From Anseongella ginsenosidimutans (GTDB lineage: Bacteria; Bacteroidota; Bacteroidia; Sphingobacteriales; Sphingobacteriaceae), in the NCBI RefSeq assembly GCF_008033235.1, contig NZ_CP042432.1, positions 1,054,001 through 1,118,000 of the forward strand: a stretch of 64,000 nt of DNA, written 5' to 3'. The translations under genes and the position numbers were made by a program. A model generated the notes under the pieces. It was given only the letters and a program-made list of their open reading frames with translations, did not search any database and was not told the origin of the DNA. Positions 1-64,000 of the stretch are shown here, piece by piece. The first letter of the stretch is position 1, and each line of letters opens with the position of its first letter.

Positions 1-1103
1 ATATGGATCGCGATGCCTTTGCTTTCAAAAATGGCGGCCTTCAGGATATTATCCGTTAGCAGAGTAAGCCGGTTCAGCTCGTGCTGGGCTATTTCCAGGT
101 ACTCATGGGTACGCTCCGGATCGTCAAGCGTCCGGAAACTACGGAGCGCTTCAATGGCGACGCTTGCGGTGGCTACCGGTGTTTTCAGTTCATGAGTCAT
201 ATTGCTCACAAAGTCGTTTTTCAGCAGCATCAGCCGCTGCTGCATACGAAGGCTGCGGTACATGAAATAGAAAGAAATGCCTATGAACAGTATCATCACT
301 AACGAAAAGAGCAGCTGCGGCGCCAGTTCGCCAAGGAGGAGCCAGCGGGAAGCAGCCTTTTCGAACTGTACTGAAACAATACCTGTCTGCGGAAGGAATA
401 CATGCTCCGCGCGGGGCAGGCGTTCATCTTCATGATGAGTGATAAAGCGGGGGGAATCTTTTCGCCACCCGGGAATTGCGGGCAAATGGCTTTTAATTTG
501 TTCGCCGGCTTCTTCTTTGCGTCCGAGGTAAAGCGTCCGGGGCGGGAACAGCGCCTTTGTATCGCTCATTAGCGTATCAAAGGGAGTTTTGATTACCTTA
601 AACGGAATATAAATACCTGCCTCATCCAGTACTGCCCGATATTCTTTTTCAATATCCCGGATTCGCAGGGAATCAGCCTCCCGTAATATGAAGTAACTGG
701 TAACGGAGTCTTTGTAATCGCTGACACGATCTTCCGGAAGCCGGGCAAAAGCGGCATTGCCCCTCCTTTTCGCGGAAGAAACAATGATGGAGATAGTAGC
801 CGAATCAGGAACTGTGTTCAGGACCGACCGTGAAAAGGTACGGGGAAAAACAGTATCGGAGCGGCCGGGGGCCGGGAGAGAAGGGACGGGCAGGCTGTCA
901 GCGGAGATCATTTCAATATTTTCCCGGATCAGCGAATCCTGCAGGCTCATGACAGTAGTTCTGAACAGAAAGCCTGTTTCCCTGTCAAATTGCTCCACGG
1001 CATTCTTATAGGAGCTTTTCAGCCAGAAGCCCTGTAAAACCAGTACCAGGATGATACTGCCGCTCATCATTGAAAGCGTCAGTGTGTTTTTTGACCTGCC
1101 CAT
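1..1103 (-). CDS. Sensor histidine kinase, 3' end outside window
   Basis: Membrane-bound two-component sensor kinase; about 367 codons are visible, from the ATG at 1103 to the left edge. The N-terminus has a membrane segment at about residues 8-28, then a long extracytoplasmic sensor region to about residue 260. A second membrane segment follows, and then the HisKA dimerisation helix with the H-box N-M-T-H-E-L-K-T-P; the phospho-acceptor is His304. The ATPase domain and any response regulator lie beyond the window. The sensor region matches no domain I recognise. It is divergent from the outer-membrane barrel gene at 1299, so control of that gene is possible but unproven. Confidence 0.9.
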   Translation of the reverse strand, partial: MGRSKNTLTLSMMSGSIILVLVLQGFWLKSSYKNAVEQFDRETGFLFRTTVMSLQDSLIRENIEMISADSLPVPSLPAPGRSDTVFPRTFSRSVLNTVPDSATISIIVSSAKRRGNAAFARLPEDRVSDYKDSVTSYFILREADSLRIRDIEKEYRAVLDEAGIYIPFKVIKTPFDTLMSDTKALFPPRTLYLGRKEEAGEQIKSHLPAIPGWRKDSPRFITHHEDERLPRAEHVFLPQTGIVSVQFEKAASRWLLLGELAPQLLFSLVMILFIGISFYFMYRSLRMQQRLMLLKNDFVSNMTHELKTPVATASVAIEALRSFRTLDDPERTHEYLEIAQHELNRLTLLTDNILKAAIFESKGIAIH

Positions 1104-1298
1104 TCAGCGCTAAAAGTTAATAGTAACACAGCACTTGAAACTAATTCCTTCAAAGTTAAGGCGTTCTTTATATAACCCGCAGACTTTTAACCTTAATTAA
1201 CATTTCATTAAGGACCATTAACCGCAGCCGGCCTGGCAGGCATATAGATTTGCTTCCATCTTTTAGCGCCCCGTTGAGGCGCCGGAAAATTCGGTAAA
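1104..1298. promoter_or_regulatory. Divergent promoter region, kinase / outer-membrane operon
   Basis: 195 bp between two outward-facing genes. On the minus strand TAACTTTG (1151-1158) fits the Bacteroidota -7 consensus TAnnTTTG, about 48 bp before the kinase start. On the plus strand TAGATTTG (1245-1252) lies about 47 bp before the barrel gene. Neither has a clear TTTG -33 box at the expected spacing, so both calls are tentative. Confidence 0.35.
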
Positions 1299-4100
1299 AT
1301 GAAAAAATGCTTCCTTGCCTGCTTGCTTTTGTTTTTCAGTTGTACTGCCTTCGGGCAGCAGTTTGGGATTACCGGGCGCCTGAGCGATTCACTGGGGCGT
1401 CCCTTGCCGAACGCCGCGGTGCAGTTAACCGCTGTGGCCGATTCTTCCCTGGTAAGTTTTGCGTTAAGTGACCGTAAGGGAAATTTCCGGATCAGGGGCC
1501 TGGAGTATGGCATTTACCTGCTGGAGATCACCTTCCTTGGCTACAGGCCTTATGCGCAAACTGTTTCGCCGCCGGAAAACGGCGGGATACTGGACCTGCG
1601 GAATATTTCGCTTGAACCAGCTTCCCAGGAACTGGAAGGCGTGACGGTGCAGGGAAAACGCCTGCCAATGCGCATCCATAACGATACCCTGGAATTCAAT
1701 GCAGGGGCCTTTGGCACAAGGCCGAATGCCGCGGTAGAAGACCTGCTGAAGAAGCTCCCGGGTGTGGAAGTGGACGCTGACGGGACTATCCGGGCCCAGG
1801 GAGAAGAAGTGGACCGGGTAACGGTGGATGGGGAAGAATTTTTCGGCGACGATCCGAAAATCGCCAGCCGTAACCTTCCGGCCGCGGCTGTGGATAATGT
1901 TCAGGTATTTGATAAGAAATCTGACAAAGCCATGTTCACGGGTGTTGATGACGGCCAGGAGCAGAAAACGATTAACCTGGAGCTAAAGGAAGGTTACCGG
2001 AAGAGTACCTTCGGCAGCATTACTGCCGGAGGCGGTACCGATGAACGGTTCGCCGGCAACGCGAGTATCAACCGTTTCAACCAGGGCCAGCAGCTGTCCT
2101 TCCTGGGAATGGCTAATAACACGAATGAACAGGGCTTTTCCATTGGAGATTACTTAAGCTTTACAAATGGACCCCAGGGCAGGCGAGGAGGAGGCCCGGG
2201 ATTCAGGATCCAGACAAGGGAGGCAGGGCCCGGCGCTTCAGCCGGCTCGCAAGGGCCTCCGCTGAATACCGGCCAGGCGGTTAACGGAATGATGACTAAC
2301 TGGGCGGGCGGCGTGAATTTCCGGGACGCTTTCAGTAATAAGCTGGAAGTGAGCGGGAATTACTTTGCGGATTACCTCAACCATGAGACTGATCAGTCCC
2401 TGGAACGCATTAATTACCTGCCGGACGGCAGCTATCGTTTCCTGCAAAACGGATTGCAGCAAAACGATCATACCGGGCACCGCGCCGGCACTGTCCTGGA
2501 CTACCGGCCCGATTCCAGTAACTCATTCCGGCTAAACGCTTCCTTCAATTATCATCAAACACATACAAGTTCCGATAACGACAGCCGGACATTGGGTACG
2601 GATAACGAAACAGCAAGCAGCAGCCGGCAAACGAATCTTGCGGAGGGGAATAATCTTGCCCTCAATGCCGACCTTCTGTACCGGCGCCGCTTCGGGAAAC
2701 CAGGGAGGACCCTTTCCGCCAATATGACGCTGGGCCTGGGCGACAGCCGGCGCGAGGGCGAGCTGGAGGCCCTCAGCGAATTCCAGCAAAGCGACCTTCC
2801 CCCGGAAATGATCCGGCAGGATAATTCTGAGTCCGCCGGCAGCCGCCTGGTAGGCGCCGGGCTTTCCTATACGGAACCGCTGAACGCCAATGTCTTCCTG
2901 GAGCTTAATTACGAACTCAGGCAGCAGCTGAACGATGTTTCCCGAAATGTATGGGATATTACTCCGCAGGCGCCGTCATACAATGAACTGCTGAGCAGTG
3001 AATATGAAAGCGATTACCGGTACCAGCGCGGGGGCTTGAATTTTCAGCTGAACGGCAATTCCTATCACATTACAGCAGGCATGAATTACCAGCAAAGCCG
3101 CCTGAACGGGGAGCTTCTGCTGCGGGACACGGTCATTTCCCGGGATTTTCAAAGCTTTTTACCCTCCCTGCAGTTCCGCTACGATTTCCCGGGCGACCGG
3201 CACCTGGAATTTGATTACCGCACCCGGCTCCGGGAACCTTCCATTGAAGAGCTGCAGCCGGTAACGGATAACAGCGATCCGCTGAATCTTTATAAAGGGA
3301 ACCCGGATCTGCGCCCGGCCTACATGCATCAGGCGCGCCTGCATTTCATGACATTTGATCCCTCTTCCCTTATTCACTTCTTTACGTTCCTGGACCTCAA
3401 TTATATGACGGATGCTATTTCCTATTCCCAGACCGTAAATGAACAGTTTGTCAGGACTACCCAGCCGGTGAACGCTGGCGAACAGGTGGAACTCCGGGCT
3501 AACGCGAATTTTGGCTTTCCGCTGAGCGAATTAAACAGCCGGCTTGGTTTTTCAGCCGGTGCGAACAGCACGAGAGGCACAAGCCTGCTGAACGGGGCGG
3601 AAAACAGGACCCGCCAGCAGGAAATTTCGGCCGGGCTGCGCTACAATTACCGGCCCGGAGAATTACTGGACCTGACGCTGAGCGGAAATATCAGCCGGCA
3701 GCAAAACAGGTTTGAATCCGGTGAAGACCAGCTCTTCATTAACCAGCGATACCAGGCGCAGGCCAACTGCTCCTTTTTTGAAAACTATGGCCTGGAGGTG
3801 AATTTCGGTTATTTACTGTACAACAGCCATCCCGGTGAATTCAACCAGGAAATTCCCCTCCTGGATGTTTCTCTTTCAAGGTATGTATTTAAGAATAAGA
3901 GCGGGGAGATCCGCCTCTCGGTTGATAATCTGCTGGATAAAGATCTGGGCGTGAGCCAGCAGGCCGGAGCCAATTACATCGAGCGCTCCGTCACAGAGTC
4001 GCTGGGAAGATATGCCATGCTGAGTTTTACCTATGCGATCAATAAACAGCTGAACCCCGCAAACCAACGCAGGGGGAAAATGATACATATAGGACGATGA
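1299..4100 (+). CDS. Outer-membrane beta-barrel protein, TonB-receptor-like
   Basis: 933-residue outer-membrane protein. It has a signal peptide ending near A-F-G-Q at about residue 20, a CarboxypepD_reg-like Ig fold at about 22-110, and a plug-like region at about 125-220. The rest is a long beta-barrel of the kind found in TonB-dependent-receptor-like proteins of Bacteroidota. A Gly/Pro-rich stretch near residues 295-330 probably forms a loop. The substrate is unknown. The stop codon overlaps the start of the DUF4270 gene (ATGA, 4097-4100), so the two are translationally coupled and likely work together at the outer membrane. Confidence 0.85.
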   Translation: MKKCFLACLLLFFSCTAFGQQFGITGRLSDSLGRPLPNAAVQLTAVADSSLVSFALSDRKGNFRIRGLEYGIYLLEITFLGYRPYAQTVSPPENGGILDLRNISLEPASQELEGVTVQGKRLPMRIHNDTLEFNAGAFGTRPNAAVEDLLKKLPGVEVDADGTIRAQGEEVDRVTVDGEEFFGDDPKIASRNLPAAAVDNVQVFDKKSDKAMFTGVDDGQEQKTINLELKEGYRKSTFGSITAGGGTDERFAGNASINRFNQGQQLSFLGMANNTNEQGFSIGDYLSFTNGPQGRRGGGPGFRIQTREAGPGASAGSQGPPLNTGQAVNGMMTNWAGGVNFRDAFSNKLEVSGNYFADYLNHETDQSLERINYLPDGSYRFLQNGLQQNDHTGHRAGTVLDYRPDSSNSFRLNASFNYHQTHTSSDNDSRTLGTDNETASSSRQTNLAEGNNLALNADLLYRRRFGKPGRTLSANMTLGLGDSRREGELEALSEFQQSDLPPEMIRQDNSESAGSRLVGAGLSYTEPLNANVFLELNYELRQQLNDVSRNVWDITPQAPSYNELLSSEYESDYRYQRGGLNFQLNGNSYHITAGMNYQQSRLNGELLLRDTVISRDFQSFLPSLQFRYDFPGDRHLEFDYRTRLREPSIEELQPVTDNSDPLNLYKGNPDLRPAYMHQARLHFMTFDPSSLIHFFTFLDLNYMTDAISYSQTVNEQFVRTTQPVNAGEQVELRANANFGFPLSELNSRLGFSAGANSTRGTSLLNGAENRTRQQEISAGLRYNYRPGELLDLTLSGNISRQQNRFESGEDQLFINQRYQAQANCSFFENYGLEVNFGYLLYNSHPGEFNQEIPLLDVSLSRYVFKNKSGEIRLSVDNLLDKDLGVSQQAGANYIERSVTESLGRYAMLSFTYAINKQLNPANQRRGKMIHIGR

Positions 4101-5464
4101 AAATAACCCGCAGCCTTCTCCTTCTTTCACTTTTGCCCGGGCTTCCCTGGTACTCCTGCGAAAATCCTGGTTCCATCAGCCTGGACGATAATGCTATTTC
4201 CGGAGTGCTGATGACGGATACCATTACCGTAGAAACTTCCACCGTATATGCCGGGCCGGTTCCGACTTCCAATACCAATGAAATGCTGGTAGGAAGCTAC
4301 CACGACAGCAGGCTGGGAAAAGTGTCCTCCCGGTCTTATTTCAGGATCAGCCCGGAGTCTTCATCCTTTGCCCTGAACAAGGAGGTGGTCTTTGATTCCA
4401 TCGCCCTGGTAATCCGCTGTTCCGGTTATTACTACGGGGATACCACGGCCTTACAGACCCTGAATGTGTTTGAACTGCAGGAGGAGATCGAAGCGGAGGA
4501 ATTGCCCGCGAATCCCGAGGGTGTTCCCGTTTCCTGGCTTTTGAGCGGGGCCCAGCTCTACAGCTCCAGCCAATTTGACTATGATCCTTCCAGCCCGCTT
4601 GCCTCCCTGCGCGTGCGTGTGGAACCTTCTTCCGATACGCTGCACATCCGCCTGCCCGACGCGCTTGGGGCGGAATGGCTTCGCCTTTCGGCGGAAGATG
4701 ACGACCGCATCAGCTCGCCAGCGGACTTTTCCAATTATTTTAAGGGCCTGGTGCTGGCCGGCAGCCCTGAAGAAGACGCCGCCCTGATCAGTTACCGCGC
4801 GGATACAGCTTTCGTACGCCTTTATTACCGGGAAACGGAAGACGACGGTACCATCAGGGATAAGTATACCGATTTTCCTATTTACCAGCCTGAGCGGCAG
4901 TTCAACGAAATTACGGTAGACCGTGAGGGCACTCCCCTGGAGGGGCTTGGGCCAGGCAGCCCGTTTTTTCCTGCAGCCGCCACGTCTGAACAAACCTACC
5001 TGCAGGCGGGGACCGGGATCATGACCAAATTAAGCTTCCCTTACCTGAAGGATTTCCTGGAATCGGCAGGGGATTCCAGCCTGAGCGTTCATTCCGCTCA
5101 ATTGCTGATAAGGCCAGTCACGGAGAGCATTACGTCGGAAGAATACCTTCCGGCTTCCCTCATGCTTTTCTATACCAATGAAGATAATGTGCCTATTTAC
5201 CCGCTTCAGGATGAATCTTCGGGCGGCATTTATACCGGTGTGTTCAATTATGACCGGGAATTTCCCGATAAAACCTATTATAAATTCGCCCTGACAGCAT
5301 ATTTCGCTGACTTATTGAATAATTACGGCGGACAGAAAGCGGAATTGCTCTTGTCCCCTGCAATGAACGATCTGTATACTTCTGTTACCCGGCTTTGCAT
5401 CGGAAGCAGCCGCCATAAGCAGCATAAAGTTCAGCTGGTCATTTATTATACACCCGGCAGGTAG
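4097..5464 (+). CDS. DUF4270 family lipoprotein
   Basis: 455-residue predicted lipoprotein. The short signal peptide ends in W-Y-S-C with Cys21 as lipidation site. The opening part of the mature protein (D-T-I-T-V-E-T-S-T-V, then a G-S-Y-H-D-S-x-L-G-K motif) is typical of DUF4270, a Bacteroidota family of unknown function often encoded next to surface beta-propeller proteins. It overlaps the barrel gene by 4 bp and sits 43 bp before a kelch lipoprotein. A surface or periplasmic partner of the barrel protein is a reasonable inference. No enzymatic motif is visible. Confidence 0.8.
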   Translation: MKITRSLLLLSLLPGLPWYSCENPGSISLDDNAISGVLMTDTITVETSTVYAGPVPTSNTNEMLVGSYHDSRLGKVSSRSYFRISPESSSFALNKEVVFDSIALVIRCSGYYYGDTTALQTLNVFELQEEIEAEELPANPEGVPVSWLLSGAQLYSSSQFDYDPSSPLASLRVRVEPSSDTLHIRLPDALGAEWLRLSAEDDDRISSPADFSNYFKGLVLAGSPEEDAALISYRADTAFVRLYYRETEDDGTIRDKYTDFPIYQPERQFNEITVDREGTPLEGLGPGSPFFPAAATSEQTYLQAGTGIMTKLSFPYLKDFLESAGDSSLSVHSAQLLIRPVTESITSEEYLPASLMLFYTNEDNVPIYPLQDESSGGIYTGVFNYDREFPDKTYYKFALTAYFADLLNNYGGQKAELLLSPAMNDLYTSVTRLCIGSSRHKQHKVQLVIYYTPGR

Positions 5465-5507
5465 AAGAACCCATACCATGTCAATAAGAACGAAAAAATA
5501 ACATAAA

Positions 5508-6509
5508 ATGAGTATGATGCGAACAATTAACTTATTAAGCCTGATAGGCATGGCGCTGATTTTCCCCGGCCTAAGCTCCTGCAGCACCGATGACGAGGAT
5601 CTGGTGCGCGGGGTCTGGGAGGAGCGTTCAGAGTTTGAAGGCCTGGCCAGGAGCGGCGCGGTGAGCTTTGTCCTTGGAGGCCAGGCATACGTAGGGCTTG
5701 GCTTTGACGGCAGCGATTATTTGTTTGATTTCTGGCGATACGATCCGGGCAAAAATACCTGGCGCCCCTCCGCTGTTTTTCCGGGAGAAGCCCGCAGCGC
5801 CGCAGTCGCCTTTAGCGCAAACGGCAAAGGATACGTAGGCACCGGCTACAACGGGAACCAGTATTTTAAGGATTTCTGGGAGTACGATCCCGAAACGGAT
5901 GTTTGGACGCAGATTGCGGATCTCCCGTCCGGCGGCAGGTACGGCGCCGTTGCCTTTTCCATCGGGGAAAAAGGATATGTAGGAGCGGGCTATGACGGGA
6001 ACTACCTGAAGGATTTCTGGCAGTACGATCCCTTGAGCGGGGAATGGCAGCAGCGCGTAAGCATTAACGGCAGCAAGCGTAATAATGCCTTTGCCTTTAC
6101 CGCCGGCGGCAAAGGATATGTGGGCAGCGGCAATGACAACGGTAGCTATAATGATGAATTATGGGAGTACGACCCGGAGCAGGATGTATGGACAGAAAAG
6201 AGGGACCTGGTAGACGAAGACGATGAGTATGCTTATGATCCTCCAAGCCCCAGGGAATCCACGGTGACCTTTGTGATTGACGGCAAGGCCTATCTCTGCA
6301 CGGGGCTTAGTTCCGGCAACCTGGATGACCTTTGGGAATATGATCCTTCGGCAGACACCTGGGAACAGCTGGAATATTTTGAAGGAACTGCCCGCCAGGC
6401 TGCGGTAGGCTTCGCTATCGGCAACAGAGGTTATATTGCTACCGGACGAAGCTCCAGCCTTCGCTTTGATGACCTTTGGGAACTGGACCCATTTAGCTAC
6501 GAGGATTAG
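5508..6509 (+). CDS. Kelch-repeat beta-propeller lipoprotein
   Basis: 333-residue lipoprotein (signal peptide with L-S-S-C, Cys25) made almost entirely of about six kelch repeats. Each carries G-K-G-Y-V-G-x-G and D-F/L-W-E/Q-Y-D-P motifs followed by W after about five residues, so a single six-bladed beta-propeller is expected. Such propellers usually bind proteins or glycans; no catalytic residues are seen. It is the last gene of the barrel/DUF4270 operon. Three in-frame ATGs lie within the first four codons and the first is used here. The next gene is convergent, 53 bp away. Confidence 0.82.
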   Translation: MSMMRTINLLSLIGMALIFPGLSSCSTDDEDLVRGVWEERSEFEGLARSGAVSFVLGGQAYVGLGFDGSDYLFDFWRYDPGKNTWRPSAVFPGEARSAAVAFSANGKGYVGTGYNGNQYFKDFWEYDPETDVWTQIADLPSGGRYGAVAFSIGEKGYVGAGYDGNYLKDFWQYDPLSGEWQQRVSINGSKRNNAFAFTAGGKGYVGSGNDNGSYNDELWEYDPEQDVWTEKRDLVDEDDEYAYDPPSPRESTVTFVIDGKAYLCTGLSSGNLDDLWEYDPSADTWEQLEYFEGTARQAAVGFAIGNRGYIATGRSSSLRFDDLWELDPFSYED

Positions 6510-6562
6510 TGCTTAACACAGTACTGGCGCCGTGTTGAGCAATTGCAACGCGGAGGTGTTTC

Positions 6563-7705
6563 TTATTCGGGGAACAAGCTTTCATCCAGGGCAGGGATGA
6601 CCCGCAGGGCATTCTTATAGTACACTTTTTTAAGGATGTTCTCCTCCAGGCCCAGACCATACATGCGCCAGAAGGCGTGGTATTTCTTATGGTAAGGGAA
6701 ATATTCGTCCTCCGTTTCCAACACGCGGAAATAGGTAGCGTATTCTTCCGGAACCCAGCTGTCTTTTCCGAACAGGATGCGGTCCTGGTTCTTCGTAAAG
6801 AATTGCCGGGCCATTCGGGGCTGCCGCCCCAGTTCAGCGATCACGGCGCCGAACTCGATCATCACATTGGGCATGGCGTTAAGGAGGCTGTCGAGTTTTT
6901 TCAGATCGTTGGCATACCAGCCGAAGTGAGCCGCAATAAAAGTGGTATTCGGATGCTTTTTGAACATCCGGTGCTGCTCTTCTATCAGCTGCTCCCAGGG
7001 TGCGGGATCATTCGCCCCCCGCTTCCGGCGGGGATGGGTGATCAGTTCCAGCCAGCGTTCGTTCTGCTCGCCGGCTTCCTGCCAGAAGGGCGCCGGATCG
7101 GCGGTATGGATCAGGACAGGAATGTTCAATTCTCCGCATTTTTCCCATATCGCGTCCAGCCGCGGGTCGTCAACCGGCACCCGGCGTCCATCCCGGTCGC
7201 TTACTGAGAAACCCAAGTTCTTAAATATTTTCAACCCCGCGGCCCCGTTCCGGACGTCTTCTTCCAATTGCTTTACTGCATTTTCGGTCCAGTTTTTTTC
7301 GCCAACGCCGTCAAAGTCAATATTTGCGAAAACCAGGAAGCGGCCGGGATAATGCTGCTTTACCGCCGTTGTTTGCTGTGCCAAACTTTCGCCGCTGCCC
7401 CCGCTGAGGTTGACCATCACACGCATGTTCAGCGTATCCATTGCCTGTGCAAGGCTTTCCAGCCGGTCCGCGTCCATGTTCCGCTGGTGGCTATGTACAT
7501 CCACAAAAGGAAACGCGGCGCTACTGACATGGTGTCCGGGTACGACCAGGGTTGAAACCGGCTCGTATTTTTCAAAATCTATGCGGACCTGTCCCTTCGC
7601 GGGAACAGCCGCGAGCAGGAGAATAGACACAGCAGCGGTACTGCGAAACGTTTTTACTGTGTCAGTCAGCGGGCCCGGAGCGAAGTAATTGCCTCTTATT
7701 TTCAT
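6563..7705 (-). CDS. Amidohydrolase family protein (amidohydrolase_2 type), exported
   Basis: About 380-residue TIM-barrel metal hydrolase of the amidohydrolase-2 (PF04909-like) group. Motifs include the strand-1 metal pair H-S-H (F-V-D-V-H-S-H-Q, about residues 71-73), V-L-I-H-T-A-D-P, A-A-H-F-G and the late Asp in F-G-K-D-S-W. A hydrophobic N-terminal segment ending A-K-G-Q suggests export. The first ATG (7705) is preferred over an upstream TTG at 7723. It lies 27 bp after the formylglycine-generating-enzyme-like gene and is the last gene of the carbohydrate locus. Relatives hydrolyse lactones or decarboxylate aromatic acids; the substrate here cannot be told. Confidence 0.8.
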   Translation of the reverse strand: MKIRGNYFAPGPLTDTVKTFRSTAAVSILLLAAVPAKGQVRIDFEKYEPVSTLVVPGHHVSSAAFPFVDVHSHQRNMDADRLESLAQAMDTLNMRVMVNLSGGSGESLAQQTTAVKQHYPGRFLVFANIDFDGVGEKNWTENAVKQLEEDVRNGAAGLKIFKNLGFSVSDRDGRRVPVDDPRLDAIWEKCGELNIPVLIHTADPAPFWQEAGEQNERWLELITHPRRKRGANDPAPWEQLIEEQHRMFKKHPNTTFIAAHFGWYANDLKKLDSLLNAMPNVMIEFGAVIAELGRQPRMARQFFTKNQDRILFGKDSWVPEEYATYFRVLETEDEYFPYHKKYHAFWRMYGLGLEENILKKVYYKNALRVIPALDESLFPE

Positions 7706-7732
7706 TTCAGGTTGGGTTAGCAAAGAAAGGTT

Positions 7733-8800
7733 TTAACTTTTTGGTTCCGGGGGCGGCGGCGCGTCCGCCACGCAACGGAAACCCAGGTTATTGGAGGCGC
7801 TGCTGACCTCCCCTTTCCCTCTGCTGCGGGGTTTATAGCGGATGCAATACTGGTCGCTGCAAAGGAAGGAGCCGCCCCGCTGCACTCTTTTTACGGCATT
7901 CGGTTCAGCCGGGTCATAGCTGTCGGCCGGGCCTTTGGGATTATCCGAAGGGCTGTTCCGGTAATAATCCGGCCGGTAAAAATCATTACACCATTCCCAT
8001 ACATTCCCTTCCATATCGTATAGTCCATAAGGATTGGGAGGAAAAGATTTTACGGGAGCGACGCCCGTGAAACCGTCTTCAGATGTGTTCCCTTCTGGGA
8101 AATTTCCCTGGAAAATATTAGCTGCCCATTCCCCGCCCGGCTTTAGTTCATCGCCCCAGTAGTAGGTATGGCCGGGATTTCCGCCCAGGGCCGCATATTC
8201 CCATTCTGCTTCCGTTGGAAGCCTTTTTCCTGCCCATTTGGCATAGGCCAGGGCGTCTTCATAACATACTTGCACCACCGGCGCACCGGGATCTAATTCT
8301 CCGGACTGCTGCGGGCCAAAAGGCTGTTTCCAACTGGCTCCGGGCACATATCTCCACCATTGCAGGGGATTGTCAAGGGAAACCCGGTGATCCGGTGGTG
8401 AAAACACAGCCGATCCCGGTACCAGCATTTCCGGAGCGACGCCGGGAAAATCCGCCGGATCAAGTGCTCTTTCGGCCACGGTAACATATCCGGTAGCTTC
8501 TACAAATTCCGCGTATTGTGCATTCGTTACTTCATGCGCGTCCATCCAAAACCCGTTTACCGTTACAGGATGAACAGGGCTCGCATCCGGAAATTCCGGA
8601 TTATTGGTTCCCATCATAAATGATCCTTCCGGGATCCAGACCATTCCGGAGGTGTCGGGAGCTGCCGCTTGTTCCACCCTGCCATTTCCACCCTGCCCGT
8701 TCTGACCGGCAGCGTCGTTTTGCTTATCAGTGTCACTTTGCTTCGGAGAAGATGTGCAAGCTGCAAGCAGCAGCATAACCGGAAGTCCTTTATAAGTCAT
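7733..8800 (-). CDS. Formylglycine-generating enzyme family lipoprotein (SUMF1-like)
   Basis: 355-residue lipoprotein (signal peptide ending L-A-A-C, Cys15) with an FGE-sulfatase domain from about residue 50 to 345: M-V-W-I-P-E-G-S-F-x-M-G, then E-V-T-N-A-Q-Y, then G-N-V-W-E-W-C. Unlike many SUMF1-fold proteins it keeps both cysteines of true FGEs. G-G-S-F-L-C-x4-C-I-R-Y places Cys314 and Cys319 as the copper-binding, disulfide-forming pair, followed by S-S-A-S-N-N-L-G-F-R-C. It could therefore convert sulfatase Cys to formylglycine in the periplasm. No sulfatase is in the operon, but a type I sulfatase lies at 29399-31078. Lipid anchoring of an FGE is worth noting. Confidence 0.85.
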   Translation of the reverse strand: MTYKGLPVMLLLAACTSSPKQSDTDKQNDAAGQNGQGGNGRVEQAAAPDTSGMVWIPEGSFMMGTNNPEFPDASPVHPVTVNGFWMDAHEVTNAQYAEFVEATGYVTVAERALDPADFPGVAPEMLVPGSAVFSPPDHRVSLDNPLQWWRYVPGASWKQPFGPQQSGELDPGAPVVQVCYEDALAYAKWAGKRLPTEAEWEYAALGGNPGHTYYWGDELKPGGEWAANIFQGNFPEGNTSEDGFTGVAPVKSFPPNPYGLYDMEGNVWEWCNDFYRPDYYRNSPSDNPKGPADSYDPAEPNAVKRVQRGGSFLCSDQYCIRYKPRSRGKGEVSSASNNLGFRCVADAPPPPEPKS

Positions 8801-8801
8801 A

Positions 8802-8836
8802 CTACAAATGTAGCGTACGCCGCCGACTTTAAGAAA
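8802..8836 (-). promoter_or_regulatory. Promoter with BlaI-like palindrome at the FGE gene
   Basis: On the minus strand TTTC-N20-TACATTTG fits the Bacteroidota promoter form with one mismatch in the -33 box. The -7 box lies inside the palindrome CTACATTTGTAG (8802-8813), which abuts the start codon at 8800, so the transcript may be almost leaderless. The palindrome resembles the BlaI operator at 34869-34884. Confidence 0.4.
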
Positions 8837-8871
8837 CCGGCTCTTTGCCCCGCGCGGGAAATCCTAATCGG

Positions 8872-11800
8872 TTACCGGAATTCTTCCAGCACAAGGGCCA
8901 CGGGTCCGGTTAGGCCGGATCGCAATAAGGGAGAATTTTCGGTATAGGGATTGAACGTCGAAAAAGTATGCCGGTTGCTGGTCCTTCCTTTTCCTTTGGT
9001 GAGCCATCCGGGCCATTGCCCGTTCTGAATTCCGTCCTCAGGCAATTGCTCATCCCCGATCAGCCTGTTAGGCCAAAGATTGGCTACTTCTATGCGGAGT
9101 TCATTGCGGCCGTTTTTTAAAGCATGGGTAATATCCACCTTCCAGGGCGCAGTCCAGGCTACCCCCATATCCTGCCCGTTCAGGTAGACCCGGGCCATGT
9201 TGTTTACCTCTCCCAGGTCCAGGTAAAATCGGGTGTTTTGCGGCAGCTTTCCTGCCTTTTTCAGCCGGCCGGCCGCTGCGATGCTATCCTCCGCCATATG
9301 GTCCTGCGCCGTTTCGCCGCCACTGGCTGCAGCGCCCTCCTTCGCGATGTCGCCCTTCGATGCCGCGGCGCCCTTTGTGATGCTGAAATCAAAGGACTGC
9401 CGGTAAACGGCTGTTCCGGAATAATACCGGATGCCTTCTTCAGGGCGTGTTGTCCAATCCTGCAGGCGGTCAAACTGTACTGTTCCCGGCCCGCCACGTT
9501 CCGGGGAAAAGTCCACGGTCCAGGGGCCTTGTATGTCCATCAGCTTTATCCGGGAGGGGAAATTTTCGGTCCCGCCCGCTTTTACGTCATCTTTCGGAAA
9601 AACGATAAAGAAACTTTGGTGCGGCCCGAACAGCAGGGGGATCCGTGTCTGGCCATCCTCCGCAAGGAAATCAGGCAGGGCTCTGGTCTCTCCCGTCAGC
9701 GGGTCCCAGAGTTCAGGGCGACCTTTGACGGAACGGAAAATACATTCCACTTCTACCTGTCCGGGGCTGGTGTTGGAGACAAAATAAATGTCCCAGCCGG
9801 CAGACGTCCGGTGGGTATACCGCAGCGGCGCTTCAGCGCTGAAATCTTCCCGAAGGCCCAAATCTTTCAGCAGCGAAGCAAGAGGCGCATATTCCGGGTA
9901 AAGTGATGTATCCGCCCGGCGAAAAGGCCCTCCCCAGATCAGCCTGCCCTTGCCGAAGGAAATGCTGGTGAGCGTTTCAGGCACCTTTGTGCCGCCCCAG
10001 AGTTCCTGTGCGGTCGACTGCACCTGCCGGTCGCATGCCGGAAAATCTTCCAGGCCCGGGGACCTCAGCGGCGGTTCTCCAATTACGGTGGCGCCGGCCC
10101 CGACCAGGGAACGGATCTTCTCCAGCAGGGGCGGTGTCATCGCCGGCGTATAGGGCAGCACAAGCACACGGTAAGAAGCGCCTCCCGGAAATACGATCCT
10201 GCCATCCTTTACAGAAGCCATGTAGAGCTGACCGGGCGTACATCCGTCAAAATTGAAGCCTTTTCGGTCCGGGAGTACATCATCACCGGTAAGGGCAGAG
10301 GACGGGGCGCGGAACACATGAGGTGCGCCTTCCGGGGTCAGGTACAGGATATCGGCAACGGTCCTGCCTTGCTGGAGCAGGTACTGGCACCTGGAAATAT
10401 AGCGGTGATAGGCGCCGGCCATCGGCCACCAGGTTTGGCGGCGGTCCCAGTGAACCCCGTAAGGGCCCATGGTCATTCCAGGCAGCAGGCTGTCGGCTAA
10501 AGGCTGGTGCTGAAAAGTGTGGTACACCAGCCGGTTAATGCCGGTGGCAAAAGCCCAGTCTCCCTGGTTTTTCATGGATGCGGGATGCTGTTTCCAGGCT
10601 TCGGTATGATCGGCCGTGAAAGCCTCAGCAGGAACAAGAGCGGCGCCGTTCACGTGGGCCACGGACGTTGCCTCAATGCAGCTGAAGGCCGAGTTGAAGC
10701 CATAACCCTTGCTCCAGAACTCGGCCATCGGCACGTCCGCTACCGCACCGAGTTCCATGTCGGCATTGGGATTCATGTCGTAGGGTTCTATGGAAAGTTT
10801 CAGGCCATGCCGGTGGCTGTATTCTTTCAGATGGCCGGCATGATACTGAAGAACAAGCTCCTGGGAAGTTTGCCGCAGATCCCAGAGAAAGCGCTCGCTG
10901 ATTTCCACGCTCTCTATGATGTAGCCGGCATATACCGGGTAAAAAGGCTGGGGGTCATAGCCCCTGCGCTTAATGAATTCCTCCCGGAATCGCGGGGTCC
11001 AGTTCTGTGCGCCCATTTCCCAGCTGTCCATATGAAGCCTTTTCAAGCCTCCGGCCGACGCTGTGTCGAACTTGCCGATATGACGAAAGAGTGTTCCGAT
11101 ATAGGCATCCAGGTGCGCGTTCAGGGCAACTGTATCGAATTTGTCGGCTTCGAACCCCAGGCCGGGATAGGGCGCCGGACGTGTGATGGCGCCATTGTTA
11201 CGCCGGCCGAAGCGCATCACCGTCCATGCTCCTTCGGGCGCTTCCCATTCCAGGAGACCGCCGGGCCGCAGGTATTCGGTCAGATCGATCATGTTTTCCG
11301 CGGCAATAAGCGCGTCGCCCGGAGCTTCCGGATAATCCGCCGGGGAGGGTATAAATTGCTTTACCCCGGGAACAGAAGTATAAGGTGCGCGGTAATAGAG
11401 CGCTTTTTCATCGATATCTTCAATACGGCGTTCAACAGGCGGACTTGGGAAGGCCAGTACGGCCACGTCTTCGTAAAATTCATTCCACTGCTCCTTCAGT
11501 TCCGGAGTTAGCGTTCCTTCCCCGAAATAAGGCTGCCGGGGCGGAGGAAGCGGCAGCTGAATATTCTTTTCACCGCCCTGCATTTGTACGGCAGCGGAGA
11601 CCAGGTGCTGCATGGATTGTGCCGGACGTACCCAGGGTCCCCCGCTTCCTGTCCAGCCGGGGCCTACCCCCAGGGTAATACCAATGCCCAGCCTTTCGGC
11701 TTCCCGCACAGCATGCCGGAACAGATCCTGCCACTGCGGGCTCAGGAAATCCACGGGCCCTCTCGGAACGCCTACATTTACTTCAAGAAATACCACATAC

Positions 11801-11979
11801 CCGATCCCGGCTTCCTTCATGGATTCCAGGTCGGCGGTCATGCCTTCCGCGGAAAGATTTCCGTCCATGAAATACCAGTAAACACCCGGCCTTGCGGAAT
11901 CGGGCGGGTTGAGAAATCCTTCCCTCAGCGTACTGATCTCTGGCTCCGGAGCAGGGCGGTTGCAGCTGCAGAACAGCAT
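8872..11979 (-). CDS. Glycosyl hydrolase, GH106-type alpha-L-rhamnosidase
   Basis: 1035-residue exported lipoprotein with the GH106-like opening P-P-D-S-A-R-P-G-V-Y-W-Y-F-M-D-G-N-L, a catalytic region spanning about residues 25-780, and a GH2-like sugar-binding beta-sandwich near 850-1000 (Y-L-N-G-Q-D-M-G-V-A-W). It should release alpha-L-rhamnose from plant-type glycans taken up by the adjacent SusCD. An Ala/Gly-rich, repeat-like insert lies at about residues 880-925. Start problem: with ATG 11979 only five residues precede the Cys, but the same frame reads 20 more codons of ideal lipoprotein signal sequence upstream, without an ATG/GTG/TTG before the stop. A CTG at 12039 could be the real start. 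Confidence 0.85.
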   Translation of the reverse strand: MLFCSCNRPAPEPEISTLREGFLNPPDSARPGVYWYFMDGNLSAEGMTADLESMKEAGIGYVVFLEVNVGVPRGPVDFLSPQWQDLFRHAVREAERLGIGITLGVGPGWTGSGGPWVRPAQSMQHLVSAAVQMQGGEKNIQLPLPPPRQPYFGEGTLTPELKEQWNEFYEDVAVLAFPSPPVERRIEDIDEKALYYRAPYTSVPGVKQFIPSPADYPEAPGDALIAAENMIDLTEYLRPGGLLEWEAPEGAWTVMRFGRRNNGAITRPAPYPGLGFEADKFDTVALNAHLDAYIGTLFRHIGKFDTASAGGLKRLHMDSWEMGAQNWTPRFREEFIKRRGYDPQPFYPVYAGYIIESVEISERFLWDLRQTSQELVLQYHAGHLKEYSHRHGLKLSIEPYDMNPNADMELGAVADVPMAEFWSKGYGFNSAFSCIEATSVAHVNGAALVPAEAFTADHTEAWKQHPASMKNQGDWAFATGINRLVYHTFQHQPLADSLLPGMTMGPYGVHWDRRQTWWPMAGAYHRYISRCQYLLQQGRTVADILYLTPEGAPHVFRAPSSALTGDDVLPDRKGFNFDGCTPGQLYMASVKDGRIVFPGGASYRVLVLPYTPAMTPPLLEKIRSLVGAGATVIGEPPLRSPGLEDFPACDRQVQSTAQELWGGTKVPETLTSISFGKGRLIWGGPFRRADTSLYPEYAPLASLLKDLGLREDFSAEAPLRYTHRTSAGWDIYFVSNTSPGQVEVECIFRSVKGRPELWDPLTGETRALPDFLAEDGQTRIPLLFGPHQSFFIVFPKDDVKAGGTENFPSRIKLMDIQGPWTVDFSPERGGPGTVQFDRLQDWTTRPEEGIRYYSGTAVYRQSFDFSITKGAAASKGDIAKEGAAASGGETAQDHMAEDSIAAAGRLKKAGKLPQNTRFYLDLGEVNNMARVYLNGQDMGVAWTAPWKVDITHALKNGRNELRIEVANLWPNRLIGDEQLPEDGIQNGQWPGWLTKGKGRTSNRHTFSTFNPYTENSPLLRSGLTGPVALVLEEFR

Positions 11980-12091
11980 TGCCCCGAAGATCAGTATTGC
12001 CGCGAAGAACCGGGCGGCCGGTGAAAACGGCCTGGCCAGGAAGGCCGTCCGTCCGGCACCGGCTGCCCTGTTACAACTTTGGAGTGTCTTT

Positions 12092-13596
12092 TTATTGATA
12101 ACCTTCGTTCTGTGTTAGTTCGTTATTGATCAATATCTGGTTGGCCGGGATCGGGAATAGCACCTCGTAGGGCTCGAATACGAAATCGGCCGCAGAGAAA
12201 GGTATCCCGCCCCTGGTCGTTGTGGGGTTGCTTTGTTCAAAGTCCCCGTAGGCATTCAGGAAGTCGGCCAGTTGCTGGGGTGTTTTCGTCCGTTTCAGGT
12301 CAAACCAGCGGTGGTTCTCAAAGGCCAGCTCAATCCTTCTCTCATGAAGCACCGCTTCCCGGAACTCATCCTTGTCCAGACCGTTCAGCGGGGCCAGTCC
12401 TGCCCGGTCGCGCACCTGGTTCAGGTAACCTGCCGCTTCTGAAGTGGGTCCTGAAGCCTCGTTGATGGCTTCGGCCAGCATGAGCAGTACGTCCGCATAC
12501 CTGATCACCGGCCAGTTGTCATCGGTACGTCCCCGGATGGCATGCGGGTGATTGTACTTGTTGATGAACGGCACCGGCACCCAGTCACCTTCCAGGTTGG
12601 TATAACCTTCCTTCAGCGATACTTCCTTGCGCAGATCGCCTGCCTCGTAGGCGGCGATCATGTCGCGCGAAGGTATATTCCAGCCTCCGCCGTTCTGGCC
12701 GGGAAAATTGATCACGGCCCCTCCGATTCCCTTGGAGCGAAGGTATAAATAAAATTGCTCCATTCACCCAGCTCATTGCCGCCCTGAAACTGCACGTCCA
12801 AAATGGATTCCGCATGATTCTTTTTCTGAGGGTCGAATACATCTGCATAGGAAGGCAGCAGTTCATATCCCAGCGGAAGCACCTGTTTGAGTGTACTGAC
12901 TGCTTCGCTGTACTGCTTTTTGGTAAGATACACCTTGCCCAGCAGCGAGAGAGCCGCTCCTTTGGTGATCCGCCCTACATTGGCGGCGTCCCAGCTTTCC
13001 GGGAGCGAAGCTACTGCGGCCGCCAGGTCGCTTTCTACCAGTTCGTATACGTTTTCTACAGGCTGCCGCGAATATTCCCAGGCCTCGGAAGGGGTTTCCA
13101 GGGGCTCGGTAATAATGATCACCGGTCCGAAGTACTGGACGAGGTTGAAATAATAATAAGCCCTCAAAAATTTGAGCTGCCCTTCGAACTGGCCTTTAAC
13201 CCCTTCATCAAAGGTACTCTCTTCCAGCTTGGAAAGGATGGTGTTTATATTTACCAGCGTTTCATAATAGCTGTTGTACAGACTATTGATATTGCCTGTT
13301 GAAGGATTGATCTGCCAGAATTCGATGGCTTCCAGCGAAGGCCCCTGGCCCCGGTCGCCTATATTGAAATGAAGGGTGGTGTTATCGGTAATGAATTCGT
13401 TATACTGCCACTGGTTGGAAATAATACCCTGCAGCTGGGAATAAACGCCATTCAGGGCTTGTTCCACCTGGGCCTCGGTCTGGTAAAAAGTATCTTCCAC
13501 CAGCCGGGTAGGGTCCGTTTTGTTCAGGAAGTCCTCGCCGCAGGAGAACAGGGTAAGGGAAAGCAGCAGGCCCGGTAATATGATCTTGTGTTTCAT
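12092..13596 (-). CDS. SusD/RagB-family nutrient-binding lipoprotein, frameshifted
   Basis: SusD-like glycan-binding lipoprotein that caps the SusC channel. The N-terminal part (signal peptide with L-F-S-C-G, SusD-like TPR region with F-L-R-A-Y-Y-Y-F-N-L) is in one frame from 13596. The C-terminal part (G-G-G-W-N-I-P-S, V-R-D-R-A-G-L, E-R-R-I-E-L-A-F-E-N-H-R-W-F-D-L) continues in another to 12092. The switch falls at a C4 run (12718-12721); one extra C restores a 501-residue protein of normal length. Probably a sequencing deletion rather than a true pseudogene. The start is 11 bp after the SusC stop, so it shares the SusC transcript. Confidence 0.88.
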
Positions 13597-13606
13597 CTTC
13601 TTGGAT

Positions 13607-16600
13607 TTAGAATTTTACGGAAGCGCCTATTGAGAATATCCTGGGTACCGGGTAGGTTTCATCGTCCACGCCGGGCTGTGTGCCTCCCCGCTGGTCCACG
13701 TCCGGATTATTTCCGGGGTAGTTGGTGATCAGCAGCAGGTTATCAGCGCTGAAATAGACCCTTGTGTTATGGAACGAAGGGAAGGTATATCCGATGGTAA
13801 GATTTTTTAGCCAGGCATGGCTGGCATCGTACACGTACCTTGAGTTGGATTCACGTTCCCATTTCCAGGTATTGGTGGTTGCACCCTTGCCGTCGCCGGG
13901 ATTCTCGGCGGACCTCCAGCGGTTCTTGCCGGACCGCAGGATGTTGAAAACCCCGTCCATGTTCATCGTAGTGGCCTCAATATTCCGGAACACATCGTAG
14001 TCCTGGGCGCCCGTGAACAGCAGATTAACGTCAAAGTTCCGGTAATCGCCGCCGAGGGTAAAGCCCCATACGGCCTTGGGATGCGGGTTGCCGATCTCGA
14101 CCATGTCCTGGGTGTCATAGGTGATCACGCCGTCGCCGTTGGTGTCCTCGTATTTGTAAACCCCCGGGATCGCGCCATCCTGTTCGGCCCAGTCGTCAAT
14201 TTCTTTCTGAGTATTGAAAATGCCCAGCATCCGGAAGCCGTGCAGCATTCCAATGGGCCTGCCGGGCCTGGAAACGTTGTAGGTGCTGTAGAAGCCGCCA
14301 TTGCGGATCTCGTCGTTCTCCCCGTTGATCTCAAGTACCTTGTTCCTGTTGAACGCGATATTGAAGTCGGCGTACAGGTTGATATCGTTTACAGAGGTCT
14401 GGTAGCCGATCGCGAACTCCAGCCCTTTATTCTCTACCTTTCCGATGTTGGAAAAAGTGGTGGTGAAGCCGGAGATCACAGGTATCTCGATGGGCAGCAA
14501 CATGTCGTTGGTAGTCTTGTGGTAGTATTCCGCTGTAAAATAGAGCCGGTTCCTGAACAGCGAAGCGTCCAGGCCAATATTTGTCTGGTTGGATTGTTCC
14601 CAGCCAAGGTCCGTGTTGGCAAAGGCGCCCAGTACCTGGCCGGCTGCAAAATTGCCGCCCAGTACGTAGTTGGACGCATTGAGTATCGACAAGCTCCGGT
14701 AATTGCCTATATCGTTGTTTCCGGTAACACCCCAGCTTCCCCTTAATTTCAGGTCGGAGACCCAGGCGGCGTTCTCCATAAAGGATTCCTCGGAAATTCT
14801 CCATCCCAGCGATGCCGCAGGGAAATTCCCCCATTTATTGTTAATGCCGAAGCGGGAGCTGCCTTCCCGGCGGAAAGTGGCCGAGAAAAGGTATTTATCC
14901 ATGAACGTGTAATTCACACGCCCGATATAGGCCAGCATGCTCCAGCTCGCCTCTCCGGACGCGGCGTCGACCCGTTCGGCGGCGCCCAGGAAACGGACAA
15001 TGTCGTTCGGGAATTCGTTGCCCCCGGCAGTAAGCCACTTCATTGTTTCTTCCTGGGCGGAATAGCCTGCCATGATGCTGAAATCATGATCGCCCATGCT
15101 CCTGTCGTAGGTCAGCACCTGGTCGGCGGCCACATTGATGGTCTCCCACTGGCCCTGGCTCAGGGAGGCTTCCCGGGGAGGCGGGGCGTCAAAGCCTCGG
15201 CCGGCCAGTGTGGAGGGCCGGAATGCCTTGTCCTTTTCATTAATTATGCGTGCGTTCACCGATGACCTGAATGTAAAGTTCTGCAGGAATTTGAATTCGA
15301 TGTAGCCGTTGGTGATCACGTCGGCATTGGTCCTGTTCCTTTCCATTTCCATCATTTCCTGGACCGGGTTGGAGGTGCCAAAAACCCCGTCCCGGCCTCC
15401 TATATAATCATTGAAGCTGCCATCCTCATTATAAATAGGTTCCCGGGGATCCGCCCACAAGGCAGAGCCGATAATGGCATCCCGGCCGGTAGTGGCGGCA
15501 TGCTGCTCTTTAAAAAATGCGCCGGCGATGTTCCAGCCCAGCGATATATGCTCGTTGATATCGCCGCGAAGGTTGGCCCTGACGTTAAAGCGCTCAAAAC
15601 CGGTTTCTATCACCGCGCCCGCCTGGTTTAAATAATTGATGGAGAGCAGGGATTTTACCCGTCCCTTACCGGATGCAAGCATAAGGTTATAATCCTGGAA
15701 AGGGGCGTTATTATGGAGGATCGCGTCCAGCCAGTCCGTCGAATATTGGGTCTGCTCCGGGTAGCGGTAACTCTCGGGCACCTCTTCGAGGCTGGGCTCG
15801 CGGCCTTCGAAATACCGGATCTTGTCCATGAAGCTTTCTTTCTTGTACTGGGCGAATTCCACGCCGTTCATCATTTCTATCCGCCTGGAATCGGGGATGT
15901 TCTGTACCCCGTAATTGGCGATGAAGCCCAGGCTCAGCTCATTATCATCCGCGGTCTTGGTCGTGATCAGCACGACCCCGTTAGAACCCCTGGCCCCATA
16001 GATGGCCGTAGAGGCGGCGTCTTTCAGTACGGTAATGCTTTCCACATCGGCGGCGTTCAGGTTCCTGCCGGCGGAGGTGCCCATGGCAAATCCGTCGATC
16101 ACGAAGAGCGGATCGCTTCCGGCCCCCAGCGAACCTATACCCCGGATCTTTACGTCCAGCTCTTCACCGGGCGTGCCGGTATTTTGTTTTACCACGACAC
16201 CCGGGGCCTGCCCGAGCATCAGATTGTTGAGGTTGGATACGGGCCGGTCCTTTATCTTCTCCATATCAATGACCGACACGGCCGAAGTGATATCGCGTTT
16301 GCGTTTGGAGCCGTAACCAATTACCACCACCTGTTCTAGTGCCTGGTTATCCGGAGCCAGCCTGATCGTTACAGGCTGCCCCTCGCGCGCCCGTACCTCC
16401 TGTGTCGCATAGCCCAGGAAGGATACTTCCAAAACGACCTCGGGTTCCTGCACTTCCAGGCTGAACTTGCCATCCTGATCGGTGGAAGCACCTGTGGATT
16501 CCCCTTTTACCTTTACGGAAACGCCGGGAAGCGGACCGCCGCCGGCGCTGTCCAGCACCGTTCCCTGCAGTACAATGTTCTGGGCGCTGAGCGACAGGGA

Positions 16601-16684
16601 AAACATGCCCGCTATGAAAAACAGGAGCATACTTTTCCACATCCCGCCCAGACCAACAGCTGGCGATTGTTTCAAACTTTTCAT
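13607..16684 (-). CDS. SusC/RagA-family TonB-linked outer-membrane receptor
   Basis: 1025-residue TonB-dependent glycan importer. It has an N-terminal signal segment to about residue 35 (S-L-S-A-Q), a CarboxypepD_reg domain at about 38-120, and a SusC-type plug at about 128-240 with V-V-V-I-G-Y-G and D-A-A-S-T-A-I-Y-G-A-R-G-S-N-G-V-V. The C-terminal barrel ends in the aromatic-terminated S-V-K-F. It is first gene of the SusC-SusD-GH106 run and is preceded by a paired direct repeat (16780-16813). It should be energised by an ExbBD-TonB system such as the one at 54.7-57.8 kb. Together with the GH106 enzyme, uptake of rhamnose-containing oligosaccharides is likely. Confidence 0.95.
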   Translation of the reverse strand: MKSLKQSPAVGLGGMWKSMLLFFIAGMFSLSLSAQNIVLQGTVLDSAGGGPLPGVSVKVKGESTGASTDQDGKFSLEVQEPEVVLEVSFLGYATQEVRAREGQPVTIRLAPDNQALEQVVVIGYGSKRKRDITSAVSVIDMEKIKDRPVSNLNNLMLGQAPGVVVKQNTGTPGEELDVKIRGIGSLGAGSDPLFVIDGFAMGTSAGRNLNAADVESITVLKDAASTAIYGARGSNGVVLITTKTADDNELSLGFIANYGVQNIPDSRRIEMMNGVEFAQYKKESFMDKIRYFEGREPSLEEVPESYRYPEQTQYSTDWLDAILHNNAPFQDYNLMLASGKGRVKSLLSINYLNQAGAVIETGFERFNVRANLRGDINEHISLGWNIAGAFFKEQHAATTGRDAIIGSALWADPREPIYNEDGSFNDYIGGRDGVFGTSNPVQEMMEMERNRTNADVITNGYIEFKFLQNFTFRSSVNARIINEKDKAFRPSTLAGRGFDAPPPREASLSQGQWETINVAADQVLTYDRSMGDHDFSIMAGYSAQEETMKWLTAGGNEFPNDIVRFLGAAERVDAASGEASWSMLAYIGRVNYTFMDKYLFSATFRREGSSRFGINNKWGNFPAASLGWRISEESFMENAAWVSDLKLRGSWGVTGNNDIGNYRSLSILNASNYVLGGNFAAGQVLGAFANTDLGWEQSNQTNIGLDASLFRNRLYFTAEYYHKTTNDMLLPIEIPVISGFTTTFSNIGKVENKGLEFAIGYQTSVNDINLYADFNIAFNRNKVLEINGENDEIRNGGFYSTYNVSRPGRPIGMLHGFRMLGIFNTQKEIDDWAEQDGAIPGVYKYEDTNGDGVITYDTQDMVEIGNPHPKAVWGFTLGGDYRNFDVNLLFTGAQDYDVFRNIEATTMNMDGVFNILRSGKNRWRSAENPGDGKGATTNTWKWERESNSRYVYDASHAWLKNLTIGYTFPSFHNTRVYFSADNLLLITNYPGNNPDVDQRGGTQPGVDDETYPVPRIFSIGASVKF

Positions 16685-16779
16685 TGTTGAATAAAATTGG
16701 TTTAGCTCTTTGCCTGTTTAAGCAGGCACTTTTTACCTTGTATCAACGCAAGGTTAAAAGATAAACCGCGCTTATGCTA

Positions 16780-16813
16780 TGTACATTTTGACATATTGAT
16801 GTACATTTTGATA
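16780..16813 (-). promoter_or_regulatory. Paired direct repeat upstream of susC
   Basis: Two copies of TGTACATTTTGAYA (plus-strand reading) start at 16780 and 16800, exactly 20 bp apart, about 95 bp before the SusC start. The same arrangement lies upstream of the PSD1 gene (20943-20974). Two sites on one helix face suggest binding of a dimeric activator or response regulator. The 5' leader also holds the short inverted repeat TGCCTG...CAGGCA (16711-16728). Confidence 0.55.
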
Positions 16814-16927
16814 CGGCAGGAAATTTGCCGCGCCTTCCCCAGGAGGGGACTCAGAACGGCAAATCTGTCCGGGCCAGTCGGGTGCGGCAGGCAGGTGTAT
16901 CCCGCGGGCCGGGCAGGGTCCGGCGGG

Positions 16928-18357
16928 TCAGGCGAGCAAGTCCAACACGGGTTCGGCAACCCCGTCCGGGGTGGTGTAAAAGGGCCGCTTTTCCACCACG
17001 TAATTGGTTTCGGGCGGAATGCCCAGCGTATGATAAATGGTCTGATGCAGTTGTTCGATCCGGATAGGGTTCTCTATTGTTTTGCAGGGGCGCTCGTCGG
17101 CGGTTTTCCCGTAAACGAATCCCTTCTTTACGCCTCCGCCAAACATCAGGATGGAACAACCATCGGTGAAGTGACGGTGCATGCCGTAAAATTTTTCCTC
17201 GTTGATAATATCGGGCTGGTTCACCTGGTTCTTTACCGTCGCTCCGGGACGGCCTTCCATTAACATATCCCTGCTGAATTCGCTGGCCAGGATAATAAGC
17301 GTGCGATCCAGGTGCCCGGATTGTTCCAGGTCTTTGATCAGCTGCGCCACGGGCCCGTCTATCTGCTTTTTCATTTCGACCATTCTTGTATGGCCATTCT
17401 CATGCGTGTCCCAGCCTTTGAAGGGTTCGTATTCCGTGGTCACGCTGATAAACCGCGCTCCCTGCTGGGTGAGGCGTTTTGCCATCAGGCAGCCCAGGCC
17501 GAAACGACCGGTATTATAAATATCGTAACTCTCTTTGGGTTCGGAATTCAGGTCAAAAGCTTTTGCTTCCGGAGAATTCAGCAGGATATAAGCTTGTTCC
17601 ATGGATCGCATCAGGGACTCCTTTTGGTAGCCGCTGGCCAGATCCTGCATGGGGCTCTTCTTGATCAGTTCCGTGTATAGCTTGTTCCTGGCTTCAAAGC
17701 GTTTCAGGTCCATGCCTGCGGGGGGCGGACGCTTTCCAGGCCCTGGCTGGGGTCCGGTATCAGGAAGGGGCCATACTCGCTTCCCAGGAAGCCGGCGGTA
17801 TGGAAGGCTTTTAACTCTTCCGCTTCGCCTACGGTGAAACGCTGGCCTATATCAATAAAAGGCGGAATAACCGGGTTCATAGGGCCCAGTTCTTTCGCTA
17901 TCCAGGCGCCAAAGTGGGGAGCGGCAACGGTTTGAGGCGGCTCGTAGCAAGTATGCCAGTGATACTGGTGCCTTGCATGCAGGATAAAGCCCATGTCGGC
18001 CGCTACATAAGAACGGATAAGGGTTCCCCTGTCCATCAGCCCGGCAATAGACTCCAGGCCTTCAGAAAAGGAGATCCCGTCAAGCGATGTAGGTATAGAG
18101 GGAAAGGTGCTGAGTACGCGGTTGGCATCCATTCCTTTTACATAAGGCTCATAATGTTTTGGGTCGAAGGTGTCGGTATGCGCCATTCCTCCGGCCATCC
18201 AAAGCAAAATAACCGTATCGGCAGTAGATTTTATCTTATTCCCGGTGAGGCTGCAGCCTGACAGCATGCTGGCCACCGGGGAGCCGGCGGCAAGTGCTGC
18301 AAGGGTAGCTGCGGTGCCATGTTTCAGAAATTCCCGTCTGTTCCAGGTAGGGGCCAT
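16928..18357 (-). CDS. DUF1501 family Tat-exported protein, frameshifted
   Basis: DUF1501 (PF07394-like) protein of the alkaline-phosphatase/sulfatase fold, the usual partner of PSD1 cytochrome proteins. The N-terminus carries a twin-arginine signal (N-R-R-E-F-L-K-H-G) followed by a hydrophobic Ala-rich stretch. Later features are W-M-A-G-G-M-A-H-T-D-T-F-D-P and H-A-R-H-Q-Y-H-W-H. The frame breaks after G-L-E-S-V-R-P-P at a G6 run (17720-17725); adding one G joins it to G-M-D-L-K-R-F-E and gives 476 residues, normal for the family. The start is 18 bp after the PSD1 stop, indicating one operon. The biochemical function of the family is not established. Confidence 0.85.
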
Positions 18358-18375
18358 CTTTTTATCTCCTTAAAA

Positions 18376-20874
18376 TTAATAGATCAATTGAAATTCCGGA
18401 ACGAGCATAAGCGCCCAAACCAGGTCCTGTATATCCTCTTCGGTGGGTGAAGTGCCTATGGCCGATTCCACGAAGTTTATTTCTTCCGCCGTTGCGGGCC
18501 TTCCCAGCGCTTTTAAATAAAGAACAGATACAAGGGAATCCGTGCTGGCATATTTTGCTTTCCATTCCGCCGCGCCCTGGTGAAGCGCTTCGGTAAATTT
18601 TGAACCATTGGTTAATTCAAGCGCCTGCAGCAAACTGGCCTGCGAAGCGCGGTTGGTGGTTACCGTTTCCCGCGAAGGGCGGCCAAGGGCCTTCAGGAAA
18701 GGATCGTTCTTCACCAGGGAAGCCCTTGTGAAGGGAGCGTACTGCAGGATGTCCGGCGGCAGCTTGTTGGCTACGGCTGAATCCGTATAAAGAGGTGTGA
18801 AAACCTTGCTCACCGCGTCTGAGAACTGTTCGGCCGACATTCTTCGCCGCAGCATGCCCTGGAACCGGTAGTCCTTGGCCAGCAGGTCTCCTGCTTCTTC
18901 CACCGAAACCGATGGGAGCTGGTAGGTTTTAGACGTCAGTATCTGGTAGATCAGGCGCTTGATATCATAGCCGTTCTCCACGAAGTCGGTAGCCAGCCAG
19001 TCAAGCAAATCCTGGCTCCAGGGGAGATTGTCCATGATGTCCACCGGTTCAATGATCCCTCTTCCCATAAGCTGCGCCCAGACCCGGTTGACAATAGTGC
19101 GGTACAGCCGCCCGTTCTTGGGCTGGGTAAGATAATCGGCCAGTTGCTGCAGCCGTTCCGGAGTGGGTGCATCCGTGCTGATGGTTCCCAGCTCGGGGAA
19201 AAGCATGGCTCTGCCGGCAAGTTCCCCGGTAGGCTTGTCGCAGCGGGCCACCTGCAGGGTGGTGTCGGAGAAAATATTGGCAAACGCATAGGCCTGGTCA
19301 AGCTTCCAGTCGCTGATAAAACTGTCATGGCAAGAGGCGCATTTCAGGTTGAGCCCCATGAATACCTGCGAAACGTTCTGGGCTGCCTGCATTTCAGTTG
19401 ACTGGCTGGAATTGATCGTGCCCCGCCAGCGGATCCCGCGGATAAATCCTTCCGATTCCTTATTGGGGCTGATCAGCTCTTCCACGAACTGGTTATAGGG
19501 TTTATTATCCCGCAGCGAACTGTAAAGCCATTTGGTAATGTCAAAGCGGCCGTTGGTAATATACCCGGTACCGGTGTAATCATTCCGCAGCAGATCGTTC
19601 CAGAAGGTAAGCCAGTGTTGCGTATAATCGTGGTCGCGGTTCAGCAGGTTCTTTACCAGCGCTTCGCGTTTGCCGGGATCGGTATTGCTTACAAATGCTT
19701 CAATGCTGTCGGGAGAAGGCAGCAGGCCAATCACGTCCAGGTAAACGCGCCGGATATACGTGCGATCGTCCACAGTCCCTTTCCACTCGATCCCGTTTTC
19801 GCTGAAGTAGTTGTCAACCAGCAGGTCAATGGGCTGGGTAAGGTCGCCGGTAGGCGCAGGCAGCCCGGGACTGCGGGGCGCCAGGGGCGCCAAATAATAA
19901 ATGCTTTTTTCCTTGTCCGGCCAGGGGGCTCCCTTGGATACCCAGAAAGTGAGGATCTCTATTTCTTTTTCACTCAGGGTTTTCCCTTTGGACGGCATGA
20001 CATCATCGTGTCCGGCCGGCAAGTTGATGCGTCGTATCAGGTCGCTTTCGCCCGGATCGCCGGCAACGAATATTGCTCCGTTTTCCCCGCCTTTTAAAAA
20101 GGCTTCCTTGCTGTTCAGCCGCAGTTCTCCTTCGGCTTTATCCGAACCGTGGCATTTATAGCAGGAATGCGCAAAAATAGTCCTTACTTCCAGGTTCAGG
20201 TCTTGCTGCTGTGCCAGCGTTAAAGTATCGGCCTGCTGCAGGCTGGCGAGAACAAAGTTGGGATTATTGGAGGCAATGGAACCTTCTTCACCGGCGCTTT
20301 GGCTCGTGGGAAGTACTTCGGTCAGGTAATCTTCTCCGTGGGTAACCATGGCGCCGTAATGCCCTGCCAGGGATACGCCCAGCACGGTGATGATCAGCAG
20401 GTACCGGTATGCGTTTATCCAGCCCTTTTTCAGGAAAAGCAACGTAAGGATAGAAAGGGCCATGGTCACTACGCCCAGCCAGCGGTGTATTTCAATATTG
20501 GTTCCCTCGTAACCTTCGTTGCCGGCCAGCATCCAGCCGAATATCACGGCCAGTACTGCTCCTGCAGCTCCAATCCATAATAATATAGTGATCCCGTTCC
20601 TTAAGCCAGCGGATTTACTGCGCCAGTCTATCAGTTCCAGTACAAGGGCAACGCACAAAAGACCCACCGGAAAATGTACGATCAGCGGATGAAACCTTCC
20701 CAGGAGCATCCACAACCAGAACGGCTCTGTCTCTTCTGCCGCTTCAGCAGCGATTTGAGGAAGTTCGGGTTCCTGTACGACGCCGAAGGCGCTCACAATA
20801 ATAAATACTCCCAGTAATAAGCACAGGGCAGCAAGGGCAGACGTTCTGGAACGTACGTTTCTCAACAAATTCAT
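18376..20874 (-). CDS. PSD1 and planctomycete-type cytochrome c domain protein
   Basis: 832-residue membrane-anchored protein. The N-terminal four or five membrane segments (to about residue 185) resemble DUF2231 (F-H-P-L-I-V-H-F-P-V-G-L-L). Next is a PSCyt1-type cytochrome domain with heme motif C-Y-K-C-H at 238-242. A DUF1549/PSCyt2 domain contains a second C-A-S-C-H at 512-516, and a DUF1553/PSD1 domain reaches the C-terminus. Such proteins are abundant in Planctomycetes and are associated with sulfated or complex glycan use; their exact reaction is unknown. It is followed by DUF1501, and the same repeat operator precedes this gene and susC. Confidence 0.9.
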   Translation of the reverse strand: MNLLRNVRSRTSALAALCLLLGVFIIVSAFGVVQEPELPQIAAEAAEETEPFWLWMLLGRFHPLIVHFPVGLLCVALVLELIDWRSKSAGLRNGITILLWIGAAGAVLAVIFGWMLAGNEGYEGTNIEIHRWLGVVTMALSILTLLFLKKGWINAYRYLLIITVLGVSLAGHYGAMVTHGEDYLTEVLPTSQSAGEEGSIASNNPNFVLASLQQADTLTLAQQQDLNLEVRTIFAHSCYKCHGSDKAEGELRLNSKEAFLKGGENGAIFVAGDPGESDLIRRINLPAGHDDVMPSKGKTLSEKEIEILTFWVSKGAPWPDKEKSIYYLAPLAPRSPGLPAPTGDLTQPIDLLVDNYFSENGIEWKGTVDDRTYIRRVYLDVIGLLPSPDSIEAFVSNTDPGKREALVKNLLNRDHDYTQHWLTFWNDLLRNDYTGTGYITNGRFDITKWLYSSLRDNKPYNQFVEELISPNKESEGFIRGIRWRGTINSSQSTEMQAAQNVSQVFMGLNLKCASCHDSFISDWKLDQAYAFANIFSDTTLQVARCDKPTGELAGRAMLFPELGTISTDAPTPERLQQLADYLTQPKNGRLYRTIVNRVWAQLMGRGIIEPVDIMDNLPWSQDLLDWLATDFVENGYDIKRLIYQILTSKTYQLPSVSVEEAGDLLAKDYRFQGMLRRRMSAEQFSDAVSKVFTPLYTDSAVANKLPPDILQYAPFTRASLVKNDPFLKALGRPSRETVTTNRASQASLLQALELTNGSKFTEALHQGAAEWKAKYASTDSLVSVLYLKALGRPATAEEINFVESAIGTSPTEEDIQDLVWALMLVPEFQLIY

Positions 20875-20942
20875 GCCGTTCTATATGGTTTAGCTTTCTT
20901 TCGAAAAAGCTAAGATAGGTGAAATGCAAGCCTTAAGCCATA

Positions 20943-20974
20943 TACATTTTGACAAATGAATGTGTTTTTTGACA
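20943..20974 (-). promoter_or_regulatory. Paired direct repeat upstream of the PSD1 gene
   Basis: Plus-strand reading: TACATTTTGACA (20943-20954) and TGTGTTTTTTGACA (20961-20974), with the TTTTGACA cores 20 bp apart, about 70 bp before the PSD1 start. Sequence and spacing match the pair before susC, pointing to a common regulator of both operons. Confidence 0.5.
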
Positions 20975-21002
20975 GAAAGCGACTGAAATAGCTCAAATAT
21001 GA

Positions 21003-22046
21003 CTATCCCGAACCTATTTCTTTCTTAAAGGTGCTAAGGTTTAAGAGAATAATAGCGGCGATAATGAGTACGATCCCTGCCCATTGAATGGCCAGTACCT
21101 GCTCGTTCAGCAGCAGGTAGGCGCTTCCGACGGAAACAGGGATCTCAATGGAAATCAGGATCGAACCTAAGCCGATACCCGTTTTAGGCATGCCGGTATT
21201 TAAGAGCAGCGGCGGTAATATTGTGCCGAATAGTGCAAGAAGAAGCCCCCATTTTCCGAAAATGGAGAACTGGAACCCGGAAAATAATTGTGCAGACCAA
21301 ATGAGCAGGATAATAGTAGTCCCGCCGATTAATATCCAGAAACTTTTTTGACGGGGATGCATTTGGAGGGCCATCCGGTTTGCAACGAACAGTGAGACTG
21401 TATAGGTAAGTGCAGCCCCTATGCCCCAGATGATGCCGCGAAGATCCAATTCATGGAAGTTTCCAATGGCGTTGGTTGCCAGCAACGTTCCCGCTAGTAT
21501 GACGATCACAGCCACGCATTTGTTCAGGGCAGGAAATTTCCTTTCCAGCAAGGCGTCCAGTACAATTCCCATCCAGATTGCTTGCATCAGCAGGATAACG
21601 CAAATGGAAACCGGAATATACCTGACCGACAAATAATAACATACACCCGTGAGGCCGTAGGCAGTTCCCCCTGCTATTAGCCGGAAGACGGCACTCCTGT
21701 TGCCGGCGGCGGTACTCTTGCTGGTAGTGGCACTCTTGCTGTCGGCGTAGCTCCTGTTGCCGGCGGCGTCGCTTTTGCCGGCTTCAGTTGCGGCGTCGCC
21801 AGGCCGGGCAGACGCGGGTCCGGGCCTTGCGGCAACTCCATCGCCGCTCCCGCCGGCGCGCCTGGCCTTTGCGCTAAATAGTACGGAGAACCCCATGACC
21901 AGCAGGCCGGTCGTGTATTGCGATACCGTCGCTTCAGCCGTTGTATAACCTTCATTATAAGCCAGGCGCACGATCGTGGCCAGAACGCCGTAGCTGGCGG
22001 CGCCTGCGCTTACAAAAAGAATACCTTTTAACAGGTCTTTATTCAT
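21003..22046 (-). CDS. EamA/DMT-family transporter with a repeat-encoded insert
   Basis: 347-residue inner-membrane protein with about ten hydrophobic segments in two EamA halves, as in drug/metabolite transporters. It opens with G-I-L-F-V-S-A-G-A-A-S-Y-G. The substrate is unknown. The loop after the second membrane segment (about residues 63-117) contains an Ala/Gly/Ser/Arg-rich low-complexity insert, encoded in part by a degenerate 18-bp tandem repeat (21690-21800). Normal DMT proteins are near 300 residues, so the insert accounts for the excess length. It is transcribed toward the PSD1 gene on the same strand but is probably an independent unit. Confidence 0.82.
   Translation of the reverse strand: MNKDLLKGILFVSAGAASYGVLATIVRLAYNEGYTTAEATVSQYTTGLLVMGFSVLFSAKARRAGGSGDGVAARPGPASARPGDAATEAGKSDAAGNRSYADSKSATTSKSTAAGNRSAVFRLIAGGTAYGLTGVCYYLSVRYIPVSICVILLMQAIWMGIVLDALLERKFPALNKCVAVIVILAGTLLATNAIGNFHELDLRGIIWGIGAALTYTVSLFVANRMALQMHPRQKSFWILIGGTTIILLIWSAQLFSGFQFSIFGKWGLLLALFGTILPPLLLNTGMPKTGIGLGSILISIEIPVSVGSAYLLLNEQVLAIQWAGIVLIIAAIILLNLSTFKKEIGSG
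21690..21800. repeat. Degenerate 18-bp tandem repeat inside the DMT gene
   Basis: About six GC-rich units of 18 bp, each roughly G-C-(A/T)-C-T-C-(T/C)-T-G-T-T-G-C-C-G-G-C-G. CTCCTGTTGCCGGCGGCG occurs twice, at 21694 and 21751. The repeats stay in frame and encode six-residue units rich in Ser, Lys, Arg, Ala and Gly. Confidence 0.6.
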
Positions 22047-22244
22047 GCTAATGCCCTGGTTACCGTTTGCTGTCCTGACATAATTCCCGGCCTGGTCCCG
22101 GGAGCCCGGCTGATCCCGCCACGGCGGTCAGATGCCCGGCAATAATGCGCCGTAAGATCGGCTATTTCCGCCTCAGAAAAAAATCCGGAAAGCGCCGAAG
22201 GCCGCCTTTCTTTGGTTCTCCGGGGCCCGCTTATGCGCCACCCC

Positions 22245-23376
22245 TTAGGAAGTTTTTTTGTAATTCAGGATGGCCCAGCCATTCAGAATAGCGGCAAACA
22301 GCATAATATACAGGAATTCGGGAAGTACGTCGGTAAAGCCGCTTCCTTTCAGAACGATCATGCGTACTACTTTGATGAAATGCGTGACAGGGGTCAGGTT
22401 GGCAATGGTCCGGGCCCAGGCCGGCATACTTTCCACGGACGTGAAAAGGCCGCTCATAAGAATAAAGATCATCACGAAAAAGAAGGCGATGAACATGGCC
22501 TGTATCTGGCTGTCGCTGTAAGTAGAGACCAAAAGGCCGAAGCCCAGGACGGCAACCAGGTAAAAGGCCGCAAAAAGGTACAACAAGGCCAGGCTGCCTT
22601 CCGGGAAGATGCCATACACCCCCGGCACACGAGCAGGCCGATGGTGAAAACGATCATGCCGATGATCCAGAAAGGGATAAGCTTCCCAAGAATGAACTCC
22701 CATTTTTTTATGGGTGTGACATTGATCTGTTCAATGGTGCCTGCTTCCTTTTCCCGGACAATATTGAGCGAGGACATGAAACCGCCCACCATTGTCAGTA
22801 AAATAACAAGTATACCGGGAACGATATAGTACTTGTATTCCCCCAGCGGGTTGAACCAGTTGCTGTAGGTGACCTGGATCTTCGCGGCGGCTGCGGCCGG
22901 CGGCAAGCCGGCCTGCCCTGCGTCTGGCACGTTCAGGCGCAGGCCGGCGTTAAAATCCCTGATGACGGAATTCAGGTAATTTCCCCCGATAAAGGCTTTC
23001 GTTCCATTGATGGCATCCACGTAGATGCCTAACTGCTGGGAGCCTTCGCGTACGAGGTTGCGTTCGAAGCCGGCCGGAATTTCCAGGACGAGGTCGGCCT
23101 CCCTTTTTCAATATGGGTAAGGGCTTCCTGGTACGATGGATCGGCGCTTACCATTCTGAAATAGCCGGAAGATGCGATTTTCGTGATTAATTTCTGCGAC
23201 CAGCTGCTGTGATCATGGTCCACGACGGAAATATTCACGTTTTTAACTTCGAAATTCATGGCCAGGGGCAGGATGATAAGCTGAATAGTAGGCACGGCAA
23301 GCATCATGGCAAGAATGGTCCTGTCACGGAAGATCTGGCGGAATTCCTTTTGTAATATGAATCTCAATACGTTCAT
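22245..23376 (-). CDS. ABC-2 type permease (second of pair), two frameshifts
   Basis: YbhS/YbhR-like ABC-2 membrane subunit: an N-terminal membrane helix after F-R-Q-I-F-R-D-R-T-I-L, a large periplasmic domain, then about five C-terminal membrane helices. The reading frame breaks twice: at a C3 run (23101-23103, after H-I-E-K-G) and at a C5 run (22619-22623, near L-L-V-C-R-G). Adding one base at each gives a continuous 377-residue protein, the usual size. An Ala/Pro-rich short insert (P-P-A-A-A-A-A) interrupts the periplasmic domain. The start overlaps the preceding permease stop by 4 bp. It is the last gene of the TetR-controlled efflux operon. Confidence 0.82.
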
Positions 23377-24478
23377 TGCAGCCTGATTTTAAAGTTTTTC
23401 AACGCGACGCTCAGGAGTCCCAGGGTCATGATCATCAGTACCAGGGTTTCTTTCCATACGTAGGCGAACCCAAGCCCCTTCAGCATGACGGACTTTATAA
23501 TGAGGAAATACCAATGCGAGGGAATCAATTTTGATATGACCTGGAAGATCCAGGGCATATTTTCCAGGGGGAACATAAAGCCGGTAAAGATCATGGTGGG
23601 AAGCATCATGCCCATCATGGACAGCAGCAGAGCGGTTTGCTGGGAATCGCATACGTTGGAAATAAGCAGCCCAAGGGCCAGGCAGGTGATAATGAACAAG
23701 GTGCTTTCCAGTGTGAGCAGCAGCAGGCTGCCTTTCAGCTCCACGTCCAGCACGAATACCGCCAGGACGACGATCAGGGCGAAATTAGCCAGGGAAAGCG
23801 CGAGGTACGGAACGGCCTTAGCGATCAGGACCAGAATGGGTTTGAAAGGGGATACCAGCAGCACTTCCATGGTTCCGAGTTCTTTTTCTTTCACGATGGA
23901 AACCGAGGTCAGGGAGGTGCAGACGATCATCAGGATCAGCGCCATGACACCGGGAATGAAGTTCAGCGAGCCATTTCCCTCTTCATTATACAGCATGCGG
24001 GTTTCAGGGATAATGCGGTAGGGAAAGGCGGCCGAAGGGGATAATTCCTCCTGGTAGCCGTTAATGATGGCGGTCAGGTAATTCACAATAGTTTTAGCTG
24101 TGTTCGGGTCGGAACCATCGGCGATGATCTGTATGCTTGTTTCGCCCTGGTGAAGCAGATCGCTGCCGAACCCGGCGGGAAAGATGAGGGCGCACTTAAT
24201 GTCCCTTCTTTGAAAGCGGCTTCCACGTCCTTGTAGCCAGCCGCTTTTCCTTTCATCGTAAAGTAAGAGGAGGCGGTTATTTTATTGATCAGCTGCGTGC
24301 TTTGTGCGTCGCCGGCATTGTCAACCACCAGGATATCGGCATTTTTTACTTCGCTGGTCAGGGCGAAACCGAAAAGGAGTATCTGTACGACCGGCAGTCC
24401 GAACATGATCAGCAAGGTGCGGCGGTCGCGGAACACATGGTAAAATTCTTTCCTGATGAATACGAATAATTGCTTCAT
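23373..24478 (-). CDS. ABC-2 type permease (first of pair), frameshifted
   Basis: ABC-2 membrane subunit with N-terminal E-F-Y-H-V-F-R-D-R-R-T-L-L-I-M-F-G-L-P followed by a membrane helix, a periplasmic domain and five C-terminal helices. The frame breaks after A-F-K-E-G at a C3 run (24203-24205 on the plus strand). With one more base it continues as D-I-K-C-A-L-I-F-P-A-G-F and reaches 368 residues, matching its neighbour in length and layout. The start chosen is M-K-Q-L-F-V-F (24478), 11 bp after the ATPase stop. It pairs with the downstream permease to form the export channel for the two ATPases. Confidence 0.82.
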
Positions 24479-24488
24479 TTCTTCGGGT

Positions 24489-25232
24489 TTAATCGGCCGA
24501 CCGCCTTGCTCCTCTTGCCAGCTTATAAAATACCTCATCCATACTGGCGGCTGAAAAATGTTGTTTCAGGTTGCCGGGGCTGTCAAGCGCTTCTATTTTC
24601 CCGTCTACCATAACGGATATGCGATTGCAGTATTCGGCCTCGTCCATATAATGAGTGGTTACGAAAACCGTGATACCGGAAGCGGCGGCTTCATAGATCA
24701 TATCCCAAAACTGCCTCCGGGTAACGGGGTCCACCCCGCCTGTAGGTTCGTCCAGGAAAACGACACGGGGCCGGTGGAAAATAGCTACTGAAAAGGCAAG
24801 CTTCTGCTTCCAGCCCAGGGGAAGTTCTCCAACCATCTTTTTTGCCTGTGATTCCAGCCCCAGCGTTTGAACAAGACTCCTGCTCCTTTCCCGGATTTCC
24901 CCGCGGGAAACGCCGTAAACGCCCCCGAAAAACTCGATGTTTTCCAGTACGTTCAGGTTTTCGTACAGCGAGAACTTCTGGCTCATATACCCTATGTGCT
25001 TTTTAATGGATTCCTGCTGTTTATATACGTCAAATCCGGCTACCGAGGCTTCGCCTGAACTGGGATAGGAGAGGCCGCAGAGCATACGCATCGCGGTGGT
25101 TTTGCCTGCGCCGTTGGCGCCCAGAAAGCCGAATATTTCTCCTTTTTCTACTTCGAAACTGATCTTGTTTACGGCATAGAAACTGCCAAACTGCTTGCTC
25201 AGATCTTTGCATATGATCGCTTTTTCTGCCAT
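24489..25232 (-). CDS. ABC transporter ATP-binding protein (second)
   Basis: 247-residue complete ABC ATPase. It has Walker A G-A-N-G-A-G-K-T-T at about residues 38-46, a Q-loop (Y-M-S-Q-K-F-S-L-Y), Walker B V-V-F-L-D-E-P-T-G-G-V-D-P, and an H-loop in T-T-H-Y-M-D-E-A-E. The signature is degenerate (V-G-E-L-P-L-G-W-K-Q-K-L in place of L-S-G-G-Q), as often seen in the YbhF C-terminal half. YbhF carries two ATPase domains on one chain, whereas here they are separate genes 7 bp apart. It supplies energy to the ABC-2 permeases downstream. Confidence 0.9.
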   Translation of the reverse strand: MAEKAIICKDLSKQFGSFYAVNKISFEVEKGEIFGFLGANGAGKTTAMRMLCGLSYPSSGEASVAGFDVYKQQESIKKHIGYMSQKFSLYENLNVLENIEFFGGVYGVSRGEIRERSRSLVQTLGLESQAKKMVGELPLGWKQKLAFSVAIFHRPRVVFLDEPTGGVDPVTRRQFWDMIYEAAASGITVFVTTHYMDEAEYCNRISVMVDGKIEALDSPGNLKQHFSAASMDEVFYKLARGARRSAD

Positions 25233-25239
25233 GTTTTAT

Positions 25240-26228
25240 TTAATTGCGCTCATTCATCAGCTGGATGAAACTGTCTTCAATCCCTGGCGTTATCCTCCGC
25301 GACTCCACGTTCTTATGACCCTTCTTTTCCGCGATATCTTTCAGTAATTGTTCACCTCCGGCCTCTTCGTGTTCAGCCACCTTGCCAGTCCCGGTGCCCC
25401 GGCCGCAACGCGCGCGCCGGACGTAGGTCCCTTCAGCGTTACATGCAGGTATTCGCCAAAGGCGTAGCAGCTGGTCACTTCCTCCCTTTCCCGGAGATCG
25501 TTCAGCAATTGATAAATGGCGGCCGATTTAACCGCGTACAGCGGGGAGGGGAATGCGCCTGTAATATTTTCCGGCGTATTAACCGACATGATCCTGCCCT
25601 TCTGGATCAGGGCAATGCGCTCGCAAAGCCTGGCTTCATCCATGTAGGGGGTGGATACCAGGATGGTGATCCCCTGTTGTTTCAGCCGTCCCAGCATATC
25701 CCAGAGTTCTTTGCGTGAAACCACGTCCACTCCTGTAGTGGGCTCATCCAGCAGCAGTACTTCCGGTTTATGGATCAATGCGCAGCAAAGGGCAAGCTTC
25801 TGCTTCATGCCGCCTGATAGCTTTCCCGCACGGCGGCCGCTGAAAAGCTTGATCTGGTCGTAAATGTCTTTTATCAGGTCATAATTGGCTTCTACTCTTG
25901 TCCCGAATACTGTCGCAAAAAATTCCAGGTTTTCTTTAACCGTCAGGTCCTGGTAGAGGGAGAACCTGCCCGGCATATAACCAACGCGGTTGCGAATAGC
26001 CTGAAAGTCTTTCACCACATCGAAGCCTGCTACCGCCGCATTTCCCTTATCGGCCAGCAATACAGTGGTCAGGATACGGAAGATAGAGGTTTTTCCCGCC
26101 CCGTCCGGGCCTATCAGGCCGAATAACTCTCCCTGGTTTACTTCGAAGGATACATTGTCTACCGCCAGGATCCGGCCCTGGTCATAGCTTTTACTCAGGT
26201 TTTCAATCGTAACAGCTGCCATGTTCAT
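25240..26228 (-). CDS. ABC transporter ATP-binding protein (first), C-terminal frameshift
   Basis: ABC ATPase with Walker A G-P-D-G-A-G-K-T-S, a canonical signature K-L-S-G-G-M-K-Q-K-L and Walker B V-L-L-L-D-E-P-T-T-G-V-D. The frame is lost near G-A-R-V-A-A-G at a C4 run (25397-25400). One extra base gives a tail reading E-E-A-G-G-E-Q-L-L-K-D-I-A-E-K ending Q-L-M-N-E-R-N, 329 residues in total. The start is M-N-M-A-A-V-T (26228), since the longer frame to 26288 would run back into hlyD. A Gly/Ala-rich stretch close to the break looks like a small insertion. Genes on either side are within 8-30 bp, so it belongs to the efflux operon. Confidence 0.85.
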
Positions 26229-26256
26229 ATACTTTAGCGGGTAAGCCGTTAGCTTC

Positions 26257-27192
26257 TTAGCGGGATTCGTCCCAAAGCACTTCCCCATACATGCCGATTT
26301 TCAGGTAACCATCGTTTTTAACTCTTACTTTAAGAGCATATACGAGGCTGGCGCGTTCATCTTTTGTCTGGATGGTCTTTGGCGTAAACTCTGATTTAGC
26401 GGCGATCCAGGCAATAATTCCAGGATAGGTTTTATATTCCTTATCGCTTTGATCAATCCTTACAGTCACCTGCTGCCCCGGTTTTATTTCCGCGAGCTGA
26501 TCGCCGGTCACATAGGCCTTCAGGTTAAGGGTATCGGTATCCGCGATTTTATACAAGGGCCGGCCTATGTCGGTTAGCTCTCCTTTCAGGGCGTATTTTG
26601 TCAATACCATGCCTGAAATAGGGTTGACGATCTGCCCGCGGGTTATTTGTTCCTGTGCCTGCCTGACTCTTGCTTCCAGGGGAGCCTGCTCGGCGAGTAT
26701 ACTCCTGTTTTGCGTAGCTGTATTGGATTTGCTTAAGGCTATCTGCTGCCTGGTTGCTGAAATTTGCTTTTCCAGCTTTTCAATCAGCGCATCCATGTCA
26801 TCCAGTTGTTTGCGCGTGGCCGCATCTGCTTTTACCAGGTTGGCTGTTCGCCGGCGTTCCCGGCGCTGGTGTTCCAGTTCAGCCTGCTGCACGGCAAGCT
26901 CTTTTCTGATCAGCTCGGTTTGTTCTTCCGGGCTGCTGGTTTTCTGTTTGAGAGCGGCAATTGACGCCTCTACCTGTTGCTTTTGCAGCCTGGAAAGAGT
27001 GACATCAATCTGGCCCACAATAGCCCCCGCGCTGAGTGTGTCGCCTTCCCGTACATTAAAAGACAGGAGTTCACCGCTTTGCTGTGCGGAAACGATCACC
27101 TCGTCGGCTTCGAAATGGCCTGAAGCATCGTAATCGTTCTTGTTGCCGCAGGATGCGAATAATAAGACCGTAAATGCAAGTATATATTTCAT
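26257..27192 (-). CDS. HlyD-family periplasmic adaptor lipoprotein
   Basis: 311-residue membrane-fusion protein. It has a lipoprotein signal (L-F-A-S-C, Cys15), a split biotinyl-lipoyl domain (G-E-L-L-S-F-N-V-R-E-G-D-T-L near 40-55, partner half near 190-210), and a long coiled-coil hairpin at about 70-180 rich in Gln, Glu and Lys. A beta-barrel domain (Y-V-T-G-D-Q-L-A-E-I-K-P-G-Q-Q-V) follows. It resembles YbhG/EmrA-type adaptors that join ABC-2 exporters to TolC. The gene lies between TolC (12 bp upstream) and the first ATPase, completing a tripartite ABC efflux pump. Confidence 0.9.
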   Translation of the reverse strand: MKYILAFTVLLFASCGNKNDYDASGHFEADEVIVSAQQSGELLSFNVREGDTLSAGAIVGQIDVTLSRLQKQQVEASIAALKQKTSSPEEQTELIRKELAVQQAELEHQRRERRRTANLVKADAATRKQLDDMDALIEKLEKQISATRQQIALSKSNTATQNRSILAEQAPLEARVRQAQEQITRGQIVNPISGMVLTKYALKGELTDIGRPLYKIADTDTLNLKAYVTGDQLAEIKPGQQVTVRIDQSDKEYKTYPGIIAWIAAKSEFTPKTIQTKDERASLVYALKVRVKNDGYLKIGMYGEVLWDESR

Positions 27193-27203
27193 GTTGAAGG
27201 TTA

Positions 27204-28621
27204 TTAGTTGCCTGTAGTATGCCTGTAATTGTATTGAGCTTGCAGCAGGCGGATCTTATGCAGGATCAGGGTTTGCCTTGCTAGGTTTTCCGCGTTTAAT
27301 TGGTTAATGTAATCATGCGTGGTGATAACCCCGTTCTCCAGCTGGGCTTCCGCTGCCTTCCTTACCGAAGCGCGCAGTTTTATGGCTTTTTCATCCTCTG
27401 CTATCAACTCGCGGTATTTTCTTATTTCTTCATTTTCCTGCCGCATGGAAAGGTGGGTATTAAGCAGGAAGGTTTCCTTCTCAAGATCTATCGTCTTACG
27501 CCTGATCTCCAGGTTCCGCTTGTCGTTCTTTAAGGTATAAAGACTGCCGAAGTTCCAGGTCAGGCGGGCGCCCGTAATATACCAGGGGCTGAAATCATCC
27601 GCTATGAAGTTCAGGGTAGGCCTGCCATAGGCGCCCTGGAAAAAGGCGCTCAGCTTCGGCCGGTAAGCTGTTCGCAATTTCTTTTCTTCCACCTCCAGCA
27701 GGTCCTTTTGAAGCTGGTAAAGTTCCAGTTCGGGCCGGTTAATAACGGGTTCCGGGACTGCCGCCGCAGGCATTGTCAGCCTGGTGCTGTCCCCCAGCTC
27801 CCTGTCAATGAGGAGGCCCAGCATGTGAAGGTATGCCTTCCGGTTGCTGTGGAACTGAATGCTGGCCATGTTTGCATTAATAATTTCGGCTTTTATCTCG
27901 TCCAGATTGCTCAGGAAGGCCGTTCCGTATTTCAGGGCTGCTGCGACTTTTTGGGCAGAACTTTCCAGGTCCGCTTTCCGCGTCTCGTTTTGCCTGAGCT
28001 GTTCTTCCATAAGCAGGATCGAAAAATAAACCTGGTTTACGCGTTCGTTCAGTGCATGAAGCGCTACCTCCACCTGCTGTTTTTCAAGTGCATCGCCAGC
28101 CTTTATCGCAGCCCGCCGGTTACTGATGGCTCCCCCGTCGTAAAGTGTCTGATTTACCTCTGCGGTTATTTTATACTGGTCTTTACTGAGCGAGGGAACG
28201 CTGACGCCGGGCGGTAATGCGCCTCCAAGCGCATCGGAAAAATTAACGGTTCCGGACTGGTAGCTGGCCTGGCCGCTGATACTGAGCTGCGGGAGATACA
28301 GGCGGGAGGCATTGGCCAGGGAATACGTACTGCTTTTGCTGATCAAATCCAGCTTTTTTATAAGCGGGTAATTTTCCCGGGCCAGCGCATGACATTCTTC
28401 GAGCGTAAGCGGCCCGTCTGCCGGGCCAGATGGCTGCTGCCTGGTCCCCGGGCGAGAGGGCTGCTGCCCGTCCGCCGGGCCAGACAGTTGCTGTCCGCGA
28501 GTCATTGGAACGTTGGTGAGCCCTGCAGGCTGGCTCATTAAGAGGGAAGGCTGACTTACCAGGAAAACTCCCCCAACAATGCAATTGCCAGCCGCTTCTG
28601 TATCGGAATTTGCTTAATCAT
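27204..28621 (-). CDS. TolC-family outer-membrane efflux protein, frameshifted near start
   Basis: Outer-membrane efflux channel with two TolC-like halves: L-T-L-E-E-C-H-A-L-A-R-E-N-Y-P at the mature start, then long helices rich in Gln/Glu/Arg. The true start is ATG 28621, giving a signal peptide M-I-K-Q-I-P-I-Q-K-R. The frame then breaks at a C5 run (28570-28574); one extra base restores G-G-V-F-L-V-S-Q-P and a 472-residue protein. Just after the signal, three 27-bp repeats encode nine-residue units starting Q-Q-x-S (28413-28493). A TetR-type operator precedes the gene at 28640-28655. Confidence 0.87.
28413..28493. repeat. Three 27-bp tandem repeats in the TolC gene
   Basis: Units at 28413-28439, 28440-28466 and 28467-28493, each ending TTGCTG or GCTGCTG on the plus strand. 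On the coding strand they give nine-residue units of form QQxSxPxxx. GC-rich, in frame, and located just after the signal peptide, where extra residues are likely tolerated. Confidence 0.7.
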
Positions 28622-28639
28622 CCTTTCTATTCATTTGGT

Positions 28640-28655
28640 TTAATCATTTGATTAA
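28640..28655. promoter_or_regulatory. TetR-type operator before the efflux genes
   Basis: Perfect 16-bp palindrome TTAATCATTTGATTAA, 19 bp upstream of the tolC ATG (28621) and just after the TetR stop. It shares TTAATCA-N2-TGATTAA with the palindrome in front of the TetR gene, so one dimeric repressor probably binds both. Confidence 0.7.
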
Positions 28656-28671
28656 TATACATGCAAAAAAA

Positions 28672-29310
28672 TCAGCTGGTTTCCAGCATTGTTTTTATCC
28701 AGCGGGGAATCAGCTTCTTTCTTTCTTCCATCAGTTTCCCGAAAGCTTCCTCTTCGAGGACCAGGGCTTCCCTGAAAACCGGGCGCGCCACAAAAGGAAA
28801 AACAATGAGCCCCAGCAGATTCATAATGAAATGCAGGGGATGCAGGTCCGGCCTTTTTTTCTTCAATTGTTCAATAAAAGTAGAATCCAGGATTCTTTTT
28901 ACCTCGAAGCCCTTGATAAAAGTGCCTGGGTTATTCCTGATCTCGCTTAATACAAAGAGCGGGAGGTCCGGGTTGCCGTTAATAGTATTGATGTAACTTT
29001 CGGCGATCAGTTCAAGTTTAGTTTCCAGTTTAGTGGCAGAATCGTTCATAAAAGGGATGAGTATGCCGAACAATTCACGCATCTTTTCAGCCATCACCTG
29101 GTGGAAGAGTTTTTCCTTGCTACGGAAATAATAGTTCAGCAGGGCAAGGTTTATGCCGGCCTCTTCCGCAATATCCCGGGTCCGGGTGCCGGCATATCCT
29201 TTTCGGGTAAAGACCTTCCTGGCCGCTTCTTTTATTTTTTCCTCGGTGGAAATTTTTTCTTCCGTGGAAGTTTTGCCTTCTTGTTTATCTGCGCCTTTTG
29301 CCATATCCAT
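28672..29310 (-). CDS. TetR-family transcriptional repressor
   Basis: 212-residue regulator. It has an N-terminal helix-turn-helix at about residues 25-70 with the family signature V-F-x-x-K-G-Y-A-G-T-x-x-x-D-I-A-E-E-A-G and L-N-Y-Y-F-R-S-K-E-K-L. The ligand-binding helical domain follows, resembling CerR/AcrR-like regulators. A charged repeat near the start (T-E-E-K-I-S-T-E-E-K-I) is slightly unusual. It heads the efflux operon: identical palindromes stand before its own promoter and before tolC, so it most likely represses itself and the pump until an inducer binds. Confidence 0.92.
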   Translation of the reverse strand: MDMAKGADKQEGKTSTEEKISTEEKIKEAARKVFTRKGYAGTRTRDIAEEAGINLALLNYYFRSKEKLFHQVMAEKMRELFGILIPFMNDSATKLETKLELIAESYINTINGNPDLPLFVLSEIRNNPGTFIKGFEVKRILDSTFIEQLKKKRPDLHPLHFIMNLLGLIVFPFVARPVFREALVLEEEAFGKLMEERKKLIPRWIKTMLETS

Positions 29311-29334
29311 GCTCCTTCCGCTATCTTATACCGG

Positions 29335-29366
29335 CAAAGATATAAATAAAGTTTGAGTTTAAGCAA
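29335..29366 (-). promoter_or_regulatory. Promoter of the TetR gene
   Basis: On the minus strand TTG-N21-TATCTTTG fits the Bacteroidota consensus (TTTG / TAnnTTTG). The -7 box is about 25 bp before the start codon. The palindromic operator lies 4 bp upstream of the -33 box. Confidence 0.6.
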
Positions 29367-29369
29367 GCA

Positions 29370-29389
29370 TTTTAATCAAATGATTAAAA
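29370..29389. promoter_or_regulatory. TetR-type operator before the TetR gene
   Basis: Perfect 20-bp palindrome TTTTAATCAAATGATTAAAA directly upstream of the TetR promoter. The core is shared with the site at 28640-28655, consistent with autoregulation. Confidence 0.7.
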
Positions 29390-29398
29390 CCGATGAAA

Positions 29399-31078
29399 TT
29401 ACCATACATGGTTTGCCCGGGCCCATTGCTGCCACAGGCTGTCCATGCGCTGCACGACTTCCGGATATTGTTCCGCCAGATTATTGGTTTCGGTCCGGTC
29501 TTCGCTCATTCGATATAATTCCCAGGGGCTTTTCCTGTCCGGCGCAACGAGTTTCCACTCCGAAGAGCGGACATAGCGGCCTCCCTCGTGTTCGTTGAAT
29601 AAGTAAGGATGCCCTTCGCGCTGCCTGCCTTCGAATACCGGTTTCAGGCTTTTTCCCTGCAGGGGCGTGATCTGCTGTCCATTATAGGTTTCCGGGTAGG
29701 CTGCCCCGGCGATATCAATGAAGGTGGCCATAAAGTCCATCACATGGCCTGTTTGCCTGGTCACGCTTCCTTTTTCCGCTTTTATTCCTTCCGGCCAGAA
29801 GGCGATCATTGGCGTGCGTACCCCTCCTTCAAAAGATTCCATTTTCCAGTACCTGAAGGGCGTATTGGCCACATTGGCCCACCGCTGGCCAATGGAGGCA
29901 TAGCTGGTCTGAGGCCCCGGCAGCACTTCTTTATCAACGGGATAAACTATTTTTTCACCGTCACGAGTTTGGCTTGGCCGGTCGAAGCCGGGGCCGTAGC
30001 GCATGCAGTTCTCCGGGCTGGCCCCGTTATCACTCAGGAAAACAATGAGGGTGTTTTCCAGCTCGCCGGTTTCTTTCAGGGCATCGATAATGCGGCCGAT
30101 CCCCTGGTCCATCCTGTCGATCATGGCTGCATGGACAGCCATAGCGCGGGCATCCCAGGCTTTATCGGGATTTTCTTCCCAGCTAAGCTCATCCTTCCAC
30201 CTCGGAGGCAGCGGATATGCGGACGAATCCAGTATGCCTTCTTCGATCAGCCGTTGATACCTCGCTTCCCGGATGGCCTCCCAGCCCGCTGTATAGGTGT
30301 CTTTATATTTTTCGATATCTTCCGGCAAGGCGTGCAGTGGCCAGTGCGGGGCCGTATGGGCTATGTACAGGAAAAACGGCCGGTCATCCCGCGCGAATTC
30401 CCGGATATAGGCCGAAGCCGTATCATTGATCGCATCCGTGTGATAATAGTTATCGGGAACTTCTCTTACCGCCTGTGTTCCGTTCACCAGGCTGAAAGGA
30501 TCAAAAAAATCCACCACGCCCCAGATATTGCCGTAATATTTTTCGAAGCCACGGTTAACCGGGTACTGCTCCAGCGGGGAGAATTCCGGGTGAAATTCCT
30601 GGTGATTGAGCCAGGCCAGCTGCTTTTCGGGGTTTTCCTGCACTACTGTATTGGATACATGCCATTTACCGGTCATTCCCGTATGATAACCCGCCGACTT
30701 CAATACTTCCGCGAGCGTAACCGAGCTTTTCAGCAGGTGGCCGCGATAGCCTTCCCGCTGTTCGTCCGTGGTCATATGACCGATCCCCGCCTGATGATTA
30801 TACAAACCGGTAAGCAGGGATGCCCGCGAAGGACAGCACCTGGATGTGTTATAAAATTGACTGAACCTTAGCCCGTTTTCCGCCAGTGAATCCAGGTGAG
30901 GGGTCTGTATTTCGCCTCCGTAACAGCCCAGGTCAGAGAATCCGAGATCATCCGCCATGATCAGCACGATATTGGGCCGGGAATCGCTGCTTCCGGAGTT
31001 CGGCCGGTTTGCCTGTTTTATCTGACATTGTGTAAAGAGAAAAATTGCCAGAGCGGCGGCCAGGGATGGAAATTTCAT
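29399..31078 (-). CDS. Type I arylsulfatase, exported lipoprotein
   Basis: 560-residue sulfatase (start M-K-F-P-S-L at 31078; signal peptide ends T-Q-C, Cys18). It has the metal-binding N-I-V-L-I-M-A-D-D-L-G near residues 37-46 and the FGly motif C-C-P-S-R, where Cys81 would be converted to formylglycine. Further motifs are G-K-W-H, T-A-P-H-W-P and the C-terminal G-x-W-K-L family pattern (S-E-W-K-L-V). It should hydrolyse sulfate esters in the periplasm or at the surface; substrate unknown. It needs an activating enzyme, and the FGE-like lipoprotein at 7733-8800 is the candidate in this window. No SusCD is adjacent. Confidence 0.92.
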   Translation of the reverse strand: MKFPSLAAALAIFLFTQCQIKQANRPNSGSSDSRPNIVLIMADDLGFSDLGCYGGEIQTPHLDSLAENGLRFSQFYNTSRCCPSRASLLTGLYNHQAGIGHMTTDEQREGYRGHLLKSSVTLAEVLKSAGYHTGMTGKWHVSNTVVQENPEKQLAWLNHQEFHPEFSPLEQYPVNRGFEKYYGNIWGVVDFFDPFSLVNGTQAVREVPDNYYHTDAINDTASAYIREFARDDRPFFLYIAHTAPHWPLHALPEDIEKYKDTYTAGWEAIREARYQRLIEEGILDSSAYPLPPRWKDELSWEENPDKAWDARAMAVHAAMIDRMDQGIGRIIDALKETGELENTLIVFLSDNGASPENCMRYGPGFDRPSQTRDGEKIVYPVDKEVLPGPQTSYASIGQRWANVANTPFRYWKMESFEGGVRTPMIAFWPEGIKAEKGSVTRQTGHVMDFMATFIDIAGAAYPETYNGQQITPLQGKSLKPVFEGRQREGHPYLFNEHEGGRYVRSSEWKLVAPDRKSPWELYRMSEDRTETNNLAEQYPEVVQRMDSLWQQWARANHVW

Positions 31079-31113
31079 ATTTATACTACGTTTACAAGGG
31101 TACAGTGCAGGTT

Positions 31114-31419
31114 TTACGGTGTTCGCGGAGAGAAAAATTCTACTTTCCCGCATTTGGGGCAAAGATATAAGTCAAATGATTCCCTGTTTAGGAAAATCTC
31201 GAAAATGTTCCCCAGTATGCCCATTCTTGCACCTTCGTGAAATCGGTAATTCCCGGAATAGATCATTGGTATTCCGCAGCGCAGGCAGTCGAGTTCTCTG
31301 GTTCCGGGCAAAGATTCCGTGATCTCCACCACTTTTCCCTGGCTGAGGCTGTAATTGCAATTCCAGCATAATTCAAAGTGATCTTCCATTTCCGAATTAC
31401 AGTTGGGGCAATTTTTCAT
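31114..31419 (-). CDS. Small zinc-ribbon protein
   Basis: 101-residue soluble protein with two Cys4 zinc-binding modules. C-P-N-C (residues 4-7) with C-W-N-C (about 18-21) makes the first; C-L-R-C (about 45-48) with C-P-K-C (about 87-90) the second. No other domain is visible. Such proteins in Bacteroidota are uncharacterised. It lies just upstream of, and in the same direction as, the sulfatase but 36 bp from its start and without obvious functional link. Confidence 0.72.
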   Translation of the reverse strand: MKNCPNCNSEMEDHFELCWNCNYSLSQGKVVEITESLPGTRELDCLRCGIPMIYSGNYRFHEGARMGILGNIFEIFLNRESFDLYLCPKCGKVEFFSPRTP

Positions 31420-31576
31420 GATTCAGGCGGTTTAAAATTTTTATCATACGGCGAAATCTAAAAGTAGGAATTTCCGAAGAAATAAAAAGCTGTCGCTTGA
31501 ATTGCCGGCTATGAGGCTTGTTGATGAATAGGAGATTTGCTGATGACAGCGTATATTTATTAAAAATGCGTAGCTC

Positions 31577-31948
31577 ATGAAACGTTTTGCTGGCCGGGCC
31601 GCTTACCCGGGCATGGTGGCTGGTGGCCTGCTTGCCATATTGGTTTTTTTCGCAGTTGTGGGTTTTAAGGTAAAAGAAGACCAGTTATCCCTTCAGGAAA
31701 CCTGGAAAAAATTTTCCGCCGCGCTGGTACTGCAGGATGCGGAAACACTGGAAGCATTATCCACGTCCTGTATTCGTTGCAGCGGATGCCTTTTGCCGCC
31801 TAAGAAAATACAGCGTATAACCAAGATCCAGTTCGGCATACACCTTCAGGCCGAACTGTTCGTACCATGGCAGGTTCCTGCGTGTGGAAGTTTCCAGGAA
31901 CATGGCGCGCCGCATCTCCTCGCTATGATCGATCAATTCCCGGAGTAA
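31577..31948 (+). CDS. Possible truncated exported protein overlapping an acetyltransferase gene
   Basis: Frame of 123 codons whose first 65 or so look like a real gene: a membrane anchor or signal (about residues 10-30), then L-Q-E-T-W-K-K-F-S-A-A-L-V-L-Q-D-A-E-T-L-E-A-L-S-T and a C-x2-C-x2-C cluster. From about 31790 on it runs antisense through the acetyltransferase gene and loses protein-like character. I read it as the 5' remnant of a gene cut by a rearrangement. It may not be expressed. Confidence 0.35.
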   Translation: MKRFAGRAAYPGMVAGGLLAILVFFAVVGFKVKEDQLSLQETWKKFSAALVLQDAETLEALSTSCIRCSGCLLPPKKIQRITKIQFGIHLQAELFVPWQVPACGSFQEHGAPHLLAMIDQFPE

Positions 31949-32362
31949 ACGACTGCCCGCGCCCCTGTGCTGCCGGCCGGGCTCGACTCCAATAAACCAC
32001 AGGTAGTACATAGGTTCCCGGGGCTGCGTTTTTTTGATGAGGGATTCCCGCCGGAGGACTTTTTTAATATTCCGTATACCCGTACCCGAACAGACCAACC
32101 TGGCGTCGAGGAAAACGGATCGCAGGGTCGTTTTCTTTTTATCGGGGTACATGACCAAAGCGCAGGCATTCCCGTCATGGGATAAAAATACGTCTCCAAA
32201 CGCGAAGCATACATCAAAAGAATAGTTCATCAAAGCCCGGATACGTTGCTTTCGCCTGGAATCCCGGGGAATCACATAATTAACGCTTTCGTTAGCGTCG
32301 AAGGCGCGGGTTAAAATATCCGCAACCCTGGTTTTGTCCCGGTAGCTTGCTTTTCTCATCAT
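31757..32362 (-). CDS. GNAT-family N-acetyltransferase
   Basis: 201-residue acetyltransferase-like protein. N-terminal R-V-A-D-I-L-T-R-A-F and the acetyl-CoA-binding core Y-Y-L-W-F-I-G-V-E-P-G-R-Q-H-R-G-A-G-S-R-L-L at about residues 115-136 (Q/R-x-x-G-x-G/A pattern) fit GNAT. The acceptor substrate is unknown. The last ten or so residues (A-S-A-A-T-N-T-G-R-G) look like read-through into foreign sequence, consistent with a junction near 31790 shared with the truncated plus-strand frame. Monocistronic as far as seen. Confidence 0.82.
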   Translation of the reverse strand: MMRKASYRDKTRVADILTRAFDANESVNYVIPRDSRRKQRIRALMNYSFDVCFAFGDVFLSHDGNACALVMYPDKKKTTLRSVFLDARLVCSGTGIRNIKKVLRRESLIKKTQPREPMYYLWFIGVEPGRQHRGAGSRLLRELIDHSEEMRRAMFLETSTRRNLPWYEQFGLKVYAELDLGYTLYFLRRQKASAATNTGRG

Positions 32363-32514
32363 ACTAAACAGGATCCTAATTTACGTTTTCCCTGTGATAA
32401 GGGTGCTTCTTCCCGGATTTGAAACCCGGCGGCTCCGGGCTCAGGCATCTTCTTTAAGATAAAAAGCGTATTTTTATATAAAGATGCCTTAGGCCTAAAC
32501 TAAACTTACATGAA

Positions 32515-32979
32515 ATGGATAAATTTTTACTTTTAACCGTCCTGGCGCTGTGTTGCACGGCTTGCGCCAGCCAAAAAAAACCGGCTTCGGTAGATCGCCC
32601 CGGAGATAGCAGAACCCGACAGCTGCAGTATATTGACGACAACGCCTATTTCCTCGAAGAATTAAGTGAGGAGGAAAGCTACGGATACCAGGAGTCCAAC
32701 CCTGTCAAAGTCGGCGGTGCAAAAGAAAAGGCCGGCCCCATGAATGAAAGACGTTTCTTAAATGCCCTATCAGGCCCCAACGGGGAAGAACTAAAGTATT
32801 TCAGGGCCGGCAGCTGCTGCCCGTTCAAAACTCCAGACGGCTTACTCGGAAATACAGGACTACTTGACCGCTACCGGGTATATTGGGAAGGAAGCAAGGA
32901 TACCCTGGATATCTATATTAATATGTACGACGAGGGCGATTTGAAAATCCCGGTCGGGCTCAATGGCAGGAAAAGGTAA
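32515..32979 (+). CDS. Small conserved lipoprotein of unknown function
   Basis: 154-residue lipoprotein (signal peptide with C-C-T-A-C, Cys17). The conserved-looking part holds N-P-V-K-V-G-G, N-E-R-R-F-L-N-A-L-x-G-P-N-G-E, G-S-C-C-P-F and a C-terminal Y-I-N-M-Y-D. I believe similar Bacteroidota proteins have sometimes been labelled as 2-dehydro-3-deoxyphosphooctonate aldolase, but no TIM-barrel aldolase could fit in this length, so that name should not be used. It stands alone between convergent genes. Confidence 0.75.
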   Translation: MDKFLLLTVLALCCTACASQKKPASVDRPGDSRTRQLQYIDDNAYFLEELSEEESYGYQESNPVKVGGAKEKAGPMNERRFLNALSGPNGEELKYFRAGSCCPFKTPDGLLGNTGLLDRYRVYWEGSKDTLDIYINMYDEGDLKIPVGLNGRKR

Positions 32980-33010
32980 GGAACGCCGGGCCATAAAGCC
33001 AACCTAGGGC

Positions 33011-34477
33011 CTAGAGCTTGCTGATCTTCGTCACAGTCGCCACAATGTCCTCTGCCAGCTTCCGTTGATTTTTCTCTGATGACAGAAAGGCCGCGTCCTG
33101 GTCATTAGAGATGAATCCCAGGTGCAGCATCACCGCGGGGCATACATTTTTCCGCAGTACCATAAAATTTGCTTTCCGTATAGTCGCAGGCATTTGCGAT
33201 AGCTTTAGATCTGAGGCGAACAGGCTGGAATAGTTTTCGGACAAATGGCTTTCCGTATTTTTTTCCGAGTAATAAACCTCCAGCCCCTTTGCTTCGGAAT
33301 TATTGTGGGAATTGACATGCAGCGAAAGGAACAGGTCTGCCTGGTGATCTTTTGCCACCTGAATACGCTCTTCCAAACTAGGTGCCTGGTCGTCCTGCCG
33401 CGTGTAGATAAATTTAATGGCGGGATCCTTATCTACGGCCTCAATGGCGTTGGCGATCTCCATTACCAGGTCCTTTTCCAGGAGGTCCTTTCCAACATTA
33501 TGTGCGCCGGCGTCACTGCCGCCGTGCCCGGGGTCTATTACCACGGTAAAAACGTTACTGCCAGGATCAGGGACGCTCATAGACGGAACGGCCTTAAACG
33601 AAACAACTACCAGCGTGGTCAATAAGGCGAAAACTGTAAGCGCCAGCTTGCGACCGAAACTGAAAACCGGGGATTTTGTACGATTCATCATGATGATTCT
33701 TTTTTTTATTAATATAAAATTAAAACCGCTCCCGGGCAGCGGATTGCACTGCCGCCGGGAACTAAGATCGATCAGTTTATAACAGTAGGAATCAACGCCG
33801 GACCGGCGGCTGGCGATGTGATCTGCACAATACTCATGGTTGGCGTGCAAAGCCTTCCGGTAACACCAAAGCAACGGGTTAAACCAGTAAAATATAAGCA
33901 AGCACTCGATAAATAAATTGTCCAGGGTATGGCCGTGGCTTACATGAATTTTTTCATGCAGGATAATATCCTCGTCAACTTGTCCATTCGTGTATGCTTC
34001 TTTGTTGACAATAACATACCGCCCGAAACAAAAGGGACTCACCGGCTGGTTCACAAGTGCAAGATGGACTCCGCTGTCAATATATTTTTCTGAGCGGCCA
34101 ATCAGCCTTTGAATGGCCAGCACATTTTTCAGGTAACGAAAAGCCATTACCAGTACACCGGTAGCATAGATGAAAAGGAGAACGAATAGAAAAAGTGAAC
34201 CCGGTACGCTTGTCGCATTAAGTTCTCCATTCGACGTCTTCGCAACCGTTCTCATCACCTGTATACCGCCTTCTATAAACTGACTGTGGCTGTCGTCAAA
34301 ATAATCGGGTTGAAAGAAGGCCGGCAGCGCCATGAATGGAACCACCAGTGAAAAGGCCATCGCCGCCAGCAGGAAAAACCGGTTAAACATAAAGCGTTTA
34401 TCCCTGGCGAAGAAAAGATCATAGCAAGCGTACAAAACCCCCAGGCTGATACTTGATTTAACGATGAAAGCGATCAT
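33011..34477 (-). CDS. BlaR1/M56 sensor protease fused to an amidase_3-like domain
   Basis: 488-residue inner-membrane protein. Residues 1-240 form an M56 (BlaR1-type) domain: membrane helices near 3-22, 33-52 and 92-113, then zinc motif H-E-K-I-H at 174-178 and the downstream N-H-E-Y-C-A-D segment. A last membrane helix at about 275-295 leads to an N-acetylmuramoyl-L-alanine amidase (Amidase_3-like) domain from about 308 to 488. Zinc ligands look intact: His318 (D-P-G-H-G-G), Glu334, His387 (S-L-H-V-N-S). The usual catalytic Glu of the L-V-E-x-G-F-L-S-N motif is His452 here, so activity is doubtful. By analogy with BlaR1 the amidase fold would be the external sensor. It overlaps blaI by 4 bp. 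Confidence 0.85.
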   Translation of the reverse strand: MIAFIVKSSISLGVLYACYDLFFARDKRFMFNRFFLLAAMAFSLVVPFMALPAFFQPDYFDDSHSQFIEGGIQVMRTVAKTSNGELNATSVPGSLFLFVLLFIYATGVLVMAFRYLKNVLAIQRLIGRSEKYIDSGVHLALVNQPVSPFCFGRYVIVNKEAYTNGQVDEDIILHEKIHVSHGHTLDNLFIECLLIFYWFNPLLWCYRKALHANHEYCADHIASRRSGVDSYCYKLIDLSSRRQCNPLPGSGFNFILIKKRIIMMNRTKSPVFSFGRKLALTVFALLTTLVVVSFKAVPSMSVPDPGSNVFTVVIDPGHGGSDAGAHNVGKDLLEKDLVMEIANAIEAVDKDPAIKFIYTRQDDQAPSLEERIQVAKDHQADLFLSLHVNSHNNSEAKGLEVYYSEKNTESHLSENYSSLFASDLKLSQMPATIRKANFMVLRKNVCPAVMLHLGFISNDQDAAFLSSEKNQRKLAEDIVATVTKISKL

Positions 34478-34848
34478 TGTTTTTTCTTTTCGATCCGATG
34501 TTCAATAAGGTCCTTCAGCTCCTCCAGCTCTTCTACCGAAAGGTCTGCCTTCGAGGCAAAGAAAGACGCGAACTGGGCCGTAGAATCGTCGAAGAAGTTT
34601 TTGATGAGCTGGTTTACATGGTCTTTGAAATATCCCGCCTTTTTTAGCTTCGGAAAGTATTCCCGTACTTTGCCATGCTGTGTAAAGCCTACATATCCCT
34701 TGCCGATCATTCGCGTAAGAATAGTGGCAATGGTCGTATATGCCGGCTTCGGATCCGGAAACGCTTCGACCAGATCTTTCATATACCCCTTTTCAAGCTT
34801 CCAGAGATGCTTCATGATCTGCTCTTCGGTTTTAGTGAGATTGCTCAT
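34474..34848 (-). CDS. blaI: BlaI/MecI-family transcriptional repressor
   Basis: 124-residue winged-helix repressor. L-T-K-T-E-E-Q-I-M-K-H-L-W-K-L-E-K-G and T-T-I-A-T-I-L-T-R-M-I-G-K-G-Y-V form the DNA-binding domain, and the C-terminal part is a dimerisation helix region. The family is inactivated by proteolysis triggered by the partner M56 protease, which is encoded next and overlaps by 4 bp (ATGA, 34474-34477). A near-perfect palindrome 20 bp upstream (34869-34884) is the likely autoregulatory operator. Confidence 0.9.
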   Translation of the reverse strand: MSNLTKTEEQIMKHLWKLEKGYMKDLVEAFPDPKPAYTTIATILTRMIGKGYVGFTQHGKVREYFPKLKKAGYFKDHVNQLIKNFFDDSTAQFASFFASKADLSVEELEELKDLIEHRIEKKKQ

Positions 34849-34868
34849 TACTATTCGAGTAGTTATTG

Positions 34869-34884
34869 TACTACGAATGTAGTA
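34869..34884. promoter_or_regulatory. BlaI operator
   Basis: Palindrome TACTACGAATGTAGTA with the TACTAC...GTAGTA half-sites typical of BlaI/MecI/CopY operators. A second half-site-like GTAGT lies at 34859-34863. The rest of the intergenic stretch to 35182 is AT-rich; I see nothing else in it. Confidence 0.7.
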
Positions 34885-35182
34885 ATAAAAATGGAATAAA
34901 TAAGCGCGCAGCTAAATTTTTTTTTCAGAAAGTGTTGATGTTGGGTTCCCGATGCAGGAGATTGATCATTTGAGCGTGGCTTTCAGCTATTTCCTTTTAT
35001 CATCTTTCGTTAGCATTAGACTGAGGAGAGTTTTGGGTCTTAACTTTTTTATCGATATTCGGACTATTAAAATCTCTTTATAAATATCACTTTCTCAATT
35101 CACAGGCCAGGCGACTGTTCTGTGAGATCCTGCTATTCAAGTCGGCAGCGAATAATTATTGAAATGATATTTTATAAAGAGC

Positions 35183-35833
35183 ATGATGAAAGAACATAGA
35201 AAAGTAGCCGTTATTGGCGGCACAGGAAAGTCCGGAAGTTACCTTGTAAAACATCTCCTGAAACGGGGTTATCGTATAAAGCTTCTTGTAAGAAATCCCT
35301 CAGCCATTAATGTACCCGATGAGCGAATAGAGATCATGCAGGGGAATGTTGAAGAAAGGCGGTCCATACAGGAGCTTCTAAGAGAAGCGGATGCCGTGAT
35401 CAGTACCCTCGGCCTGGGAAACCCTCCCAGCGAGCCCACGATTTTTTGCAGGTCAACACTTAATATTCTCCGGGTAATGAAGGAATATGGATTAAAGCGC
35501 TATATTCTTACAACCGGATTGAATGTTGACACACCTTTTGATAGAAAAGGAGAGGAAACCGCCCGGGCGACTGAGTGGATGAGATCTACTTATCCGGTTT
35601 CAACTGATAGCAAACAGGAAGAGTACCGTATTCTTTCGCGAAGCGAGGCGGATTGGACCGTGGTCAGGTTACCGATAATAAGGTTGAATGATCAGTACTC
35701 TCCGATTATTACAAGCCTGGAGGACTGCCCTGGTAACCATATAAACGCAGGTGACCTTTCGGGGTTCCTGATAAAACAGCTGTCAGAAAGGGAATTTATT
35801 CAAAAGGCGCCTTTTATAGCGAATGCTGTTTAA
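35183..35833 (+). CDS. NmrA/SDR-like NAD(P)-binding protein
   Basis: 216-residue Rossmann-fold protein of the atypical short-chain dehydrogenase group. The N-terminal dinucleotide-binding motif is V-I-G-G-T-G-K-S-G-S-Y (G-G-T-G-x-x-G, residues 11-18), followed by L-V-R-N-P and an A-D-A-V-I-S-T-L-G segment. The Tyr-x3-Lys catalytic pair of classical SDRs is not evident. These proteins act as NAD(P)H-binding reductases or redox sensors; substrate unknown. Divergent from blaI and followed by a hairpin terminator. Confidence 0.82.
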   Translation: MMKEHRKVAVIGGTGKSGSYLVKHLLKRGYRIKLLVRNPSAINVPDERIEIMQGNVEERRSIQELLREADAVISTLGLGNPPSEPTIFCRSTLNILRVMKEYGLKRYILTTGLNVDTPFDRKGEETARATEWMRSTYPVSTDSKQEEYRILSRSEADWTVVRLPIIRLNDQYSPIITSLEDCPGNHINAGDLSGFLIKQLSEREFIQKAPFIANAV

Positions 35834-35837
35834 CAGA

Positions 35838-35868
35838 AAGGAGGCTGCTATGAAGCGGCAGCCTCCTT
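35838..35868. terminator. Hairpin between convergent genes
   Basis: Perfect 11-bp stem AAGGAGGCTGC / GCAGCCTCCTT with an 9-nt loop, directly after the SDR stop. There is no strong T-run, so efficiency is uncertain. Confidence 0.5.
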
Positions 35869-35907
35869 AACCTGTGACCTTAAATTTAGGGAGTAGCGCA
35901 GAGGCCC

Positions 35908-37173
35908 TCACTTTTCCAATTTAACAGGATACATTTCCCTTATAAAGAAAACTCCGTCATATACTAAATTCCAGGGGATTTCTAGGAACCTATCGGGAAT
36001 ATAAAAGTGCATGGGTCCCTTCATCAGAAAGGGCGCTTCAAGATTATCCGAATTCAAATTGTAACTTTTAAAATCAATGAATCCATAATCGATGTTCTGT
36101 CCTATCCAATTCTCCAATGCATTTTCGTTGGCGGGTTCTACTGAAAATGGTTCTGTCCATAGCCTGCCTGCAGTACCGGAGCGGGAGGTGAATCCCAGTA
36201 TATAGGTCTTGTCTTCCAACGATAAATCTCCTGTAAAATCGGTACCCATATTTTTCCAGATTACTCCGCTAAGTCGCTTTTTAATCTTAAACTTATCGGT
36301 ATACTTCATGATGTGCGTATTTGCTGCCCAAACAATTACCTTCTCACCCTTGTATTTCTTACTTATTAAAAATTTGAGATTTTCAGACATGGCCTTATCC
36401 CTAACTTCATTTGAATTATTGTTGAAAGCTATAAGATTCCGGATAACTATCGGCCAATACGAACTGTCACCGATTTTGTGCTGTTCATTTTTTATTAATT
36501 CTAGCCCGTTGTCAAGTGTTTCGTGCAAATTACCGTTAAAATCACCTTTCCCCCGGGCTTTCGCTATCAGGGCTTCTAAAGCTATGAGAAAATTTTTATA
36601 CTCAGCAGCTGAAAATAATTCGGTAGCTAAGCCGGTTTGATTGAGATACTGATCCAGGTCATTTTTTAGATATTTATACGAATAATCCAGCACTAACTGC
36701 GGATCAAAACCTGATAATTGTATTGGCTTTTCAGTTCGAAAGGTTTCCGGGATATATTCTTCAAAAAGATATTGGCAAGCGTCACTACGTGTCCAAAGCG
36801 GGTAAATATTCTTTTTTATAAACTGGCGAACGGAATCCGGTTGTTTAAGGAGCTGATCCCAGCCTTTTGTAAGTCCATAAAAATCACTTTCAAACGCGAG
36901 AATATTAAATCCCTTTTTTTCATGAAGATATTTAATCAGCCGTGTTTTTGCCAGAAATGTTGGTGCGTCTCCATGATCTTGTTCACCCAGCATTACTATT
37001 TGAGCGTCGCCAATGGCGCCTCCTATGACTTCTAAATCTTCGTATTGATCAGGAATAGGAGAGACACTTTCAATTTCCACCGTGTTTTCAATAACATAAT
37101 TTTTAATATCCTGGCCATAGACATTGAAAGCAAGAAGGAAATAAAAAAGTAGAATTGATAAAACTCTTTTCAT
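35908..37173 (-). CDS. Erythromycin esterase-like exported protein
   Basis: 421-residue protein with an N-terminal signal peptide (F-L-L-A-F-N-V-Y-G-Q) and an erythromycin-esterase (PF05139-like) domain. V-M-L-G-E-Q-D-H-G-D-A-P-T-F and F-N-I-L-A-F-E-S-D carry the conserved catalytic-site pattern. Family members hydrolyse macrolide lactones, but many have other or unknown substrates; resistance should not be assumed, and export differs from the cytoplasmic Ere enzymes. Base composition is visibly more AT-rich than the surrounding core genes, suggesting transfer. It lies at the edge of the tRNA-Arg island. Confidence 0.85.
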   Translation of the reverse strand: MKRVLSILLFYFLLAFNVYGQDIKNYVIENTVEIESVSPIPDQYEDLEVIGGAIGDAQIVMLGEQDHGDAPTFLAKTRLIKYLHEKKGFNILAFESDFYGLTKGWDQLLKQPDSVRQFIKKNIYPLWTRSDACQYLFEEYIPETFRTEKPIQLSGFDPQLVLDYSYKYLKNDLDQYLNQTGLATELFSAAEYKNFLIALEALIAKARGKGDFNGNLHETLDNGLELIKNEQHKIGDSSYWPIVIRNLIAFNNNSNEVRDKAMSENLKFLISKKYKGEKVIVWAANTHIMKYTDKFKIKKRLSGVIWKNMGTDFTGDLSLEDKTYILGFTSRSGTAGRLWTEPFSVEPANENALENWIGQNIDYGFIDFKSYNLNSDNLEAPFLMKGPMHFYIPDRFLEIPWNLVYDGVFFIREMYPVKLEK

Positions 37174-37277
37174 AACGAAAATTGAATAGATTTAAGTGTA
37201 TGATTTACATAAGTTTCCCATATTTTCGGGCCATTCAAAAGTAGAAAATATCTCCTTATGACCTACCTCCCGATTTT

Positions 37278-37367
37278 TCAAACCAGCAACCGCATATTCT
37301 CGCTCACCTTCTGATCCAGGATTTTGGCGTAATGCTGCGTGGGGCTAATATTGGCATATCCCGGCAG
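37278..37367 (-). pseudogene. C-terminal remnant of a tyrosine recombinase (integrase)
   Basis: Thirty codons ending at a stop read G-Y-A-N-I-S-P-T-Q-H-Y-A-K-I-L-D-Q-K-V-S-E-N-M, matching the C-terminal helix of Bacteroidota phage/ICE integrases (L-G-H-x-x-I-x-T-T-Q-x-Y-A-K-I) including the catalytic Tyr. Nothing of the catalytic domain upstream of it remains; a hairpin and a tRNA-end-like repeat follow immediately. Remains of a lost mobile element. Confidence 0.6.
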
Positions 37368-37373
37368 GGCGCC

Positions 37374-37416
37374 AAAACAAAAGCCTGCAAACATCTCATT
37401 TGCAGGCTTTTGTTTT
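37374..37416. terminator. Strong hairpin beside the integrase remnant
   Basis: Perfect 18-bp stem AAAACAAAAGCCTGCAAA with a 7-nt loop and its complement; A/T ends make it a bidirectional terminator. It lies just before a tRNA-3'-end-like sequence, as terminators also do at 40309 and 40456. Confidence 0.65.
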
Positions 37417-37429
37417 GATGCTGTTACCA

Positions 37430-37466
37430 GTACACCCGAAGGTACAAAGCTCGAACTCTTTACTGG
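37430..37466 (-). repeat. tRNA-Arg 3'-end-like remnant (copy C)
   Basis: GTACACCCGAAGG followed by a diverged T-arm-like CTCGAAC, resembling the 3' end of the tRNA-Arg at 40489-40562 read on the same strand. It lies about 60 bp from the integrase remnant, so it may be an old attachment site. The stretch from here to 37594 contains no credible gene. Confidence 0.45.
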
Positions 37467-37594
37467 AGGATTTAAGGCGGTTAACCAGTCTGTGTTCCAG
37501 ATTACCAAAAAATAGCGAATGCGGAACAATCAATTGCAAGAAGAGGGCTAAAAGGAAGCATAAATCCTCAAAAGGCAAGGGGTTGGCATTTTGC

Positions 37595-38599
37595 CTAAAA
37601 CTCTAACTCATTCTCGCCGATCCATGCCGTGTCGACTTCTACGGTGAACGCCTGAGAAGGGTCGTCAAATAACTTGCCCGTAAGGATCGTTTTTTTGTTC
37701 ACCTCTATTTCAACATCGTGTATAACCTTATGGGCGATGGTATCTAGTTCACCACCCGCCCTGTAGGCTGTAATATGCACATCAGTAGTCAATTTTCCGG
37801 TTTTCGGATTAACGATCACGTGGTGAAATAAGGGATTGCCCGGATCGGGCTGCCAGTCTGAATGATGCACAATGCGAGGATCGCTTGCACCTTCCCAGTT
37901 GAAAGGAAAATCGTTATATCCGGCGTGTTGTTTAGTAGTGATTTGCGTCAGATCATCTGGGAAGCTGTCGTCTGTAAGCCTAACTTCAATTCCTCCAACC
38001 ACCCTGGGCAGCGTTATGTCCTTCATCACCACATCCCCAGATACCTCTAGTTTTATATGCTTAAAGAATATGTCGGGGAAGCCGCCTATAACACTTAAGT
38101 CGGCACCTCCCACTCCGGCTGCATAGCCTGTAAGAGTAGCCTCATTAAATTTTGAACTATAATATATGGCAGGCCCTTCCTGCACCCAGTCCAGCCCCCA
38201 GTCGTAGTCTGTTAGCTCTCCCCGGCACATCACAAATACAATATTGTAATTCCCGGCTGACAGACTGTCTGTGAAGCTGCCGTAATCTTCGCTGCCATAA
38301 ATACTGGTCTGGCTCCTGACTAAATCGCCCGTTTCTTCGTTATAGGCATAATATTTTATTGCACGCCAAAAACATTCATCGTAGTCATAGCGAGAGCCCG
38401 GGCCGTCTGGATCGTCAGTACTTTTAGTACGTATTTTATCAGACATTAGTTCACCGCTAATAGGCTCGGTACGCTGGGTGAACCCGCTAAGTTCAAAAGT
38501 CACCGCATGTAATTCTCCGTTTTTTTCTGGTTTAGTAACTTCTTCTTTCTGGCAGGCTGATAGCAAGATAAGAATAAGAATGGGTAATAACTTTTTCAT
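37595..38599 (-). CDS. Hypothetical lipoprotein, possibly fimbrillin-like
   Basis: 334-residue lipoprotein (signal peptide ending L-L-S-A-C, Cys16). Mature part is beta-rich and acidic, with V-T-F-E-L-S-G-F near the start and several Gly/Asp/Tyr-rich strands. Layout and size recall fimbrillin or Mfa2-type anchoring proteins of Bacteroidota, but I see no diagnostic motif, so the function stays open. It lies inside the AT-rich island between the integrase remnant and the DUF4143 ATPase, without operon partners. Confidence 0.7.
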   Translation of the reverse strand: MKKLLPILILILLSACQKEEVTKPEKNGELHAVTFELSGFTQRTEPISGELMSDKIRTKSTDDPDGPGSRYDYDECFWRAIKYYAYNEETGDLVRSQTSIYGSEDYGSFTDSLSAGNYNIVFVMCRGELTDYDWGLDWVQEGPAIYYSSKFNEATLTGYAAGVGGADLSVIGGFPDIFFKHIKLEVSGDVVMKDITLPRVVGGIEVRLTDDSFPDDLTQITTKQHAGYNDFPFNWEGASDPRIVHHSDWQPDPGNPLFHHVIVNPKTGKLTTDVHITAYRAGGELDTIAHKVIHDVEIEVNKKTILTGKLFDDPSQAFTVEVDTAWIGENELEF

Positions 38600-38914
38600 A
38601 AAATGATTGGGTTTGTATTATGTGTAGTAAAGTTATGCTATCCACAAATGGAAATGGTACCCAATTTTAAAAGGAAAGTGGGAAAATGTGTAACATTTAG
38701 CTATAAATTTTAGTATGCGTCTGATGCAAAGCATTCAGTAGGAGGCTACAATTATGATATAAATGGTGATGGGCAATAATTGATGTCCGGCAAAAACACG
38801 TCTCAACGAGAGTCTACGCAAGACTATGAAGCCCTCAAGGTATTTCAAATGGCCAGGCTAAACAAGGCTTCTTCGTGGTGCCACGGGATAAAAGAACAAG
38901 AACAATCCTTTTAA

Positions 38915-39031
38915 ACCGACAACGATTACAGCAAAAAATTGTACAGGTGGTGGGATTTTGTTAGAACATTGGGAGTAATTTTAGGCTTGATCGCCCGTAT
39001 GGTCAAGGAAAAGAACAAAGCGGGTGCTTAA
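38915..39031 (+). other. Gene-like fragment in a 430-bp gap
   Basis: The gap 38600-39027 has no complete gene. Its right end holds an open stretch of 38 codons, after a stop, ending K-L-Y-R-W-W-D-F-V-R-T-L-G-V-I-L-G-L-I-A, with a hydrophobic then basic tail. No start codon fits well, so it may be the 3' remnant of a lost gene. The rest of the gap shows nothing I can assign. Confidence 0.25.
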
Positions 39032-40190
39032 CTGACGTGGACCGCATTTCTGAAATTCATCATACCGTATTCGGGACTATCTATATCCGTTTCGCCATCA
39101 TAAATCACCTGAGTAGAAACCAGGTTGCTGCCCAGCAACTTCTTCAAATACACCAGGTTTTTTAAAAACTCCCGGTGAAATGCCTTGGCAGATTTTATTT
39201 CATACGCATATAACTTGTCGGCGTGTTCCTGCACAATGTCCACTTCCCGCTGCGACTGGTCTCGATAATAGAACAGGTTAGATAATTTTCCCTGGTTAAA
39301 GCGACTTTTTAAGAACTCCAGTACCACCAGATTTTCAAAAATAGGTCCACGCAGAGGATGCGCAGCCAATTGCTGCTCATTTTCTATGCCTAATAGAAAA
39401 CACACCAATCCCGTATCACAGAAATAAAGTTTAGGCGTTTTAATCAACCGCTTGCCCACATTTCGGTAGAACGGGGGCAAGCGAAACAGTATGTAGGATG
39501 CCTCCAATACGCTTAACCATTCGTTGATAGTAGGCACGGAAACCCCTACTTCATTTGAGAGCGCCGACGCTGTAAGCTCTGTGGCCGTCCGGCCCGCGCA
39601 GAGACGGATGAAGGTTTGGAATTTTGTCAAATCTTTTATGTTCAGCAGCCCACGGACATCCCGCTCAATGTAGGTATTGTAGTAATTCCGGCTTGCATCC
39701 AGCACAGGAATGTTTTTAGCCCATACGGCGGGATACCCCCATTGAGCAACAACGTGTTAGTATCCGCTTTTATGTGATCTCCTAATTCTGCCAGAGATAA
39801 TGGTAGCAAAGTTAATGTAGCCGCCCGGCCGGCAAGCGATTGAGTTACTTTTTCCATCAACGTAAAATTGCTGCTGCCTGTCAGTACAAAATGACTTCCC
39901 CGGACTTCGTCCGCTACTACCTGTATATAAGAAAAGAGTTCCGGGTACCGCTGCACTTCATCCAAAATAACACCTTTGGCATATTGCTTTAAAAATCCTT
40001 TGGGCGAAGCGGCTATCTGCTCGCGGAGGCTAATATCTTCAAGATTAACGTAATGGTAATCGGAAAATAGATTTTTGCAAAGGGTGGTTTTTCCCGATTG
40101 CCGGGGGCCCGTTAATACAAGCACCGCGTAATGTTGGGATAGTCGTATCAGTTCCGAACGTAATTTTCTATCTATGAATGCATTGCTCAT
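39028..40190 (-). CDS. AAA ATPase with DUF4143 domain, frameshifted
   Basis: P-loop ATPase of the common prokaryotic AAA_14/DUF4143 type. Walker A is L-T-G-P-R-Q-S-G-K-T-T at about residues 26-36, Walker B V-I-L-D-E-V-Q-R-Y-P, then L-T-G-S-S-N-F. The C-terminal DUF4143 region includes Y-Y-N-T-Y-I-E-R-D-V-R, E-V-D-I-V and the nuclease-like D-x(n)-E-I-K-S-A-K. The frame breaks after L-L-N-G-G at a C5 run (39736-39740); one extra base gives Y-P-A-V-W and a 387-residue protein. The role of the family is unsettled; it is frequent on accessory islands, as here. It has its own strong promoter. Confidence 0.85.
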
Positions 40191-40195
40191 AATCA

Positions 40196-40226
40196 GACAG
40201 ATTTAATATTCAACTTTAAATCTGTC
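40196..40226. promoter_or_regulatory. Inverted repeat at the DUF4143 transcription start
   Basis: GACAGATTTA and TAAATCTGTC form a perfect 10-bp inverted repeat around an 11-nt centre, between the -7 box and the start codon at 40190. It could be an operator or a leader hairpin. Confidence 0.4.
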
Positions 40227-40258
40227 CAAATTTAACTAAAGGCAACCATATCTCCAAA
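40227..40258 (-). promoter_or_regulatory. Promoter of the DUF4143 ATPase gene
   Basis: Minus strand TTTG-N20-TAAATTTG, an exact match to the Bacteroidota consensus, with the -7 box ending 37 bp before the start codon. Confidence 0.65.
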
Positions 40259-40308
40259 TTTCAGAGAGGAGAACGCCTGATGTTTGGGATCAGATATATA
40301 ATTTGAAA

Positions 40309-40354
40309 AAACCGGCTTTGTCGTATTGCAAAGTCGGTTTGTACACCCGTAGGG
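40309..40354 (-). repeat. Hairpin plus tRNA-end-like remnant (copy B)
   Basis: A 12-bp hairpin AAACCGGCTTTG / CAAAGTCGGTTT (40309-40340) is followed at once by GTACACCCGTAGGG. The intact tRNA-Arg has the same order: terminator hairpin, then GTACACCCGAAGGG. It looks like a leftover tRNA 3' end from an earlier integration or duplication. Confidence 0.45.
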
Positions 40355-40455
40355 ATTAACCTCCCTCTCTGCGTTCGTTCGGTTTTTCGCTACCTTGTAG
40401 TAAAGGGAATCAAAACCAGAAACGCTGGCGCGTCCTGCGGTCTCTATTCAACAAA

Positions 40456-40478
40456 AAAACCGAAACCCTTTCGGTTTT
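40456..40478 (-). terminator. Terminator of the tRNA-Arg gene
   Basis: 10-bp stem AAAACCGAAA / TTTCGGTTTT with a 3-nt loop, followed on the minus strand by a T-run, 10 bp past the tRNA 3' end. Confidence 0.75.
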
Positions 40479-40488
40479 GATCATTACG

Positions 40489-40562
40489 TACACCCGAAGG
40501 GACTCGAACCCCCAACCTTCAGAACCGGAATCTGACATTCTATCCAATTGAACTACGGGTGC
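40489..40562 (-). tRNA. tRNA-Arg (anticodon CCG)
   Basis: 74-nt tRNA. The acceptor stem GCACCCG pairs with CGGGTGT (G1-U72 wobble) and A is the discriminator. The D-arm TAGTTCAATTGGATAGAA is present. Anticodon stem TCAGA/TCTGA holds the loop TTCCGGT, giving anticodon CCG for codon CGG. The T-arm has GGTTCGAGTCC. CCA is not encoded. Remnants of its 3' end occur at 40341 and 37430, so it seems to have served as an integration target. Confidence 0.95.
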
Positions 40563-40635
40563 ATTTACAGGCTTTGTCCGGGTTTTATCCTGCGGAACAA
40601 ACCGCGGATGCAGGCCCGAAGCGGCTGCCAGCCTG

Positions 40636-40667
40636 CAAAGATAATAGTATTTTCCGGGCGGAGCAAA
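40636..40667 (-). promoter_or_regulatory. Promoter of tRNA-Arg
   Basis: Minus strand TTTG-N20-TATCTTTG, an exact consensus match, with the -7 box ending 73 bp before the mature tRNA 5' end. Confidence 0.7.
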
Positions 40668-40807
40668 TTCCTTTCCAAGCTGAAAACCTTATTTAAAGGT
40701 AGTCTGACAAATTAGTTTGAAAGCAGGATAGAAGTTAAAAAATCCAGACAGGGGATAATCCGGGCCGGCATCGCCGTATTATTCACCAGGCTCACCCTGT
40801 ACCTCTC

Positions 40808-41185
<378 letters not shown>

Positions 41186-41203
41186 TTATGCCAGGTTATT
41201 CGC

Positions 41204-44059
41204 TTATTCCAGGATGGTCCTGATATCTTCTTCTGTGAGTGATTTTACAAAGGAATCTTCCAGCGTGATAAGCGAGGAAGCAAGCTGGCGTTTCTTTTCC
41301 TGGAGCGCCAGTATTTTTTCTTCTACCGTGTTCTTTGTGATGAATTTATAAATAAATACGTTTTTGGTCTGGCCTATCCGGTGGGATCGGTCAATCGCCT
41401 GCTGTTCTACTGCGGGATTCCACCAGGGGTCCAGAATGAATACGTAATCCGCTTCGGTAAGGTTCAGGCCGGTGCCGCCGGCCTTGATGGAAATGAGGAA
41501 GGCTTTAATTTCTTCGTTATTGCGGAACTGGTCCACTACGCTGCCTCGCTTTTTTGTGGATCCGTCAAGATAAGCATAGGGAATATCCTTTTCGCCAAGG
41601 GTTTCCCTGAACAGGCTCAGGTGTTTCACGAATTGTGAAAATACCAGGATCTTATGTCCTTTTGAGGTAACGCTTTGCAGCAATTCCTGCACCAGGTTGA
41701 ATTTCCAGGAGCCGTCCCGGTAGTTTTCGTCAACCAGCGCGGGATGATTGGCAATTTGCCGGAGTTTCCCCAGTCCCTGGAGAATGGGCACCTGGGAGCG
41801 CGAGATGCCTCGGGTGGCGATCAGCTGCAGCAGTTCATTCCGGTAGTACGATTTGGTTTCTTCGTAATAGGTTTCCTGCTCCGGGGTCATATTGCAATAG
41901 AATACCTGTTCGGTTTTCGGGGGCAGTTCCCGGGCTACCTGGTCTTTGGTTCGGCGCAGAATAAAGGGTTTCACCAGGTTTTGAAGGCGCCTGAGCTTTT
42001 GTTCATCGTTTTGTTTTTCGATGGGCGCCTGGAATTCCTTTTGGAAATAGGCATAACTGCCCAGCAGGCCGGGGTTAGCAAAAGAAAGCTGCGACCATAA
42101 TTCGGAAACGGAATTCTCTATGGGAGTGCCTGTAAGAATAAGGCGGTATTTTGATTTCAGGCTTTTTACCGCTCTCGCGCTTTTTGACGCATAATTTTTG
42201 ATGTTCTGGCTTTCGTCAAGGATCACATAGTGGAAGTAAAATTTCTCCAGCAGGCTAATGTCCTGCCTGACCACTCCGTAAGTACTCAATACAACGTCAA
42301 ATTCGCTGTAGTATCCGACATCCTTTACGCGATCGGTTCCCGTATGCACATAAATGTTCAGGGCCGGGGTGAATTTTCCCGCCTCCGATTGCCAGTTATC
42401 TATCAGGGAGGTAGGCATCACGATCAGGGAGGTCAGGCGATGATCGTTTTCTTCCCGGACTTTTTCAAGCAGGGCAAGTGCCTGGACGGTTTTCCCTAAT
42501 CCCATGTCATCCGCCAGGCAGCCGCCGAAATTAAACTCCCGGAGAAAGTTAAACCAGTCATAGCCGGCCTGCTGGTAAGAACGAAGCTGCCCGTGGAAGC
42601 CCAGGGGCGGAGGTATCTCTTCAATTTTTTCGAAGGAAGCCAGGTTCTGTAATTTCCTGTCTATGGTGACCGCAGCCAGGTTATTGCCGGCGTAGTCCTG
42701 TACCAGGCCTACGTGGTGTTTTTTCAGGCGGGGGCTGGAGCTTCCTTCTGCAAGGGCGTACAGGTTAGAGTAATCGCTGAACCAGCTTTCGGGAATAATG
42801 GCTATTTTCCCATCAGGCAATTCAAATTCGCGGATCCGGTTAAGAATGTGCTGTTTTAGCTGGAGGAAGGGGATTTCGTACTCGCCGAATTTTACTTTAG
42901 CGTGAATATCGAACCAATCGTTGTTTTCCTTAAACTCCAGGTTAATAAGGCTTTTGCCGATCACCAGCTCGCGGCCATTGTTTTCCTGTTCAATTAAAAA
43001 GCCGCTTTCTTTTAAAAACGCGGTATGTTCATTGAGCCAGTGGATGAGCTGGTAAAAGTCTGCATCTTTGAGACAAAAAGTGGCCCCATGTTGCTGCAGG
43101 CCCATTTTTACCAACTCCTCTGCTTTCTTTTGTTCCCATTGAAGGGAACGTTTTATCCGGTAAAAGCGGTAACTGCCGTTATTGCGGTTTACTTTTACGG
43201 AAACCTGGTTCCCGGAAAAGGGGAACAGGAATCTATTATACCGGAAATGGAGTACCAGACCGCCGGGATAGTTTTCGGCCGGTATCTTTAACACCGGGAC
43301 CGCTTCGTGGCGCTCCGTAATAATATCAAATCCTTCCGCATACACGTGGTGTTTCTCTATAAGCGGAGCGACAAACTTTTCAAAATAAGTGTGTTCGGAA
43401 CTTTCGGGAATTTCAATATACCGTTTATTCAGGAAGGGCTGCAGCTTTTTGCCCTCCAGCGGCCCTTCAAAGCGATAAAGCATGCCGTTGACAAGCATTT
43501 TAGCCGGAAAGTTGCAGATAATGAGGGCTTCCCGGAACATGAAGTCAACCCGTGAATTACCATGCTTGATGGTGGGGAAATAACGGGTCCCACCTTCATT
43601 GCGGCGGAAATGGAACAGCACGGTGGCCGGCGCTTCCGCTATTTTGAGGCGTTTCCAGGTTGGATTCCCCTCCTTGTCGGTTTCGAAGACATCTTTTTCC
43701 TGCATCAGGTCAATGGCTTCGGCAAGTTTCTTTTCTATGCGGGGCCGGATATCGGCATGCATTTTTTCGTCATAATGAGCAGGGAAGAAAACACTCGGCC
43801 GAATGGCCTTCTTAAAGTATTTTTTTATGATATGCTCCTGTTCGCACTGGTCAAGCAGGCGAATGATCTTCAGGTCCTTATCGTCCAGGTACTGGTCAAA
43901 CTCAGAGGCCGTATGAGAAAAAAGCCGTTGATGTACGAGCGAAAATTCTCCGGACTCGTTCAATTGAACAATGTGCGGTTCGAACAAATATCCGAGGTAT
44001 TCATGCTCGAATAATGAATATACTATTTTACAAGGTTTTACGCTGCTGACTCGTAACAC
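41204..44059 (-). CDS. SNF2-family helicase/ATPase
   Basis: 951-residue DNA-dependent ATPase. The N-terminal 450 residues are a bacterial SNF2-associated region. The SNF2 core carries D-D-M-G-L-G-K-T (Walker A, about residue 515-522), V-I-L-D-E-S-Q-N-I-K-N (DESQ in place of DEAH), L-T-G-T-P-I-E-N-S, and the helicase C-terminal lobe with Y-L-D-G-S-T, G-G-T-G-L-N-L and R-S-H-R-I-G-Q. It probably remodels nucleoprotein complexes such as stalled RNA polymerase, as RapA does. The start appears to be GTG (44059), as no in-frame ATG precedes the conserved sequence. Confidence 0.92.
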   Translation of the reverse strand: MLRVSSVKPCKIVYSLFEHEYLGYLFEPHIVQLNESGEFSLVHQRLFSHTASEFDQYLDDKDLKIIRLLDQCEQEHIIKKYFKKAIRPSVFFPAHYDEKMHADIRPRIEKKLAEAIDLMQEKDVFETDKEGNPTWKRLKIAEAPATVLFHFRRNEGGTRYFPTIKHGNSRVDFMFREALIICNFPAKMLVNGMLYRFEGPLEGKKLQPFLNKRYIEIPESSEHTYFEKFVAPLIEKHHVYAEGFDIITERHEAVPVLKIPAENYPGGLVLHFRYNRFLFPFSGNQVSVKVNRNNGSYRFYRIKRSLQWEQKKAEELVKMGLQQHGATFCLKDADFYQLIHWLNEHTAFLKESGFLIEQENNGRELVIGKSLINLEFKENNDWFDIHAKVKFGEYEIPFLQLKQHILNRIREFELPDGKIAIIPESWFSDYSNLYALAEGSSSPRLKKHHVGLVQDYAGNNLAAVTIDRKLQNLASFEKIEEIPPPLGFHGQLRSYQQAGYDWFNFLREFNFGGCLADDMGLGKTVQALALLEKVREENDHRLTSLIVMPTSLIDNWQSEAGKFTPALNIYVHTGTDRVKDVGYYSEFDVVLSTYGVVRQDISLLEKFYFHYVILDESQNIKNYASKSARAVKSLKSKYRLILTGTPIENSVSELWSQLSFANPGLLGSYAYFQKEFQAPIEKQNDEQKLRRLQNLVKPFILRRTKDQVARELPPKTEQVFYCNMTPEQETYYEETKSYYRNELLQLIATRGISRSQVPILQGLGKLRQIANHPALVDENYRDGSWKFNLVQELLQSVTSKGHKILVFSQFVKHLSLFRETLGEKDIPYAYLDGSTKKRGSVVDQFRNNEEIKAFLISIKAGGTGLNLTEADYVFILDPWWNPAVEQQAIDRSHRIGQTKNVFIYKFITKNTVEEKILALQEKKRQLASSLITLEDSFVKSLTEEDIRTILE

Positions 44060-44137
44060 TGGTACAAATTAAAATTACAGCGTAATTTAGATGATAAAAA
44101 ACCTAAATATATTTTAATTTTAAAAGAAAACAAAAAA

Positions 44138-44917
44138 TTAAATGAAAATTTCCCCTTTGAAGACGAAAGTTGCAGGTCCGCTCAGGTAAATGCCTGAGAA
44201 TGATTGTTCGCCGCTCCTGTGAAAGCGTACCGTCAGGAGCCCGCCTTTTGTCTGCAGCCTGAGCTTCAGGTCTCCGTACAATTTATCTTTTACCGCCATA
44301 GCCAGAGCTACGGCCGTTACCCCGGTGCCGCAGGCATAGGTTTCGTTCTCTACTCCGCGCTCATAGGTGCGCACCGCATAATGATCCGCAAAGGGCTCGA
44401 CAAAATTGACGTTGATCCCTTCCTGCCGGAAGCGGTCATTATACCGTACGGAACGTCCTTCACTAACAATATCCAGCTCCTGCAGCGTGGAGGTCATTCG
44501 AACCAGGTGGGGAGAGCCGGTATCCAGGATATAATCCCCTGAATTTATTTCTATACCGTTTACATCCTTCATTTCCAGGCTTACTTCTTCTCCGGTTATC
44601 CTGGCGCGGTGCGGCCCGTCAACGGCAATAAAATGGCTTTCCGAACCGGTAATACCCAGGTCGCGGGCAAAAGTGGCGATACAGCGGCCGCCGTTTCCGC
44701 ACATTGAACCTTCGCGGCCGTCTGCATTGAAATAAAGCATCTCGAAATCAAAATCCTTATGATTCCGTACCAGCATAATGCCATCAGCGCCTATGCCAAA
44801 CCTCCTGTCGCATAATTTATTGAATACTTCTACGTCGGGACGCACCTGGTTTGCGCGATCATCGATAAGAATAAAATCATTTCCGGCCCCCTGGTATTTA
44901 CTGAATCTGATTTGCAT
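44138..44917 (-). CDS. dapF: Diaminopimelate epimerase
   Basis: 259-residue enzyme converting LL- to meso-diaminopimelate for lysine and peptidoglycan synthesis in the cytoplasm. The two catalytic cysteines are visible: Cys73 in M-C-G-N-G-G-R-C and Cys196 in Y-A-C-G-T-G-V-T-A. Other family motifs are G-N-D-F-I-L-I-D-D-R and G-I-G-A-D-G-I-M-L. Full length, no anomalies. It is transcribed away from the htrA gene; the AT-rich divergent region between them has no clear promoter match. Confidence 0.97.
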   Translation of the reverse strand: MQIRFSKYQGAGNDFILIDDRANQVRPDVEVFNKLCDRRFGIGADGIMLVRNHKDFDFEMLYFNADGREGSMCGNGGRCIATFARDLGITGSESHFIAVDGPHRARITGEEVSLEMKDVNGIEINSGDYILDTGSPHLVRMTSTLQELDIVSEGRSVRYNDRFRQEGINVNFVEPFADHYAVRTYERGVENETYACGTGVTAVALAMAVKDKLYGDLKLRLQTKGGLLTVRFHRSGEQSFSGIYLSGPATFVFKGEIFI

Positions 44918-45078
44918 GGCTAATCTGGTAACACTTGTTAAAAAATGTTAAATTTTGTTAAATGACAACCGCAGCATCTATTTTTACTGCAACAAAGATA
45001 GTAAGCATTAGGTTATCAAGTAAACGGTATAAATTTTGTTTTACTATGTTAGCTGAAAATACAACAAGACAAACGAAG

Positions 45079-46593
45079 ATGGATATGAAAAGAATACTTT
45101 CTACAGTACTGATTGCAGTTCTGGGGGGCCTCATTGCCCTCGGCATGTACAAGATCTTTGAAAGACCGGGAAAAGTTACGTCTATTGAAGAAAGGCAGCA
45201 GGCGCAGTTTGCCAGCCTGAAAACACCTTCAATGGTAGGATCGGCAGGTTCCGTAGATTTTACGGAAGCGGCAGCCAGGGTAACGCCGGCGGTAGTTTAT
45301 ATTCAAACGACTTACCCGATGAATTACCGCAACGGCGGCCAGCAATTTCCGATGGAAGACTTTTTTGATTTTTTTGACGAGCCGCGGAGGCCTCAGCAGC
45401 CGCGCCGCGCACCCAGGGCCTCCGGATCCGGTGTGATCATAACAGATGACGGATATATCGTTACCAATAATCACGTGGTGGAGAACGGCGACAAGGTAGA
45501 AGTTACACTGAATAACCGTGAGACTTATGAAGCCGACGTGATCGGGACCGATCCGGGAAGCGACCTTGCCCTGCTGAAAATTAATGCCAGCGACCTGCCC
45601 TTCGTTCCATATGGAAATTCTGACGATGTAAAAGTGGGAGAATGGGTACTGGCCATTGGCAATCCCTTTGACCTCCGGTCCACGGTTACTGCCGGTATCG
45701 TAAGCGCTACGGCGCGAAGCATCGGCATTCTCGGTTCCGACCGCCCCTTAAGCCAGGGAGAGACCCCGACAGCCGCAATTGAATCATTTATACAGACCGA
45801 TGCCGTGATCAACCGCGGGAACAGCGGCGGCGCCCTGGTAAACACTAACGGGGAGCTGGTGGGTATCAACACGGCAATTATGTCGCATACCGGTTCTTAC
45901 GAAGGTTACGGATTTGCCGTTCCGGTAAATATCGTGAAAAAGGTAATTGACGATCTCCTTAAATACGGCCAGGTTCAGCGAGCCTTTATCGGCGTGTCCT
46001 TCACGCCCATCAACGCTGCATTCGCCAAAGAGCGGGAACTGGGGACCAACCAGGGTATTTATGTGGAAGATGTTGTTGAAGAAGGAGCAGCCCAGGAAGC
46101 CGGGATACGCAAGGGCGATATTATTACCAAAATGGATGGCCGTGAGATTATGGGTACGGGAGACTTGATGGCCGTGGTGGGACGCCATGCTCCCGGCGAC
46201 AAAGTGGAAGTGACCATACGGCGCGAAGGAAAAGAGCGTAAGCTGAATCTTACCTTTAAGAATCGCCAGGGAACGGTTAAGCCTGAAATTGCAAAAGCGG
46301 ACTTTGATGCCCTGGGCATTGAACTTAAGCCGCTGTCCGATGACGAAAAGAAGCAGCTTCGTACCGAAAACGGTGTTCGCGTTACTGAAGTGAACGAAGA
46401 CAGCCAGATATATCATTATACCCAGATAAGGGAAGGTTTTGTGATTACCCGGGTAAACGGGCGGGAAGTAGACGGAGAGGAATCCATCCAACGAGCCTTG
46501 CAGCAAACCCAGCAGGGAATGGTGCAAATCCAGGGCTTCTTCCCCAATCAGCCGGGCATGTACACTTACACATTCCCGCTTAAAAAGCAGTAA
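45079..46593 (+). CDS. HtrA/Do-like periplasmic serine protease
   Basis: 504-residue envelope protease and chaperone that degrades misfolded proteins. N-terminal membrane anchor or signal (I-L-S-T-V-L-I-A-V-L-G-G-L-I-A-L), trypsin-like domain with the triad His132 (T-N-N-H-V-V-E), Asp162 (G-S-D-L-A-L-L) and Ser249 (N-R-G-N-S-G-G-A-L), then two PDZ domains at about 320-410 and 420-504. An extension to an upstream ATG at 44962 is possible but lacks signal-peptide character, so M-D-M-K-R-I-L is used. Ends in a strong shared terminator. Confidence 0.93.
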   Translation: MDMKRILSTVLIAVLGGLIALGMYKIFERPGKVTSIEERQQAQFASLKTPSMVGSAGSVDFTEAAARVTPAVVYIQTTYPMNYRNGGQQFPMEDFFDFFDEPRRPQQPRRAPRASGSGVIITDDGYIVTNNHVVENGDKVEVTLNNRETYEADVIGTDPGSDLALLKINASDLPFVPYGNSDDVKVGEWVLAIGNPFDLRSTVTAGIVSATARSIGILGSDRPLSQGETPTAAIESFIQTDAVINRGNSGGALVNTNGELVGINTAIMSHTGSYEGYGFAVPVNIVKKVIDDLLKYGQVQRAFIGVSFTPINAAFAKERELGTNQGIYVEDVVEEGAAQEAGIRKGDIITKMDGREIMGTGDLMAVVGRHAPGDKVEVTIRREGKERKLNLTFKNRQGTVKPEIAKADFDALGIELKPLSDDEKKQLRTENGVRVTEVNEDSQIYHYTQIREGFVITRVNGREVDGEESIQRALQQTQQGMVQIQGFFPNQPGMYTYTFPLKKQ

Positions 46594-46612
46594 AACTCAG
46601 GCTTGGTAGCAT

Positions 46613-46651
46613 AAAAAATCCGGCGCCCGTTCAGAAGGCGCCGGATTTTTT
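46613..46651. terminator. Bidirectional terminator, htrA / lytT
   Basis: Perfect 15-bp stem AAAAAATCCGGCGCC / GGCGCCGGATTTTTT with a 9-nt loop; A- and T-runs on both sides serve the two convergent genes. Confidence 0.9.
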
Positions 46652-46675
46652 TATTCCGGTCTGCATGGCCCGGAC

Positions 46676-47410
46676 TTACAGCCCCAGGGCCTCTTTGAGA
46701 CGGGCATAGCCCGATTTACTTACCGGCAGCTGAATGCCTGAAGTTAAAACGGCCAGGTGAGTATCCTTTTCATATGGATCTATGCGGGTAACCTGGTTCA
46801 GGTTTACGATATATGAGCGATGTATCCGTATAAAATGCTGGCTGTCCAGCAGCTCCTCAAAAAACTGCATCGTCCTGTTCTTCATAAAGGAACCGTCACC
46901 GGCGCGGATCTTTACGTAGTCCCCCGAGGCTTCAAGGTAATGGATTGACTGGACAGGAATGATCTTGATCCGGCCTTCCGACTTTACCACCACCCGGTTT
47001 TGCCTGGCGGCGGGAGCATAAAAGCTTTCCGGTAGTTTCCCGGGAAGCGTCCCAGAACTTTTTCGCAGCATCCATTTGTCGATCGCCTTGTCAAAGCGTT
47101 CGCGGGAAAAGGGTTTTAACAGGTAATCAATAGCGTTCGCCTCGAAAGCTTTGATAGCATATTCGTCAAAAGCGGTCGTAAATATAACGGGGGGTGGTTC
47201 ATCAATCAGCTCCAGCAGCTCCAGGCCGCTGATCTTCGGCATTTGTATATCCAGGAACACCAAACCGGGGTTCCACTGGGAAATTGCTTTCATTCCTTCA
47301 AAGCCATCATTGCATTCTTCCACAATCTCTATTTCCCCATAAGGACGAAGGTATTCCCGGATAATTTCACGGGACAAAGGTTCGTCATCAATTAAAACAG
47401 CCTGGATCAT
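46676..47410 (-). CDS. LytTR-family response regulator
   Basis: 244-residue regulator. Receiver domain at residues 3-115 with phospho-acceptor Asp54 (L-V-F-L-D-I-Q-M-P) and K in L-L-K-P-F. LytTR DNA-binding domain at about 145-244 (I-H-Y-L-E-A-S-G-D-Y-V-K-I, F-I-R-I-H-R-S-Y-I-V-N-L). Its start overlaps the stop of the LytS-like kinase by 4 bp, so the two are coupled. Targets cannot be read from the window, but the LiaF-like gene of the same operon points to envelope-stress control. Confidence 0.95.
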   Translation of the reverse strand: MIQAVLIDDEPLSREIIREYLRPYGEIEIVEECNDGFEGMKAISQWNPGLVFLDIQMPKISGLELLELIDEPPPVIFTTAFDEYAIKAFEANAIDYLLKPFSRERFDKAIDKWMLRKSSGTLPGKLPESFYAPAARQNRVVVKSEGRIKIIPVQSIHYLEASGDYVKIRAGDGSFMKNRTMQFFEELLDSQHFIRIHRSYIVNLNQVTRIDPYEKDTHLAVLTSGIQLPVSKSGYARLKEALGL

Positions 47411-48444
47411 GATTGTTGGGGTATTTTAAGGGTACTCGTAAATATATTTTTTTCGGCGGAAGTTTCCAGGAGGTCGTTCCTGGCAAAGATCAGGTACAGC
47501 CTGCGCCGGATTGACGTCAGACCGAAACCTGTTCCTTGCTGGGGCGGTAAATCGGGGTCGAAAGGGTTAACGATTCGAATCTCCAGCATACCCGGAGAAG
47601 CGTTGACTTCAATTTTGATAGTAATGGAATCAGTTGTATTGTAAAGGCCGAATTTAATAGCGTTTTCAACGATAGGCTGAAGCAGCAGCGGCGGCATTAA
47701 CAGCGAGCAGGCCCCTTCCTGTGCATTGATCTCGGTATTCAGCCGATGACTGAACCGCACTTTTTCTATGTCCAGGTACAATTGCAGCAATTGCAGCTCC
47801 TCCCGGGCGCTCACCAGTTTCTGGTGTTCTTTTTTCAGGGAGCTTCTCAGAAAATCGGATAACTGCTGGATCATATGCCGCGCCTCCTCAGGCCGGGAAA
47901 GGGTGAGTGCGCTAATGGAATTAAGGCTGTTGAACAGGAAATGCGGCTGCAGCTGCTGCCGGAGCTTAAAGAGTTCCGCCTCCTTTGACTGCTTTTCAAT
48001 CACCTCGGCCCTCATATGGTTTTGCTGGCGTTCTTCCTGGCTGTACCAGAGCAGGTTAAGTACCGTTATCCAGCCAATGATCAGGAAGCCGAAACAAAAG
48101 CGAAGCGGCCAGGACTGCTTTATAAATAAAAGGTAGCCTTCATCCGGCGCGATCAGCTGCAGGAGCCACTGGCTGCAGCATACCCAGATCCCGGCCAGGG
48201 CCATGGTAACAATAAAACTAAAAAAATAGGTATCATGGGTAGGCCGGTAGAATGCCAGCTTGAAGGTCATGGCAAGACAGCATATTCCCAGTAAAAGATT
48301 GGAAACCAGGCTGTCCAGCAGCGCGATCTGCCAGTTTACTCCCACGAGAAAGTGGAGCAGCCAGGCATGAACACCCATCCAGCACAGCCAGATAAAGGCA
48401 AATGCCCAGGAAAATTTCCGGTTAGACAGCGGATAGTTTGCCAT
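47407..48444 (-). CDS. LytS-like sensor histidine kinase
   Basis: 345-residue kinase of the His_kinase (PF06580-like) type. About four membrane helices in the first 150 residues, then the phospho-acceptor motif L-Q-P-H-F-L-F-N-S-L-N with His168, and an ATPase domain with P-P-L-L-L-Q-P-I-V-E-N-A-I-K-F-G and G-T-G-F-G-L-T-S-I. No separate sensor domain; the membrane part is presumably the sensor. Partner of the overlapping LytTR regulator. Confidence 0.93.
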   Translation of the reverse strand: MANYPLSNRKFSWAFAFIWLCWMGVHAWLLHFLVGVNWQIALLDSLVSNLLLGICCLAMTFKLAFYRPTHDTYFFSFIVTMALAGIWVCCSQWLLQLIAPDEGYLLFIKQSWPLRFCFGFLIIGWITVLNLLWYSQEERQQNHMRAEVIEKQSKEAELFKLRQQLQPHFLFNSLNSISALTLSRPEEARHMIQQLSDFLRSSLKKEHQKLVSAREELQLLQLYLDIEKVRFSHRLNTEINAQEGACSLLMPPLLLQPIVENAIKFGLYNTTDSITIKIEVNASPGMLEIRIVNPFDPDLPPQQGTGFGLTSIRRRLYLIFARNDLLETSAEKNIFTSTLKIPQQS

Positions 48445-48456
48445 TCTTATATGCTG

Positions 48457-48837
48457 CTACAGCGACAAGCTGGAACCCAGGAGGCTGTCAATAGATTGCC
48501 GCTCGCAATTGCTTCGTACCCTTTCGGCTCTGAGTTCGATAAGGCCCACGTAATTTTCTTCGTTTTCAGGTTCCACAATACGGGAATAAAGTTCGGTTTT
48601 GTCTTTTAGTTCGTTTACCCGCTGCAGCTCGGCTACGTCAATGAAACTCCAAATGACGGATTCGTCCTTCGAATTGTTGAACGTGTTCTGTTCTTCGAGG
48701 CCTATTTCAATCGCCTTTTTTAACGCTTCCTGTTCGTTGCCGGCCTGGATAAGCCGCAGCTGCTCGTCAAACTGCGGGGTATGTTCTCCGTCTCCGCAAA
48801 TTACCTGAAAGATGATCTTTGAAATGTACCAGCCCAT
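48457..48837 (-). CDS. DUF4288 family protein
   Basis: 126-residue soluble protein beginning M-G-W-Y-I-S-K-I-I-F-Q-V, with F-D-E-Q-L-R-L-I-Q-A-x-x-x-x-E-A-L-K-K-A and F-I-D-V-A-E-L, all typical of DUF4288. Function unknown. It lies between the LiaF-like and LytS-like genes with gaps of 18 and 12 bp, so it is co-transcribed with an envelope-stress two-component system. Confidence 0.8.
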   Translation of the reverse strand: MGWYISKIIFQVICGDGEHTPQFDEQLRLIQAGNEQEALKKAIEIGLEEQNTFNNSKDESVIWSFIDVAELQRVNELKDKTELYSRIVEPENEENYVGLIELRAERVRSNCERQSIDSLLGSSLSL

Positions 48838-48855
48838 AATTAACCTGTTTAGTTG

Positions 48856-49656
48856 TCAAAAGCTTTTAATTTCCACTCCGCCGAAAACCGATACACCACT
48901 TATTATTAATATTTTAGACGTCTGATCTGCTACTACCGGGGGCGTGACTCTTTTATCATCAGTCCCCCCGAAAATATTGACCATCTCGTCTTTTATCTGC
49001 CAGTTTGAAGGGACCATGATCGTTGTTCCGCCAAAAATGTTGACCACTTCCAGTACCACCGACCCCGTAAAATCCGCCTGCGTAAGGTTGAGGTCATTTC
49101 CCCCGAAAATGGCGGTTACATCGCCTCCCTTGAAATCCTTGGAAAAAATATTTTTCTGGCTTCCGCCGAAAATGGAAATGGCTTCCAGGAAATCTTCGTT
49201 AGCCGGCATGGCCGCCGGCCCTCCTTCACGGAACCGCCTCCTTTCCCTTGCCCTGTCCCGGAATGCCCCGCATCGCCGGTATTGATCATGCCGGCTGTTT
49301 CTCCAGGGACGAAGTGTGATTGCCAGGCCGATAATGATCAGCAAGGCAGGCAGCAAAAAGGGGAGCAGGTCGACGCTGCCATCATACACCCGGTCAAACA
49401 GGAAGATGCTTCCTACCAGTATCAGGATAATCCAGCCTCCGTTTCTGAACCCATGCTTAATTCCCGCAAATATGCCGAAGGCAATTAACAGCATGGGCCA
49501 TGTAAAGAGCCATTCCGGGAAATTGGCTCCCAGCCGGTCAGCCAGAAAAACCAAACCTACGGCTATAACAAACATTCCCGCCCAGATCCGGTTGGATCGC
49601 CGCTGCTCCGGTTTGTTATCGTCTTTTTCCTCATCCATATTCATGTTACTCTCCAT
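48856..49656 (-). CDS. LiaF-like membrane protein
   Basis: About 266 residues. Four short membrane helices in the N-terminal half (W-A-G-M-F-V-I-A-V-G-L-V-F-L-A-D and following, the LiaF/DUF5668-type region), then a soluble beta-helix-like C-terminal half with repeated I-F-G-G motifs (S-I-F-G-G-S, A-I-F-G-G-N, N-I-F-G-G-T twice, S-V-F-G-G-V). In Firmicutes LiaF restrains a cell-wall stress kinase; here it heads the DUF4288-LytS-LytT operon and may do likewise. Start taken as the ATG at 49656 rather than the TTG at 49671. Confidence 0.83.
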   Translation of the reverse strand: MESNMNMDEEKDDNKPEQRRSNRIWAGMFVIAVGLVFLADRLGANFPEWLFTWPMLLIAFGIFAGIKHGFRNGGWIILILVGSIFLFDRVYDGSVDLLPFLLPALLIIIGLAITLRPWRNSRHDQYRRCGAFRDRARERRRFREGGPAAMPANEDFLEAISIFGGSQKNIFSKDFKGGDVTAIFGGNDLNLTQADFTGSVVLEVVNIFGGTTIMVPSNWQIKDEMVNIFGGTDDKRVTPPVVADQTSKILIISGVSVFGGVEIKSF

Positions 49657-49876
49657 ATTGAATTGAATCAAAGGTAAGTTCCAAAAGCAGCCGCAACAAG
49701 GCAGAAGAGTTTATTCCGGCGAAAATCTCGGTGAACGCCGGTTTTTTGCCGACAAAGCAACCGAAGCTCGTGAGCGTACTCCACCCGGCATCCGCAAGCG
49801 GACGTAATTCCTTGTACGAGAACTTACTCAATATAAAGTTGGGTACTCTGTTGTGTAAAGATGGATACTTTCTGTT

Positions 49877-50003
49877 GCGCGGGGGGGCGGCGCGCGCCGG
49901 AGGGAATGGCGTAGCCGGACTCGCTCAGGCAATTTGTGCGGCAGAGCCGCACGAATTGACATCGCTCCCTGCGGCTACGCCATATCCCTGTTCGGCCCCT
50001 GCG
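49877..50003. repeat. Large nested inverted repeat in a 380-bp gap
   Basis: Non-coding gap between the LiaF-like gene and metK. It contains nested stems: ATGGCGTAGCCG (49906-49917) with CGGCTACGCCAT (49972-49983), and inside it AATTTGTGCGGC (49931-49942) with GCCGCACGAATT (49946-49957, one mismatch, 3-nt loop). An outer GCGCGGGGGG / CCCCTGCGC pairing is also possible. GC-rich, unlike its flanks; it resembles a dispersed repeat or MITE-like element. The left part (49672-49870) holds a 61-codon frame with no support. Confidence 0.55.
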
Positions 50004-50038
50004 CAAGGGAGCATCCGCGCTGAAAAATGTTGTCCGAA

Positions 50039-51277
50039 TTATTGAAGGTCAAAAGCTTCCCGGATCTTATCAACGAGGTCTAACTTTTCCCAGGTAAAGG
50101 TTTCGTATTTTTTGCCGTTAATTTCCCTGATGCCCGGGTTGCGGCCCATGTGGCCATAGGCGGCGGTACCGGAAAAGATCGGATTTTTCAGGCCAAAATG
50201 GTTAACGATATTATAAGGGCGCAGGTCGAAAAGCTTTTTAAGGCGGCGCGCAATTTCGCCATCGCTTAGTTTCTTTCCGTCATCCCCGTTTACTTTAGTA
50301 GTTCCGTAAGTAGTCACGTATAATCCTACCGGTTCGGCTACGCCAATGGCATAGGCCACCTGTACCAGCGCCTGGTCCGCAACTCCGGCAGCGACCAGGT
50401 TTTTAGCGAGGTAGCGGGTAGCATAAGCAGCAGAACGATCTACTTTCGAAGCATCCTTCCCGGAGAAGGCGCCTCCGCCATGCGCTCCTTTTCCGCCATA
50501 AGTATCTACAATGATCTTGCGGCCGGTCAGCCCGGAGTCGCCATGCGGCCCGCCGATCACAAACTTCCCTGTGGGGTTTACATGGAATTTAATATCGGCA
50601 GTAAATAGACGCTGCATTCTCCTGGAGAGTAATTTCTTTACCCTCGGCAGAAGCACGGTCTTGATATCGCTTTCAATCTTTTCTAACGCACCGGGGAAAT
50701 CATCATGCTGGGTGGAGAGTACAATGGTATCAATCCTCACCGGCTTATGTTTATCACTGTATTCGATCGTTACCTGTGATTTAGCGTCCGGCCGCAGGTA
50801 TTTCATCTTCTTACCCTCTTTACGAATGGCTGCCAGTTCCTGAAGCAGCAGATGAGAGAGGCTCAGCGCCAGCGGCATGTAATTATCCGTCTCATTCGTG
50901 GCATATCCGAACATCATTCCCTGGTCGCCGGCACCTTGCTCCTCCGGTTTGCTTCGTTCCACCCCCTGGTTAATATCAGGAGATTGCTCGTGCAGGGCGG
51001 AAATAACGGCACAGGAATTGGCGTCGAACATATATTCTGAGCGGGTATAGCCTATCCGTTCAATCACCTTCCTGGCTACCGCCTGGACATCCACGTAGGC
51101 GCCGGATTTGATTTCCCCGGCGAGCATTACCAGCCCGGTAGTTACCAAGGTTTCACAGGCAACCTTCGATTCAGGATCTTCGGTAAGGAATTCGTCCAGG
51201 ATGGCATCGGAGATCTGGTCAGCTACTTTGTCAGGATGTCCTTCGGAAACTGATTCAGAGGTGAAAAGATAAGGCAT
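50039..51277 (-). CDS. metK: S-adenosylmethionine synthetase
   Basis: 412-residue cytoplasmic enzyme making S-adenosylmethionine from methionine and ATP. Start [17 protein letters not shown]; the ATG at 51277 is favoured over an upstream TTG. Conserved [12 protein letters not shown], the P-loop-like [13 protein letters not shown] and G-G-G-A-F-S-G-K-D are all intact. A TAGCTTTG -7 element (51322-51329, minus strand) lies upstream. The C-terminal part is somewhat longer than in E. coli, as is usual in Bacteroidota. Confidence 0.97.
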
Positions 51278-51366
51278 AGACTTGCTGTTCAATGATTAAT
51301 ATGACTCATTCCAAATACCTGCAAAGCTATAATAAAATTTCAAATTTTATTGCTTAATTCGTTGAT

Positions 51367-52256
51367 ATGACCTTAAAAAGGAGCGTTCTGTTTGTAATAA
51401 ATCCCATTGCGGGAGGAAAGGAGAAGCGGCACCTGCACCGCATCATTAAGCGGGAGCTGGACCATTCCAGGTTTCACTATGAATTTGCTTATACCGAAAG
51501 CGCAGACCATGCCCGCAGGCTGTCAAAATCGGCCTCTTATCTTGGATTTGACGTGGTGGCGGCTGTGGGGGAGACGGAACGGTGAATGAAGTGGCCCGGG
51601 GCATCCTGGAGCTTGGGAAAGAGCAGGCTGCAATGGCCATTATTCCTTTCGGATCGGGTAACGGCCTTGCGCGTCATCTTCGCATTCCCATGAGGCCGGC
51701 AGCTGCCGTGCGCCTGATCAACCGGCTAAAGACAACCCGCATGGATGCCGGCTTAATGAACGGATTTCCCTTTTTCTGTGTGGCGGGGGCTGGATTTGAC
51801 GCCCATATCAGTCAATTATTCGCGAAAAACAAAAAAAGAGGCTTTTCGGGATATATCAAATCCGCCCTGCGGGAGATCCGCTTATACCAGCCTGCCCGCT
51901 ACGAAGTAAAGAGCGGAGGGAAAGTGATCCGCGAAAAGGCCTTCCTGGTAAGTATTGCCAATGCCTCCCAATATGGGAACAATGCCTATATTGCCCCTGG
52001 TGCCAGCACTTCTGACGGCCTGCTGGACGTTTGTATCCTGCAGCCCTTTCCATTTTACCGTTACCCGGAAATGGCGCTGCGGTTAATGACGCGACGCATT
52101 CAATCTTCGCGCTATATGAGAACGGTACGGGGAAAGGAAATTACTGTTCTTCGCGAAGCAGAAGGCCCGGTGCATCTTGACGGCGAACCGCAACACATGG
52201 GTAACCAGTTGGATATTAGGGTAATGCCTTCCTCGATTGCCGTTATAGTGCCATGA
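51367..52256 (+). CDS. Diacylglycerol/lipid kinase (YegS/LCB5-like), frameshifted
   Basis: Cytoplasmic lipid kinase of the DAGK_cat family. N-terminal V-L-F-V-I-N-P-I-A-G-G-K-E and the nucleotide motif G-G-D-G-T-V-N-E-V, which is interrupted by a missing base at a G5 run (51567-51571). The upstream frame reads V-A-A-V-G-E-T-E-R then stops, and the downstream frame resumes with V-N-E-V-A-R-G. One extra G rebuilds the motif and a 296-residue protein. The C-terminal I-P-F-G-S-G-N-G-L-A-R and L-D-G-E-P motifs are intact. Followed by a SUI1 gene 34 bp away. Confidence 0.88.
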
Positions 52257-52290
52257 GGAAGAGCATCAATAAACGAAATACATTAAAGAG

Positions 52291-52632
52291 ATGAAAAAGA
52301 AAAATACCGGCGGTCTTGTTTATTCTACCGATCCCGGCTTTCAGTTGGGTACCAGCCATGAAGACGGGGAAGAAGCAACGCTTGCCCCTAACAGGCAGGA
52401 TCTGCGGGTGCAGCTTGACAGGAAACAACGGGCGGGCAAAGCGGTAACTTTGATCACCGGTTTCAGGGGAAGGCCGGATGACCTTGAAAAGCTGGGAAAA
52501 ATGCTGAAATCGAAATGCGGGACGGGCGGGTCCGTGAAGAACGGCGAGGTCCTGGTACAGGGTGACTTCCGCGAAAAGATCATGCAGATACTGGGATCCG
52601 AAGGCTACCGCGTTAAAAAAAGTGGCGGATAA
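52291..52632 (+). CDS. SUI1/eIF1-like translation factor (YciH type)
   Basis: 113-residue protein with the SUI1 fold in its C-terminal 80 residues: [34 protein letters not shown] and [11 protein letters not shown]. In E. coli the homologue YciH can influence initiation fidelity but is not essential. Complete. Probably shares a transcript with the lipid kinase upstream. Confidence 0.9.
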
Positions 52633-52723
52633 TTTATCACCGGATAAATCGATTGCGAAATCTTTAAGCGCTGTTTTTGAAAGTGTAGGAATTACGGTAA
52701 GATGGCCCTCAGCATGCACTGAG

Positions 52724-52755
52724 TTGGGTTTTCCTGCCTGATTTTCCTATGTTTG
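52724..52755 (+). promoter_or_regulatory. Promoter of pckA
   Basis: TTG-N21-TATGTTTG; the -7 box exactly fits TAnnTTTG. Its end is 56 bp before the pckA ATG. Confidence 0.6.
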
Positions 52756-52811
52756 CCGGTGTTATGACAAGCCAATTGTCGTAATATGTAACCAATCAAT
52801 AAACCTGCTTT

Positions 52812-54421
52812 ATGAATGAAATTGGCTTGAAGGCTGCTACGGCCTCGGTGGCTGATATGGGCCTCCGCGTAGCGTCCGCCAGGTGGAATCTTTCACCTGC
52901 TCAAATGGTGGAAGAAGCAATTCTCCGGTCAGAAGGGCATCTTGCGTCTTCTGGAGCGCTGGCGGTAGATACCGGTGAATTTACAGGGCGCGCTCCTAAG
53001 GACCGCTTCATCGTCAGGGACCGGCTAACCGAGGACGAGATATGGTGGGGCGATGTTAACATTCCCATTTCCCCGGAAGATTTTGACCGGCTGTATAAAA
53101 AGGCTGCGGCCTGGCTGAATAATAAAGAAGTATTTGTTAAGGACGCTTATGCGTGCGCCGGTAAGGATTTCCGCCTGAATATCCGTGTGGTAACTGAAAT
53201 GGCCTACCAGTCATTATTTGCACATAATCTGTTTTTGCGTCTCCAGGAAGATGAGCTGCTGCGCCATCAACCTGACTGGACCATTTTGGTTGCCACCGGT
53301 TTCAGAGCGGACCCCTCGATTGACGGGACCCGGAGCCCGAATTTTACCATTATCAATTTTACACGAAGGATTATCCTTATCGGGGGGACCGGGTATACCG
53401 GTGAGATCAAGAAAGGGATTTTTTCGGTACTTAACTTCCTGCTCCCGCTCGGACATGATATTCTTCCCATGCATTGCGCGGCAAACATGGGAGAAAAGGG
53501 AGACACCGCTATTTTTTTCGGGCTTTCCGGAACAGGAAAGACCACCCTTTCCGCCGATCCCTCACGTTGCCTCATCGGGGACGACGAACATGGCTGGTCC
53601 GGGAAGGGCATTTTTAATTTCGAAGGCGGCTGCTATGCGAAATGTATTAATCTGAGCAAAGAAAAGGAGCCTCAGATTTACCGGGCTATCCGGTTCGGCG
53701 CCCTGCTTGAAAACACCTGCTTTAGAGAAGACAGCAGAATAGTGGATTTTTCCGACACCCGGAAGACGGAGAACACCCGGACCGCCTACCCGATTGAATA
53801 CATTGAAGAGGCGGTTAAGTCATCCTGCGGAAGCCATCCCCGGAATATATTCTTCCTTACGGCGGATGCCTTCGGGGTGCTGCCGCCTATTTCAAGACTT
53901 ACCGCCGGACAGGCAATGTATCATTTTATATCCGGCTACACTGCGAAAATAGCCGGAACAGAAACAGGGATCAACGAACCCCAGGCTACCTTTTCCGCCT
54001 GTTTCGGGAAGGCCTTCCTCCCCCTTCATCCCGGCAGGTATGCCGCATTACTGGGAGACCGCTTGCGAAAGCACCGCGTAACCGCCTGGCTGGTAAATAC
54101 AGGCTGGACAGGAGGCCCCTATGGGACAGGTACCCGTATTCCCCTGGAATATACCCGGGCAATGGTTTCCGCCGCCCTCTCATCGCAGCTGGATAATGCA
54201 CCTTTTATCAATGATCCCGTTTTTGGCCTGGCCACTCCCGCTTCTTGTCCCGGGGTTCCTTCCGCACTGCTGACCCCCGTAACACCTGGAAAAACAAAAA
54301 TGAGTTTGATCTGAGTGCAAGGAAGCTTGCCCGGCTTTTCATTAATAATTTCGATAAATACAAAGACGGCCTGGATCAGGATATTTTAAAATCTGCTAAA
54401 GGAATTTTGGAATTAGCGTAA
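52812..54421 (+). CDS. pckA: Phosphoenolpyruvate carboxykinase (ATP), frameshifted near the end
   Basis: Converts oxaloacetate and ATP to phosphoenolpyruvate in gluconeogenesis. Motifs: R-A-P-K-D-R-F near residue 60, kinase-1a G-L-S-G-T-G-K-T-T (about 237-245), kinase-2 L-I-G-D-D-E-H-G-W, and the specificity motif H-F-I-S-G-Y-T-A-K-I-A-G-T-E. The frame breaks after L-L-T-P at a C5 run (54274-54278). One more C gives R-N-T-W-K-N-K and the normal C-terminal tail to 54421, 536 residues in all. Because the enzyme is highly conserved and the break is at a homopolymer, a sequencing deletion is likely. Ends before a strong terminator. Confidence 0.93.
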
Positions 54422-54447
54422 TAAAAAGCTAATTTTATCGTATGTTT

Positions 54448-54480
54448 AAAAATGCCCCCGGTTCGAATTGGGGCATTTTT
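54448..54480 (+). terminator. Terminator of pckA
   Basis: Stem AAAAATGCCCC / GGGGCATTTTT with an 11-nt loop, followed by a T-rich run. Confidence 0.85.
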
Positions 54481-54635
54481 GTTTTTTATCAGGGAAATTA
54501 TTTTCTCAGCAAGCTTATGGAATTACGAAAGAGAGTGCATCTTATTGGTAGAACAGGATTTTAAAAAGGCAAAAAGTGGTGCATTATGTTTTCGTAAACA
54601 ATTGCTGAAAAAGTTTTTTATTTTGATAAATATTA

Positions 54636-54643
54636 TATTTTTG
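54636..54643 (+). promoter_or_regulatory. Probable -7 element of the exbB-tonB operon
   Basis: TATTTTTG fits TAnnTTTG, 80 bp before the exbB start, in an AT-rich stretch (54481-54723) with no gene. No TTTG box at the usual spacing is seen. Confidence 0.4.
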
Positions 54644-54723
54644 CAGATACGCTTTTTTATAATCATACTTAAAACACTTAAACATAAAAGTTTAAAAAAC
54701 GCAAAAATTAAAAGATCAAGATT

Positions 54724-55568
54724 ATGGCAAATGCAGCACAGTCAACAGCAACAGTTAAAAAGCCTGAAAAGAATGAGAAGTTTAGCTCGGGTTTTGCCTC
54801 ATGGGTGATGATTCTCGCAATTATTGCGGGGATCTGTATCTACAAATTCATTTTTGGCGATCCGGCGAATTTTATAGGAGGCGACCCGGAAAACCAGCCC
54901 ATCCAGGGGGAGCCCGGCAGTATCTTGGAATTATTTATCACGGTGGTTTCGTGGTTCCGATCCTGCTTTCCCTGGTTATCATGACCATTGCTTTTTCAAT
55001 AGAACGGTACCTTACGATTTCAAAAGCATCGGGCAAAACCAATGTGAATGCTTTTATCGCTAAGATCCGGGCTCACCTTAGAAGCAATAATATTGATGCA
55101 GCTATCAGGGAATGCGACACTCAGCGCGGATCAGTAGCCAACGTGGTAAAATCAACCCTTTTCCGCTATAAGGAAATGGAAGCCGCCACGCACATGGATG
55201 TTGACCAGCGGATCCTCGCAATTCAGCAGGAAGTGGAAGAATCCACCAACCTGGAGCTTCCGATGCTTGAAAAGAACCTGGTGGTTCTGGCAACGATGGG
55301 TTCCGTTTCTACATTGGTAGCACTTTTTGGAACAGTACTTGGGATGATCAGGGCATTTGCTGCTCTTGGCGCCGGCGGTGCCCCCGACTCTTCGGAACTT
55401 GCAACAGGTATCTCCGAGGCCCTTATTAACACGGCGCTTGGTATTGGTAATGCGGCAGTTGCCATTGTAATGTATAACGTGTTCACTACCAAGATTGACA
55501 AGATCACTTATGCAATTGATGAAGCCAGCTATAGTATTGTGCAGACATTCGCTGAAAAATATAAATAA
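54724..55568 (+). CDS. exbB: MotA/TolQ/ExbB proton channel family protein, frameshifted
   Basis: Inner-membrane proton-channel subunit energising TonB. First membrane helix in W-V-M-I-L-A-I-I-A-G-I-C-I-Y, then G-G-F-V-V-P-I-L-L-S-L-V-I-M, and two C-terminal helices (M-G-S-V-S-T-L-V-A-L-F-G-T-V-L-G-M, L-I-N-T-A-L-G-I-G-N-A-A-V-A). The frame breaks at a G5 run (54906-54910) after P-I-Q; one more G gives G-G-A-R-Q-Y-L-G-I-I-Y-H-G-G-F and a 281-residue protein of normal size. First gene of a six- or seven-gene co-directional cluster. Confidence 0.9.
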
Positions 55569-55617
55569 GAAGCGTTTCAGGGCATAAACAATTTGTTAAC
55601 TATATAATTTCAAAAAA

Positions 55618-56238
55618 ATGGCTAAGGTTAAACCGAAACGGAAAAGCACATGGGTTGACATGACGGCAATGGTTGACGTGGCCTTCCTGCTGCTAACCTT
55701 CTTCATCCTGGTATCTCAATTCAGGCCGGAAGAAGTAGTGGCGGTAACAACTCCTTCCTCTACTGCGGATTCGCGGGTGCCGGAAGGGAACCTGATCCAG
55801 ATCACGATGGATTCGAAGGGCAGGGTATTTTTTGGTATGGCCGGGCAAACTAACCGCGTGACCATGCTGGAAAACCTGGGTGAAGCGAGGGCGATAGAAT
55901 TCACTGAACAGGAGAAGGAAGCGTTTTCCCTGCTGGAAAATTTCGGTACTCCGCTTAAGGACCTGAAAAGTTACCTCGCTGCCGGAAAAGATGCCAGGAA
56001 ACAGTACAATGAAACGGTAGAAGGTATCCCGGTTGACTCTGCAAACAATGAGCTTGAGTACTGGATACGCGCAGCCAAAGGGGTAAACCGGCAGGCGCCG
56101 ATTGCAATAAAAGGCGACAGGTCGGCTAAGTATCCCGTGTTCGACGACGTGATCAACACCCTGAAGGAATTGAACGAGAATAAGTTCAAGCTGGTAACTG
56201 CCGGTGAAAGCGGCGGACAGGTAGCCGTTGTTGAATGA
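55618..56238 (+). CDS. exbD: ExbD/TolR-family biopolymer transport protein (first copy)
   Basis: 206-residue single-pass inner-membrane protein. N-terminal K-S-T-W-V-D-M-T-A-M-V-D-V-A-F-L-L-L-T-F-F holds the membrane helix with the conserved Asp of the proton path; the periplasmic domain follows. It is longer than E. coli ExbD (141 residues) because of an extra helical segment at about 85-145, common in Bacteroidota. Two different exbD genes in tandem suggest a mixed ExbD assembly. Confidence 0.92.
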   Translation: MAKVKPKRKSTWVDMTAMVDVAFLLLTFFILVSQFRPEEVVAVTTPSSTADSRVPEGNLIQITMDSKGRVFFGMAGQTNRVTMLENLGEARAIEFTEQEKEAFSLLENFGTPLKDLKSYLAAGKDARKQYNETVEGIPVDSANNELEYWIRAAKGVNRQAPIAIKGDRSAKYPVFDDVINTLKELNENKFKLVTAGESGGQVAVVE

Positions 56239-56264
56239 TTTGACAGAACTAAAAAACATATATC

Positions 56265-56918
56265 ATGGCTGATATAGAAAGTGCCGAAAGTCACAAAAAA
56301 AGTGGTAAAAAAGCTGTAAGGGGTAAAAAGCGCTCTACCAGGATCGACATGACACCCATGGTTGACCTTGGATTCCTCCTGATCACGTTCTTCATTCTTA
56401 CCACCACATTGAACCAGCCACAGGCTATGGACCTCATTGTGCCGGCAAAGGAAGATGTGCTGGATAAACAGGAAGACAGGAATAAAGTGGGAGATGAGCA
56501 GGCTTTAACCATCTTATTGGGAGCGGATGACAGGATGCTCTATTATGAGGGCCTGTTTGATGACCCGAATAAGCAGCTTGAACCTGTGGAAGCTTCCTGG
56601 GGAACAGGTGACAACAGTATCCGTTCTGTATTGGTACGGAAATCAAGAGAACGGAATCCCCGTTATGACCAGATACCCGTATTACAGAAACAGTTGAATG
56701 CCGGAGAGATCAATGAGGAAGAGTTTAAAGAGCAGGTGACGGAGATTAAAGGTTTTAAACAGGGCGCTGTGATAATGATCAAGGCAAGTCCGGATGCAAC
56801 CTACCAGAACATGGTAGATATCCTGGACGAGATAAAGATCGCGAACGTAGGTATTTATGCCATCATGGATATCACGCCCCAGGAACAAACAATGTTGGAT
56901 GAAACGTTCAATCAATAA
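56265..56918 (+). CDS. exbD: ExbD/TolR-family biopolymer transport protein (second copy)
   Basis: 217-residue paralogue of the preceding protein. A basic N-terminus (K-K-A-V-R-G-K-K-R-S-T-R) precedes the helix I-D-M-T-P-M-V-D-L-G-F-L-L-I-T-F-F with the conserved Asp. The periplasmic domain contains a charged insert (N-P-R-Y-D-Q-I-P-V-L-Q-K-Q-L-N) and ends with Y-A-I-M-D-I-T. Spacing is 26 bp from the first exbD and 11 bp to tonB, so one transcript is expected. Confidence 0.92.
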   Translation: MADIESAESHKKSGKKAVRGKKRSTRIDMTPMVDLGFLLITFFILTTTLNQPQAMDLIVPAKEDVLDKQEDRNKVGDEQALTILLGADDRMLYYEGLFDDPNKQLEPVEASWGTGDNSIRSVLVRKSRERNPRYDQIPVLQKQLNAGEINEEEFKEQVTEIKGFKQGAVIMIKASPDATYQNMVDILDEIKIANVGIYAIMDITPQEQTMLDETFNQ

Positions 56919-56929
56919 AAATTACGGTC

Positions 56930-57766
56930 ATGGCTAAGATAGATTTGCAAGACAGCCGGTGGTGCGACATGGTATTTGAAGGGCGGAATAAGGAGTATGG
57001 CGCGTATAATCTGCGCAGGCATTACTCCCGGTTCGCTACCCGTGCAATTATTTTTGCAATAGTGGGCTTCGCCTTATGTACCTACGCGCCCATTCTGGCC
57101 TCCATTATCAAGGGCAGAAATGCCGATAATGTAGTTCAGGTGGATCTGGAATCAGAACTGGCGAACGTGGAAATAGAGCAGCCCGAAGAGCTGCCTCCGC
57201 CGCCGCCTGATATTCCGCCGCCGCCTCCTGCAGTAAAAGAGGTTAAATTTACTCCTCCGGAAATTGTTCCGCAGGAAGAAGTGAGGGAAGAAGATATTCC
57301 CCCTCCCGCCGAAACCATTGAAGCGGATGTGCTTCTTGGAGATGAAACACGGGAAGGGCTTTCAAAATTTGATGTGCCTATTGATGCTCCCGAAGACGGA
57401 GAGGGCGATGCGATCGTGGGTGAAGTGGTAGACGACAAGGTTTATTCCTTTGCGTCTATAGAAAAGAAGCCCCAGTTCCCGGGTGGAAATGACAAGATCC
57501 TTTCTTATATAGGAAAGAATTTTAATTACCCGGCCATTGCACGGGAGAATAATATCCAGGGAACAGTATATGTCCAGTTCACTATTGAAAAGGACGGAAG
57601 TGTTTCCAACGTAAAAGCCGTGCGTGGACAGGATCTGGGCGGAGGTTTGGCAGAAGAAGCGGTAAGAGTTGTGAAGGATATGCCCAACTGGACTCCAGGC
57701 GAGCAGAACGGACAGAAAGTTAAGGTTAGCTATACCCTTCCTATTTTCGCAAGGTTACAGCAATAA
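56930..57766 (+). CDS. tonB: Energy transducer TonB
   Basis: 278-residue TonB. The cytoplasmic start D-S-R-W-C-D-M-V-F-E-G-R-N-K-E-Y-G-A-Y-x-L-R is typical of Bacteroidota TonB. One membrane helix lies at about residues 33-55, and a Pro/Glu-rich periplasmic spacer at about 82-130. The C-terminal TonB domain at about 185-278 contains P-Q-F-P-G-G, Y-P-x-x-A-R-E-N-N-I-Q-G-T-V-Y-V-Q-F and V-S-Y-T-L-P-I. It links the ExbBD proton channel to outer-membrane receptors such as the SusC at 13.6 kb. Confidence 0.95.
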   Translation: MAKIDLQDSRWCDMVFEGRNKEYGAYNLRRHYSRFATRAIIFAIVGFALCTYAPILASIIKGRNADNVVQVDLESELANVEIEQPEELPPPPPDIPPPPPAVKEVKFTPPEIVPQEEVREEDIPPPAETIEADVLLGDETREGLSKFDVPIDAPEDGEGDAIVGEVVDDKVYSFASIEKKPQFPGGNDKILSYIGKNFNYPAIARENNIQGTVYVQFTIEKDGSVSNVKAVRGQDLGGGLAEEAVRVVKDMPNWTPGEQNGQKVKVSYTLPIFARLQQ

Positions 57767-57836
57767 TATCCCTTGGTTTAAAACTGCTTAGATAATATTC
57801 GTTTTAACTGTAGGGGATGTTCAATCTTAAAAAATT

Positions 57837-57871
57837 TCAGCAAAAATCGCCCCAAGAGCGATTTTTGCTGA
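57837..57871. terminator. Hairpin after tonB
   Basis: Perfect 14-bp stem TCAGCAAAAATCGC / GCGATTTTTGCTGA with a 7-nt loop, followed by TTTT. It separates the exbB-tonB genes from the downstream small membrane-protein gene and may attenuate rather than stop transcription. Confidence 0.7.
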
Positions 57872-57884
57872 TTTTGGGGGATTG

Positions 57885-58046
57885 ATGATTATTGCATACA
57901 CAATTATCGGCTGCATGTTCATTTTTTATGAGCCTATGCAGAAGATAATAAGGCAGGATACACTCAGGAAAATAGCGGGAGTTTGTATAATTTTATATGC
58001 GGTAATACGATTCAGTAAACTACGGAATATCTACCTCGACGATTAG
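57885..58046 (+). CDS. Small membrane protein, 53 residues
   Basis: Short gene from ATG 57885 to TAG 58044. The protein begins M-I-I-A-Y-T-I-I-G-C-M-F-I-F-Y-E-P, has a basic middle (R-Q-D-T-L-R-K), a second hydrophobic stretch (I-A-G-V-C-I-I-L-Y-A-V-I-R) and an acidic end, so two membrane helices are likely. It lies 8 bp before the PstS-like gene and fills the gap after tonB. Not recognised; the composition and tight spacing argue for a real gene. Confidence 0.5.
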   Translation: MIIAYTIIGCMFIFYEPMQKIIRQDTLRKIAGVCIILYAVIRFSKLRNIYLDD

Positions 58047-58054
58047 GGGAAAAT

Positions 58055-59005
58055 ATGAAAGGATTAGGAATATATCAGTTAGCGGTTCTGCTCTCCGCAG
58101 CCAGTCTGATCCAGGCTTGTGCCGGGGGAGGCGGAGGAGAAGAGAGAAGTAACACTGCGGGTGAGGTCACTATATCCGTGGATGAGACCCTTTCGCCGGT
58201 AATTGAGGAAGAACTCAAAGTGTTCCATGCGGATTACCCTGAAGCAACAATCACTCCCCTGTATGTTTCAGAGCAGGAAGCTATCCGGGCGCTGATGCTG
58301 GATTCTTCAAAAGTAGCAATAGCTACCCGGGCCTTAACTCCGGAGGAAGAGGCACAGTTTAAGAAAACGTACCAGTACACGCCCAGAAGTATAAAAATTG
58401 CCGTCGACGCCGTTGCGCTGATCCTGAATAAGGCCAACCATGATACGCTGCTTACAGCCGAAGAGGTACGGTCCATTTTCAGGGGCGAGGTAACCCGCTG
58501 GGATGAAATGGATGACGGTAATATAGCGGATGAGATAAAGATCGTATTCGATAACCCTTATTCCAGTACGATATCAGCCGTTAAGAAATTTGCTGATATG
58601 GAACGGCTGGATTCCTCCAGGATGGTGGCCGCTCAAAGGAACACGGACGTGATCTCCTACGTAGAGGAAAACCCCAACGCTTTGGGGATTATAGGCGTAA
58701 ACTGGATCAGTCATCCGCAGGACTCCGCCGCGCAGGCATTCCTGGGAAGCATTAACCTGGTGGGCATTGCTCCTGACCAGGGAAAACCGGGGCACGGGCA
58801 ATATTACAAACCCTATCAGGCGTATCTCGCCCAGGGATATTATCCTATTTCCCGGGAGGTGTTCGCCATTAATGCAGGGATGAACGTTGGCCTGGGCACG
58901 GGATTTGTATCTTTTTTAGCGAGTGAAAGAGGACAATTGATTATCTTTCGGGGCGGGCTCTTGCCGGCAAGGCAGCCTGTACGTTTGATAAACATACAAG
59001 AATAA
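58055..59005 (+). CDS. PstS-like phosphate-binding lipoprotein
   Basis: 316-residue lipoprotein (signal peptide ending I-Q-A-C, Cys22, then a Gly-rich linker). Periplasmic-binding-protein fold of the PstS type: V-A-I-A-T-R-A-L-T-P-E-E, I-A-V-D-A-V-A-L-I-L-N-K, L-T-A-E-E-V-R-S-I-F-R-G-E-V-T-R-W and a C-terminal F-V-S-F-L-A-S-E-R-G-Q. No pstCAB follows. In this setting, between TonB and a TPR protein, a role other than phosphate import is possible. Confidence 0.87.
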   Translation: MKGLGIYQLAVLLSAASLIQACAGGGGGEERSNTAGEVTISVDETLSPVIEEELKVFHADYPEATITPLYVSEQEAIRALMLDSSKVAIATRALTPEEEAQFKKTYQYTPRSIKIAVDAVALILNKANHDTLLTAEEVRSIFRGEVTRWDEMDDGNIADEIKIVFDNPYSSTISAVKKFADMERLDSSRMVAAQRNTDVISYVEENPNALGIIGVNWISHPQDSAAQAFLGSINLVGIAPDQGKPGHGQYYKPYQAYLAQGYYPISREVFAINAGMNVGLGTGFVSFLASERGQLIIFRGGLLPARQPVRLINIQE

Positions 59006-59038
59006 AGTAAATTTTATAATTTTTAACCGAATAAGCAT

Positions 59039-60706
59039 ATGAATGTGATTAAGAAAGTAGTACTGCTGTTAGCAATCGGTTTGTGCGCCGTTGTTACGGT
59101 AAACGGACAAGACATCCAGCAGGCTATAGATGCGATTGAAAATGAGCAATATGCGCAGGCGAAATCAGTACTCAACGGCATCAACACCGCTGAAAGTCAG
59201 TATTACCTGGGTGATATTGCCCTGAAAGAAGGGGATATGGAAGCAGCTAAAGCAGCTTTCCAGAAGGGGATCCAGGCAGACGACGAATTCCCGTTGAATT
59301 ACGTAGGCTTGGGCCGCATTGATCTTTCCAATGAGAATACGGCAGCTGCCCAGGCAAATTTTGCAAAAGCAGAAGAACAGCTCCGTCGCAAGGTGAGGGA
59401 TCCGCGCACGTACATAGAGATCATGAAGGCCTACGGTAAGGCCGGAATGTATGACAAAGGCGTTGAATACGGACAGAAAGCAATTGCTGTGGACGATGAA
59501 AACGCATCCCTGTACATCGCGCTTGGTGATATCTATGCCCTAAGGGACGGAACTAACCTTTCTAACGCAGTGGCAAATTACGATAAGGCAATTGCCTTAA
59601 ATCCCGAGAATCCTGAGGTTTACACCCGTCTTGCTGTAGCCTGGTTCAGGGCTCAGAACATGCCGAGGGCCCAGGAATTCCTGGACAAGGCCATTCAGGT
59701 TGACCCGGAATTTGCCCCGGCTTACCGCACGAAGGCGGATATTTTTTACCTGAGCGACAGTCTTAATGCTGCCATTGAAGTATATGAGTCCAAGTACCTG
59801 GCGCTTTCCAACCGTTCCTGCGAGGCATTGACCACTTATGTGCAGATGCTCTTTATGAATGGCGATGCTGAAAAGGCAAACAAGGAAATTGCCGGCCTTC
59901 GCCAGAACTGTTCCGGTATTCCGCAAATGGACCGTATGGAAGGTATTGCCGCTTATGAAACCGGCGATTACCAGAAAGCGGCTACTGCACTGGAAAAGTT
60001 CGTTAGTTCGAACCCCGAGGAAATGATACAGCCCTTTGACTATATTTACCTGGGAAAGGCCTATGCACAGCTTGGTCAGGGTGATAAGATCGGAGGAATA
60101 CTTGACAAAGCGATTGCTATTTCCGATTCAACCAACCAGGAAAGCATTATGAAGGTATACGATGAAATGATCACCGCCTTCGAAGATGCTGAAAAATGGG
60201 CTGAAGCAGGTAAAATTTACCAGGAAAAGATCGACAAGTTCGAAAGCTATCCTAAAAAGAATGCCGATCTGCAGAGCATGGCAATTGCCTATACGAAAGC
60301 GAAAGATTACCAAATGGCAGATCAGGCCATTGCGCAGCTGATTGAAAAAGAACCTGAATTCATTGGAGGGTACGTGATGCGCGCCCAGATCCATGCCCAG
60401 GATACCTCTGATTTTGCAGCTGCAAAGCCGCATTATGAGAAGCTGATCTCGGTAATCGGAGATAAGGTGAGCGAAGGCAAAAATCAGCAATACCTCGCAG
60501 AAGCATATAATTACCTGGGAGCGTACTATTATACCGTCGAAAAGGATATTGACAAGTCTATTGCCAGCTTTGAAAAGACGCTGGAATATGATCCTTCCAA
60601 TAGCCGTGCGGCAAATGCGGCGGAGCAGCTCAAAAAGGTGAAGGAACAGATGGAGGCCAGGCAGCGAGCGCTTGAAGAGCGTGCGCAGCAACAGAGCGGC
60701 GGATAA
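59039..60706 (+). CDS. Exported TPR-repeat protein
   Basis: 555-residue protein with a signal peptide (V-V-L-L-L-A-I-G-L-C-A-V-V-T-V-N-G-Q) and about ten or more tetratricopeptide repeats throughout (for example Y-Y-L-G-D-I-A-L-K-E-G-D-M-E-A-A, A-L-N-P-E-N-P-E-V-Y-T-R-L-A). It ends in a charged, Gln-rich coiled-coil tail. A periplasmic scaffold is likely. It follows the PstS-like gene by 33 bp and closes the cluster; a terminator lies 75 bp on. Confidence 0.9.
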   Translation: MNVIKKVVLLLAIGLCAVVTVNGQDIQQAIDAIENEQYAQAKSVLNGINTAESQYYLGDIALKEGDMEAAKAAFQKGIQADDEFPLNYVGLGRIDLSNENTAAAQANFAKAEEQLRRKVRDPRTYIEIMKAYGKAGMYDKGVEYGQKAIAVDDENASLYIALGDIYALRDGTNLSNAVANYDKAIALNPENPEVYTRLAVAWFRAQNMPRAQEFLDKAIQVDPEFAPAYRTKADIFYLSDSLNAAIEVYESKYLALSNRSCEALTTYVQMLFMNGDAEKANKEIAGLRQNCSGIPQMDRMEGIAAYETGDYQKAATALEKFVSSNPEEMIQPFDYIYLGKAYAQLGQGDKIGGILDKAIAISDSTNQESIMKVYDEMITAFEDAEKWAEAGKIYQEKIDKFESYPKKNADLQSMAIAYTKAKDYQMADQAIAQLIEKEPEFIGGYVMRAQIHAQDTSDFAAAKPHYEKLISVIGDKVSEGKNQQYLAEAYNYLGAYYYTVEKDIDKSIASFEKTLEYDPSNSRAANAAEQLKKVKEQMEARQRALEERAQQQSGG

Positions 60707-60781
60707 GCCCAGGGCTTGCCGCCAGGCTTTGAACGGCAACACGAACGAGTACTGTTCATTGACTGCTTAAAGTTCTTATGT

Positions 60782-60814
60782 AAAAACCGGTATTGTCATT
60801 AATGCCGGTTTTTT
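60782..60814 (+). terminator. Terminator after the TPR gene
   Basis: Stem AAAAACCGGTATT / AATGCCGGTTTTT (one mismatch) with a short loop, followed by a long T-rich run, just upstream of nuoA. Confidence 0.8.
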
Positions 60815-60827
60815 CTTTTTTCTTTTT

Positions 60828-60835
60828 TAACTTTG
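60828..60835 (+). promoter_or_regulatory. Possible -7 element of nuoA
   Basis: TAACTTTG fits TAnnTTTG but ends only 4 bp before the nuoA ATG, so a transcript from here would be leaderless. No -33 box is seen because the terminator T-run occupies that position. Confidence 0.35.
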
Positions 60836-60839
60836 CGCC

Positions 60840-61211
60840 ATGCTTTTACAAAGTTCAGCGGGCAGCTATTTACCCATAATGATTCAGGGTATTATGGCGC
60901 TTGCTTTTGTGGGAATTACCATGGCGGTTACCCATCTTGTAGGCCCTAAGCGGCATACCGTTGACAAACTTACCCCGTTTGAGGCGGGGATAAGTTCGGT
61001 TGGAAATGCGCGCTCCCCTTTTTCCATTAAATATTTCCTGGTTGCCATTCTTTTCGTTCTTTTTGACGTGGAGGTGATCTTTATGTATCCCTGGGCGGTA
61101 AACTTCCGGGAACTTGGAACAAAGGGCATGATAGAAATGTTTGTATTTATGGGCATGCTGCTATTGGGCTTCGTGTATATTATAAAAAAAGGCGCCCTGA
61201 AATGGGAGTAA
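60840..61211 (+). CDS. nuoA: NADH-quinone oxidoreductase subunit A
   Basis: 123-residue membrane subunit of respiratory complex I with three helices. Conserved F-E-A-G-I-S-S-V-G-N-A-R-S-P-F-S-I-K-Y-F and L-F-V-L-F-D-V-E-V-I-F-M-Y-P-W-A in the second helix are diagnostic. First gene of the nuo cluster. Complete; nuoB follows after 100 bp, with a possible extra promoter in between. Confidence 0.96.
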   Translation: MLLQSSAGSYLPIMIQGIMALAFVGITMAVTHLVGPKRHTVDKLTPFEAGISSVGNARSPFSIKYFLVAILFVLFDVEVIFMYPWAVNFRELGTKGMIEMFVFMGMLLLGFVYIIKKGALKWE

Positions 61212-61249
61212 GGGTGCATGATACACGAGCGTCGTCCATACGCGCGAAC

Positions 61250-61280
61250 TTGATACTATGTTAGGGATGCCTTAAATTTG
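61250..61280 (+). promoter_or_regulatory. Possible internal promoter before nuoB
   Basis: TTG-N20-TAAATTTG, with the -7 box ending 31 bp before the nuoB start. Confidence 0.5.
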
Positions 61281-61311
61281 CGGCCTGGAAGGGCCAGAGA
61301 GAGGGAAGAAA

Positions 61312-61854
61312 ATGAGTGAAATACAATTAGTTAATGCGCCTGCGGGAGTGGAAGGCTCCGGCTTTTTCGCAACCAGCCTTGATAAGGCGGTGGGTTTGGC
61401 CCGGTCGCATTCCTTGTGGCCGTTACCTTTTGCTACCTCCTGCTGCGGCATTGAGTTCATGGCTACCATGGGCGCGAATTATGATATTGCCCGTTTCGGA
61501 TCCGAGCGCCCAAGCTTTTCACCCAGGCAGGCCGATCTGCTGATGGTGATGGGGACCATCGCGAAAAAGATGGGCCCGGTTCTAAGGCAGGTGTACCTTC
61601 AGATGGCGGAGCCGCGCTGGGTAATGGCGGTCGGCGCCTGCGCCTCCAGCGGCGGTATATTTGATACTTATAGCGTGATGCAGGGAATCGATGAAGTGAT
61701 CCCGGTGGATGTTTACGTTCCGGGTTGCCCGCCCCGGCCCGAGGCCATTATTGACGGGCTCATGCGCGTACAGCAATTGGTGAGGGGTGAATCGCTCCGG
61801 CGCAGGGGATCTGACGAATATAGGGAGTTAATGGCTAAATACGGGATACAGTAA
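61312..61854 (+). CDS. nuoB: NADH-quinone oxidoreductase subunit B
   Basis: 180-residue peripheral-arm subunit carrying the N2 iron-sulfur cluster near the quinone site. The four cluster cysteines appear in T-S-C-C-G-I-E-F-M (two adjacent), G-A-C-A-S-S-G-G and V-P-G-C-P-P-R-P-E. The protein is full length and starts at a clear ATG; nuoC begins 1 bp after its stop. Confidence 0.97.
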   Translation: MSEIQLVNAPAGVEGSGFFATSLDKAVGLARSHSLWPLPFATSCCGIEFMATMGANYDIARFGSERPSFSPRQADLLMVMGTIAKKMGPVLRQVYLQMAEPRWVMAVGACASSGGIFDTYSVMQGIDEVIPVDVYVPGCPPRPEAIIDGLMRVQQLVRGESLRRRGSDEYRELMAKYGIQ

Positions 61855-61855
61855 A

Positions 61856-62359
61856 ATGGGAGTGATTACCAATCAGGGTATCCTGGACAAATTAAACGCT
61901 CAATTTCCGGATGCAATTCAGGACGTTTCTGAACCGAAGGGCTTGCTGACTTTTGCTACTGGGCGGGAGAAATTACCGGAAATCATCCGCTTTCTGAAAG
62001 AAGATGCATCGCTTGCTTTTCGTTTTTTAACAGATCTTACCGGCGTGCATTATCCTGACCGGGAACTTCCGCTGGGCGTCGTGTACCATTTGCAAAGTAT
62101 GGCCCTTAACCGGCGTCTGCGTATAAAGGCATTTCTGCCCCTGAACGATCCGCGTATTGAAACGCTAACAAACCTGTTCCCCGGGGCCAACTGGATGGAA
62201 CGCGAAACATATGACTTTTTTGGGATTATTTTCGAAGGACACCCGGATTTGCGGCGGATCCTGAATATGGATGACATGGTCGCATTTCCCATGCGGAAGG
62301 AATTTCCGCTGGAAGACCCCAATAGAAGAGATAAGAATGACGACTTTTTTGGAAGATAA
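61856..62359 (+). CDS. nuoC: NADH-quinone oxidoreductase subunit C
   Basis: 167-residue 30-kDa-type subunit. The signature E-R-E-T-Y-D-F-F-G-I-I-F-E-G-H-P-D-L-R-R and the final M-R-K-E-F-P-L-E are present. It is a separate protein rather than a NuoCD fusion. It overlaps the nuoD start by 23 bp in another frame, indicating tight coupling. Confidence 0.96.
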   Translation: MGVITNQGILDKLNAQFPDAIQDVSEPKGLLTFATGREKLPEIIRFLKEDASLAFRFLTDLTGVHYPDRELPLGVVYHLQSMALNRRLRIKAFLPLNDPRIETLTNLFPGANWMERETYDFFGIIFEGHPDLRRILNMDDMVAFPMRKEFPLEDPNRRDKNDDFFGR

Positions 62360-63542
62360 GGCGCTGCAGAAGGACATCACCACGTTGAACCTGGGCCCTA
62401 CGCACCCGGCGACGCACGGGGTATTCCAGAATGTGCTGAAAATGGATGGGGAGCGGATCGTATCTGCTGATCCCACAATCGGGTATATTCACAGGGCATT
62501 CGAAAAAATCGCCGAACACCGGCCATTTTACCAGATAACCCCGCTGACCGATCGCCTGAATTATTGCTCAGCTCCCATTAACAATATGGGCTGGCATATG
62601 ACCGTTGAAAAGATGCTCGGCCTGGAGCTGCCCAAGAGGGTGGATTATCTGCGGGTGATCGTTATGGAACTGAGCCGCATTGCCGACCACCTTATATGCA
62701 ATGGAATTCTTGGTGTGGACAGCGGCGCCTATTCCGGTTTCCTTTATCTATTTGAAGAACGGGAAAAGATCTACGATATTTTTGAAGAAATATGCGGCGC
62801 CCGCCTTACCACCAATGTCGGGCGTATCGGCGGTTTTGAGCGGGACTTTAGCGACAAGGCATTTGACCGGATCAGGCAATTTCTGAAGGAGTTTCCGCCG
62901 GTAATGAAGGATTTTGAAAAACTCTTTAACCGGAACAGGATCTTTATTGACCGCTGTACCGGGGTGAGTCCCATTACCGTAGAGCAGGCCCTGGGATACA
63001 GCTGGACCGGCCCGCTGCTTCGGGCAGCCGGCCTGGATTACGATGTACGCGTCCTGGAGCCCTATTCCTCCTACGATGATTTTGAATTTGAAGTTCCGGT
63101 AGGTACGAGCGGGGATTGTTATGACCGCTTTATTGTCAGGAACGAAGAAATATGGCAAAGCCTGCGTATCATAGAGCAGGCGCTCGAAAAGTTAAAAAAA
63201 GAGCCGGAAGGCCTGTTCCACGCCCATGTACCCGAGTTTTATCTTCCTCCGAAACAGGAAGTTTATAATAACATGGAAGCGCTCATTTATCATTTTAAGA
63301 TTGTAATGGGCGAGATTGAAAACCCCGCAACCGAAGTTTATCACGCGGTGGAGGGGGCCAATGGCGAACTGGGATTTTACCTGGTTACTGACGGGGGGCG
63401 TTCTCCGTTCCGGCTTCATTTCAGGCGGCCAAGCTTTATAAATTACCAGGCCTATCCTGATCTTATTATTGGCGGCCTGTTGTCAGACGCGATCCTGACA
63501 ATGAGTAGCATGAATGTGATCGCAGGGGAACTCGATGCTTAA
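62337..63542 (+). CDS. nuoD: NADH-quinone oxidoreductase subunit D
   Basis: 401-residue 49-kDa-type subunit that forms the quinone pocket with NuoB. Starts M-T-T-F-L-E-D-K-A (62337; a longer frame lies inside nuoC and is not used). L-N-L-G-P-T-H-P-A-T-H-G near residue 20 carries the His of the quinone site; G-R-I-G-G-F-E-R-D-F and S-P-F-R-L-H-F-R-R-P-S-F are also conserved. Complete. Confidence 0.96.
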   Translation: MTTFLEDKALQKDITTLNLGPTHPATHGVFQNVLKMDGERIVSADPTIGYIHRAFEKIAEHRPFYQITPLTDRLNYCSAPINNMGWHMTVEKMLGLELPKRVDYLRVIVMELSRIADHLICNGILGVDSGAYSGFLYLFEEREKIYDIFEEICGARLTTNVGRIGGFERDFSDKAFDRIRQFLKEFPPVMKDFEKLFNRNRIFIDRCTGVSPITVEQALGYSWTGPLLRAAGLDYDVRVLEPYSSYDDFEFEVPVGTSGDCYDRFIVRNEEIWQSLRIIEQALEKLKKEPEGLFHAHVPEFYLPPKQEVYNNMEALIYHFKIVMGEIENPATEVYHAVEGANGELGFYLVTDGGRSPFRLHFRRPSFINYQAYPDLIIGGLLSDAILTMSSMNVIAGELDA

Positions 63543-63567
63543 ACAGCAAAAGCCGTTTAGCATCGGG

Positions 63568-63670
63568 AGTTTTTAGTTTACAGTTTTTAGAGGGCGATAG
63601 ACAGAATCCGGGAAGCCTGATCAATTGCTAAACAGGCAAAAAACTAAAGACTAAAAACTACAAACTATAG
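63568..63670. repeat. Inverted repeat between nuoD and nuoE
   Basis: The 131-bp gap holds AGTTTTTAGTTTACAG (from 63568) and, about 60 bp on, CTAAAAACTACAAACTA, which pair as an imperfect 16-17-bp inverted repeat. The arms are built of the unit CTAAAAACT. It interrupts an otherwise tightly packed operon and looks like a dispersed intergenic repeat. Confidence 0.5.
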
Positions 63671-63673
63671 AAA

Positions 63674-64000
63674 ATGGAAATTGAAACAAGGGAAATAAGG
63701 TTTTCGGAGGAAAGGTTGGCAGAGGTGCGGCAGATCCTGCAGCGTTACCCGGAAGGCCGGCAGAAGTCGGCGCTGCTTCCTTTGCTCCACATTGCACAGG
63801 CGGAGTTTGATAACTGGTTAAGCCCTGATGTAATGGATTATGTAGCGGGCTTACTGGATATTGAGCCGATAGAAGTATATGAAGTAGCTTCCTTCTATAC
63901 CATGTTCAACCTGCGGCCGGTAGGTAAATATGTCCTGGAGATTTGCCGGACGGGACCCTGCTGCCTTGTTGGAGCCGAGAAGGTCCAGGCGCATATCGAA
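63674..64000 (+). CDS. nuoE: NADH-quinone oxidoreductase subunit E, 3' end outside window
   Basis: 109 codons of the 24-kDa-type subunit from ATG 63674 to the right edge. Features: L-L-P-L-L-H-I-A-Q-A-E-F, V-Y-E-V-A-S-F-Y-T-M-F-N, then the first two cluster cysteines in C-R-T-G-P-C-C-L-V-G-A. It binds the N1a [2Fe-2S] cluster in the NADH dehydrogenase module with NuoF. Confidence 0.93.
   Translation, partial: MEIETREIRFSEERLAEVRQILQRYPEGRQKSALLPLLHIAQAEFDNWLSPDVMDYVAGLLDIEPIEVYEVASFYTMFNLRPVGKYVLEICRTGPCCLVGAEKVQAHIE

Follow-up and report, generated by a model that had tools for sequence, protein, structure and literature searches.

The window, that is, the whole 64,000-nucleotide stretch of the Anseongella ginsenosidimutans genome analyzed here (contig NZ_CP042432.1, positions 1,054,001 to 1,118,000), carries on its minus strand a BlaI-type repressor gene followed by a BlaR1-type sensor protease gene, the start of the latter overlapping the stop of the former by 4 bp (Table 1). 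The sensor gene is a single unbroken open reading frame encoding 488 amino acids, in which Pfam detects Peptidase_M56 (4e-13) and, at residues 312-483, Amidase_3 (1.3e-42), and no penicillin-binding domain. The place held in BlaR1 and MecR1 by the SxxK penicillin-binding sensor is thus occupied by Amidase_3 in both the Pfam and NCBIfam analyses, with the NCBIfam BlaR1/MecR1 models matching the M56 part only and falling far under their cut-off. The adjoining repressor belongs to the Penicillinase_R winged-helix family. A sequence-only reading had described this locus as a classical BlaI/BlaR pair whose sensor protease is fused in one gene to an amidase-like domain replacing the penicillin sensor, and this description holds on the evidence of the intact frame, the Pfam assignments and the same domain order in 49 other proteins; the possibility raised there that reads might reveal two separate genes did not materialize. 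An assembly or sequencing error as the origin of the fusion was ruled out by the genome forming one contig of 4.32 Mb and by the 49 other fusions.

Table 1. Features of the BlaI/M56-Amidase_3 locus (positions are those of the window; residue numbers refer to the encoded proteins)
Feature	Coordinates	Strand	Basis
M56-Amidase_3 fusion gene (BlaR1-type sensor protease)	33011..34477	-	Open reading frame and Pfam
BlaR1-type membrane metalloprotease part, residues 1-297	33587..34477	-	PF05569; hydropathy, positive-inside rule; AlphaFold/BlaR1 8exs
TM2-TM3 periplasmic loop, residues 53-94	34196..34321	-	Hydropathy topology; place of BlaR1 EL1 loop
HEKIH protease motif, residues 174-178	33944..33958	-	HExxH..ExxxD kept in all fusions
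E215xxxD219, third zinc ligand and Asp of gluzincin motif	33821..33835	-	Kept in all fusions
Putative autocleavage-loop equivalent, F252 and R260	33698..33724	-	Profile alignment to 8exp
Amidase_3 domain, residues 312-483, predicted periplasmic	33029..33544	-	PF01520 1.3e-42; PDB homologues down to 2.5e-26
Zinc ligand H318	33524..33526	-	Alignment
Zinc ligand E334	33476..33478	-	Alignment
Zinc ligand H387	33317..33319	-	Alignment
H452, codon CAC, at catalytic Glu position	33122..33124	-	Alignment
BlaI-type repressor, 124 aa	34474..34848	-	PF03965 Penicillinase_R 1.1e-25; MecI 1okr 7.2e-07
BlaI F97, aligned with MecI Phe102 (P1' of repressor cleavage site)	34558..34560	-	Alignment
Predicted operator O1, TACTACGAATGTAGTA	34869..34884	.	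Perfect TACTAC-N4-GTAGTA; conserved in six relatives
Predicted operator O2, TACTATTCGAGTAGTT	34849..34864	.	20 bp from O1, directly upstream of BlaI start codon

Hydropathy predicts four transmembrane (TM) helices in the protease half (residues 1-19, 34-52, 95-113 and 279-297), and the distribution of positive charges places residues 20-33 and 114-278 inside and residues 53-94 and 298-488 outside. The predicted topology is N-out/C-out with the amidase domain outside, a layout likewise reported for BlaR1 (PMC9834060). The gluzincin motif, defined as HExxH plus ExxxD on the cytosolic side (PMC9834060), is represented by H174-E175-H178, E215 and D219, which lie inside according to this topology; the HEKIH motif named by the sequence-only reading is confirmed. 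In resting BlaR1 the sensor is plugged by the EL1 loop (PMC9834060), and the TM2-TM3 loop of the window protein appears to be its equivalent. When the fusion profile is aligned with 8exp (10-324), F252 falls on the BlaR1 autocleavage residue Phe284 (P1') and R260 on the Arg293/Arg294 pair; R260 is invariant and F252 nearly invariant among the fusions, and this Phe followed by Arg suggests an autocleavage loop of the BlaR1 kind. AlphaFold, applied to the window protein and 26 related loci, gave pLDDT values of 88-97 over most of the M56 core and a poor amidase part (below 60 for most of residues 296-460). Residues 1-258 of the model superimpose on BlaR1 8exs with a Z score of 17.5 (229 residues, rmsd 3.9 Å), and the N-terminal part scores 14.8-17.5 against BlaR1 cryo-EM structures, the next best family reaching 6.2. 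By these criteria the protease half comprises a full BlaR1 core, and its model shows the BlaR1 membrane-protease fold.

The amidase domain keeps the His/Glu/His zinc-ligand set of Amidase_3 at exactly the residues that had been numbered from the sequence, together with the TR, SLHxN and GFxSN motifs. The catalytic Glu of xxExG(F/Y)xSN is missing: His452 sits on the E of xxExG(Y/F)xxN in the solved structures 4rn7, CwlV 1jwq, 5emi and LytH 7tj4, as the earlier reading had proposed, and the family alignment reveals no substitute Glu elsewhere. A miscall was considered as the source of His452 and rejected; since CAC is two base changes away from GAA or GAG, a single miscall is unlikely. In Clostridioides difficile CwlD the same Glu (Glu199) coordinates the zinc-bound water, and the E199A variant loses its function in spores yet keeps its zinc-dependent GerS complex, in contrast to zinc-ligand mutants (PMC8496864). 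By analogy, the window domain would be expected to retain its fold, its zinc and its capacity to bind, but not to cut, although a role for His452 as a base or as fourth zinc ligand is conceivable.

The check suggested by the earlier reading, a search for the same domain order in other genomes, recovered the 49 further proteins, giving, with that of the window, 50 distinct M56-Amidase_3 fusions in Bacteroidia. The searches drew on partly overlapping genome sets from the organism's own family (399), its order (400), its phylum (395), family f4 of the same class (397), and its class (325). In every checked fusion locus that has upstream DNA a BlaI gene adjoins on that side, some loci having one BlaI common to two tandem fusion genes, and the M56 catalytic residues are kept in all 50 proteins. 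Judged by domain alignment, BlaI score and operator, the closest relatives of the window protein are six f4 proteins (27-33% identity) and one from family f83. Neighboring genes are not conserved among the relatives, except for genes common to three f4 loci. In the M56 tree the fusions are scattered into 13 groups, some of them weakly supported, and the amidase tree requires just one change between the fused and standalone states. A scan of viral contigs yielded no relative of the amidase domain. No description of an M56/BlaR1 protein with an amidase sensor was found in the literature, a search that had subscription papers and preprints outside its scope and does not prove absence. The architecture is real and conserved, and constitutes a new form of BlaI/BlaR.

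The active-site states of the 48 fusions that could be aligned are HEHE (38), HEHS (4), HEHD (3), HEHH (1, the window), HEQI (1) and HEQV (1); H318 and E334 are thus present in all 48 and H387 in 46. Two further fusions outside this alignment carry Glu, so that Glu is kept in 40 of the 50, including all seven close relatives, and replaced in ten by His, Ser, Asp, Ile or Val. In an IQ-TREE phylogeny of 80 amidase domains from which column 452 had been left out, at least five changes between Glu and its loss are needed; when Asp, which in three of the ten cases may retain some activity or work as a base, is not counted as a loss, seven of the 50 fusions in at least three separate events remain. 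As a control, all 32 standalone Bacteroidia Amidase_3 proteins, that of the organism's own genome included, keep all four residues. Because the fusion sample is non-independent and the events are few, Glu loss is treated as a tendency, with no p-value test. The alignment of position 452 therefore sustains the earlier claim for the window, where the Glu is lost, but not as a family trait. A family-wide role for His452 was rejected: it is unique among the 50, and with Glu in all seven close relatives it represents a local change. As 40 fusions, the seven closest among them, retain the full active site, most members may still be enzymes. The recurrent loss of Glu in fusions, against 0 of 32 standalone proteins, speaks for binding without cutting as one endpoint, but such loss is not the defining design of the family. 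Recurrent Glu loss with the protease and zinc ligands kept fits a domain selected for sensing.

Two sets of loci display other active-site variants. Tandem pairs behind one BlaI occur at L219:1398-5438 and L220:1603-5631; in each, the first M56-amidase keeps the four residues and the second is without H387 (Gln) and Glu (Ile or Val), forming, by active-site residues, a natural active/inactive pair. Loci L204-L210 (genus g16) make up a fusion clade with Ser or Asp for the catalytic Glu, in which the motif after the Glu position is also altered (GNMNT or DNINA versus GFxSN).

The Anseongella genome encodes six M56 proteins, the window's included, and one other Amidase_3 gene, whose active site is intact. 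The five other M56 proteins lie at L001, L003-L006 and L089-L095 (near 420 kb, 852-857 kb and 3190-3194 kb), and their tails, judged by eye from the sequence, are TonB-C-like repeats, plug-like, or coiled and charged. Given such unlike tails, swapping of the input domain seems to be usual for this group, the amidase fold being one option among others. M56/BlaI pairs are abundant in Bacteroidia, 385 of the 400 genomes of the order having a strong hit with the M56 fusion profile, and to our knowledge most of these pairs are without an assigned signal. The M56 proteins nearest to the window's M56 domain (L110, L112 and L126) carry SPEFKAxIxKIE-type repeats instead of an amidase, possibly as long coiled periplasmic tails.

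The repressor side of the locus likewise resembles the Bla and Mec systems. The P1' Phe is near-invariant in BlaI (PMC9834060), and F97, ahead of a conserved DLS, marks the probable cleavage site in the window's BlaI. Predicted palindromic operators lie at the operon's own promoter. O1 is the sole perfect copy of its pattern in the genome, and TACTACATTTGTAGTA, or a version with one or two mismatches, precedes blaI in each of the six f4 relatives. A search for a regulon beyond the operon (up to two mismatches, seven genomes) found none, other sites being not clearly above the reversed-pattern control; the BlaI/sensor pair thus probably regulates itself, and only the blaI-sensor operon can be claimed as a target. 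A weak operator-like site with two mismatches, TACTACAAATGTAGCG, lies at 8800-8815, at the start codon of a minus-strand open reading frame (7733-8800) whose product resembles a lipoprotein of the formylglycine-generating-enzyme type; apart from the operon's own sites, no other in the genome comes within two mismatches, and the control yields about as many by chance. Near the BlaI gene and on the same strand, an erythromycin-esterase family protein is encoded at 35908-37173 (PF05139, 1.4e-16).

BlaR1/BlaI and MecR1/MecI of staphylococci and bacilli are like the window's pair in the M56 gluzincin motif HExxH..ExxxD, the four TM helices, the extracytoplasmic C-terminal sensor, the autocleavage Phe, the adjoining repressor with a P1' Phe, and the palindromic operators at their own promoter. 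The window's system differs in having Amidase_3 rather than a penicillin-binding domain as its sensor, in facing a Gram-negative periplasm, and in an operon without a beta-lactamase or PBP gene. Amidase_3 amidases (CwlV, LytH, CwlD and AmiC) are similar over the whole domain and have the three zinc ligands, SxHxN and G(F/Y)xSN in common with it, whereas the window domain has His for the catalytic Glu, is fused to a protease and, by predicted topology, is tethered to the inner membrane. Other Bacteroidota M56 proteins contain the same core, but with TonB-C-like, plug-like or coiled tails in place of an amidase. Fusions of M56 with M23 peptidase, mentioned solely as a domain arrangement, without a demonstrated function (PMC9662197), also combine M56 with a peptidoglycan-hydrolase domain, but of the M23 rather than the Amidase_3 type. 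Animal PGRPs comprise active amidases and non-catalytic receptors built on one common peptidoglycan-binding domain (PMC8124813). The non-catalytic PGRPs follow the same enzyme-turned-sensor logic, an analogy of logic only: their fold is unrelated (T7-lysozyme type) and they are without zinc, whereas the window domain keeps its zinc ligands.

With the protease core, both cleavage Phe residues, the operators and the zinc ligands in place, and the Glu replaced by His, the locus reads as a sensor pair of the BlaI/BlaR1 type. We give about an even chance to the full proposal that a periplasmic Amidase_3 fold serves as its input and senses wall fragments without cutting them. According to this proposal, uncrosslinked peptidoglycan or a muropeptide would dock on the zinc-containing groove and, in the way a beta-lactam acts on BlaR1, push the TM2-TM3 loop aside, whereupon TM4 would move. 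The cytoplasmic M56 site would then clear the autocleavage loop at F252, and BlaI would be cut at F97 and leave both operators, turning on the blaI-blaR operon and any further targets. In the absence of Glu the ligand would be held rather than hydrolyzed, giving a lasting signal, and relatives with the Glu may reset by hydrolyzing it.

A rather unlikely alternative is that the amidase is an output, that is, a LytH-like membrane-tethered wall amidase, with the M56 protease and the BlaI loop governing how much of it is present or released, and with His452 marking a recently inactivated copy or one with partial activity. Among the closest solved relatives is LytH, a membrane amidase in need of a transmembrane partner, ActH (PMC8496864), and the HEHE site in 40 of 50 fusions also speaks for such an arrangement, which may hold for the Glu-bearing members. 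However, the same Glu has been lost in several lineages with the protease site and zinc ligands kept, which would be odd if wall cutting were selected, and the other periplasmic tails on the genome's remaining M56 proteins are those expected of interchangeable inputs.

It is improbable that His452 takes over from Glu as general base, or alters the chemistry, so that the domain remains active on another substrate or at a shifted pH optimum: His is capable of acting as a base, the other active-site residues and the surrounding GFxSN are kept, and the domain shows no visible decay, but His occupies this position in no aligned Amidase_3 structure and in none of the 32 standalone relatives, and loss of the corresponding Glu abolishes CwlD function (PMC8496864). 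We consider it very unlikely that His452 locks the site as a fourth zinc ligand, the domain being a structural spacer or binding a protein partner instead of peptidoglycan, and the signal arising elsewhere, for example from the membrane state. Imidazole is a good zinc ligand and the CwlD Glu, by holding the zinc-bound water, places this residue close to the metal; Ser, Ile and Val in other fusions cannot act in this way, hence no common principle would emerge. Neutral decay, with a catalytic residue drifting in a domain that no longer matters, would agree with the long branch of the window's domain (1.32) but seems scarcely credible for a full-length reading frame that retains the zinc ligands, the TR/SLHxN/GFxSN motifs, the operator and the BlaI cleavage site. 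A wall-fragment sensor, of which the window's member would be a non-cutting version, is the most likely reading of these sequences. Most relatives keep the full active site, so an inactive enzyme acting as sensor is not how the family works in general.

Extended to the class, and held only tentatively, this reading would mean that Bacteroidia possess dispersed BlaR1-type receptors that read peptidoglycan by means of an amidase fold, several of which, the one described here included, may have become pure receptors through loss of the Glu, like the non-catalytic PGRPs, while catalytic members would be self-resetting. A predictable ligand (peptidoglycan stem peptides) and natural versions with active and inactive sites make wall sensing in these Gram-negative bacteria testable, and replacing a single residue could show whether the signal stops once the ligand is cut.
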